Origin: a virus
Direction: 5' to 3' (one strand)
Length of the DNA: 43,077 nucleotides
Virus record (IMG/VR): IMGVR_UViG_3300031237_000011
Location: 1-43,077 of that record
Part shown: positions 1 to 43,077 of the stretch, piece by piece
Layout: each line of letters starts with the position of its first letter
How positions within the stretch are numbered: the stretch's first letter is position 1
Notes under the pieces: generated by a model
What the model saw: only the letters and a program-made list of their open reading frames with translations
Told to the model about the DNA's origin: nothing
The model's database searches: none
Position numbers and translations under genes: made by a program

Positions 1-114
1 AACCAGACCGAGACGGCAAAGGCGTGCCTTGCAATGGCTGACCGTTGGCAAAAGGCAATGGATGCTGCTCGCGACGTCCTGGTGCAAGGGAAGGGGACGA
101 GTGATGGCGTTTGA
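1..114 (+). CDS. C-terminal end of a coiled-coil protein (partial, 5' end outside window)
   Basis: Frame 1 is open from the first base and stops with TGA at 112-114. The 37 visible residues are charged and alanine-rich (TAKACLAMADRWQKAMDAA), like the end of a helical protein. The next gene overlaps it at ATG 104. If the window ends are joined, this could be the tail of the gene that runs off at 43077, but that needs one extra base (or 3n+1 bases) at the join. Function unknown. Confidence 0.5.
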   Translation, partial: NQTETAKACLAMADRWQKAMDAARDVLVQGKGTSDGV

Positions 115-238
115 CTGGAACGAACCACTTAGTAGACGCGAGCTTTTCTGGGGGCGGTTCATGGCGATAACAGGCCTGCTTCTAGGCGTCCTAGTGGGCA
201 TCTGGATAGGCTTTGTAGTATGGGGGACGGGAGTATGA
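104..238 (+). CDS. Small single-pass membrane protein, 44 aa
   Basis: The ATG at 104 is preceded by a good ribosome site (AAGGGGACGA). Residues about 20-41 (AITGLLLGVLVGIWIGFVVW) form one hydrophobic membrane helix; the N-terminus is short and charged. The stop overlaps the next start as ATGA (235-238), so the two are translationally coupled. An upstream in-frame ATG at 29 has no ribosome site and is less likely. Family not recognised; a role at the membrane is inferred only from the helix. Confidence 0.6.
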   Translation: MAFDWNEPLSRRELFWGRFMAITGLLLGVLVGIWIGFVVWGTGV

Positions 239-966
239 ACGAGGAGCAGGATGAATCACCCGTAGCTGGTATGCCTAAAGTCTTGTATCTCGGCACCATG
301 CTAGCTGCACAACGACGGCGTATCGCCGCCCTGGAGCGTGACCTGGCGCGGGTGCAGGAGGAGCGGGACGACTGGAAGCGCCGCACTCGCTGGCATAACG
401 AGGTCAGGCGGGCAACGCTACGCCGTGCAGAGCAGGCTGAACGTGAGCTAACAGAGGCGCGGGCAGAGAACGAACGGCTAGTTAGCCAACATCGCAGCCC
501 AGTTTACTCAAAACCCTGGTCATTTGAGGTATGTAAGGACTGCGACCGGAAGAACCACGTTGGCTTTCGGGTCAGTGACCGCATGTGGCAGTCAGTTATG
601 GATGACGAGCAAGGCGTCCTTTGTATCGATTGTTTCGACTCGCGAGCCACTGCTAAAGGTATTGATTGGACAATTGAGCCGGTGGATTTCTTTCCGGTTA
701 GTACAATTGCAAATCAGAAATGGGGCGAGATCGAAGCATCAGAGCCACAACGTCCTAATGACTACGACGCCCTCCTCCAGGTGCTGCGGGAGCTGTTAGT
801 ACGCCTGCTCATCTTCCTCGAAGCTGTGACTCGTGACGGCAACTCCGGCCCCATCATCGAACACACCCAACTTCATAAACTCCACGACATCCACTTGCCG
901 GACTACCAGTGCGAAGCCTGCGAACTGGCGAAAGAGATCAGGGCTATGCTGGCAGCAGGAGCGTAG
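235..966 (+). CDS. Coiled-coil protein with Cys-pair zinc-binding-like region, 243 aa
   Basis: Starts at ATG 235 after the ribosome site GGGACGGGAG, with a four-base overlap to the gene before. Residues about 20-85 are a charged coiled coil (ALERDLARVQEERDDW). A middle part has two Cys pairs about 35 residues apart, VCKDC and LCIDC, suggesting a zinc-binding fold. The C-terminus has a further Cys pair in QCEACELAKEI. The order coiled coil then zinc module suggests a multimeric nucleic-acid or protein adaptor, but I recognise no family. Neighbours are small unknown plus-strand genes. Confidence 0.72.
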   Translation: MNEEQDESPVAGMPKVLYLGTMLAAQRRRIAALERDLARVQEERDDWKRRTRWHNEVRRATLRRAEQAERELTEARAENERLVSQHRSPVYSKPWSFEVCKDCDRKNHVGFRVSDRMWQSVMDDEQGVLCIDCFDSRATAKGIDWTIEPVDFFPVSTIANQKWGEIEASEPQRPNDYDALLQVLRELLVRLLIFLEAVTRDGNSGPIIEHTQLHKLHDIHLPDYQCEACELAKEIRAMLAAGA

Positions 967-970
967 AAGG

Positions 971-1222
971 ATGACGGACAAGACGGTGCGACTGATTCCG
1001 TGGGCGCTTGGGCCTGCCGGACTGCAGCTTACCGAGAAGGAGGGTGACACTTACACAATCACGGCTGTGCGAATTGCTCAACCATTAGTTAATCACCTCA
1101 ACGCCCTCGAAGAACGGTGCGTCCGCTACGAGGCGGCGCTGCAGGAGATTGCTAGTCACAATATGGAAGATGCTTACAACATCGACATCGCTATCGCTCG
1201 CGCTACCCTTGATGCTGATTAA
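971..1222 (+). CDS. Hypothetical protein, 83 aa
   Basis: Starts at ATG 971 four bases after the preceding stop; the GAAGG just before the ATG is the ribosome site. A beta-like N-terminal half (TVRLIPWALGPAGLQL) is followed by a helix (LNALEERCVRYEAALQEIA). No motif or family recognised. Its tight spacing places it in the same operon as its neighbours. Confidence 0.6.
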   Translation: MTDKTVRLIPWALGPAGLQLTEKEGDTYTITAVRIAQPLVNHLNALEERCVRYEAALQEIASHNMEDAYNIDIAIARATLDAD

Positions 1223-1277
1223 CCTTTGCCCATGCGCCTGCGTTCTAATAAAGTGGAGGACTTAGAAGGAGAAACCT

Positions 1278-1550
1278 ATGGACAACTACTCAAGTGCATT
1301 GACCGGAACTATCGCACCAGACATCGCAACGATGGAGACCTTACTCAGCATGGCAGACCAGGTGTCCGCCGCCGCAACCGACGTCGAGGAGGCATGGCGA
1401 ACATTCTGCTTTGGCAAGAACGCAAGCCCGCCAAGCTTGCAACCTGAGCCACCCCCACCAGAGAACCGCTTTGAGTATTCGCGCGAGAGCCTCAGCCGCA
1501 GTGTGACGCGTCTGCGTCAGATGGCTGACAACATTCGCTCGCGCGCCTAG
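1278..1550 (+). CDS. Hypothetical helical protein, 90 aa
   Basis: ATG 1278 follows AGAAGGAGAAACCT, a strong ribosome site. The protein is mostly helical, with a short proline-rich hinge (PEPPPPEN) between an N-terminal half of about 50 residues and a C-terminal basic helix (SRSVTRLRQMADNIRSRA). A competing reading frame at 1226-1447 covers the same DNA but has no ribosome site. Function unknown; 12 bases separate it from the secreted-protein gene downstream. Confidence 0.62.
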   Translation: MDNYSSALTGTIAPDIATMETLLSMADQVSAAATDVEEAWRTFCFGKNASPPSLQPEPPPPENRFEYSRESLSRSVTRLRQMADNIRSRA

Positions 1551-1562
1551 AAGGAGCAACAG

Positions 1563-2273
1563 ATGAAGAAGTACATCCTGTTTACCGCTATCGCGCTGTT
1601 CGCCGGCCTCGCATTCGCACCGCCCGCAAGCGCTCAGGAAGTACCTGAGCGCGGGTCCATCACCATCGAACTGGACGCCAAGGGCAACACCCACGGGCGC
1701 AACTTCGACTTCCGCTTTAACCCTGGCGCGGACTTCAATCTCAAGGACAACGAAAGTGTAACCCGCAAGGGCCTGCGCAACGACGACTACGAAGTCCTGC
1801 TATTCGAGCGTGGCTGGGTCATCACTGATGTGGACTGCACTGGCGACAATCTGAGCGAGGTCTCCTGGGATGAGGCCAGTGTCAGCATCGAACTCAACTC
1901 CCACGAGGACATCGAGTGCGTGGTAGAGATTGACACCGAGGACGAGCCAACGCCCACGCCTACAGTCGCGCCCCTACCCACTACGCCGGTCCCGCCTGCA
2001 CCAACCCCGCAAGTCCAGACCGGCTGCATCATCAACGGGCAGGCTGTCATGCTAGTAGGCAACGTGCAGTGTCCAGCAGCACCAACCCCCACGGCAGTGC
2101 CGGCACAGGTTGTGGCCGTGCAACCCGTGAGCCCCATACGCCCGCCTGCTACAGGCAGTGGTGGCCTATTGCCCGTGCTCGCAGTGCCTACCTTCAACGC
2201 CATTGGCGATGACGACTACGGCTACGACGGCGGTGGTAGCGGTTACGATGACGGCTACGACTGCTACGACTAG
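1563..2273 (+). CDS. Secreted protein with prealbumin-like domain, Pro-Thr linker and Gly/Tyr/Asp tail, 236 aa
   Basis: A clear Sec signal peptide (basic MKK, hydrophobic core, ASA cleavage site near residue 24) sends it out of the cell. Residues about 30-125 look like one prealbumin-like beta domain: a GLRNDDYEV stretch, then RGWVITDVDCTG and a late Cys (IECVVEI), the two cysteines perhaps forming a disulfide. A Pro-Thr linker (about 128-150), a short Cys pair segment, the stretch RPPATGSGGLLPV and a Gly/Tyr/Asp-rich end follow. PPATG recalls cell-surface sorting motifs, but no full sorting signal (long hydrophobic helix plus basic tail) follows. Such architecture is typical of secreted proteins of Chloroflexota and related Gram-positive-like lineages. 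In a phage it could coat the host surface or act on neighbours; this is inference. It is the last gene before a terminator. Confidence 0.78.
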   Translation: MKKYILFTAIALFAGLAFAPPASAQEVPERGSITIELDAKGNTHGRNFDFRFNPGADFNLKDNESVTRKGLRNDDYEVLLFERGWVITDVDCTGDNLSEVSWDEASVSIELNSHEDIECVVEIDTEDEPTPTPTVAPLPTTPVPPAPTPQVQTGCIINGQAVMLVGNVQCPAAPTPTAVPAQVVAVQPVSPIRPPATGSGGLLPVLAVPTFNAIGDDDYGYDGGGSGYDDGYDCYD

Positions 2274-2343
2274 ACAGCCGAGCTGACCTCGGCTAATATC
2301 TAAGCGCAGTCCTCCTTGCACTGCATGCTTCGTCCCATGAAGG

Positions 2344-2374
2344 CCCCCAGGTTCCGCGACCACCTGGGGGTTTT
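2344..2374 (+). terminator. Rho-independent terminator
   Basis: A perfect nine-pair stem (2344-2352 with 2362-2370, CCCCCAGGT against ACCTGGGGG) with a nine-base loop is followed directly by TTTT. It lies 70 bases after the secreted-protein stop and closes the left-hand plus-strand operon. Confidence 0.9.
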
Positions 2375-2407
2375 CATATCCCGTGAGATTTGGCTAGGTT
2401 TGAAGGC

Positions 2408-2435
2408 TTGACTCTACTACATCATGATGTAGACT
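2408..2435 (+). promoter_or_regulatory. Promoter with embedded 16-bp palindromic operator
   Basis: TTGACT (2408-2413), a 16-base spacer and TAGACT (2430-2435) form a sigma-70-like promoter. A perfect palindrome, CTACATCATGATGTAG (2417-2432), fills the spacer and overlaps the -10 box, the classical place for a repressor to bind. Transcription from about 2442 would start at or next to the ATG of the next gene, so the message would be leaderless. The phage HTH protein at 42052-42309 is a candidate binder, but this palindrome is not repeated perfectly at its own promoter. Confidence 0.72.
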
Positions 2436-2441
2436 CTAGAC

Positions 2442-2642
2442 ATGCCAGAGTACACCGAGTTCAAGTGGCCCATGCAGCAGGAAATCTATTTCCGTGGATG
2501 GAAGAGTAGGCTGCTATTTCTCTGGCATGGTCATGCCACATTGAATTGCCATGTCACAATGCGAACGACAGCGGAATCCATAGATATGGATTACATGTAC
2601 TTCGTAACTACAATTACCCCACACAAAGGAGGAAGTGACTAG
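2442..2642 (+). CDS. Hypothetical protein, 66 aa, leaderless start
   Basis: The ATG sits six bases after the -10 box of the palindrome-bearing promoter and has no ribosome site, so it is probably read from a leaderless mRNA. The protein is rich in aromatic residues (FKWPMQQEIYFRGWKSRLLFLWHGH) and has no recognised motif. It is the first gene of the replication and recombination operon and would be the first product if the operator were released. Confidence 0.62.
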   Translation: MPEYTEFKWPMQQEIYFRGWKSRLLFLWHGHATLNCHVTMRTTAESIDMDYMYFVTTITPHKGGSD

Positions 2643-2648
2643 CGACCA

Positions 2649-2771
2649 ATGGTTATCGCGCTGACCAGAATCATGTGTAAGCAGTGTGGCCACGGCTGGA
2701 TGCCACGAGTGGAGAATCCAGTCAGATGTCCGCGCTGTGGTAGCTACAAATGGAATGCACCAAAGGAGTAA
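2649..2771 (+). CDS. Zinc-ribbon microprotein, 40 aa
   Basis: Two Cys pairs, CKQC and CPRC, 14 residues apart make a minimal zinc ribbon that fills nearly the whole protein. The ATG is weakly supported by a distant AAAGGAGG (2625-2632); a later in-frame ATG just before the first Cys pair is possible. Its end contains the AAAGGAG ribosome site of the next gene. Such ribbons in phages often bind nucleic acid or host polymerase; here this is inference. Confidence 0.6.
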   Translation: MVIALTRIMCKQCGHGWMPRVENPVRCPRCGSYKWNAPKE

Positions 2772-2774
2772 TGA

Positions 2775-3404
2775 ATGAACGATTTGCTAGCAGAACTCGA
2801 CGCGCTTAGCCCTGAAGTCCTCGACCAGAACGAACTCCTGCGCAGCCGGCGCAAGCCTGAATGGGCCAAGGTTTATAACGAGTTCGAGGCTGACACCACC
2901 TTCAGTGAAGGCACTGGCAGAGATGGCAAGCGCCTGCTCGTGCTCAACTGGACCAACATGAACATCATCCAGAGCGACGTGCCCTGGACTGGCACCGAGG
3001 ACTCAGACGAGTTCCCGGTGAGCGACCGTGCTAACTCCAAGATGGGATTCCTGCTCAAGAGCCTGCCCGCTGGTAAGAAGTTGAGCGACCTCAACAAGCA
3101 GCGTGTCCACTACCGCCAGGGCTTGTGGCAGCAGAAGGATGCGGCTGGTAACGTGCGCCTCAACGACAAGGGCTTCCCGGCCTACGAACTGTGGTACTGG
3201 GAAGTCGTGAGCGTTGGTGCAAAGGGCAGCAACGGTGCCAAGCCCGCGCTCTCTGATGAGGACTTCGAGGCGAAGGTGCCACTCGTGGTGGGATTGACCC
3301 ACGCCGCCGCTATCGAGGCAGTGGGTGCGGACGTGATCTCGCGCGGCCTGCTGAGCAAGCGCCTGCGCCAGGTCGATGGGGTCTATGAGATGGTGAGCGC
3401 ATGA
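2775..3404 (+). CDS. Hypothetical protein at head of recombination module, 209 aa
   Basis: ATG 2775 follows AAAGGAG. The protein has a short helical N-terminus, a beta-rich middle (RLLVLNWTNMNIIQSDVPW; ELWYWEVVSVGA) and a helical C-terminus. I recognise no family. Its position just before Cas4-like, exonuclease and Sak4-like genes, where many phages carry a single-strand DNA-binding protein, makes an OB-fold DNA-binding role possible but unproven. It overlaps the following gene by ATGA. Confidence 0.75.
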   Translation: MNDLLAELDALSPEVLDQNELLRSRRKPEWAKVYNEFEADTTFSEGTGRDGKRLLVLNWTNMNIIQSDVPWTGTEDSDEFPVSDRANSKMGFLLKSLPAGKKLSDLNKQRVHYRQGLWQQKDAAGNVRLNDKGFPAYELWYWEVVSVGAKGSNGAKPALSDEDFEAKVPLVVGLTHAAAIEAVGADVISRGLLSKRLRQVDGVYEMVSA

Positions 3405-3772
3405 CCACCCTCAAGGGCACCGCCAAGTACAACAAGGCCAACGTCCTTAAGCAACTCCGTGAAGCTGAAGCAGCGGTTCTGCGCACCATCCAGACCCACG
3501 AACAGGCGCTAATCCAATGGCGTGAGTCTGCCCCACGCAAACTAGCCGGAGCCATCGAACAATATGGCGACGGCAAACAGGGCTACCATTCCTCAATGTT
3601 CAACTTCGAACCGCCACGATTGAACACAGCCTGTGCAGACTACCGGGTGCAAGGATTGAACAAATGCATCCTCCGCATTGAGGCTATGGCAGGAGATCGA
3701 CAAGATGGAGCAATTACCCTTCGTGGAGATGACCCGCTGTGGGATTACGTCGGGCTTGCTGCCTGTCTATAG
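3401..3772 (+). CDS. Hypothetical protein, 123 aa
   Basis: Starts at ATG 3401 inside the ATGA overlap with the gene before, so it is translationally coupled to it. The first half is helical and basic (KANVLKQLREAEAAVLRTIQTHEQALIQW); the second holds several aromatics and two Cys. No family recognised. A perfect hairpin begins on the first base after its stop codon. Confidence 0.68.
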   Translation: MTTLKGTAKYNKANVLKQLREAEAAVLRTIQTHEQALIQWRESAPRKLAGAIEQYGDGKQGYHSSMFNFEPPRLNTACADYRVQGLNKCILRIEAMAGDRQDGAITLRGDDPLWDYVGLAACL

Positions 3773-3980
3773 GGTGAACGCGTAGTTCACCACTTCCCCG
3801 CTGGGCGCAAGGAGACTTACGCTCGGCTGGGAGGGATGGGTAGTTATACCTAGGGTGTCGTCATTCTAGGTGAAGTAAGTCGGGGATGGACGCGTATGAC
3901 GCCCGCCGCTGCACTGCTCATCTCGCCAACTTGGAGGGACGGCATACATGCTTGACGGGGGCTTGCCTGCCTCCCTCCAA
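3773..3980 (+). ncRNA. Candidate structured RNA in a 228-base non-coding gap
   Basis: No convincing gene fills 3773-4000, but several perfect stems do. They are GGTGAAC/GTTCACC (3773-3779 with 3785-3791), GACTTAC/GTAAGTC (3814-3820 with 3875-3881), ACCTAG/CTAGGT nested inside it (3848-3853 with 3866-3871), and TTGGAGGGA/TCCCTCCAA (3931-3939 with 3972-3980). CCCC 3796-3799 can extend the second stem with GGGG 3882-3885. The only small reading frame (3896-3955, 19 codons) ends in the loop of the last stem and could be a leader peptide. I recognise no known RNA family; it may be a leader controlling the nuclease genes or a free small RNA. Confidence 0.45.
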
Positions 3981-4000
3981 CTTAGACAAGGAACCAGGTA

Positions 4001-4195
4001 ATGGCACGAAGGCAAGTTGAGCTACAGGTTAAAAATTGTCACGCGGTAGGACTGAACTTTACCCACCAAGGCCTACACGACCCTCACATCTGGCACCAGA
4101 AACGGCAAGTTGGCCAACAAGAGGGGCCGCAAGATTTCTTCTGCTACCTGTGGTGCCCTGGTGTCGAAGCAGTAGAAGAGGTCGTTTCTAAGTGA
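4001..4195 (+). CDS. Hypothetical protein, 64 aa
   Basis: ATG 4001 follows AAGGAACCAGGTA. The product contains many His and Gln residues and two Cys (FFCYLWCPGVEAVEEVV), perhaps a small metal site (C-x3-C with upstream His and Cys). Its stop overlaps the next start as GTGA (4192-4195). No family recognised. It is the first gene after the structured non-coding gap. Confidence 0.5.
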   Translation: MARRQVELQVKNCHAVGLNFTHQGLHDPHIWHQKRQVGQQEGPQDFFCYLWCPGVEAVEEVVSK

Positions 4196-4956
4196 TCACA
4201 GAGCCAGCACCCCACCTGCACTCGCAGGTTCTCAACACTCTCAAGAGCGAGTACGCATTGAGTGATGATGAGCGCCGACGCACGGGGGCCTTCCATGTGA
4301 GCGAGCTCGTGTACTGCCTGAGTCGCTCATATTGGAACCGCATAGACCCGCTGCCACCCAGCGATGACGAGACCCTACTCTGGAGCCTCGGCTACGGGTA
4401 CGAGCGCGTACTCATCTCGCGCCTGCACATGGAGCCCATCGTGGTAGATGGCATCATCGGCACACCCGACTTTGCCTTCCCAGATGGCACGCCCGCGGAC
4501 CTCAAGACCACCAGGATGGCACCAACTACTAGCCTTGGATGTGCCATCTGTGGGGAAAAGCGTAATGGTCACCCCGGTCGCGCAAAGGCAGGACATCCTT
4601 ATACAAAGAGCGAGCCCGTGCCCTTCGTGATGCCGGAAGGCTGGGTGCGCCAGTTCAAGAGCTACAGGTACATGCTTAATCGTGGCGTGATATGGATGAG
4701 CACTGATCCTCGCTGGACTTTCGGTGTTGTAGTCGTCCACCTGATCCAACCCGACATTCGCGCCTACCTGCTCCACTTCAGCGAGCCAGAGCTATTCGCC
4801 CACTGGCAGTGGATGCTAGAACGCAGCAACACCCTGGAATCCATGCTCGCAGCACAGGACCCACAGCCCTTCATCCACCAGATGGATTTCGAGTGCGACC
4901 ACTGTTCGCGTAAGCTGGATTGCCAGCTCGCACAATCATTGCAAGGAGGAAAGTAA
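4192..4956 (+). CDS. Cas4/RecB-like PD-(D/E)XK nuclease with Fe-S cysteines, 254 aa
   Basis: The order of motifs matches Cas4-like phage nucleases: a first Cys in HVSELVYCLSRSYW (C42), GTPDF (D93), the D-x-K core in ADLKTTR (D103, K105), Q-x3-Y in WVRQFKSYRYM (Q154, Y158) and a C-terminal cluster ECDHCSRKLDC (C235, C238, C244). The four cysteines would hold an iron-sulfur cluster. A CAIC pair at 117-120 lies in an insertion next to the active site and is unusual. Known relatives process DNA ends for recombination. The start is GTG 4192, coupled by GTGA to the gene before. Its neighbours (exonuclease, Sak4-like ATPase, XPF-like nuclease) support a role in phage recombination or replication, not CRISPR. 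Confidence 0.85.
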   Translation: MITEPAPHLHSQVLNTLKSEYALSDDERRRTGAFHVSELVYCLSRSYWNRIDPLPPSDDETLLWSLGYGYERVLISRLHMEPIVVDGIIGTPDFAFPDGTPADLKTTRMAPTTSLGCAICGEKRNGHPGRAKAGHPYTKSEPVPFVMPEGWVRQFKSYRYMLNRGVIWMSTDPRWTFGVVVVHLIQPDIRAYLLHFSEPELFAHWQWMLERSNTLESMLAAQDPQPFIHQMDFECDHCSRKLDCQLAQSLQGGK

Positions 4957-5499
4957 ATGAGGTACTTTCTCGATACTGAGTTCATCGAAGACGGCAAGAC
5001 GATTGACCTGATTAGTATCGGCATCGTCTCTGAGGACGGGCGAGAGTTCTATGCACAGCGCATCGCGGCCAAGTTTAACCTTGCGTCCGATTGGGTAGGG
5101 AGGAACATCTTTCCATCCCTGGAGCATTTTGACGTAATCAAGTTTGGCCGAACTTGCCAGTCGGCGGGTGGTGACTTAGGTAATCGGTGCTCGTCATCAT
5201 GTCCCTGGTGGTCAAACCAAGCGGAAGCCATCAAGAAGTTTTGTGATCCTGACAAGTACGGCAGGCCCGAGTTCTGGGGCTACTACGCCGACTATGACTG
5301 GGTCGTTCTGTGTCAACTTTTCGGCACGATGATGGACTTGCCCAAGGGCTGGCCGATGTACTGTCGCGACATCAAACAGCTTTGTGACGACAAAGGCAAT
5401 CCACGCCTACCGGAGCAGGGCAAGGGCGAGCACCACGCACTTGCGGACGCGCGTTGGAACAAAGTCGCGTGGGAGTTCCTGCAAGGAGGAGAGAAATGA
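4957..5499 (+). CDS. 3'-5' exonuclease, DEDDh type, Rv2179c-like, 180 aa
   Basis: The N-terminal RYFLDTEFIEDG carries the first acidic pair (D6, E8), YADYDWV the second (D114) and HHALADARWN the last (H159 or H160, D164), in the order of the DEDDh exonuclease fold. The N-terminal wording and the 180-residue length fit the Rv2179c-like 3'-5' exoribonuclease family, common in phages. It would trim RNA or single-stranded DNA 3' ends. A Cys-rich insertion (residues 67-83, CQSAGGDLGNRCSSSC) is unusual. It begins directly after the preceding stop, with AAGGAGGAAA as ribosome site, and overlaps the next gene by ATGA. Confidence 0.85.
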   Translation: MRYFLDTEFIEDGKTIDLISIGIVSEDGREFYAQRIAAKFNLASDWVGRNIFPSLEHFDVIKFGRTCQSAGGDLGNRCSSSCPWWSNQAEAIKKFCDPDKYGRPEFWGYYADYDWVVLCQLFGTMMDLPKGWPMYCRDIKQLCDDKGNPRLPEQGKGEHHALADARWNKVAWEFLQGGEK

Positions 5500-6293
5500 G
5501 CCGGGTGCATCTAATCCTGGGCGAAGCAGGCACAGGCAAGTCCACCTACGCCCTTAGCGGTGAAGGGCAAGTAGACTACTACGAGTTGGACATGGGCAGC
5601 TTCGAGCGCGCTGCTGCTGGCATCAACCTGAACGAGGGCAAGGTGTCACTGCATACCTACCCACCACCGTTGACCAACCTCATTGAGCCGGTCAAGACCA
5701 GCACCGTGAACCCCGCTGTGCCACTGAGTGTCCATGCCCTAGAGGGCTGGCGTGAGATGTTCTGGCAATTCGTGAAGGACTACCTTGAAGGGCTCAAGGG
5801 ATCAGGCTACCCAGTATTCGACACTGAGACCAAAATGTGGCTGATGACCCGGCAGGCATTCCTCCAAGAAGTGCAAGAAGCTACCTCCAGCGAGAAGGAG
5901 CGGCTTAACTCATTGGCCTACACAGAGCCCAATGCCCGCTACGACCAGATCATCACTGCTGCCAAGGCGCGAGGCAAAGACCTCATCCTAATCGCCCATG
6001 AGAAGGAAGTCTGGGTGAATGACAAGCCCACTGGCACCTACACCCACGATGGCAAGAAAGAAGCGGCTAACCTCGCGGATGTAACTCTGCGCTTCACCAT
6101 CCGCAACAAGCGCCCTCTAGCCACCATCCAGAAGGCAGGCGCAGGCGGCATGGAACTGGTAGGCCGTGAGCTTGTGTCACCCACTATCGCCAGCGTGAAC
6201 GAGTTTCTTGACGCGGCTACCAAGATTCGCAAAGCTGGCATGAGTCTGCCAGACTCTAATGATGAGCTGCTAGAACTGGCGGCAGCGCTCTAG
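5496..6293 (+). CDS. Sak4-like RecA-fold ATPase (phage nucleotide-binding protein), 265 aa
   Basis: Residues 8-15 are a Walker A loop (GEAGTGKS) right after the first strand; FDTETKMW fits the Walker B region and ILIAHEKEV a later strand or sensor. The size and the short N-terminus match Sak4-type single-strand annealing ATPases and the related phage nucleotide-binding proteins. It would load on single-stranded DNA and promote annealing, with the nucleases next to it. ATG 5496 is chosen over an upstream in-frame start because AAGGAGGAGAGAA lies just before it and it shares ATGA with the preceding stop. Confidence 0.8.
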   Translation: MSRVHLILGEAGTGKSTYALSGEGQVDYYELDMGSFERAAAGINLNEGKVSLHTYPPPLTNLIEPVKTSTVNPAVPLSVHALEGWREMFWQFVKDYLEGLKGSGYPVFDTETKMWLMTRQAFLQEVQEATSSEKERLNSLAYTEPNARYDQIITAAKARGKDLILIAHEKEVWVNDKPTGTYTHDGKKEAANLADVTLRFTIRNKRPLATIQKAGAGGMELVGRELVSPTIASVNEFLDAATKIRKAGMSLPDSNDELLELAAAL

Positions 6294-6571
6294 TGACTGC
6301 CAAGTTCCAGCCTGGAGACCTGGCTCGCGTAGGCGGCAAAGGCCGTCCCCTGCCAGCGTGCTACTGGTGGCTCAAGCGTGGCCAGATTGTGCGCATCCAG
6401 CGCGTCGTAGGCCGCATAGCCGATGGCCACCTGGAATACCAGCTCGCCTCCCGGCGTGGTAGGCCCGCTTGCGTCCTAGCCTCGTATGACCTGCGAAAAC
6501 TGGAAGAGAGGGATCGGGCTAAGGGTGCTGGCAGGAAGGCCGCTGAGCGCGCTCAGATTGCTCTTAAGTAA
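6293..6571 (+). CDS. Hypothetical basic protein with SH3/KOW-like start, 92 aa
   Basis: GTG 6293 shares its first base with the preceding TAG (TAGTG). The N-terminal part (FQPGDLARVGG, then RGQIVRIQRVVG) looks like a small beta barrel; the C-terminus is a basic helix (ERDRAKGAGRKAAERAQ). It lies between the ATPase and the XPF-like nuclease, so nucleic-acid binding is plausible. Family not recognised. Confidence 0.68.
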   Translation: MTAKFQPGDLARVGGKGRPLPACYWWLKRGQIVRIQRVVGRIADGHLEYQLASRRGRPACVLASYDLRKLEERDRAKGAGRKAAERAQIALK

Positions 6572-6572
6572 T

Positions 6573-6578
6573 AAGGAG
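6573..6578 (+). promoter_or_regulatory. Ribosome site AAGGAG that points to an AUC start
   Basis: AAGGAG lies directly after the previous stop (6569-6571). Six bases later, at 6585, is ATC, followed by a second ATC, in frame with the XPF-like nuclease. No ATG, GTG or TTG is at a proper distance; the nearest in-frame TTG (6558) is upstream of this site and lacks its own. The nuclease fold begins exactly here. Confidence 0.55.
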
Positions 6579-6584
6579 CCTGCG

Positions 6585-7343
6585 ATCATCTACCTCGATA
6601 GTCATGAGTCCGTAGAGTTCGAGCTCGCGCTCTCCCAATGTGTGGACGTGGAGCGCTACCAACTAAACCCTGACAAGCCTGACCTCTACTGGATAGATAG
6701 CGCTGGTAGACAGCGCGGCTGGGAAAACAAGCAGAGTGGTGAACTACTCGGCTCCCTTGACTCAGTAGAAGAACAGCTCACTCGCGAACTCGAAGGAGTG
6801 GACTACCTGGGGCTGACCGTGCGCGGCATCATCACTCCTACACAGGATGGCTACTGCCAGATCTGGCAAAAGGCGAAGAACAACCCGCGCATCTACGTGG
6901 CCGACCAGGTGTACCGCACGCACTACAAGAGCTATGCCGCCTGGACTTCGCGCTGTGAGGCCAACGGCATTGTAGTGAAAGAGGCGGCAGACCTTGCAGG
7001 GTTGGTGCTCCAGGTCGTGGCCGAGTACGAGAATTCGATGAAGGACGACTCGGCCCACCACACCTTCAACCGGATCATCGTCCTCAAGCAGCAGGTGAAC
7101 GAGTGGGACATGGATAAGCGGCGTGTGGCCTTGCAGATCATGGGCTGCGTACCAGGCGTGGGTAAGGAGATAGCCCTCGCACTGAGCGACCACTTCCCCA
7201 GCCTCAAGACCTTGATGGATACGCTAGAGAGTGGCGCTGAGAAGGAAGTCGCGGCTATCCCCCTGCGCTTGAAGGAAGGGGTACGTGGTCGTACAATCGG
7301 CGCGTCGGCTGTGTCGGCTATGAAGAAGGCACTAGGGATATGA
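6585..7343 (+). CDS. XPF/ERCC4-like nuclease with C-terminal helix-hairpin-helix, about 252 aa, probable AUC start
   Basis: IIYLDSHES at the very N-terminus matches the first strand and first acidic residue of the ERCC4 fold, and GWENKQ (E47, K49) stands where the family has its E-R-K triad, here with N in the middle. The C-terminus (MGCVPGVGKEIALALSDHFPS, about 186-206) is a typical helix-hairpin-helix for junction or flap DNA. Known relatives cut branched DNA. The start is odd: the best ribosome site precedes AUC codons at 6585 and 6588; TTG 6558 is the fallback. It overlaps the next gene by ATGA. The Cas4-like, exonuclease, Sak4-like and ERCC4-like genes form one recombination set. Confidence 0.78.
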   Translation: MIYLDSHESVEFELALSQCVDVERYQLNPDKPDLYWIDSAGRQRGWENKQSGELLGSLDSVEEQLTRELEGVDYLGLTVRGIITPTQDGYCQIWQKAKNNPRIYVADQVYRTHYKSYAAWTSRCEANGIVVKEAADLAGLVLQVVAEYENSMKDDSAHHTFNRIIVLKQQVNEWDMDKRRVALQIMGCVPGVGKEIALALSDHFPSLKTLMDTLESGAEKEVAAIPLRLKEGVRGRTIGASAVSAMKKALGI

Positions 7344-7639
7344 GCGTCGCCTTCAGCCCGATGGCTACTATCTCACTCCAGGTCCGCAAGAACGGCAGCG
7401 AGTTCATTCGCTTCCAGGCCCAGTGCCCAGCCCACCTCGCCAAGTCTAGCGACTACCAGGGCATAGACCAGACCGGCCTGCTCTTCCGCTGCAAGGAGAC
7501 AGACAGCCACATGAGCCACCTGTTCCACGCAAAGGCTCCCAGGGACATACCACACACACCAGACCAGGTGAAGCTGTGGATGGATGCACATCGGACGGCA
7601 CGAATCAGTAGCAAGGAAGTGAGGAAGCGAGGAGCATGA
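7340..7639 (+). CDS. Hypothetical protein with C-terminal EVRKRGA, 99 aa
   Basis: ATG 7340 lies in an ATGA overlap with the nuclease. Cys and His residues (CPAHLAKSS, LLFRCKETDSHMSHLFH) could form a zinc site. The last seven residues, EVRKRGA, are repeated at the end of the next protein. No family recognised. Confidence 0.68.
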   Translation: MSVAFSPMATISLQVRKNGSEFIRFQAQCPAHLAKSSDYQGIDQTGLLFRCKETDSHMSHLFHAKAPRDIPHTPDQVKLWMDAHRTARISSKEVRKRGA

Positions 7640-7923
7640 AGGTCGTACATTGCAAACGTGAACCCTACGATGTGTACATAGGGCGCCCCTCCAAATGGGG
7701 TAACCCGTTCAAGGTTGGCGCGGAGTACCAGGGCAGAACCCTACAACGCGGTGATGCGGTAGAGGCTTACCGTGATTGGCTGTTCTACAGCGACGAAGGA
7801 CTCAGGTTGCTGGAAGACATTAACGAACTCGATGGCAAGGTGCTGGGCTGTTGGTGCAAGCCTCGTGCCTGCCATGGAGATGTACTGCTTGAGGCAGTGG
7901 AAGTGAGGAAACGCGGTGCCTGA
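7636..7923 (+). CDS. DUF4326 family protein, 95 aa
   Basis: The protein carries the family signature: VYIGRPSKWGNPF near the start, an AVEAYRDWL helix, and LGCWCKPRACHGDVLLE near the end with CWC and CHGD. This compact domain is widespread in phages; its biochemical role is not established. ATG 7636 overlaps the preceding stop (ATGA), and the ribosome site GAGGAAGCGAGGAG is part of the preceding gene's repeated end. It ends in EVRKRGA like its neighbour. Confidence 0.85.
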   Translation: MKVVHCKREPYDVYIGRPSKWGNPFKVGAEYQGRTLQRGDAVEAYRDWLFYSDEGLRLLEDINELDGKVLGCWCKPRACHGDVLLEAVEVRKRGA

Positions 7924-8128
7924 CCAAAAATGGCTCAGCCAGACTATCGAGGATATGGAAGCTCTGCTCATGCGCGAGCCCTGCGAGAACTGTCCTCAAG
8001 ATGGACCCGAGCTGAGCGTGGAAGATGCGCGGCTCAGGCTCCTCCAGCGCCTCAAGGATTGCGGCTGGACCAAGAGCCGTATAAGGCATTATCTCAACAC
8101 CCACTTGCCACTATCTGTGGTAAAGTAA
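7916..8128 (+). CDS. Hypothetical protein, 70 aa
   Basis: GTG 7916 follows GAGGAAACGC inside the end of the DUF4326 gene. The sequence has a Cys pair (CENC) and a helical C-terminal half (LRLLQRLKDCGWTKSRIRHYL) resembling a small helix-turn-helix. Function unknown. The first of the three hairpin motifs begins about ten bases after its stop. Confidence 0.62.
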   Translation: MPDQKWLSQTIEDMEALLMREPCENCPQDGPELSVEDARLRLLQRLKDCGWTKSRIRHYLNTHLPLSVVK

Positions 8129-8137
8129 GCAGGCCGA

Positions 8138-8204
8138 GGGTGGCTCGGCGAAACGGGAGAGGCTCACCAACAAGGCGAGCCCCTTCTGCTATCCAGAGCC
8201 ACCC
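8138..8204 (+). ncRNA. Hairpin motif copy R1 with closing stem
   Basis: The 41-base core (8150-8190) begins GAAACGGGAGAG and ends CTTCTGCT. CGGGAGAGGCTC (8154-8165) pairs with GAGCCCCTTCTG (8177-8188) over 12 positions with one A-C mismatch and two G-U pairs. A perfect nine-pair helix (8138-8146 GGGTGGCTC with 8196-8204 GAGCCACCC) closes it. Two further copies lie nearby. There is no U-run, so it is not a plain intrinsic terminator. It sits just after a plus-strand operon and ahead of the gene at 8276. Confidence 0.6.
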
Positions 8205-8215
8205 CACTCCAAGAG

Positions 8216-8253
8216 GAAACGGGAGAGACTACCTCAAAGCTCACCTTTCTGCT
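8216..8253 (+). ncRNA. Hairpin motif copy R2
   Basis: This 38-base copy again begins GAAACGGGAGAG and ends TTTCTGCT. The base of the stem forms with G-U pairs and the same A-C mismatch as R1. An alternative pairing, ACCTCA (8231-8236) with TGAGGT (8253-8258), would break it, so the copy may switch between forms. It lies 22 bases ahead of the next start codon. Confidence 0.55.
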
Positions 8254-8275
8254 GAGGTTACGAAAGGAATCTACG

Positions 8276-8551
8276 ATGGGAACTGAATATGCAATCGCGG
8301 AGTTGGGTGACTCACTCGGCAAGGCAATCGATGGACTCATCAAGGGTGGTGGGAGCCGCTTGGACTGTCACTCCCCCCACGGGTACGACTGTCGCATCTA
8401 CTGGGTGAACGAGGTCCTACGTGTGGACATCTGTGGACTGCGCGAGAAGTCTCACACAACACTAGAGCCCGCCTTCAAGGTAGCCACTGCGCCCTTCTGG
8501 GAAGTGGTGCCTACCTACACTGATAGCCCTGACTCGGTTGGTTACCCCTAG
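8276..8551 (+). CDS. Hypothetical protein, 91 aa, flanked by hairpin motifs
   Basis: ATG 8276 follows GAAAGGAATCTACG. The protein has an N-terminal helix (AIAELGDSLGKAIDGLIKGG) and a beta-rich rest (RIYWVNEVLRVDICGL). No family recognised. Two motif copies precede it on the same strand and the third, on the opposite strand, starts at its stop codon, so its mRNA can fold end to end. It is the last plus-strand gene before the late region. Confidence 0.68.
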   Translation: MGTEYAIAELGDSLGKAIDGLIKGGGSRLDCHSPHGYDCRIYWVNEVLRVDICGLREKSHTTLEPAFKVATAPFWEVVPTYTDSPDSVGYP

Positions 8552-8590
8552 CAGAAGAGCGAGCCTAAGAGCGTAGACCTCTCCCGTTTC
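8550..8590 (-). ncRNA. Hairpin motif copy R3 (minus strand)
   Basis: Read on the minus strand this is 41 bases, like R1: GAAACGGGAGAG at the start, CTCTTCTGCT at the end. The base stem CGGGAGAG/CTCTTCTG pairs at all eight positions, and an inner stem GTCTA/TAGGC replaces the GGCTC/GAGCC stem of R1. ACCCC/GGGGT (8596-8600 with 8544-8548) closes it. It lies 28 bases after the last late gene, so it would sit at the 3' end of the late transcript. Confidence 0.58.
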
Positions 8591-8617
8591 TTCCCGGGGT
8601 GGGGTTCCGATGCGGCG

Positions 8618-8821
8618 TTAGCCGCGCGAAGTGCGAAGTTGCTCGACTACCCAAGTCACTGCGCTAGGCACGAAGCTCAGCACGATGGTGATGTACATGA
8701 TGGTGTCCACGTCGTCCACACCCAGCACGCGCGCGATAAGCATAGCTGTGGCGCTGATTACGGGGGTCGCGGTCTCGGTGGGGCGGCGCTGCAAGATGTT
8801 AGGTCGCGGTTCTGTGGTCAT
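8618..8821 (-). CDS. Holin-like small membrane protein, 67 aa
   Basis: The wording (RPTETATPVISATAMLIARVLGVDD, then IMYITIVLSFVPSAVTWVVEQLR) matches small phage holin-like proteins with two membrane segments, one weak (about 24-40) and one strong (about 44-64), and a basic end. Such proteins open the inner membrane for the endolysin. ATG 8821 overlaps the amidase stop (ATGA), giving coupled lysis genes. A GCGGC-GTTA-GCCGC hairpin without U-run overlaps its stop. It is the last gene of the late operon. Confidence 0.68.
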   Translation of the reverse strand: MTTEPRPNILQRRPTETATPVISATAMLIARVLGVDDVDTIMYITIVLSFVPSAVTWVVEQLRTSRG

Positions 8822-9453
8822 CCTAGTCTCCCTTGTAGCCATTCATTGATCCGGTTGAGTACGTCGCGGTCGTAGGGGTGCATTGAGTCGCGGTCCCTGT
8901 GCCAGTAGGCCGAGTAGAGGAAGCCTATAGCGTGGGCCGCTTCCTCGTTTGTGGGCAGTGGTGTGTACGTGGGGTTGAGCGCGGCGATGAACTCACCCCA
9001 GGGGAACAGCACCCCTGGGTCAGACTTACCCACTCGCCGGCCCTGAGCGGTCTCCTGGTGGCCCACAAAGCCATTCATGGCATGGACGGCAGGCACACCG
9101 AAGTCCTCGACGTAGCCCTGGCAGACCAGTATCAGCTTGGCAATCTGCGCGTCCGTGAAGCCGTCACCCTCTACGCCCTGTTCGAGCTCTATTCCCCAGT
9201 GGGTGACGTTGTGTTCCTGGGCGTGCCATGCGCTGAAGTTGTCGGGGATAACACGGGCAGCGCGCCCGTCACGGGCGATGACCCAGTGGGCGCTGACCTT
9301 ACTAGCAGGATTCGCGAACCAATTAAGTGTGCCCTCCATTTCGCCCGGGTTCATCGATATGCCTGAGCGCGTGGAGTGGATGACCACACCCTGCCCGCTT
9401 GGTGGCATATGGTTGAAGTGAGGGCTCGTGCTAGTCAGGTCTGGGGTGATCAT
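8818..9453 (-). CDS. Endolysin: N-acetylmuramoyl-L-alanine amidase (Amidase_2 type), 211 aa
   Basis: The fold's landmarks are present: VVIHSTRS with the first zinc His (H26), SAHWVIARDG, HWGIELEQG, GHQETAQ with the second His (H132) and GKSDPGVLFPW with the zinc Asp (D145). The enzyme cuts the bond between muramic acid and the stem peptide. The last 45 residues (EEAAHAIGFLYSAYW...LNRINEWLQ) form a small helical domain, perhaps for cell-wall binding. No signal peptide, so it needs a holin. ATG 9453 lies inside the preceding gene. Confidence 0.92.
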   Translation of the reverse strand: MITPDLTSTSPHFNHMPPSGQGVVIHSTRSGISMNPGEMEGTLNWFANPASKVSAHWVIARDGRAARVIPDNFSAWHAQEHNVTHWGIELEQGVEGDGFTDAQIAKLILVCQGYVEDFGVPAVHAMNGFVGHQETAQGRRVGKSDPGVLFPWGEFIAALNPTYTPLPTNEEAAHAIGFLYSAYWHRDRDSMHPYDRDVLNRINEWLQGRLG

Positions 9454-9754
9454 GGATGTCTGTGCTCGCTTCTACAAAGTCGCCAATAAGGCGCGTGAGC
9501 TTGGCTATTGCGACATCGCGCGCTTGGGCTTGTGTGGTGTGCAGCTCTATCCAGCCGTTAACCTTGTCCATGTTAGCCTGCAAGTCGCGGCGTAATCCAC
9601 CGACACCAAACATGTCCTGAATGTTCTGCCCTATCCAGTTGCGTATTCGCTCCACGCGAGGGAAGAGCATAGCGATGAGGGTGATAAAGCCGATACAGGC
9701 TGCGAAGAACGCTGCGAGTTTGTCCCACGGGAAATCGATGAGCGTTTGCAGCAT
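9431..9754 (-). CDS. Membrane-anchored helical protein, holin- or spanin-like, 107 aa
   Basis: One strong membrane helix near the N-terminus (KLAAFFAACIGFITLIAMLF) is followed by a long amphipathic helical part and a charged tail rich in His and Asp. The position just before the amidase suggests a lysis role, with the small protein at 8618 as the second component. ATG 9754 is preferred (AAGG ten bases before) over GTG 9763. Confidence 0.62.
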   Translation of the reverse strand: MLQTLIDFPWDKLAAFFAACIGFITLIAMLFPRVERIRNWIGQNIQDMFGVGGLRRDLQANMDKVNGWIELHTTQAQARDVAIAKLTRLIGDFVEASTDIHDHPRPD

Positions 9755-9779
9755 GAAATCCACGCCTTACTTTAGCACA

Positions 9780-12700
9780 TTAAGCAGTTGCACCGGGTAC
9801 AACACGGAAAGTAATCGCGGCACTCTCTATCTCCTGCCAGTCGCTAAGGGTCGTGGTGCTGCGGGGCTTGAACTTGATCTGTGTGCGTTCAGGGAGCCAC
9901 GCCATTGGCTTGTCGTAGCCCGCACCTAGTAGCCGCTGGACGTTCTTCGTGTTCTGTAAGGTCGCAAGCCGGTTAAGCACGGACTGCAAGGGTTCATGCT
10001 GCTGGTCGGCTGGCAGGATGAAGGTCACTTCCTCGTTAGCTGGCCACTGGCTGACGAAGGTGAAATTCACGGGTAGCAAGTTGGGGGTCTCCGCGCTACT
10101 CGCCTCGTGGTCGCCAATAAGCCGGATGATGAGCGTGTCGAAGGTGACGCCGGGGTCGAGGCTGCTCTTGATTGTGGAGTCTACAAAGGTCTCGGCTGCT
10201 GCATCGAAGGTAATGTCTACCTCGGCGCTGGCGATGGTGAGGTCGCGTCCCGTATCTACCAACACGCGCAAACTCCCATAACTCGTGTTGTTGTCGATGC
10301 GCAGGGACTGGCTTGTCACTTGGGTAAGCGTCTTAAGCATCTCCGGTGGGCCGCAGTCGAGTTGGATGATCTGTACATAGAGTGGGCCATCCTGCTTGAC
10401 CTGTGTGGTGTTGGTCAAGTGCGGGTCGTCAAAGGGGTCAGGTGGTACGAACTCGCGGGCGACCGCGAGGCTGGTTGTACTTACCGGGATGACCCGGTAG
10501 GCGAATCCCTGCTGTGCGTAGTACGGGCACTCTGCCCATTGCAAGGTCTCGTTGGCCAGCGCGTTGCTCTTGGTTTGGAGCGCCCAACTCGCGTGCCACT
10601 TGCCGTCGAAGTAGAGCCAGCGCTGCTGCTCGCTGGCGTCGGTATAGGTGGTGTCTACGATTAGTACGTCGCCCACACTGAACATCTGCACTAGCTTGAT
10701 GGCATTGCCACCGTGGTGGATGGGCATGCCGAGGTCACGAGAGTAGCCATCGCTGCCCACCAGCACTACCTGGTTGAACAGGTTGGACCGAGGGCCGCCA
10801 CCTACAGCCACGCCGCCAAGATAGGTAGAGAGCAGCCCACAGTAGGACATCCCGGTAGCTGGATAGCTGATGCTGGCCACACCTACACTGGTGATGTCGA
10901 AGTAAGCGAGTCTGCGCTGAGAGGTTACGGCTGAGCGGTCATTTGCTTGCGGCACGAGGCAGGCGATCCTGCGCGTAGTTCCACTACTAGAGGTTATTGG
11001 GACTGCAATCCCGCCTGTGGGGAAGTCGAGTATGGTCAGCGGCAGATACCAGTAAACGGTGAGCGCCACGTAGTCAAAGGTGATCGCGTTCGCATCGAGG
11101 TTGGACTGGATGATTAGCCCAAAGCCGGGATTGTTGATGTCGTCGGCTGTCCAGGTAGTGCCCCAGAGCGTGGCCGGCCCGCCGTAGTAGATGGTCTCAT
11201 CAGTAGTGCTGTACTCCAGGTTATTGCCCTGTTGCTTGTTGTCGCCTGTCGCAACAAATGCTTTGAGAAGCTGAATCGTCGTGTCGTCGGCATTGGCCGC
11301 AACGTTAGTCTCAGCTCGCTCTACTCTTGCCGTGATGCCGTTGATGATGGCGTTGCGCGGTAGGCTGAACCCGTAGCCATAGGTCCATATCTGGGTTGTG
11401 TTGTCGTCCGAGCCCGCGCCGGTCTGCCAGGTTGCAGTAGTGTCGCTGTCGTCAGTGGCGGTGAGTGGGCTCAGCGTAGTCGCGAAGTAGGCTGACTGTG
11501 CCGTGCGCTGGGTGTAGTTTCCCACTGCCTTCGTGGAGGACTGGAGCGTTATCCCGCGCTGGTACCAGATAGTCATGGACACGGCAGCAATGCTTACCGT
11601 GGTGGTGTTGCCACTCGTGCCAACCTTTTCAATGGAGATACCCACGCCAAAGTCTGCATCGTTGACGATAGTGGGCGTAAGTGGCGCTCCCCATGTGTCG
11701 TTGTACTCGCCAAAGACACTGGCATAGAGTAAGCCAGCAACTGGGCTGATGTCCGGCGTGGTGCCGATGGCCTTGTCCTCGCCAAAGAGTGCGGCATCAG
11801 CGTCGAACAAGCGCACACTCTTGTAGTTCCACTCTGACATGACCTCTGCGCCACCACTGGGAATCTTGGCCCAGACCATCACTTCTAGCCCGGTCACGAT
11901 ATCGGTGGACTGGAGAGCGAAGCCGAAGGTGTCCACGTAGTAGTAGTGGGTAGTCTCGTTGTCCTCCACCACCGCCGTGGCGAAGTTCTCAGCCGTGGGG
12001 TCAACATTGGTGAGTGTGATGCCGTTGCCAGTGTTGGACCATGCGACCGTGCCGATTCCGCTGTTGTCCGCACCTGCGCCTGCGAAGGTCTGGCTGGTCG
12101 CGTAGGTCGTAGCGGTGGGGTTAACGCTGGTGCTCAGGTCAAAAGGCGTGGGCATGGTGAGTAGCGCATCTGTCTCGTAGACATAGCCCACCATACGGAT
12201 ACCGCCAAAGATGCCGCTCATCACGTTGATACCCAGCTCTGGTATGGGGACAATCCAATCGCAGCAATCGCCGCTCGTGTAGGCGAAGATGCTGGCCCAG
12301 GTAATGCTATTCGCTGTGGGGTCGGTCGTTCCCTTGATGCCGTCAGTGGTGCCGTCCTGCGCGCCAATGGTGAAGTAGCGCGTGGAGTTCCATACGGCAT
12401 CGGCTATCGCGCCCACGTTGTCGGTGATGTTGTCATTCGTGGAGGGCACGATAGGTATGGGTGAAGAAGTGCTCGTATCTTTGATTAAGTAAGGGCCGAC
12501 ACACATATAGGCGCGGCGGTCGTAGAGCAGGCCATGCACGCGCTTATTCGCGGTTACGTACCCGGAGAAGTCGGCAGTGATGAGCGATGTAGTCGTTGTC
12601 AGCTTGTAGGGTAGGGCTGCAATCCCAGGGATATGGCACTGGATGCCCTCATTGAACCAAACGTGGTGCTTGTCCTTGCGCCAGTCGCCAATGAGCGCCG

Positions 12701-12884
12701 AGTCCCACAGGCCACCGCTGAGGTCATCGATAACCAGGGTGTTGATGCCAACGCGCGCGTCGTGCTGGGCATCTTGGGCGTGGCGCGGGGGGAACTGCTC
12801 TACATAGCGCAGAGGGCTGACAGCACTGGCATTGAACTTGATCGCGCTGGTGCCTGTACCCCACTCGATACCGACTGAGGACAT
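9780..12884 (-). CDS. Large tail or virion structural protein, 1034 aa
   Basis: This is the second largest gene. The protein is rich in Ser, Thr, Gly and beta strands with repeated WGTTWTADDINNPGFGL-like and ATTYATSQTF-like stretches, typical of virion proteins built of beta domains. The N-terminal 130 residues (INTLVIDDLSGGLWDSAL) may form the particle-binding end; the C-terminus is helical (LNRLATLQNTKNVQRLLGAGYD). Its place after two tail-region genes and before lysis genes suggests a tail hub, knob or needle component. ATG 12884 is chosen; a TTG at 12896 lies upstream in frame. Confidence 0.72.
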   Translation of the reverse strand: MSSVGIEWGTGTSAIKFNASAVSPLRYVEQFPPRHAQDAQHDARVGINTLVIDDLSGGLWDSALIGDWRKDKHHVWFNEGIQCHIPGIAALPYKLTTTTSLITADFSGYVTANKRVHGLLYDRRAYMCVGPYLIKDTSTSSPIPIVPSTNDNITDNVGAIADAVWNSTRYFTIGAQDGTTDGIKGTTDPTANSITWASIFAYTSGDCCDWIVPIPELGINVMSGIFGGIRMVGYVYETDALLTMPTPFDLSTSVNPTATTYATSQTFAGAGADNSGIGTVAWSNTGNGITLTNVDPTAENFATAVVEDNETTHYYYVDTFGFALQSTDIVTGLEVMVWAKIPSGGAEVMSEWNYKSVRLFDADAALFGEDKAIGTTPDISPVAGLLYASVFGEYNDTWGAPLTPTIVNDADFGVGISIEKVGTSGNTTTVSIAAVSMTIWYQRGITLQSSTKAVGNYTQRTAQSAYFATTLSPLTATDDSDTTATWQTGAGSDDNTTQIWTYGYGFSLPRNAIINGITARVERAETNVAANADDTTIQLLKAFVATGDNKQQGNNLEYSTTDETIYYGGPATLWGTTWTADDINNPGFGLIIQSNLDANAITFDYVALTVYWYLPLTILDFPTGGIAVPITSSSGTTRRIACLVPQANDRSAVTSQRRLAYFDITSVGVASISYPATGMSYCGLLSTYLGGVAVGGGPRSNLFNQVVLVGSDGYSRDLGMPIHHGGNAIKLVQMFSVGDVLIVDTTYTDASEQQRWLYFDGKWHASWALQTKSNALANETLQWAECPYYAQQGFAYRVIPVSTTSLAVAREFVPPDPFDDPHLTNTTQVKQDGPLYVQIIQLDCGPPEMLKTLTQVTSQSLRIDNNTSYGSLRVLVDTGRDLTIASAEVDITFDAAAETFVDSTIKSSLDPGVTFDTLIIRLIGDHEASSAETPNLLPVNFTFVSQWPANEEVTFILPADQQHEPLQSVLNRLATLQNTKNVQRLLGAGYDKPMAWLPERTQIKFKPRSTTTLSDWQEIESAAITFRVVPGATA

Positions 12885-12888
12885 GGCG

Positions 12889-13191
12889 CTAGCCAAAGTC
12901 CACCCCTACATCGTTAAAGCCGCGCTGGTTGCGCAGGTCTTGCGGGGCTTGCAGGTTCTCCCACTCCTGACCATAGAAGTCGAGGTCGGCGATGGTGCCA
13001 TAGATGCGGCCTATGTCGCCGGTGATGTAGGTCTCACTGCCATCGATAGGCACACGCTCGCGGGTTAGTCTGCGCTGGAAGGGCTGAGTCGGCGAGCCGG
13101 TGAGTACGCGCAGTCCTTGCAGGGCCATCTCGCGGGCACTGGGTTGAGCGGTGAGCAGGCGCACAGTGCGGATGCGGTTGTAGCTACTCAC
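12889..13191 (-). CDS. Hypothetical virion protein, about 100 aa
   Basis: GTG 13191 shares one base with the preceding TAG (TAGTG) and has GGGG about 9 bases upstream; this matches the one-base overlaps seen elsewhere in the operon. An in-frame start at 13224 would add 11 residues. The protein has a basic N-terminal half (QRRLTRERVP) and an acidic C-terminus (IADLDFYGQEWENLQ). No family recognised; the position between two tail-region genes suggests a connector. Confidence 0.65.
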   Translation of the reverse strand: MSSYNRIRTVRLLTAQPSAREMALQGLRVLTGSPTQPFQRRLTRERVPIDGSETYITGDIGRIYGTIADLDFYGQEWENLQAPQDLRNQRGFNDVGVDFG

Positions 13192-14498
13192 TAGATTCGT
13201 ACCCCGCCACTGGACCCTTGCCATCTTAGCAGCGTAGGCCGCTCGGTCCTGCGTGCTAGCCAGCGCTCTTTGTACTCGCGCTCACCCAAGGCTTCGAGCT
13301 GTCGCCACTTGGCCACGTCCTCACCATAGCGCTGGCCAATGAGTGTCTTAATCTTTGCGGTAAGCACATGCGCCGGCACGACTGTGGTGCTGGCGTCGGT
13401 GGTGAACAGTGTACTCACGCCATAGGGCGCGCTGGCTGGACATTCCACTGTGAGCATTACAGGGTCTGTCCGCCAGAAGTCGCTAATCATTTCCACCCAG
13501 GCGGGGTTGGCGTCACCGTAGTGAGCCACCAGCCGGTAGTCTGCACCATCTCGCAGACTTACATAGTTAATTGCTGGCGCAACCCATTGGTTGGCACCCT
13601 GCGCACCCTGTCGCAAATCACCACGAGCGATGCTCTTAAGCTTGAAGCGCTCATCTATCCAGGTTGGTAGCTGGAACCAGTTTTGCGACTGCTTTACGAA
13701 CCACATTGCCTGCACGTCTATCTGGTCAAGGTTAGTCGTACCCACAAACCGGCCAATGATGCCCTCATCATCAGTGGCGAGGTTAATCGTGCGCCGTGCG
13801 TAGACCCACTCTTCCTCGGTAAGCGTCACGTCGAGGTCGAAGGCGGTGCTGCCGTTGTCGAGGAAGCGCCAAGTCCAAGTACCAGTGTCGGCCTTCGCAA
13901 TCATATGTGCGGTAACTGTGCCGCCTTGTTCTACCTTCATAGTCGTGGAGGTAGCTGTACCACCGCCTGCCGTGTCCGTGAAGCTCATAGACTGCGAACC
14001 CCAGAGCACCTGGGCCGCCGTGGTCTGCTTAGCAGCGGTGACGTTTGAGGTCGTCCAGCTCGTGGTACCAGAGTCTTGCATATGCCAATCGTCAGGCCCG
14101 TGGGCCAGCGGCACCATGCATTCAATAGGGATGTACTCCAGCGCGTCGTTGAACAGCGGGCGCAAGCGGGCGATAGGGATGCGCAACAGGTAGAAGGTTG
14201 AGCTCGTGTCCGCCGTGTAGTTCGCGCCAAGGTTGGTGATGGTGGCTGTGCCCGCAGAGACGGTAATCGTGCCTACTGGCCGTTCCTCGGTGTTATCGCT
14301 CGCATAGCCGAACCAACCTTGGAAGCGCGTAGCAGGGGTTGCTGTGCCTAGCTTGATGATCTCGGCATCAGTGGTGGTGAACGAAGTCGTGCCCACGTTT
14401 GCCGTGAACTTGTAGCCAAGCGCGCCTTCTTCGACGTTCATGGCAGCTATCTCGTCGAGGAGTTGGTCGAGCGCAGCGAGGAAGGTGGTAGTGGCCAA
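13191..14498 (-). CDS. Virion structural protein with jelly-roll-like domain, 435 aa
   Basis: A helical N-terminus (FLAALDQLLDEIAAMN) leads to beta-rich parts. Residues about 140-265 look like a carbohydrate-binding or jelly-roll module (SMSFTDTAGGG, WTWRFLDNGSTAFDLDVTL). The C-terminus is helical and basic (KWRQLEALGEREYKERWLARRTERP). The gene starts directly after the preceding stop codon. A head-to-tail connector or tail component is likely from position; the exact role is not recognised. Confidence 0.7.
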   Translation of the reverse strand: MATTTFLAALDQLLDEIAAMNVEEGALGYKFTANVGTTSFTTTDAEIIKLGTATPATRFQGWFGYASDNTEERPVGTITVSAGTATITNLGANYTADTSSTFYLLRIPIARLRPLFNDALEYIPIECMVPLAHGPDDWHMQDSGTTSWTTSNVTAAKQTTAAQVLWGSQSMSFTDTAGGGTATSTTMKVEQGGTVTAHMIAKADTGTWTWRFLDNGSTAFDLDVTLTEEEWVYARRTINLATDDEGIIGRFVGTTNLDQIDVQAMWFVKQSQNWFQLPTWIDERFKLKSIARGDLRQGAQGANQWVAPAINYVSLRDGADYRLVAHYGDANPAWVEMISDFWRTDPVMLTVECPASAPYGVSTLFTTDASTTVVPAHVLTAKIKTLIGQRYGEDVAKWRQLEALGEREYKERWLARRTERPTLLRWQGSSGGVRI

Positions 14499-14651
14499 TT
14501 ACGCGCCTTTGACCTTCTTCAAGTTTGGGTTCTTGCGCTTGGCAGCGGGGCTAGCCTTACGTGCTCCAGCCGCTACAATCGCAGCGCCCTTCTTGTAGTT
14601 GCCTTTACCAGCAGACATCGCCGCTGCTTTGAAGCCCATACCCTTGGCCAT
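14499..14651 (-). CDS. Small Lys/Ala-rich basic protein, 50 aa
   Basis: ATG 14651 abuts the preceding stop and has AAGGAC upstream. The 50 residues contain about a dozen Lys or Arg, many Ala and Gly, and almost no acidic residue (KGNYKKGAA, AAKRKNPNLKK), like a tail of histone H1. Within a virion gene block it may bind packaged DNA or be a small virion protein. No family recognised. Confidence 0.6.
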   Translation of the reverse strand: MAKGMGFKAAAMSAGKGNYKKGAAIVAAGARKASPAAKRKNPNLKKVKGA

Positions 14652-14963
14652 CTAACACGTCCTTCCGTTGAGTGAAGCCACTCGGCTGGTGTCTAGTATC
14701 GAGATGAGTTTATCACCATCCTGGTCCATCCAGAACGGTGCAGGCGGCACGCTGTAGCCAAAGAAGCCGCCCAGTCCTGAGTCGGGGTCGCCGCTGATCA
14801 TGCGCAGGTCCACCAGTGTGACCTTGCCGTCGAAGTTCAGGTCTGCCTTGAAACAGGAGCCGCGCGCTTGGTAGTCGCGAATCTCCTTGCGCACGTCGCC
14901 CACCGAGGTAGCGGCGATTGCGAGAACCGAAAGTAGCACAAGTCCAACGAGTAGCTTCTTCAT
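14652..14963 (-). CDS. Secreted dockerin-like protein, 103 aa
   Basis: It has a signal peptide (MKKLLVGLVLLSVLAIAATS) followed by two calcium-binding dockerin-type repeats: ADLNFDGKVTLVDLRMI and DQDGDKLISILDTSRVASLN, with Asp and Asn at loop positions. A single Cys near each end (SCFKAD, GRTC) could pair. Dockerins bind cohesins in cellulosomes and are common in secreted proteins of Chloroflexota and other soil or sediment bacteria. In a phage tail operon it is unexpected; it could decorate the cell surface or the fibre. ATG 14963 shares a base with the preceding TAA, with AAAGGACGG upstream. Confidence 0.72.
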   Translation of the reverse strand: MKKLLVGLVLLSVLAIAATSVGDVRKEIRDYQARGSCFKADLNFDGKVTLVDLRMISGDPDSGLGGFFGYSVPPAPFWMDQDGDKLISILDTSRVASLNGRTC

Positions 14964-15550
14964 TAAGCCGTCCTTTTCCATGCATAGACTACAAAGTATG
15001 GTGGCAGATGACTGGGGGCGTCGTGCGCTGAGTGAGATAGCGCAGTTACACCGCCTGCCGGGTTCTGGGTCGTGACGCCGGTAGTTGCGCTCTTTGTGCT
15101 CAGTGTTAGGTTCTCAAGAGTCCCACTCATCGAAGTATCGCCAAGAAAACCTGATTGGCTGCCGCTTGCTGTTGGATAGCGCTGCTCTAGATGCGCATGA
15201 CCGGGATCAGTGACCGCGTGCGTGTGGTTGATAACACTGGTGTGATCGGAGTGTCCAGCATGCGTGTGCGTCTTGGCACCCCCTGTCTCCTCGGCAACAT
15301 CGAAGGCCGCGTCGTCTGTATCCTGACCGACGAGCATCTTGCCAGCGGCAATCTGCGTCCAAGTGCCGTAGCCCAGCAGTGTCGCGGGATTCGTGCTCAC
15401 CACCGCAAGGAACACTGCGCCCACAGGGAAGGCTTCACTCCCACCGGGATGCGTGTGGCTGGTGTTCGCCAGCCCCAGTGCCTCGTGAGTTGCAAGGTTC
15501 GGGTGTACATTAGGATGTACATGACCTGCGCCGCTGTAGATCATGCCCAT
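14963..15550 (-). CDS. Tail collar/receptor-binding tip protein, 195 aa
   Basis: The stretch AVVSTNPATLLGYGTWTQIAAGKMLVGQD matches the phage tail collar fold, and many H-x-H motifs (HTHAGHSDH, HTHAV, GHAHLEQ, SHSAHDAPSHLPPYF) followed by YFVVYAWKRTA are typical of fibre tips that trap metal ions between three chains. It probably binds the host receptor. ATG 15550 overlaps the preceding TGA (TGATG); an upstream in-frame TTG is less likely. Confidence 0.82.
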   Translation of the reverse strand: MGMIYSGAGHVHPNVHPNLATHEALGLANTSHTHPGGSEAFPVGAVFLAVVSTNPATLLGYGTWTQIAAGKMLVGQDTDDAAFDVAEETGGAKTHTHAGHSDHTSVINHTHAVTDPGHAHLEQRYPTASGSQSGFLGDTSMSGTLENLTLSTKSATTGVTTQNPAGGVTALSHSAHDAPSHLPPYFVVYAWKRTA

Positions 15551-16911
15551 CAAGCCACCTGTGTTGCTACGCGGTAGAACTCAACAATGATGAGCGCCTT
15601 GCCCGCTGTTGGCTCAGTGCCGCCGTTCACGTAATAAGCCTCGATTTGGCGGCTAGTCGCGTTGTAGCCAGCCGAGACGCCAGCCGTAACAGTCTTGATG
15701 CCCGTATTCGTGACATCTGTGGCCGTCGCAAGCGCGTCATCGTCAGCATCCCAGCCCACGCTGATGTTGTCCGTGCCATCGCTATTGAAGCCCTCGGTGA
15801 CCTGAATGATTACTGTGGTCACATAGGCATCGGCAGGTAGCGTGCCGAGGATGGGGTTCTGTGCGTCATCTGCTACCCATGCAGTCAATCGCTCAGTGGG
15901 CGCTGAGCCGCGGCCAAAGCTATAGCGGTCGAGCGATCCCGTTTCTTCCTCGGCGATGCGCATAAGCTGGTTAGGCGCGGCCACGTCGGTCCAGGTGAGT
16001 GTAGTCTCGAAGGCGTAGGTATTGGCCCAGTAGCTGACCCGGCGCGTAGCCGAATTATTAGTGATTGTCATGCCGCCGCTGGTCACCTCGAAGCGGTTCT
16101 TGAAGAACGTGCCGTCGTAGGCTTCGCAGTTAATTGGCGTTGGCACCTCAATGGTGCGGTTGTGTTCACAGAGCCAGCCATCTATGCGGTCTGAACCAGC
16201 GGTGATTGCGCCCTCTAGCTTGATGCCTGAGTCATAAGCCGTGCCATTGATCGTGTTCTTGGCGACATGCGCACCGTCAGGCTTGGATGTTGTGGAGCAG
16301 AGTAGATGGATTCCCTCACCCGCGAGGCCGTTCTGGATGACATTATTCTCAATGTTGGCGTACATGCAGTCGCCCGCCGTCCCGCCGCCTTTAACCTGGA
16401 TGCCAGCTACGCGGGTATAGTCCACGCGGCAGCGATAGACGTTTACGAAGTCTGTTCCCACGAAGAGCAGTCCACCTGTGTTGGCTGTCTGGTTGCTAAA
16501 TCCGGTGAACCACAGGTCTTGCACGGTGACATGGTTAGTACGCGAGCTTGGTGTGGCCGATGTGAGAAAAGGGCTGGCTGTACCTGACTTTTGACGAAGT
16601 TGCGACTGCTGCCCTTCAATGATCATATTGCTGTAGTAGGTCAACGTCGTGAACACGTAGAAGCTGGTGGGTTGGGGAATAATTACCTTGCCACGTCCAT
16701 AATCACTGGCCCGGTCAAAGGCGTCTTGGATGGCAAGCGTGTCATCGGTTACTCCATCACCCTTCGCGCCCGTGACCGTGAACACACCTGCGCTGCTATT
16801 CGTAAGGCCGTTGGCGTTGAGGTGGCCGACCTCACTACCGTCGAAGAGAAGCGCGTAGCGGTTGTTCGCCGCGTCATTCTTGAAGCCGCGATACCTGCTG
16901 CTCGTGGCCAC
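15550..16911 (-). CDS. Right-handed beta-helix tailspike, pectate-lyase-like, 453 aa
   Basis: Residues 48-68 (VTGAKGDGVTDDTLAIQDAFD) are the hallmark start of pectate-lyase-type tailspikes, followed by beta-helix repeats with N-x-I patterns (NIENNVIQNG, VAKNTING) to about residue 300 and a beta-rich C-terminal domain. Such spikes bind or degrade host polysaccharide. No catalytic residues can be named with certainty. GTG 16911 overlaps the preceding TAG by one base. Confidence 0.85.
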   Translation of the reverse strand: MATSSRYRGFKNDAANNRYALLFDGSEVGHLNANGLTNSSAGVFTVTGAKGDGVTDDTLAIQDAFDRASDYGRGKVIIPQPTSFYVFTTLTYYSNMIIEGQQSQLRQKSGTASPFLTSATPSSRTNHVTVQDLWFTGFSNQTANTGGLLFVGTDFVNVYRCRVDYTRVAGIQVKGGGTAGDCMYANIENNVIQNGLAGEGIHLLCSTTSKPDGAHVAKNTINGTAYDSGIKLEGAITAGSDRIDGWLCEHNRTIEVPTPINCEAYDGTFFKNRFEVTSGGMTITNNSATRRVSYWANTYAFETTLTWTDVAAPNQLMRIAEEETGSLDRYSFGRGSAPTERLTAWVADDAQNPILGTLPADAYVTTVIIQVTEGFNSDGTDNISVGWDADDDALATATDVTNTGIKTVTAGVSAGYNATSRQIEAYYVNGGTEPTAGKALIIVEFYRVATQVA

Positions 16912-18089
16912 TAGAACCGCCTTAGAAAGGTGCCGTTATCCGCTCTCCAAAGCGCTGTCATATATGGCGTATGGAAGCTGCTGGGGCCAGTATTGCCGTA
17001 AGTGTGCAGCGTGACCGCATCTGCGCTGGTCAGGTTACCATCGCCACAGGCGAACCAGAGGCAGTCTGCATCAATCAAGCGCGTCAACGCGTCCGAGTTA
17101 TTGCCAATATCAGCTGTCGTCTGGGCGATTACAGGAATGGTAGAGTTCGAGGCTGTGGCGAAAGTCCCGCCATTGTACGAGCCTTTGACCTGCGTAGCAC
17201 TCCATGCAGCGACAAAGGTGGCAATTTCACCAGTAACCCATGTGCCTGTGGGAAACGCGTCTGTACCCGTTGAGCGGCGCACGTCCCAGCCCGGCGTACC
17301 GGCGAAGACCATAATCCTGTCAGTTCCAGTGCCCCAGTAGAAGAAGTTGCTGGCGGTCGTTGGTAGAGCCGAGGCGTTGCCAAAGCCCATACGCATGCGC
17401 ATCGCAACCCAGCCCTGTGTTGGGCTGAATAGTCCGGCCGTAGCAATTCGCACACGCGCAGCTGTTCGCGACGCTTGCGCACCATCAGTCAGTACGTGAG
17501 GCGTAGCCGCCGAGCCTGTCTCACACATCCAGCGCCCGTGATAGACCGTGAGCCCCTGCTGGCTGTCGGTCTCCCAGCCACAAGTCTCGGTGATGCCCAG
17601 CGCCCCTGTAGTCGCTGTCGTGCTGTACTTTGTCGGTGTCGCGGTCAGCGTGATCTGTGAGCCAAGCTGTTTGCCGCCTACTGTGTCTGAGATGTAGAGC
17701 TTGACTGTGCCCGTGCCACTTAGCCAACAAGAGAACGTGTACTGGGTCGAGCCAGCGCCACCGTCGATGAGCTGCGAAGTGCCCTCGGCAGTAGCAGCAT
17801 TAGCCGTGACGGTCTTGAATCTGGTGGTGTCAGCCCCTACCAAACCGCTCGTCTCGCGCGTGGTCGTCGCGCCCACGTCGATGATACTCGTGGTGTTCGT
17901 CTTGGCGTTGGAGTTCAGCGCGAGGTTCGTTGCTGCTGCCCAAAGGCCAAAGGAACTGTCACTCTTGAGGCCATCGCCTTGGTCGGCTGCGGCGCGAATG
18001 CGGTCGGTGACTTCGTTACCACTGACCGTTAGCGGCCACTCGCGCATATGCGGGGAGTAGAAAACGCTCTGACGTGTTGAGCTAACCAC
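16911..18089 (-). CDS. Virion fibre protein with lectin-like (concanavalin fold) part, 392 aa
   Basis: The sequence is beta-rich with a jelly-roll-like module at about 100-170 (YTFSCWLSGTGTVKLYIS) and a LamG-like module at about 210-350 (GWVAMRMRMGF, RIMVFAGTPGWDVRRSTG, ATFVAAWSATQVKGSYNG). Such modules bind sugars. It starts at GTG 18089 directly after the previous stop and overlaps the tailspike gene by one base, so the two are likely translated together as the receptor-binding set. Confidence 0.72.
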   Translation of the reverse strand: MVSSTRQSVFYSPHMREWPLTVSGNEVTDRIRAAADQGDGLKSDSSFGLWAAATNLALNSNAKTNTTSIIDVGATTTRETSGLVGADTTRFKTVTANAATAEGTSQLIDGGAGSTQYTFSCWLSGTGTVKLYISDTVGGKQLGSQITLTATPTKYSTTATTGALGITETCGWETDSQQGLTVYHGRWMCETGSAATPHVLTDGAQASRTAARVRIATAGLFSPTQGWVAMRMRMGFGNASALPTTASNFFYWGTGTDRIMVFAGTPGWDVRRSTGTDAFPTGTWVTGEIATFVAAWSATQVKGSYNGGTFATASNSTIPVIAQTTADIGNNSDALTRLIDADCLWFACGDGNLTSADAVTLHTYGNTGPSSFHTPYMTALWRADNGTFLRRF

Positions 18090-18752
18090 TTAGATTGCCC
18101 AGAGCGTGATGGACATGAGCATATTGGCAGTTTCAGCGGTTTCCCCACTCAGGTCCTCCAAGAGCCCGTAGAGAATGCTGCCCGCTGGCAGGTAGCCGAA
18201 GGTAAGACCATCTACCTGCGCGCGCGACCAGACTCCCTCGTCCACCATCGCGGGAAAGGTAATTGCGCCAAGGTAGCCATCACGGTCCTCGGCTCCCATT
18301 GCCTTGGCCACATTATCATTCAGCACACTGGTTGAAGGGCTGGCGCTGAATAGGTGCAGCCTGTAAGACGCGGTAATTGAGTCCTCATTGCAGGTGATGT
18401 CGGCTTTGAAGATCGTTCCTGGACGGCTATCCGTTACCGCGAAGTTCGTGAACACCCAGGGCGAACCAGAAGTTGCGCTCTCGGACACGATATCGCCCGC
18501 CGTGTAGTTACCAGCAGCAGCGATAGCTTTGGTCACGCGCGAGCGTACCGAGTTGAGCGTAGTGCCGATAACCTTGATGGGCAGCGGCGTACCCTCGTCT
18601 ACATTGACAGCCTCAGTCGTGCCATCAGGGACATAGAACAGACCAACTGGCAGCGCATGCTGCTCGTCTACAGGGCGAGCAGGTTCATGCTTGTGGTTAG
18701 GGTCAGCATCTTTATCGGCTGGCTCGTGAATCTTCCAGTACGGTACGCTCAA
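18090..18752 (-). CDS. Virion protein of a common phage type, 220 aa
   Basis: The central part (VFTNFAVTDSRPGTIFKADITC, YRLHLFSASPSTSVLNDN, GYLGAITFP) resembles a structural protein found in many phages but never assigned an exact role. The start appears to be TTG 18752, with AAAGGAGAATCCG just before it; no ATG or GTG is suitable. It lies between capsid-side and fibre genes and may be a decoration or fibre-base protein. Confidence 0.68.
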   Translation of the reverse strand: MSVPYWKIHEPADKDADPNHKHEPARPVDEQHALPVGLFYVPDGTTEAVNVDEGTPLPIKVIGTTLNSVRSRVTKAIAAAGNYTAGDIVSESATSGSPWVFTNFAVTDSRPGTIFKADITCNEDSITASYRLHLFSASPSTSVLNDNVAKAMGAEDRDGYLGAITFPAMVDEGVWSRAQVDGLTFGYLPAGSILYGLLEDLSGETAETANMLMSITLWAI

Positions 18753-18797
18753 CGGATTCTCCTTTCAAAGGGCGCAGGGTCCGCTTGCGCTAGAAGG

Positions 18798-19484
18798 TTA
18801 AGCCGCGTGAGACAACGGGTCGCTGATCACCACCATCGAGACGATGGCAAAGAAGGTCGTCGCCTGCCCTGATGCCCAGATGTTGAGGCGGGTGAACGTG
18901 CCAGGGTTGTACATGATCGGCCAGTTGCCAGTGTCACGGGCGCTCCAGTTGTACACGGAGTAGTGGTTCGTGCTGTCGTCGTCAGCGGTGGCAATGGTGA
19001 CGATCTTGTCAATCTGGTGACGCATAAACTCAATGGCGTCGTCCATGTAGACCGCGCCCGTACCTGTGCCGCCAGCAGTGATGCCCTTAGTGGAGGTGGC
19101 AATGTCGGTGCGGTTGTTCTTTACCGTCGCCGTGTCCAGCGAGGTGGGCGTGTACGTGCCACCAGAGCCGTAGGCCGCAACTGCCTCGAAGAGCAGTGTG
19201 GTGCCGTATGCTTCCACGCCAAGCTGGATGTTGTACGGGATGGCGAGCGTGCCAGCAGGGACGCGAATATCCACGTCAGGCGTGGTGTTCACGTAAGCGC
19301 CGGCCGAAGTCGCGGGCGCGGTACCCGTGCCAAGGTTGATCGTGACGCAGTTACCAGCAAGCGCCTGGCGCAGGAGCCAGTCGCCGGTGAACGCTGTGCC
19401 ATCCAGCATTCCCTTGAAATCGACGGGTGAAGTGGAGCTGCTACCCAGCAGTCCAGTAACCGGAGTTACTCGCATATCAGCCAT
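18798..19484 (-). CDS. Virion structural protein, 228 aa
   Basis: The protein is beta-rich and Gly/Thr-rich (VTINLGTGTAPATSAGAYVN, STKGITAGGTGTGAVYMDDAIEF), as in many capsid-associated or tail-tube-like proteins, but no family is recognised. The order after capsid and fibre genes suggests a virion component. ATG 19484 has GAAAGATC as a weak ribosome site. Confidence 0.68.
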   Translation of the reverse strand: MADMRVTPVTGLLGSSSTSPVDFKGMLDGTAFTGDWLLRQALAGNCVTINLGTGTAPATSAGAYVNTTPDVDIRVPAGTLAIPYNIQLGVEAYGTTLLFEAVAAYGSGGTYTPTSLDTATVKNNRTDIATSTKGITAGGTGTGAVYMDDAIEFMRHQIDKIVTIATADDDSTNHYSVYNWSARDTGNWPIMYNPGTFTRLNIWASGQATTFFAIVSMVVISDPLSHAA

Positions 19485-19523
19485 TGATCTTTCCCTTCAT
19501 ACCCTGTGGGAGATTGCTAGCGG

Positions 19524-20228
19524 TTAGAGGCCCGCTGGCACTGCCTTTACCAACTCGTGCTTGAACCGCTTGTGACCCTGAAGGCCCTTTGCGGTAGGAA
19601 GCACTGCATCGCACTCATCACAGGCAAAACCAGTAGATGCAGTTGTGGTTACAGAGTTAGGTGACACCACATCAACCTGACTGAACCCACTCGTTTCTGC
19701 GAGTGCTCTCTGGCCAGCTAGTTGCATAATTGCCGCGGTCTGCTGCTTGCGGTCTGCGCGCTCTTCCTCGCGTTCCTTGTCCTCTATGAATTCCTGGAGG
19801 GTGGCCCAGGACTGAGGGTGGCGATGCTCGGCGTGTGTGCGCTTGCTGAGCCGAGTGCGCAGGTGCTCGGCAGGGCAAGGTGCAATGCTGTCCAGACCCG
19901 CCTCTTCGAGCAACCCGCTCACTCGCTCCTCGCTGTCCTCGGCCAGGAAGCAGCGCACGTTGCCCTCGCGAAACCTGGGCGCTTCCTCCTGGCGCGTGGT
20001 GAAGCGGTACTTGCCACCGCGCATCCGCTTGAGCAGCGCCGCCGCTGCCATGTAGCGCGGGATTTCAATCTCTTCACCATTCTCCATTGACCAGAGCTTG
20101 ACCAACGTGCGCCCTGGGCTCCATTCCTGGAACAGCATCTCCTGCGAGTCGCCAGCTTCCAGGTCGCGGAGTTGGCCGCGCAGGTCACGCGCCTGTTCGA
20201 GTTGCTCTGCAATACGCTGAGCGGTCAT
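19524..20228 (-). CDS. Helical protein with C-terminal C2H2 zinc finger, 234 aa
   Basis: The first 200 residues are charged and helical with coiled-coil parts (FIEDKEREEERADRKQQ) and carry several Cys and His. The C-terminus is a classical C2H2 finger: FACDECDAVLPTAKGLQGHKRFKH, two Cys and two His with the correct spacing. Such eukaryote-like fingers are rare in phage virion operons; DNA or protein binding in the head is possible. ATG 20228 shares a base with the preceding TAA. Confidence 0.72.
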   Translation of the reverse strand: MTAQRIAEQLEQARDLRGQLRDLEAGDSQEMLFQEWSPGRTLVKLWSMENGEEIEIPRYMAAAALLKRMRGGKYRFTTRQEEAPRFREGNVRCFLAEDSEERVSGLLEEAGLDSIAPCPAEHLRTRLSKRTHAEHRHPQSWATLQEFIEDKEREEERADRKQQTAAIMQLAGQRALAETSGFSQVDVVSPNSVTTTASTGFACDECDAVLPTAKGLQGHKRFKHELVKAVPAGL

Positions 20229-20710
20229 TAAAGTTGTTTCCTTCCTGTGCGCCGTGCGCGTTCATCGTTGTAGCGGCGGTGGACTTCCTCGTGCGGGTAC
20301 TCATTGCGCTGGACTGTCACCGCAGGACCAAAGCTGGACTTATTACGGATGATCTCGTGGCGCTGCTCCTCCTGGCGAATGATGTCCTGGAAGAGCGTGC
20401 TGGACTCCTTATGCTCGGCGATGCGCTTCATCCAGCGGTCGTCGTTGCGGTGCTGCTCACCGTGCCAGCGCATCAGCCCCACGGGGTTCTCTCCATAGCT
20501 GGGCATGAGCAAAGGCGGCATGTAGCCGTACTCGCTGGCAGGACCGAAGTCCTCCTCATAGCAGGCGATGGCGTCACCACGGATGACAAAGACTTTCTCC
20601 AGGATGCGCATCTGATCGCCAATGTCCTTACCCATGAAGCGACGCTCAGGACCACACCAGTAGCCCCAGCACGGCTCGTCGGGGTGAACCTTGTCCGCCA
20701 TGATCTTCAT
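20228..20710 (-). CDS. Hypothetical protein, 160 aa
   Basis: ATG 20710 follows AGGGAAAGACTG; a TTG 30 bases upstream is unlikely. The N-terminal half contains aromatic and Cys residues (DEPCWGYWCGPERRFMG) and the C-terminal half is a charged helix (STLFQDIIRQEEQRHEIIRNK). It pairs with the C2H2 protein through a one-base overlap. No family recognised. Confidence 0.66.
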   Translation of the reverse strand: MKIMADKVHPDEPCWGYWCGPERRFMGKDIGDQMRILEKVFVIRGDAIACYEEDFGPASEYGYMPPLLMPSYGENPVGLMRWHGEQHRNDDRWMKRIAEHKESSTLFQDIIRQEEQRHEIIRNKSSFGPAVTVQRNEYPHEEVHRRYNDERARRTGRKQL

Positions 20711-20767
20711 CAGTCTTTCCCTTGCATCGCGTGCCCACAAAACACGCAGCGCTGAGATAGTCGGATG

Positions 20768-20798
20768 CCTGGTGAGTGTCCGTTAGCGCGACACCAGG
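20768..20798. other. Hairpin in a 108-base gap between late genes
   Basis: CCTGGTG (20768-20774) can pair with CACCAGG (20792-20798), and GTGTC with GACAC offers a second register inside the same arms. The gap 20711-20818 holds no gene. There is no U-run on either strand, so it may be an RNA-stability or processing site rather than a terminator. Confidence 0.4.
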
Positions 20799-20818
20799 TG
20801 AACCAGCCCCAGAGATGC

Positions 20819-21346
20819 TTAGCTAAAGTGAGCAAGGCCGTCCTCATCTACAAAGGCAGAACCATCGACAAACACATGACTCCCCTTGTCGAAGTAGTTA
20901 ATGTTCACGGGGCCGCGGTAGCCGGTGACGAACCAGAGCTCGCCAGTACGCTCGTCACGGAGTCGCCAGTAGTCGTCGGCATTGGCTTCAGCCCGCTCCC
21001 GTGCGTAGCAGAGCCGCCAGTGGGACTCGCGCCCGTTGGGGAAGGGGTGGTCTGTGCCAACCTGACAGGTGGAATGGTCGTGCGCCGGCGTGATGTCGCA
21101 AGCGCCACCCTCAACGTGCGAAGGCGATACCCCTGGGAGGTATACATAGGCCGTTTCCCCCTTCACCTGGAGCAGGCAACGCACCATACAGCGACCAGAG
21201 CGCTCGGCATCCTGGAAGTCCCACTGGCCCACGAGCCGGTCAGCCAGCCACGTATCCGCGCCCAAGCGGAAGCGCATCTTGCCTGTGCTTCGGCTGTAGT
21301 CGAAGGCATAGGTCTCGATGGTGGCAGGCGGCTTAATTGCTAGCAC
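20819..21346 (-). CDS. Hypothetical protein, 175 aa
   Basis: GTG 21346 lies inside the end of the preceding gene and has GAAGG upstream. The protein is beta-rich with many aromatics (RFRLGADTWLADRLVGQWDFQ, GELWFVTGYRGPVNINYFD) and Cys/His residues (GACDITPAHDHSTC) that could bind metal. No family recognised; its position suggests a capsid- or fibre-associated role. Confidence 0.65.
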   Translation of the reverse strand: MLAIKPPATIETYAFDYSRSTGKMRFRLGADTWLADRLVGQWDFQDAERSGRCMVRCLLQVKGETAYVYLPGVSPSHVEGGACDITPAHDHSTCQVGTDHPFPNGRESHWRLCYARERAEANADDYWRLRDERTGELWFVTGYRGPVNINYFDKGSHVFVDGSAFVDEDGLAHFS

Positions 21347-21560
21347 TGGCCTTCTTCTCCTTGACCTCTTCGAGCGTCACGGGCGGCGCGGGCACGAACT
21401 CCCAGCCGTTGTCAGTGACGACAAGCTGGTCAACTGAAAACTCACCAGCCTTGAGGGACTTGAAGTCCTCGATGGCCTTACGCTGCCCAGCCTCCAGTGC
21501 CTCGATAGCGTTGAGTGCCTGCGTGTAGTTTTGCAAGAGAATCTGACTCACCAGACTCAT
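21333..21560 (-). CDS. Small helical virion-region protein, 75 aa
   Basis: ATG 21560 overlaps the stop of the fibre protein before it (TAATG). A helix with hydrophobic repeats (SQILLQNYTQALNAIEALEAGQRKAIEDF) precedes a short beta-like tail ending in lysines. It could be a chaperone or small linker for the fibre encoded upstream; unproven. Confidence 0.62.
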   Translation of the reverse strand: MSLVSQILLQNYTQALNAIEALEAGQRKAIEDFKSLKAGEFSVDQLVVTDNGWEFVPAPPVTLEEVKEKKASASN

Positions 21561-22648
21561 TACCGGCTCGCCTCCAACACGGCTACTTTCTCGTTCAGTG
21601 CTTGCAGTGCGGCAGTGAGATGACCTACCGCGTTCACTGGGCTGAATGCCATCTTGCGACGGCCCTGCATTGCCCATGGCGCTTCCTCACCAAAGATGCC
21701 AACGAACTCCCCAGGAGGAGCCCAAGTGCCAGCAGGTACAAGATCAGGGTCGTAGGTAAAGCGGTGGACTGGGGTGTCTACGACAGTCTTGAGTGCTTCG
21801 CCCTTGCAGATAATGCCCAAGTCGTTCTTGAACGCGCCAAGAGAGGCAGCCGCCCAAGTCATCGTACCTGAGCCGTTGCAAGTAAGCTGGAATCCACAAC
21901 AGGCAGCGTCGGCAGCAGGCAATGTGTAAGCGCCAGCAGCGGCGGCAGCCGGTGTGATGGTGGTGGTCCCTGAGGTTGCGCCTGCCAGGGTTAACGTGCC
22001 AGTACTGGTGCCACCAACACCGACCTGGAGAATGGCAGTCGCGGCAGCGCCACTGATGCGTACCTTCTCAACAGGAGAGCCTGCACCATCGGCAGTCGTC
22101 CAGAAGCGCAGGATACCCATAAGGTCATTCGCGCCCACGGCAGCACCAACCATCACATCGATGCGCGCAGCCTGAGTCTCGTTGTCGCCACAGGCTGAGT
22201 CCGTACCAAACCAGCCGATCTCGCCCAGGATTTCACAGGCAGCAACAGCGGTGAGTGAGCCGATGGCCGCATTGCCACCCTTGAGTAGATTGATGCTAGG
22301 CGCTACAGCCGAGGTGTTGGTGGCGTTGAACGATGCAACGAGCAACGAGCCAGTAGCCTTGTCTGTGCCTAGAATCTGCACTTCAGGGATGAGGTTCGTA
22401 GAGCCGTCGCCGTCAGAGATGGTCATACGCGAGGCGTTGCCGACAATGATGCCATCACTCGCGCCGGTGATGATGTCGCAGTTAAAGGTAACGCTCAGGG
22501 TATGGGTCGTCGCCAGGTCAAAGGTCGTGGCCGAAGCCGTGGAACTCATCACTCGCGTACTATTCACATAGGCTTCGAGTGACGTGTTCACTTGGTCGAA
22601 GAACCAGCCTCGATGACGCGGACTTGTGGGAGTGTTTTGCTGGGGCAT
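21560..22648 (-). CDS. Fibre-like virion protein with intramolecular-chaperone-like end, 362 aa
   Basis: The middle (about 60-250) is Gly/Ala/Thr-rich beta sequence typical of trimeric fibres (VGVGGTSTGTLTLAGATSGTTTI). The C-terminus (EFVGIFGEEAPWAMQ, then NAVGHLTAALQALNEKVAVLEA) resembles the S74 chaperone domain of tailspikes, which helps trimers fold and may cut itself off. I cannot see clear catalytic Ser-Lys residues. Ribosome site CAGGAGGCACAA precedes ATG 22648. Confidence 0.72.
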   Translation of the reverse strand: MPQQNTPTSPRHRGWFFDQVNTSLEAYVNSTRVMSSTASATTFDLATTHTLSVTFNCDIITGASDGIIVGNASRMTISDGDGSTNLIPEVQILGTDKATGSLLVASFNATNTSAVAPSINLLKGGNAAIGSLTAVAACEILGEIGWFGTDSACGDNETQAARIDVMVGAAVGANDLMGILRFWTTADGAGSPVEKVRISGAAATAILQVGVGGTSTGTLTLAGATSGTTTITPAAAAAGAYTLPAADAACCGFQLTCNGSGTMTWAAASLGAFKNDLGIICKGEALKTVVDTPVHRFTYDPDLVPAGTWAPPGEFVGIFGEEAPWAMQGRRKMAFSPVNAVGHLTAALQALNEKVAVLEASR

Positions 22649-22692
22649 TTGTGCCTCCTGTGCTGAAAGTCAGCACTTGAACAGGAGCTAGA

Positions 22693-22710
22693 GGGGTGAT
22701 TGCTCACCCC
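22693..22710. other. Hairpin between late genes
   Basis: GGGGTGA (22693-22699) pairs with TCACCCC (22704-22710) around a four-base loop. Read on the minus strand it follows the stop of the gene at 22727 and precedes the fibre gene. With no U-run it may stop RNA decay or attenuate. A second small hairpin, TGCTGA/TCAGCA, lies nearer the fibre start. Confidence 0.45.
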
Positions 22711-22726
22711 CTTCACCCTACGTTAG

Positions 22727-23545
22727 TTACGCGGCCCAGTCGCGGTTGCCAACAGCGCCGAAGTAGTCACACTCCAGCAGCGGGTCACCAGTTGAGGAGG
22801 CTGCAAGGTGGAGATGCGGGAACAGGAGCGCCGTGCGGGTAATCGTGCCTGCGGGGATGGTAGCCACGAGCGTGAGCCCGTTGGAGTTTGCCATCGAGGT
22901 GTGACCAAAGTAGCCGCGGGCTTCACCACTGGGGTCCACCTCGACACGGGCGATGTACCACGAGTCGGCGGTGAGTGTGCAGCCAGCGCGGATGCCCAGC
23001 GAGCCCAGCGTGGTGGCGTTGGAGTTCAGGCTGGCAACCGCGCCACCACAGCGCACCAGTGCTGAGGTATCGGCCACACCAGTACTGGAGGACATGAAGC
23101 GGAAGTCATCGGTGGTCGCAGCGGTGTCGGTATAGAAACCAACTACTTCGCCGCCGTCGTTCGCCGTGAGCGTGGTGCCTGACAGCGTGAACGGATTGAC
23201 CGTCTCAGTGAAGGAGATGGTCTCCTGGAAGCCACAGAACACGCGCAGGTCGGTAGCGGATGCTCCCTTGAACCGCGCCTCCATAACAAGAGTGCCGTTC
23301 GTGGAAGGCTGCATGGGCGAGCCAAGGATGGCGATACCATCGGCAGCGCCGGCAGCACCACTAAAGGACGCAACGCCACCAGACTCGTCCACCGTGAGGA
23401 TGAAGTCCACAGCGCCGCTGATCGCCACTAGACAGATGTCGTTGTAGCGCGTGCCTGCCGTGGCGTCCGCAATGGACGCGGTCGCGGCATAGCCGTGGAA
23501 GTCCTCAAAGACCTGGATTTTACCGAATACAGACTGAATAGCCAT
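22727..23545 (-). CDS. Capsid-associated (decoration-like) protein, 272 aa
   Basis: Beta-rich, Ala/Thr/Gly-rich sequence with a jelly-roll feel (VDFILTVDESGGVASFSG, LRVFCGFQETISFTETV, WYIARVEVDPSGEARGYFGH). It lies 32 bases downstream of the capsid gene, a position often taken by decoration or head-fibre proteins. No exact family recognised. Confidence 0.68.
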   Translation of the reverse strand: MAIQSVFGKIQVFEDFHGYAATASIADATAGTRYNDICLVAISGAVDFILTVDESGGVASFSGAAGAADGIAILGSPMQPSTNGTLVMEARFKGASATDLRVFCGFQETISFTETVNPFTLSGTTLTANDGGEVVGFYTDTAATTDDFRFMSSSTGVADTSALVRCGGAVASLNSNATTLGSLGIRAGCTLTADSWYIARVEVDPSGEARGYFGHTSMANSNGLTLVATIPAGTITRTALLFPHLHLAASSTGDPLLECDYFGAVGNRDWAA

Positions 23546-23577
23546 TGTTTAACCTCGTGCGCTTTCTTCGCAACTAG

Positions 23578-24471
23578 TTAGCTGGCCGGAGCCGTGGTGT
23601 CAGAGACGTGGGCGTAGCAGAACACCTGCGTACCACCCGACGTGTTCTCGATGAAGCAGTATTCGTCCACCATCGAGACGACATCTGCGCCACCACCGAA
23701 GTAGATGTCACGGTCGCGCTCGGTCTTGATCGACATGCCATTGATCGCGATGACTCCCTCGCGAGAGTGGGTTGCACCACGGGCATTGGTCGAGGAGACG
23801 CCGGTGGGAGAGATGTTGCCGTCCTCGAAGATGTTGGAACCCACCACTTTGCCCTGGAAGCCCTGGCGGAACGTCTGCTCCGTCATGCCGCTGGGGATGG
23901 CGTAGGTGCCAAGCGGAGCCAACTGCTCAAGCTGAAGGTCGTAAATCTGGAAGCCGTGCAGGACGCTGAACACTTCACCCATCGTGGGTTCCGTGGCGTT
24001 GGAGGTCGCGTTCTGCTTGGCTGCCGCGATGTGACCGTGCGAGAGCGGGTTGCCAGTGCCGGGGGACGCGGTAGTCGCAAAGGTGGAGAAGAGGGCAATG
24101 TAGTCCTCGTCCTTCTTGCGCGCCATCGCAGCACCGGCCAGCGTGCCGAACTTCGAGGAGACAATCTTGGCGATCTTGCGGTAAGTGCGGTCGGTAATCT
24201 TCGTGATTACCTGCGTCATCACCGGCTCACCCTGGATCAAGGAGCCGCTGAGCTGCTGGAAGTTGCGGTTGTCCTGGGACTCGCCAATGTCCTGCGCCGC
24301 AATCTGCGCAAGCTGGTACTGAGTCCAGGCGAGGCCGGTGCCTTCCTGCTGCGAGCGCACGTCACAGGTGCGCATCCAAACACCGTCGTACTCGCGGACG
24401 ATACGCGCGTCAATAACCATGTCATTGAGCGCATCGCCAAGGGTACTGGAGAGGACTTCTCCTACTGCCAT
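23578..24471 (-). CDS. Major capsid protein, 297 aa
   Basis: It directly follows the scaffold gene, has the usual length, and has capsid-like features: an N-terminal helical arm (GDALNDMVIDARIVREYDG), an EPVMTQVITKITDRTYRKIAKIVSS spine region, LARKKDEDYIALFST, and a C-terminal strand-rich part (VVSMVDEYCFIENTSGG). Families of this kind assemble the icosahedral shell. Fold group (HK97) is inferred from context. Confidence 0.82.
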   Translation of the reverse strand: MAVGEVLSSTLGDALNDMVIDARIVREYDGVWMRTCDVRSQQEGTGLAWTQYQLAQIAAQDIGESQDNRNFQQLSGSLIQGEPVMTQVITKITDRTYRKIAKIVSSKFGTLAGAAMARKKDEDYIALFSTFATTASPGTGNPLSHGHIAAAKQNATSNATEPTMGEVFSVLHGFQIYDLQLEQLAPLGTYAIPSGMTEQTFRQGFQGKVVGSNIFEDGNISPTGVSSTNARGATHSREGVIAINGMSIKTERDRDIYFGGGADVVSMVDEYCFIENTSGGTQVFCYAHVSDTTAPAS

Positions 24472-24484
24472 TGGTTAATCCTTC

Positions 24485-25318
24485 CTACTGCGTGGCGGCA
24501 CGGATGCGCTCGCGGGCAGCAGTGACTTCGGCAAGAGGCGTCGTGGCAACCCAATCTTTGTCCGCCAAGTTGCGCTGGTCTTGCGAGATAGACGTTGGAG
24601 AACCGGTAGAGCGGGCCTGTGGCAGACCTGTGCGCTGGGCACCGGGCTGAGCAGCCGCGCGCTTACCGGCGATGAAAGCCTTGACCTTCTCTTCTTCGAG
24701 TTGAGCCTTGGTGTAGCGGCCAGTAGTGGCCTGCTGTTCGCGGGCCTCAGTGATGCGGTCAAGGAGCGTATGAAAGTTCTCGATCTTGCCAGCTTCGTAG
24801 TCGGCGCGGATCGTCTTGGCAGCATCGCCCAGCTTTGAGTCCACGTAGTCAAAAGTGTGATCCCACCAGTCAGCATCACGAACCGTGGCTACCTGAGCGT
24901 GGTGAGAGTTGAAAGTCTCGACTACGCGGTTGACCGCATCCTTGTTCCAGCCCTGCTCCTCAGCGAAGGCGCGAATGGCCTGCGCACGCTGGGCGAAGGA
25001 GCGGCGGATGCCATCTAGCTGGACACGGGACTGGTTAAGGCGCTGCTGCTCCTCAAGAGTACGGCGTTCTTCCTGACGAGCCGTGGCTGACGCTTCCTCA
25101 CGGACGCGGGCAGCATTGGCATCAAGAAGGGCCTGGGTGTCGGCGTCTAGTTCTGTACCAGTGGCAGCAGCTTCGGTGCTGGGCTCACCCTGAGTTGCCA
25201 GCCCCAGCGCGGCACGAGCTTCATCTAACTCGGCAGCATCGGGAGCGGTTTCCTGGATGGACTCAGCCTGGGTTGCTACTGGGGTGGCCTGGGTAACTTC
25301 GGCTACATCAGTGGTCAC
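24485..25318 (-). CDS. Scaffolding protein, 277 aa
   Basis: Ala/Glu/Gln-rich, strongly helical, acidic at the N-terminus and with a long coiled coil in the middle (ARQEERRTLEEQQRLNQSRVQ), ending in a basic Pro/Gly linker and short helix. This layout and the place just before the capsid gene are typical of scaffolds that guide procapsid assembly and then leave. GTG 25318 has GAGG nine bases upstream. Confidence 0.85.
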   Translation of the reverse strand: MTTDVAEVTQATPVATQAESIQETAPDAAELDEARAALGLATQGEPSTEAAATGTELDADTQALLDANAARVREEASATARQEERRTLEEQQRLNQSRVQLDGIRRSFAQRAQAIRAFAEEQGWNKDAVNRVVETFNSHHAQVATVRDADWWDHTFDYVDSKLGDAAKTIRADYEAGKIENFHTLLDRITEAREQQATTGRYTKAQLEEEKVKAFIAGKRAAAQPGAQRTGLPQARSTGSPTSISQDQRNLADKDWVATTPLAEVTAARERIRAATQ

Positions 25319-25377
25319 AAAGAAGCCTCATAGCTATGCGCTAGAGGCCCTTATGCGCGAGTGGGCTCGATGAGTTG

Positions 25378-25551
25378 CTAGAAGGATGTCACTTTCTTGC
25401 AGCGGTGACAAGGGGGCAGGGTTACACCATTGAGCTGCTGGATATTTGGCACGATGGCGAGAAGGCGCTTACAGAGCTGGCCGTTGGGCAACGTGCCGGT
25501 GCAGCGTATCTCGACCATGCCGAGGACTTTAGGCGGAGACTCTGTGGTCAT
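25378..25551 (-). CDS. Com-like zinc-ribbon microprotein, 57 aa
   Basis: The sequence IRC (C17), LCKRLLA (C27) and CHRCKK (C48, C51) has the cysteine pattern of Com-like ribbons, the small RNA-binding regulator of phage Mu. The LPNGQ loop between the first two cysteines is longer than usual. ATG 25551 shares ATGA with the preceding stop, which supports real translation. It sits just before the scaffold gene and could adjust translation of the capsid cluster; this role is inferred. Confidence 0.65.
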   Translation of the reverse strand: MTTESPPKVLGMVEIRCTGTLPNGQLCKRLLAIVPNIQQLNGVTLPPCHRCKKVTSF

Positions 25552-27314
25552 TTGCGCTTCATACTCATCAAAACCCGCCGCGGGTCAAGGAGTTGCACTG
25601 GCCGCTGGGCTCGCGGGTAAGGAGCCTGTGGCGGTGGCTGACCCACGGGAGTGACATCCACACGCTCAGGGCGGTCGCCCTCGCCTATCACGGCAGTAGG
25701 ATTACCCGTGCGCATATCCATAATCACCTGCGGGCCGGGAGTGGTGAAGGAGCCACCATTGGCCATCGCAGGCGCGTAACCCACACGGCGTGTCGCCTCA
25801 GCCGGCACAGGGTTAATCTGTCCCTCGCGACGCGCCATCGAGACCTCACCGAAGAAGTTGCGATCGGGGTTGTCCTCACCCTCGCGTCCAAGGCGGTAGA
25901 GAAACTGCTGACCAGGATAAGTCGGGTCTGCCCAACGACTCATTGCAGAGCCGAGGCCAGGACCATACTCCCGCGAAGTGAGCAACCACGGCGGAACCAT
26001 GCCATAGTCGCGCGATTCGTAAAGCTCGCCGGTGTAGGGCGTGTTGAGCGGACGGTAGCCACGGTCTGTCAGTTGGCGCATGGCAAGCTTGTAAGGAGAG
26101 AGATTGCCTCCACCGATACGCTCGCGCGAGATACCAGACATGTAGGGAGGAGTACCCACGGTGAGTGAGCCACCTTCGGCCATCGGCTGAGCGCCCTGGC
26201 GCAGGTACTCGTCCAGCTGATCTTCTATATCAGAACCATAGCCATAGCCAGTAAGCGGGTCAGTCCCTGTGCCAGTAGACAAGCCCCTAAGTTCGGCCAA
26301 GAGGTCTGCCGCTCGCTCCTTCCGCATAGCGGAACGCTCTTCCATTGCAGGCTGGAAGAAAGCGGACTGGACTCGCGCTGGATTCATATCAGGATAGGCC
26401 GCTGACAGACCGGCACGAATTGCTCGTTGCTGGCCATAGGTCGCGTAGTCCTTCGCAAAGTCACCAGTAGGAGTAAGACCAGAGGCTGCGAGCGTCATCT
26501 TTACAGTGTCGGGGTTTACGTCAAAACTGCTACCCCCGCCGTAATCCACACGCTGCATGTAAGGAGTGCCCTGCTCGCCACGAAGTATCTGCGCATCTGT
26601 GCGTGGCTGACGAATGAAGTCGCCGGGGGTACTCGCAGGAGTATTACCAGTCGTAGCGGGCGCAGCACCAACGGGCGCTGGAGCATTCGGCGCGGCCTCA
26701 TTCCCGCCAGGGATGATGCCAAACGCTTTCCACAATTCAGATACTTGCTGGCCACCCGTAGGCTTGGCTTGACCAGCGCCTGCGCCAACGCTATAAGGCT
26801 GCTCATTGAAGCGACGCTCACCACGCACTGTGTCTGAGACGTACCTAACACCTTGGCCAGAGCGCGGGTCCTCGATATACCAGACTGTGCCTACCTGATA
26901 AGTGCGAAGGCCAGCGGCTTTTGCGCGTTCGACAGCAGACTGAACATCCTGATCAGTGAGCGCGGCAGAAGCGGACGCAGGCAGAGCTACGCTGACATTA
27001 ACTGGTCGCTCTAACCCCGGCACCTGCTCAGCAATAACGTTTCCAGCCTCGTCACGAGTGATGACCTTGCCACTGATAATCTGTGGCCTATCCTCCGCAG
27101 GAACAATTGCAGTGCCTTCCTCGGCAGGCAAATCCTTCTCAGGAGCACGAGTACGTGTGCCGTCAGGCTGCTCGATGTACGCGAGCCGACCAACATAGAT
27201 AGTCTTGGGCTGCTTGCCCCCACCCACATTGCTGGCGATAAACTCTCTAACCCATTCCGGGTCCTCGAAGGAGATGCCCGTAAGTTCCTGGTTGTACTCG
27301 TTAAGCCTGCTCAT
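25548..27314 (-). CDS. Pro/Gly/Arg-rich virion-region protein, 588 aa
   Basis: ATG 27314 overlaps the stop of the ejection protein (ATGA). The protein is rich in Pro, Gly, Arg and Tyr with disordered low-complexity parts (VGAAPATTGNTPASTP, REYGPGLGSAMSRWADPTYPGQ) and repeated TYPG/YVGRLAYIEQPDGT-like motifs, like internal virion or ejected proteins. Some segments (VERAKAAGLRTYQVGTVWYIEDPRS) look folded. Coupling to the 1181-aa gene suggests they work together inside the head. Confidence 0.7.
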   Translation of the reverse strand: MSRLNEYNQELTGISFEDPEWVREFIASNVGGGKQPKTIYVGRLAYIEQPDGTRTRAPEKDLPAEEGTAIVPAEDRPQIISGKVITRDEAGNVIAEQVPGLERPVNVSVALPASASAALTDQDVQSAVERAKAAGLRTYQVGTVWYIEDPRSGQGVRYVSDTVRGERRFNEQPYSVGAGAGQAKPTGGQQVSELWKAFGIIPGGNEAAPNAPAPVGAAPATTGNTPASTPGDFIRQPRTDAQILRGEQGTPYMQRVDYGGGSSFDVNPDTVKMTLAASGLTPTGDFAKDYATYGQQRAIRAGLSAAYPDMNPARVQSAFFQPAMEERSAMRKERAADLLAELRGLSTGTGTDPLTGYGYGSDIEDQLDEYLRQGAQPMAEGGSLTVGTPPYMSGISRERIGGGNLSPYKLAMRQLTDRGYRPLNTPYTGELYESRDYGMVPPWLLTSREYGPGLGSAMSRWADPTYPGQQFLYRLGREGEDNPDRNFFGEVSMARREGQINPVPAEATRRVGYAPAMANGGSFTTPGPQVIMDMRTGNPTAVIGEGDRPERVDVTPVGQPPPQAPYPRAQRPVQLLDPRRVLMSMKRK

Positions 27315-30300
27315 TTAGCTTGCTCCACTGCATGGTTCAAGAGGCCGGTTAGCAACTGCTGAAGAGACTGAGACTGCAAAAGCTCACTCTGCTGTGCAGG
27401 AGTCAACGCTTTGAACTGGTCAGAGTCTAGCATTTTGCCAAGAGTGTCGTTAACTGGGCCGCGCACTCGGTCTCGCGAAGCAGTCACGGCCTTGGTAAGA
27501 AGGCGCAGTTTCTCTCCTTCGCCAAGCTCGTCCCACGCGTTAGAGTTCACCAGTGCGTTAAGCAATGTGTACGTGTTTCTGCCTGCGCCTTCCTGATAGA
27601 GATACTGCTGCTCGCGACTGAGCGGGATATTCGAGATGGTGTTACCCACGAAGCCGACCTCAGCACTTAACTCTTCCAGTGCCCTATCAACATCAGACTG
27701 GCTGGCAGTAGTGACGTTAATCGGGCTAAAGGGCAGGCCCTCACGCGAGGATTCCTCACCAAATGCGGTAAGCCGTGGCGGGACCTGTTGCGAGAGTCCA
27801 GGAATACCAGTCTTGAACTGCTCTGTCAGGCTCCTAGGGTCACGGTAGACCGGATCGGTGGCCTGCGTAACCTCGCGCACAGCACTGCTCGCAGGCACGA
27901 ACCCGCTAAAGAGCCGTCCTGCAAAGCGTTCGCCATAACGAGATGGATTGTCGAGCACATCCAGAAAGTTACTCAGCCCTGATAGATAGGTCTGACTCGT
28001 GAGGTTGTTGCCCAGCGTTTCCGCCATCTGCCACGCAGCTTCGGTCGCTGACTTGTCCTTCCGGTCGCGCACGAACTCCACAACAGCAGCAAGCTGCGCC
28101 AAGGGCTGATTGAAGGGCTCAAGGCGCTGGTACTGAACCCACCTGTCACCCACACGGATCGAGTAAGGCTGCTTACCCTCGCGGTAGAAACGGTCTCGTT
28201 CGGCAGCATTCTGTGGAGCCGCGCCCGTGATGTCGGTTGTGCCATTTGCCACCATCGCCGCCATGCCAGCGCCAATGCTTGAACCAAAGGCAATGCGTGA
28301 CAACTGGTCAGCGGCTTCGGGATTGCCCTTGGCAATGTTCGACCAGAGCTGACGGTTAGCGAGTCCAAGGGGTGAGCGCTCCAGGCCAGCGCCGAGCAGG
28401 TTAGCTGGCGTGCGCACGAAAGGAGCGACGTAGCGCAGCCCCGGCACGTTCTTCTGTGCCTGCATCAGGGCCGAGCCTATCTTCCCAGGATCATCGCGGA
28501 ACAGCCGGTACTCAGCCTCGCGAGTAGCATTCTCGATGATTCGCGGCGTGGGCAGACGTTGCAACTCAGCTATGCGCTCCACAAGGGCCTGACCTTTGCG
28601 CCCTTCACTACGAGCCTGGCGAATGATCTCTGCTTCCTTCGCACCGTTGAAAGCGACTTCGAAGTTCAGTGCGTCGTTGGCTTCGTTAATCGTCGTAGGA
28701 GCACGGACAGCACGGCCAGTTATCCCCTTCTCGAAGGCGCGCACGGTGTCATACTTCGATGGCCCCATTGATTCGCCAGTCTTGAGAACCCGCAACGCTG
28801 AGCGAACGCCCTTGGGCAGACCTTGCGCCATGCCAACAGCATCGGCTGGAACCTCCTCGAAGAACCGCGCTGTATCTCGCGGAGCCCACGGCGCGCGGTG
28901 GAGCGGCACATCGATAGCAGCCGCTAGAGCGCGCTCGGGGAGTCGCGAGAGAGTAAAGGCTGTGTTGCCCAGCGCATTTGCAGATGCTGAAGCACTCAGG
29001 ATCGAGTTCTGCCACCAGGTGAATACATGGTCTGCTAGTGAAGCGCGCGGAACTTCGGCCCGCTGGCCCTCCATGAGAAGCTGAGGAGCGCCTTCACGAG
29101 CAGGAACTGATGGCCCTACGCTAGGCTCCTGTGCCGCGCGATAGAGACGCTGCTGAGATAGAGATAAGCCTTCCGGTGGTGTAAGCGGTGGAATCTCTAA
29201 TCCAGCACCTTCGCCCGTAGGCAAAACCTGCTGAAGAGTCTCATCACCAAGTCGTGGCTGCTGTGGCGGGAGCGTCTGACGCGGCACCTCACCACCAAAG
29301 AACGCACCTTGGCCACCAGTAGGAGGCGCTGGCGGCTCGCGCGGAGGCTGACCACCACCCATATCCGCCTGTGCATTATGACTACGCAACCGCTCTGCCA
29401 GTTCCTTCGTCGTGCCAGAATCATCTAACCCAGCATTACGAACAGCATTCTGGAATGCAGCCTTACGAACTGTCGTAGGATTACGGTCATAGCGGTTAAG
29501 CAGTGAGCCGATTGGCTCATTCACCACAGGGCGTGTAGTCTCGAATGGCGGCCTAGATAAAGGAGTTGAAGGAATCTCACCTTGCAGACCCGCGCTCACC
29601 TTGGCAAATGTCTGGGCAGCACCAGGGTCAGGAGTGACGTAACTGCCCACACGCGGCACTCCCTCAAATGGAGTGGCCGTCCCATGGAACATCTCGACTT
29701 CTCCAGGAAGAAGCGCTTCACCCTCACCCAGAACGCGCGCCCCAGGTCCGCTTATTACTTTGGAACCCGTAGAGCCCGCTAGCGACGGCGGACCAGGAAG
29801 ATCGCCCAGTGCTTCGGGTCTAACCGCTAAACGGATAACACGCGGTTCAAAGATATTCTCGCCGGCGGAGAATATGCGCCCAGGAAAGGCGGCTATATTG
29901 CGCGCCCCACGGCCTATCTCACTCATGAAAGGCAAGGCCGTGAGCGCCAAGTCGCCAGCGGTCACAGGAACCTGAGTCTCACCGATGAACTGGCCTATGT
30001 CGCCAGCGATGCCCACGGCCTGCTGAGACGGCGGAGTGTAGCCTGAGGGCGTGGGAAAGCGCGGGTAGACTGCACTCGCTAGATTCTCCAACGCGCTACG
30101 GAATGCGCCACCCACGGCAGGCTGGACAGTCTCGCGAAGGAAAGGAGAAACACCGGGGATGTCTGTGTTGTAAGCGTCCATCAGCGCTGGAGCGATGTTC
30201 GCCACGCCTACATAGGCGTCAGGCGCATCCCCAGGTCGCAGGTTCGGGTCATTGCGCAGGAGGAAGCGGCCGACATCACTTACGTAGCCGCCAAGGTCGG

Positions 30301-30856
30301 AGAGAAACCCGCGGATACCACCTGGTGAAGGGGGCATGATGGGCGAAGGGAGCGGCTCAGCACGTGCGCCAAACCTGGCACCCTGGTATGGGTCAGGCAG
30401 GTCTATGCCCGGAATGTCCGTGAGGTCAGGCGCTATCTGGCCCAACTGCGGGACTTCAGCAGGCTGAGAGACACTCTCCCAAGAGGCACTTAGCTGCTCA
30501 GGCAAGGGCGCATAGGGTCTCTGCTCAGCCGTAGCCGAGCCACCAGTCATCGGCTCTACAGGACCGTACCCATCTGGAAACGGAGGGCTGAACCTGCCAC
30601 CATAACCACCATAGCCCTCTCGTGGCTCAGAGCCGGCGCCACTCAGGGGCATATTCCACGTCCCTGGACCAGACCCCCCCTTATCTATCGCTGGGTCGTA
30701 GTTAGGCACTTCCAGCCAGTTACCATACTGGGGCTGCGGGCCAAGGTCGTTATATTCAGGCTGCTCGTAGTCCTGGAGCACGGGCGCACCAAACTCTCGC
30801 CAGTCCTTTTCAAGGGCGAGACGCTTGCGTTCTTCCCAGTCGTCTAGGAGGTTCAC
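27311..30856 (-). CDS. Giant internal virion/ejection-type protein with ADP-ribosyltransferase-like and SAP-like segments, 1181 aa
   Basis: The largest gene. The N-terminal 370 residues are Pro/Gly-rich. Residues about 386-422 (EVEMFHGTATPFEGV, VGSYVTPDPGAAQTFAK) resemble the first and second motifs of ADP-ribosyltransferases. Residues about 460-493 resemble a SAP DNA-binding helix pair (RNAGLDDSGTTKELAERL). The C-terminal 600 residues are helical with a PYSIRVGDRWVQYQRLEPF stretch found in large polyvalent or internal virion proteins. It may be injected with the DNA and modify a host target; the enzyme claim lacks a visible full catalytic set. GTG 30856 overlaps the preceding TGA. Confidence 0.75.
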   Translation of the reverse strand: MNLLDDWEERKRLALEKDWREFGAPVLQDYEQPEYNDLGPQPQYGNWLEVPNYDPAIDKGGSGPGTWNMPLSGAGSEPREGYGGYGGRFSPPFPDGYGPVEPMTGGSATAEQRPYAPLPEQLSASWESVSQPAEVPQLGQIAPDLTDIPGIDLPDPYQGARFGARAEPLPSPIMPPSPGGIRGFLSDLGGYVSDVGRFLLRNDPNLRPGDAPDAYVGVANIAPALMDAYNTDIPGVSPFLRETVQPAVGGAFRSALENLASAVYPRFPTPSGYTPPSQQAVGIAGDIGQFIGETQVPVTAGDLALTALPFMSEIGRGARNIAAFPGRIFSAGENIFEPRVIRLAVRPEALGDLPGPPSLAGSTGSKVISGPGARVLGEGEALLPGEVEMFHGTATPFEGVPRVGSYVTPDPGAAQTFAKVSAGLQGEIPSTPLSRPPFETTRPVVNEPIGSLLNRYDRNPTTVRKAAFQNAVRNAGLDDSGTTKELAERLRSHNAQADMGGGQPPREPPAPPTGGQGAFFGGEVPRQTLPPQQPRLGDETLQQVLPTGEGAGLEIPPLTPPEGLSLSQQRLYRAAQEPSVGPSVPAREGAPQLLMEGQRAEVPRASLADHVFTWWQNSILSASASANALGNTAFTLSRLPERALAAAIDVPLHRAPWAPRDTARFFEEVPADAVGMAQGLPKGVRSALRVLKTGESMGPSKYDTVRAFEKGITGRAVRAPTTINEANDALNFEVAFNGAKEAEIIRQARSEGRKGQALVERIAELQRLPTPRIIENATREAEYRLFRDDPGKIGSALMQAQKNVPGLRYVAPFVRTPANLLGAGLERSPLGLANRQLWSNIAKGNPEAADQLSRIAFGSSIGAGMAAMVANGTTDITGAAPQNAAERDRFYREGKQPYSIRVGDRWVQYQRLEPFNQPLAQLAAVVEFVRDRKDKSATEAAWQMAETLGNNLTSQTYLSGLSNFLDVLDNPSRYGERFAGRLFSGFVPASSAVREVTQATDPVYRDPRSLTEQFKTGIPGLSQQVPPRLTAFGEESSREGLPFSPINVTTASQSDVDRALEELSAEVGFVGNTISNIPLSREQQYLYQEGAGRNTYTLLNALVNSNAWDELGEGEKLRLLTKAVTASRDRVRGPVNDTLGKMLDSDQFKALTPAQQSELLQSQSLQQLLTGLLNHAVEQAK

Positions 30857-31110
30857 GTTACAGGGTCTACCGACTCCCAAGAGCCATGAATATGCTCACG
30901 AGCATGGAGCGCGAGTCCAAGTGAAGCCATTGGATGCTGTCTGTCCCATGCGACACTATTAGTAGGAATGTCCGTGCCGTCATCATCCTGCCACTCATAG
31001 GCAATGAGATAGGCGTGAATTCGACCAGACTCGTAGCGACGGACAAAGTTGCCCAGGTCGGCGGCTAGACCCTCATCTGCTTGTGATGCAACCTTATCCC
31101 ACTCGTTCAT
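30853..31110 (-). CDS. Hypothetical acidic protein, 85 aa
   Basis: ATG 31110 shares ATGA with the gene before, and its own stop shares GTGA with the giant gene after it. The sequence has a helical start and a YLIAYEWQDDDGTD strand region, then several His residues (LALHAREHIHG). No family recognised; possibly an assembly partner of the giant virion protein. Confidence 0.65.
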   Translation of the reverse strand: MNEWDKVASQADEGLAADLGNFVRRYESGRIHAYLIAYEWQDDDGTDIPTNSVAWDRQHPMASLGLALHAREHIHGSWESVDPVT

Positions 31111-31517
31111 TCGACCCCTCGCACGAAGCGCAGGTAGAGCCGGCGCATGTCAGCCTGCATCTTGGAGAACAGCCACGGAACTTTGATGAACACTGCCCAG
31201 GGGTGAGAGAGTGGCGGCGGCACAAGACCCAGCTTAAAAGCCTTGATATAGTCGGGGTCGAGAAGCATCTCCAGTTCGGCAATACGGCCAGCTTCGTCCT
31301 CTGGATAGGCGGCTACCAGCTTGAGCATATAGTTGCGCAGGCGCGTCTCGGCACTGACGTCTATCCCCGGCGCGATTAGCAACTTGGGGAACATGCTCTC
31401 GAAGCGCGCCCGGTTCTGCTCACCCATCTTGGCAATAACTCTACGATGTATCTCTACCTTCGCCTCCTCGGAGACGGCAGGCGTAATGACTTTGTAGAGC
31501 GCGTTGAAGGAGGTCAT
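31107..31517 (-). CDS. Hypothetical helical protein, 136 aa
   Basis: A basic, helical protein (AKVEIHRRVIAKMGEQNRARFESMFPKL) with a hydrophobic mid-part (PLSHPWAVFIKVPWLFSKMQADMRRLYLRFV). ATG 31517 shares a base with the preceding TAA. The position between portal and internal protein fits a head-completion or assembly factor. No family recognised. Confidence 0.66.
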   Translation of the reverse strand: MTSFNALYKVITPAVSEEAKVEIHRRVIAKMGEQNRARFESMFPKLLIAPGIDVSAETRLRNYMLKLVAAYPEDEAGRIAELEMLLDPDYIKAFKLGLVPPPLSHPWAVFIKVPWLFSKMQADMRRLYLRFVRGVE

Positions 31518-31666
31518 TAGCTTAGTGGTACTTCATTCATATGTCCGCATGAGGGACACTGCAATAGCTTTGCAGATGCCGGATAGACAGCCACCCACTC
31601 TTTCGGGCAATAGTTGCACTGAACTAGCCCCGAAATCCAGCCTAAGTTGCGCACTTTCTTGGCCAC
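31517..31666 (-). CDS. Zinc-ribbon microprotein, 49 aa
   Basis: CNYC (C17, C20) and CPSC (C37, C40) are 16 residues apart and make a clean zinc ribbon. GTG 31666 shares a base with the preceding TAG, and its own TAA overlaps the next ATG, so the reading frame is locked into the operon. It is basic at the start and probably binds nucleic acid. Confidence 0.62.
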   Translation of the reverse strand: MAKKVRNLGWISGLVQCNYCPKEWVAVYPASAKLLQCPSCGHMNEVPLS

Positions 31667-31788
31667 TAGCGCGCTACTTTCAACATCTGGCGCAGTTTCT
31701 CACCCTTGCGCCGCCCAGTCTTAGAATGAACCTTGCGGTCAATAGGGCGCTTGTTCTTAGGCTGGAAACGACGAGCCTGTTTACTCAT
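31666..31788 (-). CDS. Small Arg/Lys-rich protein, 40 aa
   Basis: ATG 31788 lies directly after the portal stop and the preceding GGAG serves as ribosome site. About 16 of 40 residues are Lys or Arg (QARRFQPKNKRPIDRK, KTGRRKGEKLRQ), with almost no acidic residue. A DNA-condensing or ribosomal-protein-like RNA-binding role is possible. No family recognised. Confidence 0.55.
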   Translation of the reverse strand: MSKQARRFQPKNKRPIDRKVHSKTGRRKGEKLRQMLKVAR

Positions 31789-33729
31789 TTAGAGAGCTCC
31801 CGCACCTGCGCTGGTGCCGCCCGTGGGCTGCGAGACTGGCGGCGGGTTCACATTAGGAGTAGGAGACTGGCGCGGCCTGCCAACGGGCGAGACCGGCGAA
31901 GGCGGCGAAACCACCGGCATAGGCGTGAGCAGGCTGGGGTCGATGTCCCACATCTCCGCGAGAACCATATCGATGGTTGCCTGGAATACCTGGTCCTGCT
32001 TGGGCTGAAGGAGTTCGCGCTTGCGCTCTTCCTCCAGGAGCTCCATCTGGCCCTCGACATCATCGAAGTCCCAGAGACGCAAGACCTGGAAGGAATCAAA
32101 GACGCCTGCTTGCTTGCCCTGAATGGCAGCCTGGCGCTTCTTCTCCTTGCCCTGGGGAGTCTCTTTGCTGGTCTCCAGGTAGAGACCGAAGTCGTGAGAG
32201 AGTTTGGAGGCGGTGACATAGACGCGCTGGTTGGACTTCGCACCGCCGCGCATCGTGTGCTCGTTGCCCGTGAGAGTCGCGTAGTAAGGAGTCTCCGCGT
32301 CTTTAGGAGACTGGTAGTCACGGAGCCGGATGGCGTGCCACTGGTCCTCTTTGCACTTAAGGATGAAGTCGTCAGTCTGCGAGAGCGGCCAGTCGAAGGG
32401 CAGGTGGGCCTGCTCCGCGCCGATTACGTTGGCAGTGCCAGTGCCTTGCGCGGCCTCGGTGAAGTTCTCACCCCGGAGCCACTTGTTGGGCTTGGCCTGC
32501 TCGAACTCCAGCTTGGCCTCGTCATAGACCTTGATCAGGAGCTGGCTGGCGTTTACCGGCCACTGGTAGAGTTTGCCCTTGGAAATCGTAATCTCACCTG
32601 AGTTGGTCTCAGGGACTTGCATCACCGGACTCTGCCAGAACTCGTCGGGCAGGCGCGGGATGGCCTCCGTGGGGATGGAGCTGGCGTCCAGGTAGACCCG
32701 CTCCGTGGAGGAGTCGCGGTTGGCCAACGTGTGCAGGGTGGCCTTGGCCCAGTTCATCACCGTGGCGGCGACAAAGAGCTTGAAGTTGAGCGGGCGGAAG
32801 TAGAAGTGCGGGTCGGCAGCATCAAGAGCGTTCGTGCGGCCCGCGATTAGCCGTAGTGTGGGTGCATGGCGGTAGGGGAGCGTGTACTCGTGAACCTTGA
32901 GACCACCTGAAGGATTCGCCGTGGTGGAGTTGCGGATAACCTCCATGCCACTCCACAGCGGGTGATGGTCGGGACAGATGGGACAGAGGTTGTCCCAGTC
33001 GCGGTACTCGCAGATTGTGACCCGGACTTCGCGGCTCAACTGAGATGAGGTATCAACCGTGACATCTTCGCTTAGCCAACCCAGCTTGCCGTCGTTGGCA
33101 ATCGTGGGGTAGTAAGTCGTGCCCGCGTCCTTGTCGATTTGCGTGCCATCCACCGCGTAGTCCTCGCGCGCGGCAAGATAGGGGACTTTGTAGTCGTAGA
33201 CGATAGCCTGGACCTGGTTGGAGCGCATGATTGTGCCGCAGGCAAGGTCGGCCACGGACTCGAAGTACCAGGGGTGAGTGCGCTTCTCCAACTCGGCCTT
33301 GCGCTGTTTGAGGTCGGTGGTCTCCGGTTCCGGCTGGTCGTGGCAGAGCATGCGCATCCACTTGAAGCCATAGCGGGCCTGGCCGGCGGCGATAGCGCGG
33401 TCTATCCAGCGACCCTGGTTCTCGATGTCCCAGGTACGCGCGGCCCAGAGAACCGCGTCCTTGGCGTCATGCTGAGCGTCGCCAGAGAGCTCCACGGGCG
33501 AGGAGCCGAACCGCGTGGGGTTCATCGTCAGGATGTCGATTACGTCGTGCTCGCAGTCCTCAAGGTCGGCGGTCTGGTAGTCGTCCAGCTCTGCACCCAG
33601 CTTCGGGTTGAGTTGGGGAGCGTAGTGGCGGTGGACGAGCTGGTCGTACTTCTGGCGCTCGTGACGCGCCGTGCTCCAGAGGTTGTTGACCTCAGTGAGC
33701 CAGGAGTCTAACTGATAGTCTTTCAGCAT
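31789..33729 (-). CDS. Portal protein, 646 aa
   Basis: It starts directly after the large terminase, has portal length, and shows portal-like features: an N-terminal helix run (WSTARHERQKYDQLVHRHYAPQ), an ILTMNPTRFGSSPVELSGDAQHDAKDAVLWAARTWDIENQG stretch described in parts, a mixed central region and a Pro-rich C-terminal tail (PVVSPPSPVSPVGRPRQSP). Twelve copies form the ring through which DNA enters the head. A large antisense reading frame over it is a codon-bias shadow. Confidence 0.85.
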   Translation of the reverse strand: MLKDYQLDSWLTEVNNLWSTARHERQKYDQLVHRHYAPQLNPKLGAELDDYQTADLEDCEHDVIDILTMNPTRFGSSPVELSGDAQHDAKDAVLWAARTWDIENQGRWIDRAIAAGQARYGFKWMRMLCHDQPEPETTDLKQRKAELEKRTHPWYFESVADLACGTIMRSNQVQAIVYDYKVPYLAAREDYAVDGTQIDKDAGTTYYPTIANDGKLGWLSEDVTVDTSSQLSREVRVTICEYRDWDNLCPICPDHHPLWSGMEVIRNSTTANPSGGLKVHEYTLPYRHAPTLRLIAGRTNALDAADPHFYFRPLNFKLFVAATVMNWAKATLHTLANRDSSTERVYLDASSIPTEAIPRLPDEFWQSPVMQVPETNSGEITISKGKLYQWPVNASQLLIKVYDEAKLEFEQAKPNKWLRGENFTEAAQGTGTANVIGAEQAHLPFDWPLSQTDDFILKCKEDQWHAIRLRDYQSPKDAETPYYATLTGNEHTMRGGAKSNQRVYVTASKLSHDFGLYLETSKETPQGKEKKRQAAIQGKQAGVFDSFQVLRLWDFDDVEGQMELLEEERKRELLQPKQDQVFQATIDMVLAEMWDIDPSLLTPMPVVSPPSPVSPVGRPRQSPTPNVNPPPVSQPTGGTSAGAGAL

Positions 33730-35046
33730 CTACACGCCACTATACAGCCGAGGAGTCACCGCGCGTCTAGCATTGAGCACCTTCGCACTCGCTGGTAGAG
33801 GACGCTGGCCCTGAGCTTCCATGAGCTCTTCCACGGCGTACTCGGTCGCTGCTACCCGGTCCTCGGCGATACGCACGGGAATTAGCTCTTCCATAATAGA
33901 AGATTCGCGCTTCTCCCAGCGGTAGAGATTAAGCTCGTTCCAAAGTTGCTCATTGCCGTGGCCATCCTTGACAAGGACGAGCGTGGGCGGGCTGGAGTTG
34001 AACAGCGTATCCATCATGTCGATACGCTGCTTGCGGGTGCCGGGGCCACGCTTTGCCACCTTGCCGCCGAGCTTGTGGCCGAGGTACGCCTGGTTGGGGT
34101 CTACGCGGATGCGCGTGATCTTGAAACGCTGCATCATGCCGCGGATGGCGGCTTCAAGCTCGGTGTCGTCGTCTGTGACGTGGCACTCGCGAATCCACCA
34201 GCGGCCCGTGGGACCGATTTGCACGGCCACTGCCGCCTTGGGGTGAACATCGCCATAGTCCACACCGATGGCGCCCATGCCCCACTCGTGCGGGAGAACG
34301 TGGCATTCCTGGATATGAGCTTCGCGAGAGAGCGTGTAGATGGCGTTCTCCATTCCCTGCCAGTCGCCAAGGCGGAACCGGAGATAGTTGGAGCCTTTCT
34401 GCCGGTCCAGCTTGCGCAAATAGGCTACTCCTTCCTCGGTAGGAGTGCCATCAGCGTTGAAGAACTTGGGGTTGTCCTCGATCCTGGTGCGGATACGGTG
34501 AGTCAGGCCGTCCACGCAGCGCAGGTTCAGCCAGTGGCGGTCGAACGTGGGGTTACAGTCCATCCAGAGCTGCATGACCCTGATGTTCCCACGGCGCAGG
34601 CGGGTAGTAATTTTCTCGCAGTCGTCCTCCGTGCCCTCGGTCGCCTCATTGAAATAGGCCCAGTCGTACTGAGAGCTAAGCACCTTGTCGGGGTCGTCCA
34701 TGCCGCCCACGACGATAGAGGAACCATTAGGATAGCGGTAGCCGGCAGGCTCAGACTTGGAGCCGCCAAAGAACTTCACGCTGTCAGCCGGGTGGAGAAT
34801 CTCCGTGTTGAAGGTGTCGAGGCAGGTGGAAGTCAGGTTCACCTGATACTTGCGGACAATGAGACCCTTGGTGCCGGGATAGCGCAAGTTGAGCAGGTGG
34901 GCGTTGGTGAGGATGGTGTAGGTCTTGCCGGTGCCTGAACCGCCTTCGAGAAGGACTTCATCTTCGAGGCACTGCATGAACTCGGCATTGCCGCCACGGA
35001 ACTCCAGACGGCGGACTTCCTCACGAGGGGGAGCAGCGGTAGTCAC
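33730..35046 (-). CDS. terL: Terminase large subunit (packaging ATPase and nuclease), 438 aa
   Basis: Walker A is GGSGTGKT (35-42) and Walker B with its catalytic Glu is WAYFNEA (E134). The nuclease part shows GVDYGDVHP (D263, D266) and RVDPNQ (D316), consistent with the RNase-H-like fold that cuts concatemers. It pumps DNA into the head with the small subunit and portal. GTG 35046 is chosen because it forms GTGA with the preceding stop; an in-frame GTG at 35058 lies upstream. Confidence 0.93.
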   Translation of the reverse strand: MTTAAPPREEVRRLEFRGGNAEFMQCLEDEVLLEGGSGTGKTYTILTNAHLLNLRYPGTKGLIVRKYQVNLTSTCLDTFNTEILHPADSVKFFGGSKSEPAGYRYPNGSSIVVGGMDDPDKVLSSQYDWAYFNEATEGTEDDCEKITTRLRRGNIRVMQLWMDCNPTFDRHWLNLRCVDGLTHRIRTRIEDNPKFFNADGTPTEEGVAYLRKLDRQKGSNYLRFRLGDWQGMENAIYTLSREAHIQECHVLPHEWGMGAIGVDYGDVHPKAAVAVQIGPTGRWWIRECHVTDDDTELEAAIRGMMQRFKITRIRVDPNQAYLGHKLGGKVAKRGPGTRKQRIDMMDTLFNSSPPTLVLVKDGHGNEQLWNELNLYRWEKRESSIMEELIPVRIAEDRVAATEYAVEELMEAQGQRPLPASAKVLNARRAVTPRLYSGV

Positions 35047-35405
35047 CCTAGCCTCCACCCTGTTTTAGACCGCGTACCTAACGGGTTGCGAATTTCAGCG
35101 TCGTAACTGTGAAACTCCTCGTCCTGCTGTATCTGGAAGTCGATAGGCAGTCCTGTAACTTGACGGCCCCAGAGCGAGACGGCAACGTTGATGGTACGAA
35201 TCATCAGGTCAGAGTCGATGACGGTCGGCTCATACTTCAGGCGATTAGGGGCGAGCATCCGCACATCTATATCGCGCCAATGATCGTCAGCGCGGGCGAC
35301 GGAGCCGACGAGGTACGGCGTTTCGCCAAACGCTTCTTTAAGCTGCCTGCCCCACTGATCGAGCAGGAAGATGTCTTGTGGCCCGAGTGAAGTCGCCCTA
35401 GTCAC
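35043..35405 (-). CDS. Nucleotidyltransferase-like protein, 120 aa
   Basis: Residues 31-49 (YLVGSVARADDHWRDIDVR) carry the minimal nucleotidyltransferase signature: Gly-Ser (34-35), then two Asp of D-x-D (D45, D47). A third Asp, LPIDFQ (D89), lies on a later strand as expected. Such domains transfer a nucleotide to proteins, RNA or small molecules. It is coupled to TerL by GTGA and to the previous gene by four bases, so it is made with packaging proteins. Substrate unknown. Confidence 0.72.
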   Translation of the reverse strand: MTRATSLGPQDIFLLDQWGRQLKEAFGETPYLVGSVARADDHWRDIDVRMLAPNRLKYEPTVIDSDLMIRTINVAVSLWGRQVTGLPIDFQIQQDEEFHSYDAEIRNPLGTRSKTGWRLG

Positions 35406-35602
35406 TGGGGAACCGAGTGCTCCATCGCGACTGTGAGCATGCTGACCACGATATCCTCGCCCATCTCGGCAACCAGCGCGTCACGAATCTGGCCAAGGAT
35501 GCGCAACTCGCGAAAGGCGAGTTTGTCAAAGGAGCGGTCAAGAGCCGCACCTGCGTAGACCGCGCGCTCACACCAGAAGCCGAGGTCGAGAATCTGGCTC
35601 AT
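35402..35602 (-). CDS. Hypothetical helical protein, 66 aa
   Basis: ATG 35602 sits in an ATGA overlap with the gene before, so the longer reading frame starting at 35770 (which runs over that gene in another frame) is rejected. The sequence is helical (ALDRSFDKLAFRELRILGQIRDALVAEMGEDIVVSM). No family recognised. It lies between a zinc-site protein and the nucleotidyltransferase-like gene. Confidence 0.6.
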   Translation of the reverse strand: MSQILDLGFWCERAVYAGAALDRSFDKLAFRELRILGQIRDALVAEMGEDIVVSMLTVAMEHSVPQ

Positions 35603-35823
35603 GCGAGCGTGGTCCTTGGTAATTCCAGCTTTCCACAGGCGCAGGTCACTAACTTGCGCTGCCGGCTCCTGCGCGGAGTAACCAGTGTTACACAAGTCTG
35701 GCTGGTGCTGGTGATGCTGGAGGAGTAGGTGCGATTGAAGGGCTCGCGCCAGTCGATCTCTTGGCCCCACTCGTGCGTTGCCCAGTAGTAACCGCGGGGG
35801 AGAGTGTCCATGATCACGCTCAC
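35599..35823 (-). CDS. Hypothetical protein with possible metal site, 74 aa
   Basis: GTG 35823 overlaps the preceding stop (GTGA); an ATG 12 bases later is possible. The front half has Trp/Tyr-rich sequence (RGYYWATHEWGQEIDW) and the back half Cys residues (TCVTLV, LVTCACGKL) that could bind zinc with a partner. No family recognised. Confidence 0.55.
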   Translation of the reverse strand: MSVIMDTLPRGYYWATHEWGQEIDWREPFNRTYSSSITSTSQTCVTLVTPRRSRQRKLVTCACGKLELPRTTLA

Positions 35824-35885
35824 GTGAGTAGCTTCGCGAGTACCCAGATTAGCGCGAGCCAGAGGAGTACGAGCCAGAGTCTCAT
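35820..35885 (-). CDS. Tiny membrane peptide, 21 aa
   Basis: ATG 35885 lies nine bases after a near-consensus -10 box. The product is almost purely a membrane helix (RLWLVLLWLALIWVLAKLL). Its stop overlaps the next start (GTGA). It could be a real micropeptide or simply a leader that couples translation of the packaging genes. Confidence 0.45.
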   Translation of the reverse strand: MRLWLVLLWLALIWVLAKLLT

Positions 35886-35894
35886 TTGCGCCCG

Positions 35895-35923
35895 AGTATA
35901 CACCTACTCGCGCGAACTGTTAA
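35895..35923 (-). promoter_or_regulatory. Promoter for packaging/late genes
   Basis: Read on the minus strand: TTAACA (35923-35918), a 17-base spacer and TATACT (35900-35895). The expected transcription start is only two to four bases before ATG 35885, so the message would be nearly leaderless. Confidence 0.68.
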
Positions 35924-36060
35924 CTTGACAGAGCCCTCTACACTTGGGCGGAGGGAGGGGCCTCGGCCCTCAGCGGAGTCTGGCAGACTACCAGTGTATG
36001 CATTATGTCTACTAGCCTCCAAAGTATTTCGAGGGGAAAGTGCCAGAGACACCATTTCTT

Positions 36061-36115
36061 ATACTATATACTATAGAGAGTGAAGAGAGGGTAGCTAACG
36101 TTTACGTATACGTAA
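36061..36115. promoter_or_regulatory. AT-rich stretch and 14-bp palindrome in gene-free region 35886-36151
   Basis: The 266-base gap has no gene. It holds a TATACTATATACTATAG stretch (about 36060-36076), a minus-strand -35/-10 pair (TTAGCT, 17 bases, TATAGT), and the perfect palindrome TTACGTATACGTAA (36102-36115), a probable protein-binding site. A GC-rich inverted repeat lies near 35950-35975. Confidence 0.45.
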
Positions 36116-36151
36116 GTAGGGAGCGGGGAGCCGGGCCGCGAGCTCGCGATG

Positions 36152-36679
36152 CTAGTGACTCGGCAGTGTGATGTTGACTTCGCGGATTAGCACCAGGTTA
36201 CCGGACCCAGTGTCACCAGTGCGCGGCAGCTGGCCTAGCTCTTCGGCGATGGCGTGCAGCACAGCGCGCTCTTCGCGGACCACGGCATCATTGAACCTGG
36301 TAGTCTCACCTACTACTTCGCCGTCCTTGTCATAGCGCACGGAGCGCTCGGTGTACCCATGCTCCGCTTTCCATTGCTCAATCTCAGTCGCGGTATCGTG
36401 CAGTCGCTTGAGTCGGCGAGACTTGTTGCCATACCCGTAGACCTGCACGTTAGCTTCGAGCTCGGCCAAAACCGAATCTAGCCGGGCTTTGAATGCAGGA
36501 TGGGCGCGAGTCTGCTTAACCCATGCAGTAGAGCGTTCGCATGCCACCGCTACTTGGTCGAGTGATGCACCCTTGTCTGTCAGGTCGAAAGCCTTGATGC
36601 GCCGGCGGGTCCACCACCGCGGCCATGATTGGCTAGCAGGTGGCGCGACTTCGGCAGGTTCGACGGCGTAAGTAGTCAC
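36152..36679 (-). CDS. terS: Terminase small subunit, 175 aa
   Basis: Residues about 27-65 form a helix-turn-helix (KAFDLTDKGASLDQVAVACERSTAWVKQTRAHPAFK in outline), followed by a long helix and a C-terminal AVLHAIAEELGQLPR stretch common in small terminases. It recognises the pac or cos site and hands DNA to the large subunit, encoded about 1.1 kb downstream. The start is GTG 36679, six bases after the promoter -10 box, so it is probably leaderless. Confidence 0.75.
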   Translation of the reverse strand: MTTYAVEPAEVAPPASQSWPRWWTRRRIKAFDLTDKGASLDQVAVACERSTAWVKQTRAHPAFKARLDSVLAELEANVQVYGYGNKSRRLKRLHDTATEIEQWKAEHGYTERSVRYDKDGEVVGETTRFNDAVVREERAVLHAIAEELGQLPRTGDTGSGNLVLIREVNITLPSH

Positions 36680-36685
36680 TAACCT

Positions 36686-36715
36686 AGCCTAATCTGCACG
36701 CGAGGCACACGTCAA
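36686..36715 (-). promoter_or_regulatory. Promoter for the small terminase gene
   Basis: On the minus strand: TTGACG (36715-36710), 18 bases, TAGGCT (36691-36686). The start codon GTG 36679 is six bases further, the same distance as in the leaderless promoter at 2430. Confidence 0.55.
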
Positions 36716-36743
36716 ATCCCCAGATTTACGCAGGTTCGCACCC

Positions 36744-36770
36744 TTGCAAGTTAACTGCACTTGCTATATT
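36744..36770 (+). promoter_or_regulatory. Extended -10 promoter for the small-gene train
   Basis: TGCTATATTCT (TATATT at 36765-36770 with an extended TG) is shared with the promoter at 37627-37655, as is TTAAC six bases before it. TTGCAA (36744-36749) is a possible -35 box at a short 15-base spacing. It drives the gene at 36800, which has the ribosome site GAGGGAGGGAAGAG. Confidence 0.65.
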
Positions 36771-36799
36771 CTGTAGGTACTTAGAGGGAGGGAAGAGCA

Positions 36800-37000
36800 A
36801 TGACACTCCTAGACTTCAACAATCCAGACACGTTCGAACCCTACTTCACGGAATTAGCACGTGATGCTAGTGACGAACAGCTACGTGCTACGTGCCGAGT
36901 CGCCTACGAACGGCAACAGGACGGAACACTCAATGACTACATACGTGCAGGCAGAAACGCCGCTAACAAGGAATTGAGACGGCGCGGCATCAACGCCTAG
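36800..37000 (+). CDS. Hypothetical protein, 66 aa
   Basis: ATG 36800 follows a very strong ribosome site. The sequence is helical and ends basic (DYIRAGRNAANKELRRRGINA). Its last codons and 3' end are repeated about 1 kb downstream at 38036-38054. Probably an early or host-takeover protein by position; no family recognised. Confidence 0.68.
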   Translation: MTLLDFNNPDTFEPYFTELARDASDEQLRATCRVAYERQQDGTLNDYIRAGRNAANKELRRRGINA

Positions 37001-37014
37001 CCTCTCGCTAGTTG
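36996..37014 (+). repeat. Repeat copy A around a stop codon
   Basis: CCTAGCCTCTCGCTAGTTG contains the stop of the gene at 36800. A second copy lies at 38036-38054 with one change in 19 bases, also around a stop codon. The two share CTAG at both ends. Confidence 0.65.
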
Positions 37015-37029
37015 AAGGGGGAAAGAGCA

Positions 37030-37302
37030 ATGACACGGCTACCGAACAGTGAATTCGCAGGCTACGCACTAATCAGTGATGCAGGTTTCGGCAAGTACGA
37101 CGACCGCACAATCGCTGGCATCATGGATGCGCTACTCGATGACCTGACACTAGCTGGCGTTCTCGATGCGCTGGCAAGCGCTTGCCGTGAAAAGGCGGAG
37201 CACCTTCGCTCTAACTGGCAGGATGAGGCAAGCGCACGCGTTTGGGATCGTGAAGCTCGGCAGATTGACAAGCTCACAATGCGGCAAGTCCGCACATTCT
37301 AG
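37030..37302 (+). CDS. Hypothetical helical protein, 90 aa
   Basis: ATG 37030 follows GGGGGAAAGAGC; an upstream in-frame ATG at 37012 overlaps that site and is rejected. The sequence is helical (IMDALLDDLTLAGVLDALASACREKAEHL) with a basic end. No family recognised. Confidence 0.66.
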   Translation: MTRLPNSEFAGYALISDAGFGKYDDRTIAGIMDALLDDLTLAGVLDALASACREKAEHLRSNWQDEASARVWDREARQIDKLTMRQVRTF

Positions 37303-37307
37303 CCGAA

Positions 37308-37346
37308 ACGGGCTCCGGCCCGTCGCGCATGATTGGTCACATGCGC
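37308..37346 (+). ncRNA. Two tandem perfect hairpins
   Basis: ACGGGC-TCCG-GCCCGT (37308-37323) has a stable UNCG-type loop; one base later GCGCATG/CATGCGC (37325-37331 with 37340-37346) forms a second stem. They start six bases after the preceding stop, and the next ribosome site is about 30 bases on. Without U-runs they may protect or process mRNA ends. Confidence 0.5.
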
Positions 37347-37386
37347 CTGATGAAGGCAGACCACACACACACAAGGAGACGACTCA

Positions 37387-37617
37387 ATGGCGCACACATG
37401 GAAGCCTAGCCCCATCCAAGCCAAGCACATCGAAGTTAACCGGATTCTCGCGGCTGCGGGCTGGCTGATACCTAACAGCCGTAAGGGATTGGCCGTCCAC
37501 GTCTACGACGGTGGTGAGCAAATCACCTATCGCTTCGGTGAAGGTGAACGCAACGCGATGTATCGGGCATCACGGGCTATCACGCCAGACGAAGCACGCA
37601 GGATAGCTCGCTCCTAA
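37387..37617 (+). CDS. Hypothetical protein, 76 aa
   Basis: ATG 37387 follows CAAGGAGACGACTC. The sequence (KHIEVNRILAAAGWLIPNSRKG, then beta-like GGEQITYRFGEGERNAM) suggests a small helix-strand fold. No family recognised. Confidence 0.66.
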   Translation: MAHTWKPSPIQAKHIEVNRILAAAGWLIPNSRKGLAVHVYDGGEQITYRFGEGERNAMYRASRAITPDEARRIARS

Positions 37618-37626
37618 ACCCGCCCA

Positions 37627-37655
37627 TTGACAGACTTAACCACGCGTGCTATATT
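37627..37655 (+). promoter_or_regulatory. Near-consensus promoter
   Basis: TTGACA (37627-37632), exactly 17 bases, TATATT (37650-37655) with an extended TG. It is the best sigma-70 promoter in the window and implies strong early transcription of the genes from 37679. Confidence 0.82.
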
Positions 37656-37678
37656 CTAGGCACACTGAAGGAGGAGAG

Positions 37679-37924
37679 ATGACAATGGACTACGAAGCAA
37701 TCGACCGCGAGATGAGCAAATGGCTAGTTTCCTGCACGCGTGGCAAGGTGAGGTTCTTCCTCACGCCCGAAGGCACCGCAACGGACAGGCTCGACCGAGC
37801 TGCCCGCTTCAATGACAGGGATGCAGCCTTGAAGGCAGCACTGAGGGAGCGCGAGGACTACGCGTGGCGGGGGATGTTCGCATGGGAGCCAGTGTCACGC
37901 CCGGCAGCATCCATCACGAAGTAA
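37679..37924 (+). CDS. Hypothetical protein, 81 aa
   Basis: AAGGAGGAGAG precedes ATG codons at 37679 and 37685; spacing slightly favours the second. Features: DYEAIDREMSKWLVS helix, KVRFFLTPEG strand, RFNDRDAALKAALRERED helix. No family recognised. First gene behind the strongest promoter. Confidence 0.66.
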   Translation: MTMDYEAIDREMSKWLVSCTRGKVRFFLTPEGTATDRLDRAARFNDRDAALKAALREREDYAWRGMFAWEPVSRPAASITK

Positions 37925-37968
37925 ACAGTAGGCAAGGTGCCTGCTAGTAGCGCAAGGAGAAACGAATC

Positions 37969-38040
37969 ATGAAGGCAATAACCTGCAAGTACAAGGCTGA
38001 TGCGCTCAGTCTGATTCGCCAGCACGTACTCAATACCTAG
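37969..38040 (+). CDS. Micropeptide, 23 aa, possible gene remnant
   Basis: ATG 37969 has the good ribosome site CAAGGAGAAACG. The peptide (MKAITCKYKADALSLIRQHVLNT) ends in the same repeat that ends the gene at 36800, so it may be a shortened copy or a real small protein. Confidence 0.42.
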   Translation: MKAITCKYKADALSLIRQHVLNT

Positions 38041-38054
38041 TCTCTCGCTAGTTG
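38036..38054 (+). repeat. Repeat copy B around a stop codon
   Basis: CCTAGTCTCTCGCTAGTTG matches copy A at 36996-37014 in 18 of 19 bases and includes the stop of the 23-aa reading frame. The preceding coding bases are also similar. Confidence 0.65.
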
Positions 38055-38126
38055 CGAGCCTCACAAGATACTCGCGGCTAGAGGGTGACTGAGTAGTTAC
38101 CTCAGCAGTGCAAGGGAGAGAACGCA

Positions 38127-38333
38127 ATGACGCCACGTATGTACCACACCAAGGCCAAAGCTCAAGAGTGGGCAGCACAGATGCGCGAAACCGGCTGGCC
38201 TAATGCGCGAGTGGTAGCTGCCAGTCAGCTAGACTCTGACTACCTTAGCTATGGTGGTGATGAGCGCTGGCTAATACGCGTAGCGCCTGGCGCTTACGAG
38301 CTGGACGACAGCACGATAGGAGTGCCACGATGA
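38127..38333 (+). CDS. Hypothetical protein, 68 aa
   Basis: ATG 38127 follows AAGGGAGAGAACGC. Sequence: KAKAQEWAAQMRETGW helix, then beta-like ARVVAASQ and RWLIRVAPG. It overlaps the next gene by ATGA. No family recognised. Confidence 0.66.
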   Translation: MTPRMYHTKAKAQEWAAQMRETGWPNARVVAASQLDSDYLSYGGDERWLIRVAPGAYELDDSTIGVPR

Positions 38334-38611
38334 CTAGCGCACGTGACACCTGGCGGGCAGCAAGGGCAGCTCGCGACGAAATCTGGCAGCGCATGTCTGA
38401 TCGGCTCAATGAGCTGGACCTCGCAGGTTACGACGCCCTCAAGCCTGAATACGACGCGGCCAATGAGCGTGAAGATGCGGCTTTCAAAGCCTTCATGGAG
38501 GACACGCGCCGCCTTCATGACTATCTCGTAAGTATCGGAGACCGGCTAGACGTGGCCGCGGCGCAAAGGCTCATCGCTCAACACGAAGCAGACGAAGCAA
38601 GCAAGGAGTAG
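38330..38611 (+). CDS. Hypothetical helical protein, 93 aa
   Basis: Coupled to the gene before through ATGA. A charged, helical protein (DTWRAARAARDEIWQRMSDRLNELD) likely to form a coiled coil; ends acidic. The next gene begins at its TAG (TAGTG). No family recognised. Confidence 0.66.
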   Translation: MTSARDTWRAARAARDEIWQRMSDRLNELDLAGYDALKPEYDAANEREDAAFKAFMEDTRRLHDYLVSIGDRLDVAAAQRLIAQHEADEASKE

Positions 38612-39300
38612 TGACCACTATTATGAATATCAACTTTGAATCCTTCCTCCCCAGGTATGAAGAGTACATCAAGCGCGGACTCTCGCCTGGAGTAGGTGAG
38701 CGCGATGGGCAGATGTGCATTGAAGCCGTCGTTTGTGCCGCGCTGGACCTACCCCATGGGGATAACCCTGAATGTGTAGCTGATGCCGTGCGCTCGTACA
38801 AGATCGGACTCAATGATGCAAATTGGAGCTCGCCAGAGGCACGGGCTGCTGGCCTACACGACCTTGGCATCGCTCAGGTAGGGTCAAAGGGCGTAGTAGA
38901 TGACACTGAGTTCGCCCGCCTTATGCAGGAACGCACGATTCGCGTGCTAATACCTACGCTCTTTCGTGAGTTGTTCCCTAACCAGCCTGAACTACTGGCT
39001 GCTGCTGACCGCTGTGAACAAGAAGGCACAGCAGAGGCGGCAGGAGGGGCGGCATGGGCGGCAGTAAGGGCAGCAGAGGCGGCGGCAGTAAGGGCAGCAG
39101 CAAGGGTGGTAGAGGCAGTAAGGGCGGCAAGGGCAGCAGGATGGGCGGCTGAGGCGGCAGGAGCGGCAAGGGCAGCAGGATGGGCGGCAGGGGCGGCTGA
39201 GGCAGCAGCTGGACACACAAACAAGTACCTCCTGCTCAGTGCATCTCTCGCCCTTGAGGTACTGCGCGAGCTTGGCAGTCCTGGCTGTGCTTACGTGTGA
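38611..39300 (+). CDS. Protein with Ala-rich tandem repeat domain, 229 aa
   Basis: Residues 1-140 look folded (CIEAVVCAALDLPHG, NANWSSPEARAAGLHDLGIAQ). Residues 141-200 are Ala-rich 13-residue repeats with WAA, EAA and RAA units, then a helical end (LLLSASLALEVLREL). Similar AAWAAEAA-type repeats occur in phage and actinobacterial proteins of unknown role. The start is GTG 38611 (TAGTG overlap) or ATG four codons later. Confidence 0.68.
   Translation: MTTIMNINFESFLPRYEEYIKRGLSPGVGERDGQMCIEAVVCAALDLPHGDNPECVADAVRSYKIGLNDANWSSPEARAAGLHDLGIAQVGSKGVVDDTEFARLMQERTIRVLIPTLFRELFPNQPELLAAADRCEQEGTAEAAGGAAWAAVRAAEAAAVRAAARVVEAVRAARAAGWAAEAAGAARAAGWAAGAAEAAAGHTNKYLLLSASLALEVLRELGSPGCAYV
39031..39210 (+). 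repeat. Ala-codon repeat tract
   Basis: The tract contains a perfect 26-base direct repeat (39124-39149 and 39163-39188), 39 bases apart, equal to 13 codons. It encodes the Ala-rich domain and is prone to slippage, so copy number may vary between relatives. Confidence 0.75.
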
Positions 39301-39365
39301 GTAGTGACCTCGCAATCATCCTCGTGCTAGTAGGGCTGGTAGCCCTGGAATGGTGGAGAAAATGA
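39297..39365 (+). CDS. Tiny membrane peptide, 22 aa
   Basis: GTG 39297 shares GTGA with the previous stop, and its own TGA overlaps the next ATG. The product is one membrane helix (AIILVLVGLVALEWW) with a basic end. The overlap pattern on both sides supports it as a real gene. Confidence 0.5.
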   Translation: MSSDLAIILVLVGLVALEWWRK

Positions 39366-39538
39366 CCACGATTGCTGACATCAAGAAGGCTGCGAGCAAT
39401 GCGCGTCGAGTTGGTTACCAAATCAACAAGGAAAGTATGACTCATGCTGAAAGTGTAGGAATTTGGCTGCGCGAAATCATGCTGCTGGAAGCGCGCATTC
39501 GTTCTTATGCCCGCGAGCACGGGGTTGGGTCCATATGA
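39362..39538 (+). CDS. Hypothetical helical protein, 58 aa
   Basis: ATG 39362 overlaps the previous stop (ATGA); GGTGGAG is the ribosome site. Helical, basic sequence (IADIKKAASNARRVGYQINKE). Overlaps the next start by ATGA. No family recognised. Confidence 0.6.
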   Translation: MTTIADIKKAASNARRVGYQINKESMTHAESVGIWLREIMLLEARIRSYAREHGVGSI

Positions 39539-39621
39539 CCCCTCTCCTCTTCTGCATCCTCGCCATACTAAGTACCGCGTTCGGCCTGTACTGGGCACTG
39601 GGTCCGTGGCATGAGCCTTAA
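39535..39621 (+). CDS. Tiny membrane peptide, 28 aa
   Basis: ATG 39535 shares ATGA with the previous stop. The product is one membrane helix (LLFCILAILSTAFGLYWAL) ending GPWHEP. The next gene starts within it. Second of two membrane micropeptides around the 58-aa gene. Confidence 0.5.
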   Translation: MTPLLFCILAILSTAFGLYWALGPWHEP

Positions 39622-39760
39622 GCCTTACATCAAGCCCACTGAGACCGGCCAATACTGGGTTATCGTGGGCAACTGGGCATTCCCGTACTTCAAGCAGCTC
39701 TGCAACACAAAGACTGAAGCACGAGCGCTCATGCGCTGGCTCAAGAGTGCCGGCAAATGA
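39611..39760 (+). CDS. Hypothetical small protein, 49 aa
   Basis: ATG 39611 lies ten bases before the previous stop. Sequence PTETGQYWVIVGNWAFPYFK then a basic helix (TEARALMRWLKSAGK); possibly a small DNA-binding fold. Ends with ATGA overlap into the zinc-ribbon gene. Confidence 0.55.
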   Translation: MSLKPYIKPTETGQYWVIVGNWAFPYFKQLCNTKTEARALMRWLKSAGK

Positions 39761-39975
39761 ATGATCTTCACGAGCCGGCAAGTTTCATCCACCCGCCTGT
39801 GAGCTACGATTTGACCGACATAGACCTGCCACGCCACTGTGACCGCTGCGGTGGCTGGCTCCCGCTAAGTAATAAGTGGGAGGTGGAGCAGGACGAGGGT
39901 AAGCTCGTGACCTACTACCAGTGCGTGAAGTGCGGCACTATGAACGTGCTGACGCTGGCAAATTGGTGCAGGTGA
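39757..39975 (+). CDS. Zinc-ribbon protein, 72 aa
   Basis: CDRCGG and CVKCGT, about 25 residues apart, form a zinc ribbon with a short N-terminal extension. ATG 39757 overlaps the preceding stop. Such ribbons may bind host RNA polymerase or nucleic acid. The 77 bases after it hold no gene I can support. Confidence 0.65.
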   Translation: MNDLHEPASFIHPPVSYDLTDIDLPRHCDRCGGWLPLSNKWEVEQDEGKLVTYYQCVKCGTMNVLTLANWCR

Positions 39976-40052
39976 CCACGGACACGGCTTCATGCAAATA
40001 AACGCGCTGAGCAGGCTGTACGTGCCTCACAGGGGTATCAGAGAGGGGAGCT

Positions 40053-40280
40053 ATGAGCATGAGTGTATGGATAAGCAGTCGCAAGAACCCGGATGGCACC
40101 ATCGAGAAGTTCCGTGCTGAGGACATGGGTGGATACATCTGCATCGAGCAGCTCGATGGATTCCAAGGCGATGAGGGAGTAGCGCATCTCCACTTGCCAA
40201 GAGAATCATTCCTGCGATGGGCGCGAGCGCAATCAGTACCTCGGCGCTGGAGATTGCCATGGCACGAGTTGCAGGCTTAG
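40053..40280 (+). CDS. Hypothetical protein, 75 aa
   Basis: ATG 40053 follows GAGAGGGGAGCT, with a second ATG two codons later. Beta-rich start (VWISSRKNPDGTIEKF) and helical end (RESFLRWARAQSVPRRW). Overlaps the next gene by 22 bases. No family recognised. Confidence 0.66.
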   Translation: MSMSVWISSRKNPDGTIEKFRAEDMGGYICIEQLDGFQGDEGVAHLHLPRESFLRWARAQSVPRRWRLPWHELQA

Positions 40281-40438
40281 CACACTGGACCAACACACGT
40301 GAGGGTCACCGTCCCTCCAAGACACGCATCGGGCCGACGCATGAGGTCCCTGCTGGAAGGAGCGCCTTTGGTAAGAAGCTAAGGAACAGGCAGAACAGGC
40401 GTCGCTCACGGCGCAATATGAGGAGGACATTGGGATGA
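40259..40438 (+). CDS. Small very basic protein, 59 aa
   Basis: ATG 40259 has GGAG seven bases upstream. The C-terminus is packed with Arg and Lys (GKKLRNRQNRRRSRRNMRR). It overlaps the previous gene, and its stop overlaps the next start, which supports it. RNA or DNA binding likely. Confidence 0.52.
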   Translation: MARVAGLAHWTNTREGHRPSKTRIGPTHEVPAGRSAFGKKLRNRQNRRRSRRNMRRTLG

Positions 40439-40602
40439 ACGAGAAGCTCCACGAGAAGGGCATTACCTACACCCATGAGCGCTGGTGCCAAGGCTGTTCG
40501 GCGCAGACTGTCCACCGTACCTACCTATCGGGCTATCGGGGCCGGGTCACAGTCACGATCATCTGTCTGGCCTGCGGCCACAGTGGAGGACGGGTCTGCT
40601 AA
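40435..40602 (+). CDS. Zinc-ribbon protein, 55 aa
   Basis: CQGC near residue 18 and CLAC near residue 44, 22 residues apart, with a final Cys at the C-terminus. ATG 40435 lies in an ATGA overlap. Last gene of the small-gene train, directly before the terminator. Confidence 0.63.
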   Translation: MNEKLHEKGITYTHERWCQGCSAQTVHRTYLSGYRGRVTVTIICLACGHSGGRVC

Positions 40603-40630
40603 CCTCTAGCCGGGTGTAAAGTCCAGCACG

Positions 40631-40664
40631 CGCCGCTCTCTAACTCGAAGGGGGCGGCGTTTTG
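40631..40664 (+). terminator. Rho-independent terminator
   Basis: CGCCGCTCTC (40631-40640) pairs with GGGGGCGGCG (40650-40659, two G-U pairs) around a nine-base loop, followed by TTTT. It ends the small-gene operon. Confidence 0.88.
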
Positions 40665-40682
40665 CTATCCAGGTACACCCTT

Positions 40683-40858
40683 GTGACGCCCATTTAGATT
40701 CACTGTGACGGTGTGACGGGTCTACAGAGTATAGAGAGAGAGCCACAGAGGGACACATATAGATCTCTCTCTATATCTCTATCTCTCTCTCTCACTCGTC
40801 ACTTTGTATTTGGAAAATGGATTTTTGCCAGTCACACCCTTGTCACTACACCCGTCAC
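40683..40858. other. Origin-like region with GTGAC iterons
   Basis: The convergent gap 40603-40854 holds three direct GTGACG copies (40683, 40705, 40713) and four inverted GTCAC copies (40798, 40831, 40842, 40854), two of them full CGTCAC. Between them lies a purine/pyrimidine-biased tract. Iterons flanking an easily opened tract next to a replication-type ATPase gene are what a replication origin looks like; not proven. Confidence 0.42.
40730..40775. repeat. 12-bp perfect inverted repeat in a GA/CT tract
   Basis: TATAGAGAGAGA (40730-40741) pairs with TCTCTCTCTATA (40764-40775) around a 22-base loop; further CT repeats continue to 40793. Between the two iteron groups. Confidence 0.75.
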
Positions 40859-41979
40859 AACTGTCGCTGCCAAGCGTCCTCGAAGTCTTGCCGCCTGTAG
40901 CCTCGTGCCTGTTTCTCATTCTCTTGGTAGAGACGCATTCGACTGGGCCGTATGTCGTACTCACGCAGGAGGCGGGCCAGATGCCAAGCGGTTAGTTCGT
41001 AATCCCGATTATGGAACTCGACATGATGCCAGCGTAGCTCCTCATTGCCGAGAAGTAGGCCAACGATGTCCTCGCTGTAGAAGGCGTCCCGATCCTCGGT
41101 GTCGAACAGTTCCTTGATGTCTCGCAGTAGTTCAATGCCCTCGCTCACCTCGAAGTGGCGAGAATGCAGGATGCGCGCTGTTTCTCGTGCTCGCTCAGGC
41201 CAGTCCATACCAAACAGGTCAGCGATAGCAAGCAATGGTTCCCAAAAGTCCATCTGGCGTGAGCTGAGGAAGTCGGGCAAGGCAGGCTCATACTCACCTA
41301 GATAGTTCTCGCATTGGACTAACCAACGTTGGTAGCGAGGAAGTAAGGGAGCCGCTGCTGCTGCCACGATGCGGTCGCGTGCTCGCTCGACCGGATCAGT
41401 TGCTAGCTTGCGGCGCATGACGATGGGAATACTGCGCCCTTCCACCGTGTCGGGTAGTAAGCCCAGCCCAGCCAGTAACTTGGGACCGAATACACCAAAC
41501 TGTCGCAGCACCCAGTTAGGCTTCTCTAAGATGGAGACAGTAGCGCCACGTCTGAAGCCGGCGTCTAGCACACCACGCAGGAAGTCGTCACCCTGGCGCT
41601 GGAAGATGGTCTCCACCTCGTCAATCATCAGTGTGGGCGGCGGGCTAGTGTCGAGTCCGCGCCTGATAGCGGCAGCGGTGGCGTGCGCAGTCTGCCAGGG
41701 CCGAGCGCAGATACGACCCAGCACATCGTAGAGCGTGGTCTTACCACTCTCCTTGTCAGCGGACATCAAGTGCAGGTAGGGTGTGACTTGGGCTGCACTG
41801 ATAGCGTGCGTGTGCGCGACCCAAAGCGTGGCCGCTACTGCCGCCTCGTCACTGAGGACGACAAAGCGGCGGATGTAGGAAACTGTATCGTCTAAGAGGC
41901 TAATATCGTCAGGGGTTAAGCGCTCTTGCAAAAGAACAGACCACCTTTCACTAGCCACCCTCTGGCTAAGCGCTACCAC
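40855..41979 (-). CDS. DUF3631-family ATPase (replication type), 374 aa
   Basis: SADKESGKTT (73-82) is the P-loop, without the usual first Gly, and PTLMIDEVET (116-124) the Walker B. Downstream RGVLDAGFRRGATVS, FGPKLLAGLGLLPDTVEGRSIPIVMRRK and related parts match the DUF3631 family, which elsewhere is the C-terminal part of phage primase-helicases. Here there is no primase domain, so another protein must prime. The start codon is unclear: GTG 41979 has no good ribosome site, and later GTG or TTG codons are possible. Confidence 0.8.
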   Translation of the reverse strand: MVALSQRVASERWSVLLQERLTPDDISLLDDTVSYIRRFVVLSDEAAVAATLWVAHTHAISAAQVTPYLHLMSADKESGKTTLYDVLGRICARPWQTAHATAAAIRRGLDTSPPPTLMIDEVETIFQRQGDDFLRGVLDAGFRRGATVSILEKPNWVLRQFGVFGPKLLAGLGLLPDTVEGRSIPIVMRRKLATDPVERARDRIVAAAAAPLLPRYQRWLVQCENYLGEYEPALPDFLSSRQMDFWEPLLAIADLFGMDWPERARETARILHSRHFEVSEGIELLRDIKELFDTEDRDAFYSEDIVGLLLGNEELRWHHVEFHNRDYELTAWHLARLLREYDIRPSRMRLYQENEKQARGYRRQDFEDAWQRQL

Positions 41980-42051
41980 ACACTTAGAGAGAGGGGCCAG
42001 TGGTAGGTGGCCAGTTCCTATGCGTATTTTAACCCAGGGAAGAGGGAAGCG

Positions 42052-42309
42052 CTACTCATTCAGCGCCTTTTCGTACCGCTCGATCATCGCTTGGGTCCAC
42101 CGCCGCTTGCCCAGCTCCAGGTCGGAGAGCAAGGGCTGGCTCACCTCCATGCGCAGGCTCATCTCCAGTAGGGTGATCTTACGAGCCCGACGCTCTACTC
42201 GCATCTCCGCACCCAGTTCGGCAGCATTGGGCAGGTGGCCACTCCCACCACACATGGGACACGGCCCGCCAATGAGCAGCCGTGGTGCCGGCAATCCTGC
42301 GTAAGTCAT
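42052..42309 (-). CDS. XRE-type HTH regulator with N-terminal Cys pair, 85 aa
   Basis: Residues 31-85 form a lambda-repressor-type helix-turn-helix (LGAEMRVERRARKITLLEMSLRMEVSQPLLSDLELGKRRW in outline). Before it lies CPMCGGSGHLP, a Cys pair with Gly loop and His, perhaps half a zinc site shared in a dimer. ATG 42309 has AGAGGGATTC upstream. Its divergent promoter region overlaps that of the plus-strand genes, so it likely controls both. Confidence 0.75.
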   Translation of the reverse strand: MTYAGLPAPRLLIGGPCPMCGGSGHLPNAAELGAEMRVERRARKITLLEMSLRMEVSQPLLSDLELGKRRWTQAMIERYEKALNE

Positions 42310-42320
42310 ACGAATCCCTC

Positions 42321-42373
42321 TTGACTACTTAGGTTATATGTGCATACTAGACTCGTAGTGAGGAGGAAGTCAA
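42321..42373. promoter_or_regulatory. Overlapping face-to-face promoters
   Basis: Plus strand: TTGACT (42321-42326), then CATACT (42343-42348) after 16 bases. Minus strand: TTGACT (42373-42368), then TAGTAT (42349-42344) after 18 bases. The -35 boxes form an inverted repeat and the -10 boxes overlap, so only one direction can fire at a time, like a genetic switch. Confidence 0.6.
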
Positions 42374-42553
42374 GTGAGTGACCCACTGCACGATGAACAG
42401 TCACCCGAATCGCGAGCTGCGTTAGAGAGACAGCTGCAGGAGGCGATAGAGGCGCGTATGCGACTTATAGATTCGTGGCCTGATAAGCGGTTCGATGAGC
42501 TGAGCCGAAAGATAAGCACGATTCGTGCGGTGCTGAGGAGGCGTGATGACTGA
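42374..42553 (+). CDS. Hypothetical coiled-coil protein, 59 aa
   Basis: GTG 42374 follows GAGGAGGAAGTCAA. Helical and charged throughout (RAALERQLQEAIEARMRLIDSW). Overlaps the next gene by eight bases. First product of the switch promoter on the plus strand; no family recognised. Confidence 0.6.
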   Translation: MSDPLHDEQSPESRAALERQLQEAIEARMRLIDSWPDKRFDELSRKISTIRAVLRRRDD

Positions 42554-42707
42554 GTTAATAAGCAGGTCTTTGGCTGCTGAAATTCTGCGGAAGTTGGCTG
42601 ACCGTCTCGAAGTCGACGCGAAGATTCGCATCACAAATCTTGAGCATCAGGATTGGGATTCACTTCGCAAAGAGCAGGTGACGATCAAATGGGAGAGGGC
42701 GCTGTGA
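42546..42707 (+). CDS. Hypothetical helical protein, 53 aa
   Basis: ATG 42546 lies in the end of the previous gene, with GAGGAGGCGTG as ribosome site. Helical (SLAAEILRKLADRLEVDAKI). Ends with GTGA overlap into the next gene. No family recognised. Confidence 0.58.
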   Translation: MTELISRSLAAEILRKLADRLEVDAKIRITNLEHQDWDSLRKEQVTIKWERAL

Positions 42708-43077
42708 CTAACGACCCCATTGCTGACGAGGGGCGGTGGCACGTTGAGTATCGCAGTGACTCAGGCTACTTCATAACCGACGGCGTCTTAAGGTTTTTGG
42801 TCTACCTCCAAGAGACCGCCATTGAGGTACAGCAGGAACTCAACGCCCTTGAGGACGAGGTGAAGCAGGCGCGGTTCGAAATCGCTACTCTTCGTGCTCA
42901 GCTAGAACAGGCTGAGTCGTTCCACCTTACTCCCACTGAAGAGATGCAGCGAATCGACGCAGCATGGAAGGCTGAACTCGCCTCACTGCGTGCTGAGAAT
43001 GAAGCAACGGAGGACGAGGTGAAGCGGTGGCGGAATGCGCTGACTGCCGTTGTTAACGCAGACATCGGTGCGGATAG
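42704..43077 (+). CDS. Coiled-coil protein, partial (3' end outside window)
   Basis: GTG 42704 overlaps the previous stop. A short beta-like start (WHVEYRSDSGYFITDGVL) precedes a long coiled coil (ELNALEDEVKQARFEIATLRAQLEQ, again from LRAENEATEDEVKRWRN). It runs off the window in frame after 124 codons. The left-edge open frame at 1-114 has similar composition and would continue it if a base is missing at the join. Confidence 0.6.
   Translation, partial: MTNDPIADEGRWHVEYRSDSGYFITDGVLRFLVYLQETAIEVQQELNALEDEVKQARFEIATLRAQLEQAESFHLTPTEEMQRIDAAWKAELASLRAENEATEDEVKRWRNALTAVVNADIGAD

What the first reader, a model, noticed from the sequence alone, without database searches (positions are those of the whole stretch)
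3773..3980. Non-coding gap packed with nested perfect stems ahead of the nuclease genes
A 228-base gap in a tightly overlapping operon is unusual. It holds four perfect stems of 6-9 pairs, two of them nested (3814-3820/3875-3881 around 3848-3853/3866-3871), with CCCC/GGGG extending the outer one. The first stem starts right after a stop codon and the last ends 20 bases before the next gene. A structured RNA, leader or attenuator is likely.
Basis: partly seen in the sequence, partly recalled or inferred. Interest (0 to 1): 0.62.

Follow-up and report, generated by a model that had tools for sequence, protein, structure and literature searches.

The report
Conserved folded RNA between phage genes
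A 208-base non-coding stretch between two genes of a bacterial virus folds into a four-part RNA shape that a distant relative keeps although its letters have changed, so it is very probably a real, undescribed RNA element, most likely one that controls the neighbouring genes.

Summary
The 228-base gap (3773-4000) contains the stems described, and 3773-3980 folds far better than shuffled sequence (z -5.8, 0 of 200). The strongest evidence is a relative: one phage held as two IMG/VR records (identical here), with neighbouring proteins 59-74% identical, has a 199-nt element at the same place. A covariance model built from the window copy alone finds it full length (46.5 bits, E 2e-10). A sequence-only model scores 15 bits on the first third. 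The two folds, computed separately, are closer than with any of 400 shuffles. Eleven pairs changed on both sides. No reading frame is conserved, and no Rfam family matches even at E 10.

The fold has four domains: hairpin P0, long hairpin P1, closed domain P2 and hairpin P3, which ends just before the next gene's ribosome site.

Most likely it is a cis-acting intercistronic element setting translation or processing of the downstream nuclease/recombination genes. An independent trans-acting RNA remains possible. Only two distinct sequences are known, so function is inferred.

The parts
3773..3980 (+). Structured RNA element, whole (P0-P1-P2-P3)
   Evidence: z -5.78; homologue L120:15826-16024 (= L002:6624-6822) matched 1-208 of 208 by model R1
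3773..3791 (+). P0: 7-pair hairpin with pentaloop GCGTA; AC/GT in the window, GT/AC in the relative
   Evidence: z -4.5 here and -5.0 in the relative; 2 double changes
3795..3832 (+). P1: hairpin of 13 positions with one mismatch and a 12-nt loop; same length in the relative (mismatch at a different position)
   Evidence: gapless 60-column alignment A6 for P0+P1; z -4.35 and -3.77
3833..3924 (+). P2: closed domain, arms 3833-3844 and 3913-3924; 9 of the pairs kept in the relative, 4 by double change
   Evidence: z -3.13 here, -1.29 in the relative
3847..3872 (+). P2a: inner hairpin, window copy only; the relative has a different inner hairpin
   Evidence: (no letters of the relative at these pairs)
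3931..3980 (+). P3: 3' hairpin, 9 pairs plus upper stem; 3' arm CCTCCCTCC kept
   Evidence: z -5.27 here, -2.09 in the relative; 3 double changes in the upper stem
3814..3820 (+). 5' side of a possible pseudoknot (GACTTAC in the P1 loop)
   Evidence: 7 Watson-Crick pairs with 3875-3881; 36 of 2000 shuffles reach this; only 5 pairs in the relative, 733 of 2000: unproven
3875..3881 (+). 3' side of the possible pseudoknot (GTAAGTC); the same 7-mer occurs in the relative's P2
3988..4003 (+). Shine-Dalgarno AAGGA (3988-3992) and ATG (4001-4003) of the next gene; not held in the conserved stems
2775..3404 (+). Upstream gene, 209 aa, 74% identical in the relative; OB-like strand order in a low-confidence model
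3401..3772 (+). 123-aa ORF that separates that gene from the element; absent in the relative
4001..4195 (+). 64-aa ORF directly after the element; absent in the relative
4192..4956 (+). Nuclease-like gene, PHROG 1706 ('CRISPR/Cas system associated'); first gene after the element in the relative
4957..6293 (+). 3'-5' exonuclease-like gene (Rv2179c-like, 4957-5499) and AAA_24/Sak4-like ATPase (5499-6293)

Best explanation
Shown: 3773-3980 is a conserved, four-domain structured RNA on the coding strand of an operon, running from the stop codon of one cistron to just before the Shine-Dalgarno site of the next. Inferred: it acts in cis on the polycistronic mRNA. It separates the upstream gene from the nuclease/exonuclease/ATPase (recombination) genes by preventing ribosome carry-over, and it is a folded platform, for an RNase or a phage or host protein, that sets how long and how well the downstream message is translated. 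A protein-bound operator, as for T4 gene 32, is the nearest worked example. P0 lies at the upstream stop codon in both phages, so a terminating ribosome would melt it; the element could therefore report translation of the upstream gene (inference).
For: Structure is real and kept: z -5.78 and -3.1 in the relative; tree distance 77 against 162 +/- 21, 0 of 400; a single-sequence model finds the relative at 46.5 bits against 15 bits for sequence only; 11 double changes against 5.4 +/- 1.7, 1 of 500 shuffles. Position kept: both copies start at the upstream stop codon (P0 follows it in the window and overlaps it in the relative) and end 7 and 6 bases before AAGGA. The element stays in place although the flanking ORFs differ (3401-3772 and 4001-4195 are missing in the relative). 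Same strand as the genes; no sigma-70-like promoter and no plus-strand terminator found in 2600-5000, which fits an internal part of a longer mRNA.
Against: No expression data. The SD is largely free in the predicted fold, so no on/off switch is visible. The gene directly downstream differs between the two phages, which also fits an RNA with its own job. Only two distinct sequences are known. The relative's P2 alone is weak (z -1.29), and so is its gap folded without most of P0 (z -1.55).
Confidence: 0.5

Rival explanations
1. An independent, trans-acting small RNA (or RNA-protein particle) carried inside the operon and cut out of the mRNA, or transcribed from its own promoter.
For: Compact element with sharp ends and several domains but no visible expression platform, kept while both flanking ORFs change. 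Phage small RNAs with regulatory roles are reviewed in PMC12197685 (outline and passages seen).
Against: No promoter-like or terminator-like site found (sigma-70 and intrinsic types only). The ends stay at a stop codon and an SD in both phages, which an independent RNA would not need.
Confidence: 0.25
2. A structure at a replication origin: an RNA primer or a folded single-stranded DNA site among the replication/recombination genes.
For: Neighbouring genes are of DNA metabolism. RNA-dependent origins exist in mycobacterial prophages (PMC7157519, abstract and passages seen). The minus strand also folds better than shuffles (z -2.95 and -2.36).
Against: The plus strand folds much better (z -5.78, -3.12). 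The mycobacterial RNAs lie next to a partition cassette, which was not sought here. No skew test was made.
Confidence: 0.1
3. A self-cleaving or otherwise catalytic RNA.
For: Multi-domain fold with a possible loop-to-junction pseudoknot; the same phage carries a Rfam hammerhead elsewhere.
Against: No ribozyme family matches at E up to 10. No catalytic core can be recognised from two sequences.
Confidence: 0.05
4. A plain stability or insulation barrier: any strong structure would do, with no specific partner.
For: Strong fold; position between stop codon and SD.
Against: Order, lengths (P0 to the end of P1 exactly 60 nt in both), loop GCGTA and the P3 arm are kept beyond mere stability.
Confidence: 0.08
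5. A chance fold, or a coding stretch read wrongly.
For: One weak antisense tblastx match (pieces of 19 aa at 47% and 8 aa at 75%, E 2e-4).
Against: All 12 frames examined (six in each copy) hold at least one stop, those of the match included. Folding and paired changes as above.
Confidence: 0.02

Closest known systems
T4 gene 32 translational operator (PMC535899 and PMC3014915, passages seen)
   Same: Intercistronic phage RNA structure just 5' of a Shine-Dalgarno site among replication/recombination genes; RNA differs in sequence but keeps its shape between related phages (T4, RB69); an ORF sits next to it in one phage and is missing in another.
   Different: T4's is a pseudoknot of about 28 nt followed by a less structured stretch with UUAAA/UAAA repeats, and it controls the gene that follows, which encodes the binding protein. 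Here the element is 208 nt, has no such stretch, and the SSB-like gene (weak evidence) lies upstream.
Structured RNAs found by comparative genomics, some in phages (Weinberg 2010, PMC2864571, passages seen)
   Same: Recognised by fold and paired changes, often with function unknown at discovery; the paper also names elements in 3' UTRs and regulation of upstream genes as precedent.
   Different: No Rfam family, which include many of these motifs, matches here.
RNA-based prophage origins of mycobacteriophages (PMC7157519, abstract and passages)
   Same: Non-coding phage RNA tied to replication.
GOLLD / ROOL / OLE large ornate RNAs (PMC12286853 and PMC12054373, search listing only)
   Same: Large multi-domain non-coding RNAs; a phage or prophage link of some is recalled, not read.
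   Different: OLE is given as about 600 nt in a listed abstract; the others are recalled as larger than this element. No Rfam match.

Membership tests
Any Rfam 15 family (riboswitch, ribozyme, intron, leader) | Match to the family's covariance model | tested here: not met
   No match in the gap at gathering score nor at E up to 10 for 3650-4100
Intrinsic attenuator / terminator leader | GC-rich hairpin followed by a run of U on the transcribed strand | tested here: not met
   None on the plus strand in 2600-5000; P3 is followed by CTTAGACAAGG
SD-sequestering leader | SD paired in one conserved conformation | tested here: inconclusive
   AAGGA about 0.8-0.9 unpaired in the relative and 0.4-0.95 in the window; other conformations not excluded
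T4 gene-32-type operator | Pseudoknot 5' of the SD | tested here: inconclusive
   7-pair candidate in the window (36 of 2000 shuffles), 5 pairs in the relative (733 of 2000)
T4 gene-32-type operator | Repeats of UUAAA/UAAA between pseudoknot and start codon | tested here: not met
   Sequence 3981-4000 as read has none
T4 gene-32-type operator | The controlled gene encodes the bound SSB | tested here: inconclusive
   SSB-like fold suspected for the upstream, not downstream, gene: model pLDDT 47.5, no PDB match at E 0.001
T4 gene-32-type operator | Repression by protein binding | not testable with these tools
   Needs binding and translation assays
Trans-acting phage small RNA | Discrete transcript with a target | not testable with these tools
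   No expression data
Conserved structured RNA (general) | Paired changes that keep helices in homologues | tested here: met
   11 pairs changed on both sides, 96.3% of 109 cells paired; slid controls 41-51% and 0-2; two distinct sequences only

The most novel reading that the evidence does not exclude
A new class of multi-domain phage RNA, about 200 nt, that is not a mere leader: a discrete RNA with its own function (bound to a phage replication protein, or acting on the host), lodged between replication genes and kept while the genes around it are swapped.
Probability: 0.25. Interest if true: 0.75.

Novelty: new member of a known kind. Interest (0 to 1): 0.52.

Why it matters
It is a well-supported RNA family that the public RNA library searched here does not hold, in a phage lineage whose neighbouring proteins find no relative among 50,697 phage records. 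If it is an operator, it would add a case to a short list of phage RNA structures that control replication and recombination genes; if it is a discrete RNA, it would be a new phage RNA class. It also shows that reading one genome can flag a true structured RNA that plain DNA comparison misses.

Tried and rejected
Known RNA family: rejected. Minimal group I intron: considered for its size (recalled that some are about 205-250 nt); no Rfam match, and the flanking ORFs of the window are simply absent in the relative. Protein-coding gap: rejected, with the antisense tblastx hit told above. A 17-codon ORF 3948-4001 with GGAGGG before it, overlapping the ATG (TAATG): seen on reading; I saw no counterpart in the relative's sequence, so it is not used.

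More relatives: viral contigs was scanned 8 of 8 times. Protein queries gave only the two records of one phage; two searches gave none. The P0 pattern gave 85 loci, all listed: 2 of 85 are that phage; in the others I saw nothing more in common. The 3' pattern gave 27 loci: 2 are that phage, the other 25 were looked at and 7 of them more closely; the shared motif there is an SD context, so CTTAG..AAGGA is not evidence for the RNA. Model R1 on 100 of these 108 other loci: best E 0.11. Model R3 on all 108 (100, 8): best 20.5 bits, E 0.0022, and 19.1 bits, E 0.0014; most of these loci were fetched because they carry the P0 pattern, so I count these matches as chance, but did not inspect them one by one. 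Genome contigs: 2 scans, no relative. Phages and plasmids: no match for the element or its neighbours.

Structure of the upstream protein: low confidence; several SSBs among non-significant PDB matches (E 0.16-0.8), a lead only.

Paper searches. None of the listed titles or abstract starts names this element, but they cover open PubMed Central papers only.

Full report
What is there. The window is a whole IMG/VR virus record of 43,077 bases. The stretch 3773-3980 folds at -102.7 kcal/mol against -78.3 +/- 4.2 for 200 dinucleotide shuffles (z -5.78, none as good). After correction for GC its energy is lower than that of all 825 plus-strand tiles of the same length; one minus-strand tile at 41830 is lower still.

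The predicted fold has four parts: P0, a 7-pair hairpin with loop GCGTA (3773-3791); P1, a long hairpin with a 12-nt loop (3795-3832; three weak pairs may form inside the loop); P2, a domain closed by 12 pairs (3833-3844 with 3913-3924) around an 11-pair hairpin P2a; P3, a 9-pair hairpin with an upper stem (3931-3980), 7 bases before AAGGA. Folded alone the four parts have z -4.5, -4.35, -3.1 and -5.3.

A relative keeps it. A protein search with the gene 2775-3404 found two IMG/VR contigs that are one phage: 23,410 and 7,379 bases of them are identical, in permuted order. Three of its neighbouring proteins are 74%, 59% and 60% identical to the window's. Plain blastn does not align the gap. Yet at the same place, between the homologous genes, that phage has a 204-base gap, whose element begins inside the end of the upstream gene. 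Folded separately, it takes the same shape: P0 with the same loop GCGTA, P1 with a 12-nt loop, a closed P2, and P3 (z -3.12, 0 of 200). The 204-base gap alone, without most of P0, gave only z -1.55, 11 of 200. The tree-edit distance between the two folds is 77; for 400 shuffles of the relative it is 162 +/- 21 with minimum 99.

Model test. A covariance model built from the window copy alone (R1) found the relative's element, positions 1-208 of 208, with 46.5 bits and E 2.3e-10 in 117,512 bases, and no other credible copy in the window or the relative (next: E 0.035 on the opposite strand of P1). A model of sequence alone (R2) scored 15 bits, E 0.0014, on positions 1-71 only. E-values are rough because calibration is short. 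On the resulting alignment 96.3% of 109 cells are paired, and 11 pairs are changed on both sides (shuffles 5.4 +/- 1.7, 1 of 500 as high; slid structures 0-2). This alignment was fitted to the structure. The independent, gapless 60-column alignment of P0 and P1 gives 95% paired against 38-52% when slid, and 4 double changes, though 33 of 500 shuffles do as well. P2 carries 4 of the 11 double changes, P0 2, P1 2, and the upper part of P3 3. P2a is not shared. Only two distinct sequences stand behind all this.

Pseudoknot. The P1 loop holds GACTTAC and the P2 interior GTAAGTC; the 7-mer GTAAGTC also lies in the relative's P2. In the window 36 of 2000 shuffles reach 7 pairs; in the relative only 5 pairs form, as in 733 of 2000 shuffles. 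It is possible, not shown.

Not coding, not known. All six frames of both copies contain stops; the one tblastx match is antisense and short, in frames broken by stops. No Rfam family matches. No promoter-like site, and no terminator on the plus strand, was found around it.

Setting. In the window the 123-aa ORF 3401-3772 lies between the upstream gene and the element, and the 64-aa ORF 4001-4195 lies between the element and the nuclease gene; the relative has neither. P0 starts right after a stop codon in the window and overlaps the stop codon in the relative; the element ends 7 and 6 bases before AAGGA. So its ends lie at translation signals in both while the genes change. This favours a cis role in the mRNA: decoupling, translation control, or a processing site. 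The SD is not held in the conserved stems, so a simple switch is not visible. The best worked parallel is the gene 32 operator of T4 and RB69, whose shape is kept while its sequence differs, and next to which an ORF is present in one phage and absent in the other (PMC535899 and PMC3014915, passages). Its UUAAA repeats are absent here, and the SSB-like gene (weak evidence) is upstream, so I do not file this as a member of that class. An RNA with a separate function is the main rival.

Limits. One relative; no expression data; host unknown (the best-covering terminase matches are Streptomyces and Thermobifida phages at 32-45% identity, so an actinobacterial host is a guess). Further scans found no third copy.

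Verdict. The structure is real with high confidence (about 0.93, my estimate). The function is open: cis element 0.5, separate RNA 0.25, others less. Interest is moderate: a new RNA family of a known general kind, with a clear way to test it.

Noticed in passing
window 41938-42013 (-), L120 11660-11735 (-): A second conserved structured element: a 76-nt near-perfect hairpin between an HTH_3 gene (42052-42309) and a DUF3631 gene (40855-41979), z -6.7 here and -5.4 in the relative, with changed stem letters and a kept apical stretch GTGTGTGG.AGCGCT. It may be a regulatory RNA of its own.
   Followed up: partly
window 37301-37365 (+): Rfam type II hammerhead ribozyme (48.3 bits, E 5e-7), ending about 20 bases before an ATG at about 37387 that is preceded by AAGGAG; no Rfam match in the relative.
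   Followed up: partly
window 3387-3404 and 3773-3791: The end of the upstream gene (GGTGAGCGCATGACCACC) resembles P0 (GGTGAACGCGTAGTTCACC), and in the relative P0 is that gene's end. Recombination between two such copies could have gained or lost the ORF 3401-3772.
   Followed up: no
window 3948-4001: A 17-codon ORF with GGAGGG upstream inside P3, whose TAA overlaps the ATG at 4001; no counterpart seen in the relative.
   Followed up: partly
L099, L100, L103, L105, L106, L108, L109, L113, L114: Several other phage contigs have CCTCCACTTAG(n)AAGGA shortly before an ATG, sometimes after a short GC-rich hairpin; it looks like a shared extended Shine-Dalgarno context.
   Followed up: partly
window 10451-10497 (+): Guanidine-II riboswitch match barely above its gathering score (32.4 against 32), antisense inside a large minus-strand gene; probably chance.
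   Followed up: no
window 40600-40860 (+): Strongly folded stretch with AGAGAG/CTCTCT repeats (-95.6 kcal/mol over 261 nt; tile residual -21.9).
   Followed up: no
L120-L123: Two IMG/VR records with different sample numbers are one phage in permuted order, identical over the shared 30.8 kb.
   Followed up: yes

Follow-up and report, generated by a model that had tools for sequence, protein, structure and literature searches.

What ends the transcripts of two long phage operons that run toward each other, and does a short motif repeated where they meet take part in it? The window, i.e., the whole 43,077-nucleotide stretch of viral DNA that was analysed, is a 43-kb contig of an unclassified tailed phage with matches to an internal virion protein, TerL, an endolysin and a Sak4-like protein; most of its proteins have no family match. 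Its genes lie on the plus strand over the leftmost 8.1 kb or so, on the minus strand from about 8.6 kb to 36.7 kb, and on the plus strand again beyond, with the 8.1-8.6 kb region forming the convergent end of two long operons. The enzyme that transcribes this phage is likely the host polymerase, because a good sigma70-like promoter lies elsewhere in the window (37627-37655) and PHROGs scans of the window proteins recognised no phage RNA polymerase. A phage that is transcribed by the host polymerase but has no strong U-run terminators still has to separate operons that converge.

A bipartite motif at the convergent junction

The 12-mer GAAACGGGAGAG is present exactly three times in the window, every time at the junction: at 8150 (+), at 8216 (+) and at 8579-8590 (-). 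It is not found elsewhere in the window at zero or one mismatches. Each copy is followed, 19-22 nt on, by TTCTGCT. When GAAACGGGAGAG, a spacer and TTCTGCT were combined into a bipartite pattern, it matched 8150-8190 (+), 8216-8253 (+) and 8550-8590 (-), in agreement with the three copies of 41, 38 and 41 nucleotides given in the preliminary description; the reversed pattern, used as a control, had no matches in the window. Furthermore, 30 Markov-1 simulations of the window produced no 12-mer present three times within 500 bp. The motif is real, and it appears to be under selection.

We refer to the copies as R1 (8150-8190, GAAACGGGAGAG-N22-TTCTGCT, with a strong predicted hairpin), R2 (8216-8253, the second plus-strand copy, with no stable predicted hairpin) and R3 (8550-8590, on the minus strand). 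R1 follows the plus-strand gene that ends at 8128, and R3 follows the last gene of the minus-strand operon, which ends at 8618, confirming that copies sit just 3' of the last genes of both converging operons. R2 and R3 form an inverted repeat with 55 of 75 positions identical. Between the motif copies, at 8276-8551 (+), lies a cargo gene of 91 aa without a family match.

Counterparts in a related phage and the search for homologues

Two IMG/VR contigs (L007 and L008) were reached via the 1038-aa tail protein that adjoins the junction. They are identical over the 19 kb compared and count as one related phage genome, with about 72% nucleotide identity to the window. Searches for other relatives by TerL, by the tail protein and by a conserved 175-aa protein retrieved, besides these two, only an 8-kb fragment that does not include the junction region and a more remote phage (G003) that does not have the motif. 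In the relative, the motif reads GGAACGGAAGGG...CTTCGCT (in fuller form, GGAACGGAAGGGG...CTTCGCTT) and stands at the ends of the two equivalent converging operons, after the last plus gene (L1, L007:12729-12765, minus strand of that contig) and after the last minus gene (L3, L007:12241-12284, plus strand). In alignment, L1 is the ortholog of R1 and L3 that of R3, and R2 has no counterpart. In both phages, then, the motif has the position expected of a terminator, behind the final gene of a transcription unit.

Where the window has its 91-aa gene, the relative has an HNH endonuclease between L1 and L3. The relative lacks matches to the small genes immediately left of R1, and a DUF4326 protein at 7636-7923 (+) is likewise not common to it. 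Across the R1/L1 element, 52 of 70 aligned positions are kept (z 10.5 vs shuffles), and on the R3/L3 side, in the minus operon, 69 of 95 (z 14.3). This conservation continues beyond the motifs on their outer sides, into operon ends that differ from each other; upstream of R3, for instance, the hairpin GCGGC-TAAC-GCCGC (8612-8625, minus strand) is identical and perfect in the relative.

The columns of a five-copy alignment were sorted by their pattern across R1, R3, L1 and L3. Seven columns are alike within a genome and unlike between genomes, all of them in the halves (7, 13 and 16 in the 5' half; 45, 47, 48 and 52 in the 3' half), a comparison that comprises one genome pair and in which the 3'-half count depends on the placing of a one-base indel. 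Four columns (2, 5, 20 and 25) are alike between orthologs and unlike within a genome, and these are found just beyond the halves or within the spacer between them. At the level of the alignment, this pattern implies that the two halves are selected as a unit. The selection is probably exerted by one trans-acting reader, which fits better because plain gene conversion would homogenise the spacer too. The half-to-half spacing is 22, 19, 22, 18 and 24 nt in R1, R2, R3, L1 and L3, respectively, and such loose spacing of 18-24 nt is easier to reconcile with an RNA hairpin with a variable loop than with a DNA site bound to one helical phase.

The same observations bear on the possibility that the copies are polar DNA-binding sites, at which a phage protein on the duplex, asymmetric 12-mer blocks the elongating polymerase in the manner of mycobacteriophage stoperators. 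Within a genome the 12-mer does not vary; it is asymmetric, points with transcription at both operon ends and shifts in concert between genomes. Stoperators, too, are asymmetric sites, 13 bp long and oriented according to the direction of transcription (PMC9283540). However, the second half, 18-24 nt off, co-evolves too with a spacing that ignores helical phase, the window has only three copies, all at a single locus, whereas L5 has more than twenty sites, and the R1 and L1 hairpins exceed shuffles. We regard this explanation as unlikely.

No homologue was found outside this small phage lineage. Rfam 15 gave no match at the junction of the window or of the relative (best sub-threshold score 21.3 bits vs a gathering cut-off of 41.8), and the earlier statement that the copies match no known RNA family stands. 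Searches with blastn of the junction region against phages and of the R3 region against plasmids returned no matches. The exact bipartite motif matched viral contigs three times, twice inside coding genes and once over a gene start, which we attribute to chance, and a pattern of the R1 hairpin plus motif gave eight matches that are meaningful only in the two relative contigs. A covariance model of the five copies retrieved only those five, as seven rows, since the sequence of the two relative contigs is the same there; the next matches had E-values of 0.19 or worse. The match at E 0.19, in an Oscillospiraceae MAG contig with a distant TerL (L021), resembles an ordinary terminator, AAAAAGGGAGAGGCTT...AAGCCTCTCCCTTTTT, and was taken as convergence. 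This near-perfect terminator (L021 3999-4041) has the same GGGAGAGGCTT arm as the motif, probably by coincidence.

Other identities were tried and rejected. The GGGAGA start suggests a T7-type promoter, but there are no further copies and PHROGs recognised no phage RNA polymerase. An orphan CRISPR-repeat mimic (a hairpin followed by GAAAC) was dismissed since the hairpin is not common to R2 and R3. The window does contain a type II hammerhead ribozyme between two small plus-strand genes (37301-37365 (+), RF02276, 48.3 bits), for which the relative contigs gave nothing at gathering score. It has CGAAACGGG in common with the motif, but no CUGAUGA lies near any copy and the GAA is lost, with GGAA in the relative, and kinship was rejected. 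Separately, a Guanidine-II riboswitch match at 10451-10497 (+), antisense within the gene for the 1038-aa tail protein, scored 32.4 bits against a cut-off of 32 and is probably due to chance.

Predicted folding and terminator-like tails

The predicted hairpin of R1 forms about six of six pairs (z about -3.2 to -5.7), and the R1 and L1 hairpins are both more stable than chance (z about -3.1 to -3.2), whereas those of R2, R3 and L3 are at z -0.8 to 0.1 vs chance. R2 forms about 0-1 of 6 pairs (z about 0), the R3 hairpin is predicted only when the RNA ends at the motif end, and in two of the five copies, L3 and R2, folding does not favour the hairpin. The preliminary description had the conserved ends pairing as the base of a hairpin in each copy; this is strongly predicted for R1, is predicted for R3 only if truncated, and is not supported for R2. 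The nine-pair closing stem proposed for R1 is present in the window (8138-8146/8196-8204) but absent in the relative. The structure kept there near R1 is instead a smaller hairpin directly 5' of it (8133-8149, plus strand), GCCGAG-GGTGG-CTCGGC in the window and GTCGAG-GGTGG-CTCGAC in the relative. This hairpin contains the only compensatory pair found, while changes in the core pairs are one-sided (GU/GC/AU exchanges). Homologues at operon ends with covarying stems had been named as support; the homologues were found in one related phage, with covariation amounting to that one pair.

The copies had also been described as not being intrinsic terminators because they have no U-run. A strict scan indeed found no U-run (at least 5 of 8 T) directly 3' of a stem at the junction of either phage, and no other terminators were found there in either. 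Nevertheless, the description is too strong. The R1 tail TTCTGCTATCC (8184-8194, plus strand) is identical at 10 of 11 positions to TTTTGCTATCC, the tail at 40660 of the window's best intrinsic terminator (40625-40670 (+), 12-bp stem), and L1 ranks 6th among the 1154 terminator candidates in the relative's genome. Candidates were ranked genome-wide by a hairpin plus U-tract score that serves ranking only: in the window, 40659 (+) came first, 2370 (+) second (the terminator at 2344-2381 (+), tail TTTTCATATCC), R1 168th and R3 671st. The 40660 terminator is the top candidate in the relative too, with the tail TCTTGCTATCC (G001 position 9990). The string TTYTGCTATCC occurs exactly twice in the window; a three-way tail pattern was drawn up once the sites had been seen, and its count of three is no independent test.

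A 12-nt arm of invariant sequence is not required in ordinary terminators and is missing from the window's best ones. Around the 40660 terminator (40625-40680, plus strand) the tail past the U-tract, GCTATCCARGTACA, is kept in the relative and exceeds what a plain terminator needs. Not far away, at 40730-40800, is a non-coding AT-rich tract of GA/CT repeats with the near-palindromic TATAGAGAGAG...CTCTCTATA.

Suboptimal terminators with an interrupted U-tract and weak basal pairs need NusG (PMC8060035), which offers R1 a plausible way to terminate in spite of a poor U-tract. Alternatively, the hairpin could be cut or bound after transcription and shield the mRNA, with termination taking place elsewhere. 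The 3'-UTR position in both operons, the hairpins, and halves suited to a protein or nuclease would all agree with such processing or protection, but R2 and L3 are poorly structured and the likeness of the tail to terminators would be superfluous; we consider it quite unlikely.

Proposed 3'-end signals between converging operons

The most economical reading is that of non-canonical terminators with a weak U-tract, probably factor-assisted, or 3'-end elements. R1 and R3, with R2 as an extra copy, would be 3'-end signals that end or trim the converging transcripts, a proposal in which we place about as much belief as doubt. It is favoured because the motif ends both operons in two phages with different cargo genes and different neighbouring genes, because R1/L1 and R3/L3 align far above shuffles, because the concerted columns fall in the halves only and the spacing is loose, because hairpins are strong in R1, in L1 and in R3 truncated at the motif end, and because R1 and L1 have the terminator-like features just described at a junction with no other terminator. 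Against it are the hairpins disfavoured in R2 and L3, the low ranks of R1 and R3, the 12-nt arm that terminators do not need, and the confinement of the evidence to one genome pair and a post hoc tail pattern.

Under this proposal, the polymerase would transcribe the upstream hairpin, then GRAAC and a purine-rich ascending arm, next the variable spacer, and then the descending pyrimidine arm CTTC[T]GCT. The arms would pair as a terminal hairpin whose U-tract is short and interrupted, and there the polymerase would pause and release, probably helped by a Nus-type or phage-encoded factor reading both conserved halves. Signals of this kind would keep the operons from running into each other, with a variable cargo gene between them. 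The cargo genes lie on the same strand downstream of R1 and R2 and would require a promoter of their own if transcription stopped completely.

The same layout could belong to a small exchangeable cassette, in which R1/R2 and R3 are inverted-repeat ends where recombination swaps cargo genes. The motifs do face each other around unrelated cargo genes in two phages, R2 and R3 are 75-nt inverted near-repeats, and the relative's cargo is an HNH endonuclease; yet conservation continues on the outer side of the motifs into the ends of two distinct operons, the cargo includes no recombinase or transposase, and only the two halves are homogenised, not the spacers, which makes a cassette improbable. Finally, R1 and R2 acting as a 5' leader that regulates the lone downstream cargo gene from a weak extended -10 promoter is most improbable: TGTGRTAWAGT is kept between the phages just ahead of the hairpin and both cargo genes begin soon after the element, but a promoter scan found no promoter-like site there, R3 and L3 are kept on the opposite strand, where no gene follows them, and the element is conserved though the cargo genes are unrelated.

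Returning to 3'-end signals, we infer from the sequences that the motif acts as RNA in termination or 3'-end formation and is read in trans. A more specific version, which we put forward only tentatively and think rather unlikely, is a bipartite RNA 3'-end signal private to one lineage that co-evolves with a dedicated phage or host RNA-binding or termination factor and insulates the converging operons. A dedicated reader, of RNA or, as with stoperators, of DNA (PMC9283540), is kept in play because the 12-nt arm is identical in all copies and moves in step between genomes. If a short signal shifts in step at the ends of both operons, the lineage would be able to retune the code for its 3' ends, and the reader of that code becomes a concrete search target.

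Among known systems, the Nus-factor-dependent suboptimal intrinsic terminators of B. subtilis (PMC8060035) resemble R1 and L1 in having a 3'-UTR hairpin, weak A-U/G-U basal pairs and an interrupted U-tract, but they have no common bipartite sequence, whereas in the motif a 12-nt arm and a 7-nt tail are constant within each genome and differ jointly from one genome to the other. The stoperators of cluster A mycobacteriophages (PMC9283540) are, like the motif, short, asymmetric intergenic sites oriented with transcription and are proposed to halt elongation. In contrast, they comprise more than twenty single sites genome-wide, bound as DNA by the repressor, and the motif comprises three bipartite sites with variable spacing at one junction. 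The SAS/ESAS repeats of cluster K (PMC3203893) are similarly lineage-specific and positionally conserved, being 13-bp sequences with, in some cases, imperfect inverted repeats around a variable spacer, but they stand at translation starts in 11-19 copies per genome and not at operon ends. The motif is most likely a lineage-specific transcription stop or 3'-end signal, a variation on a known theme.
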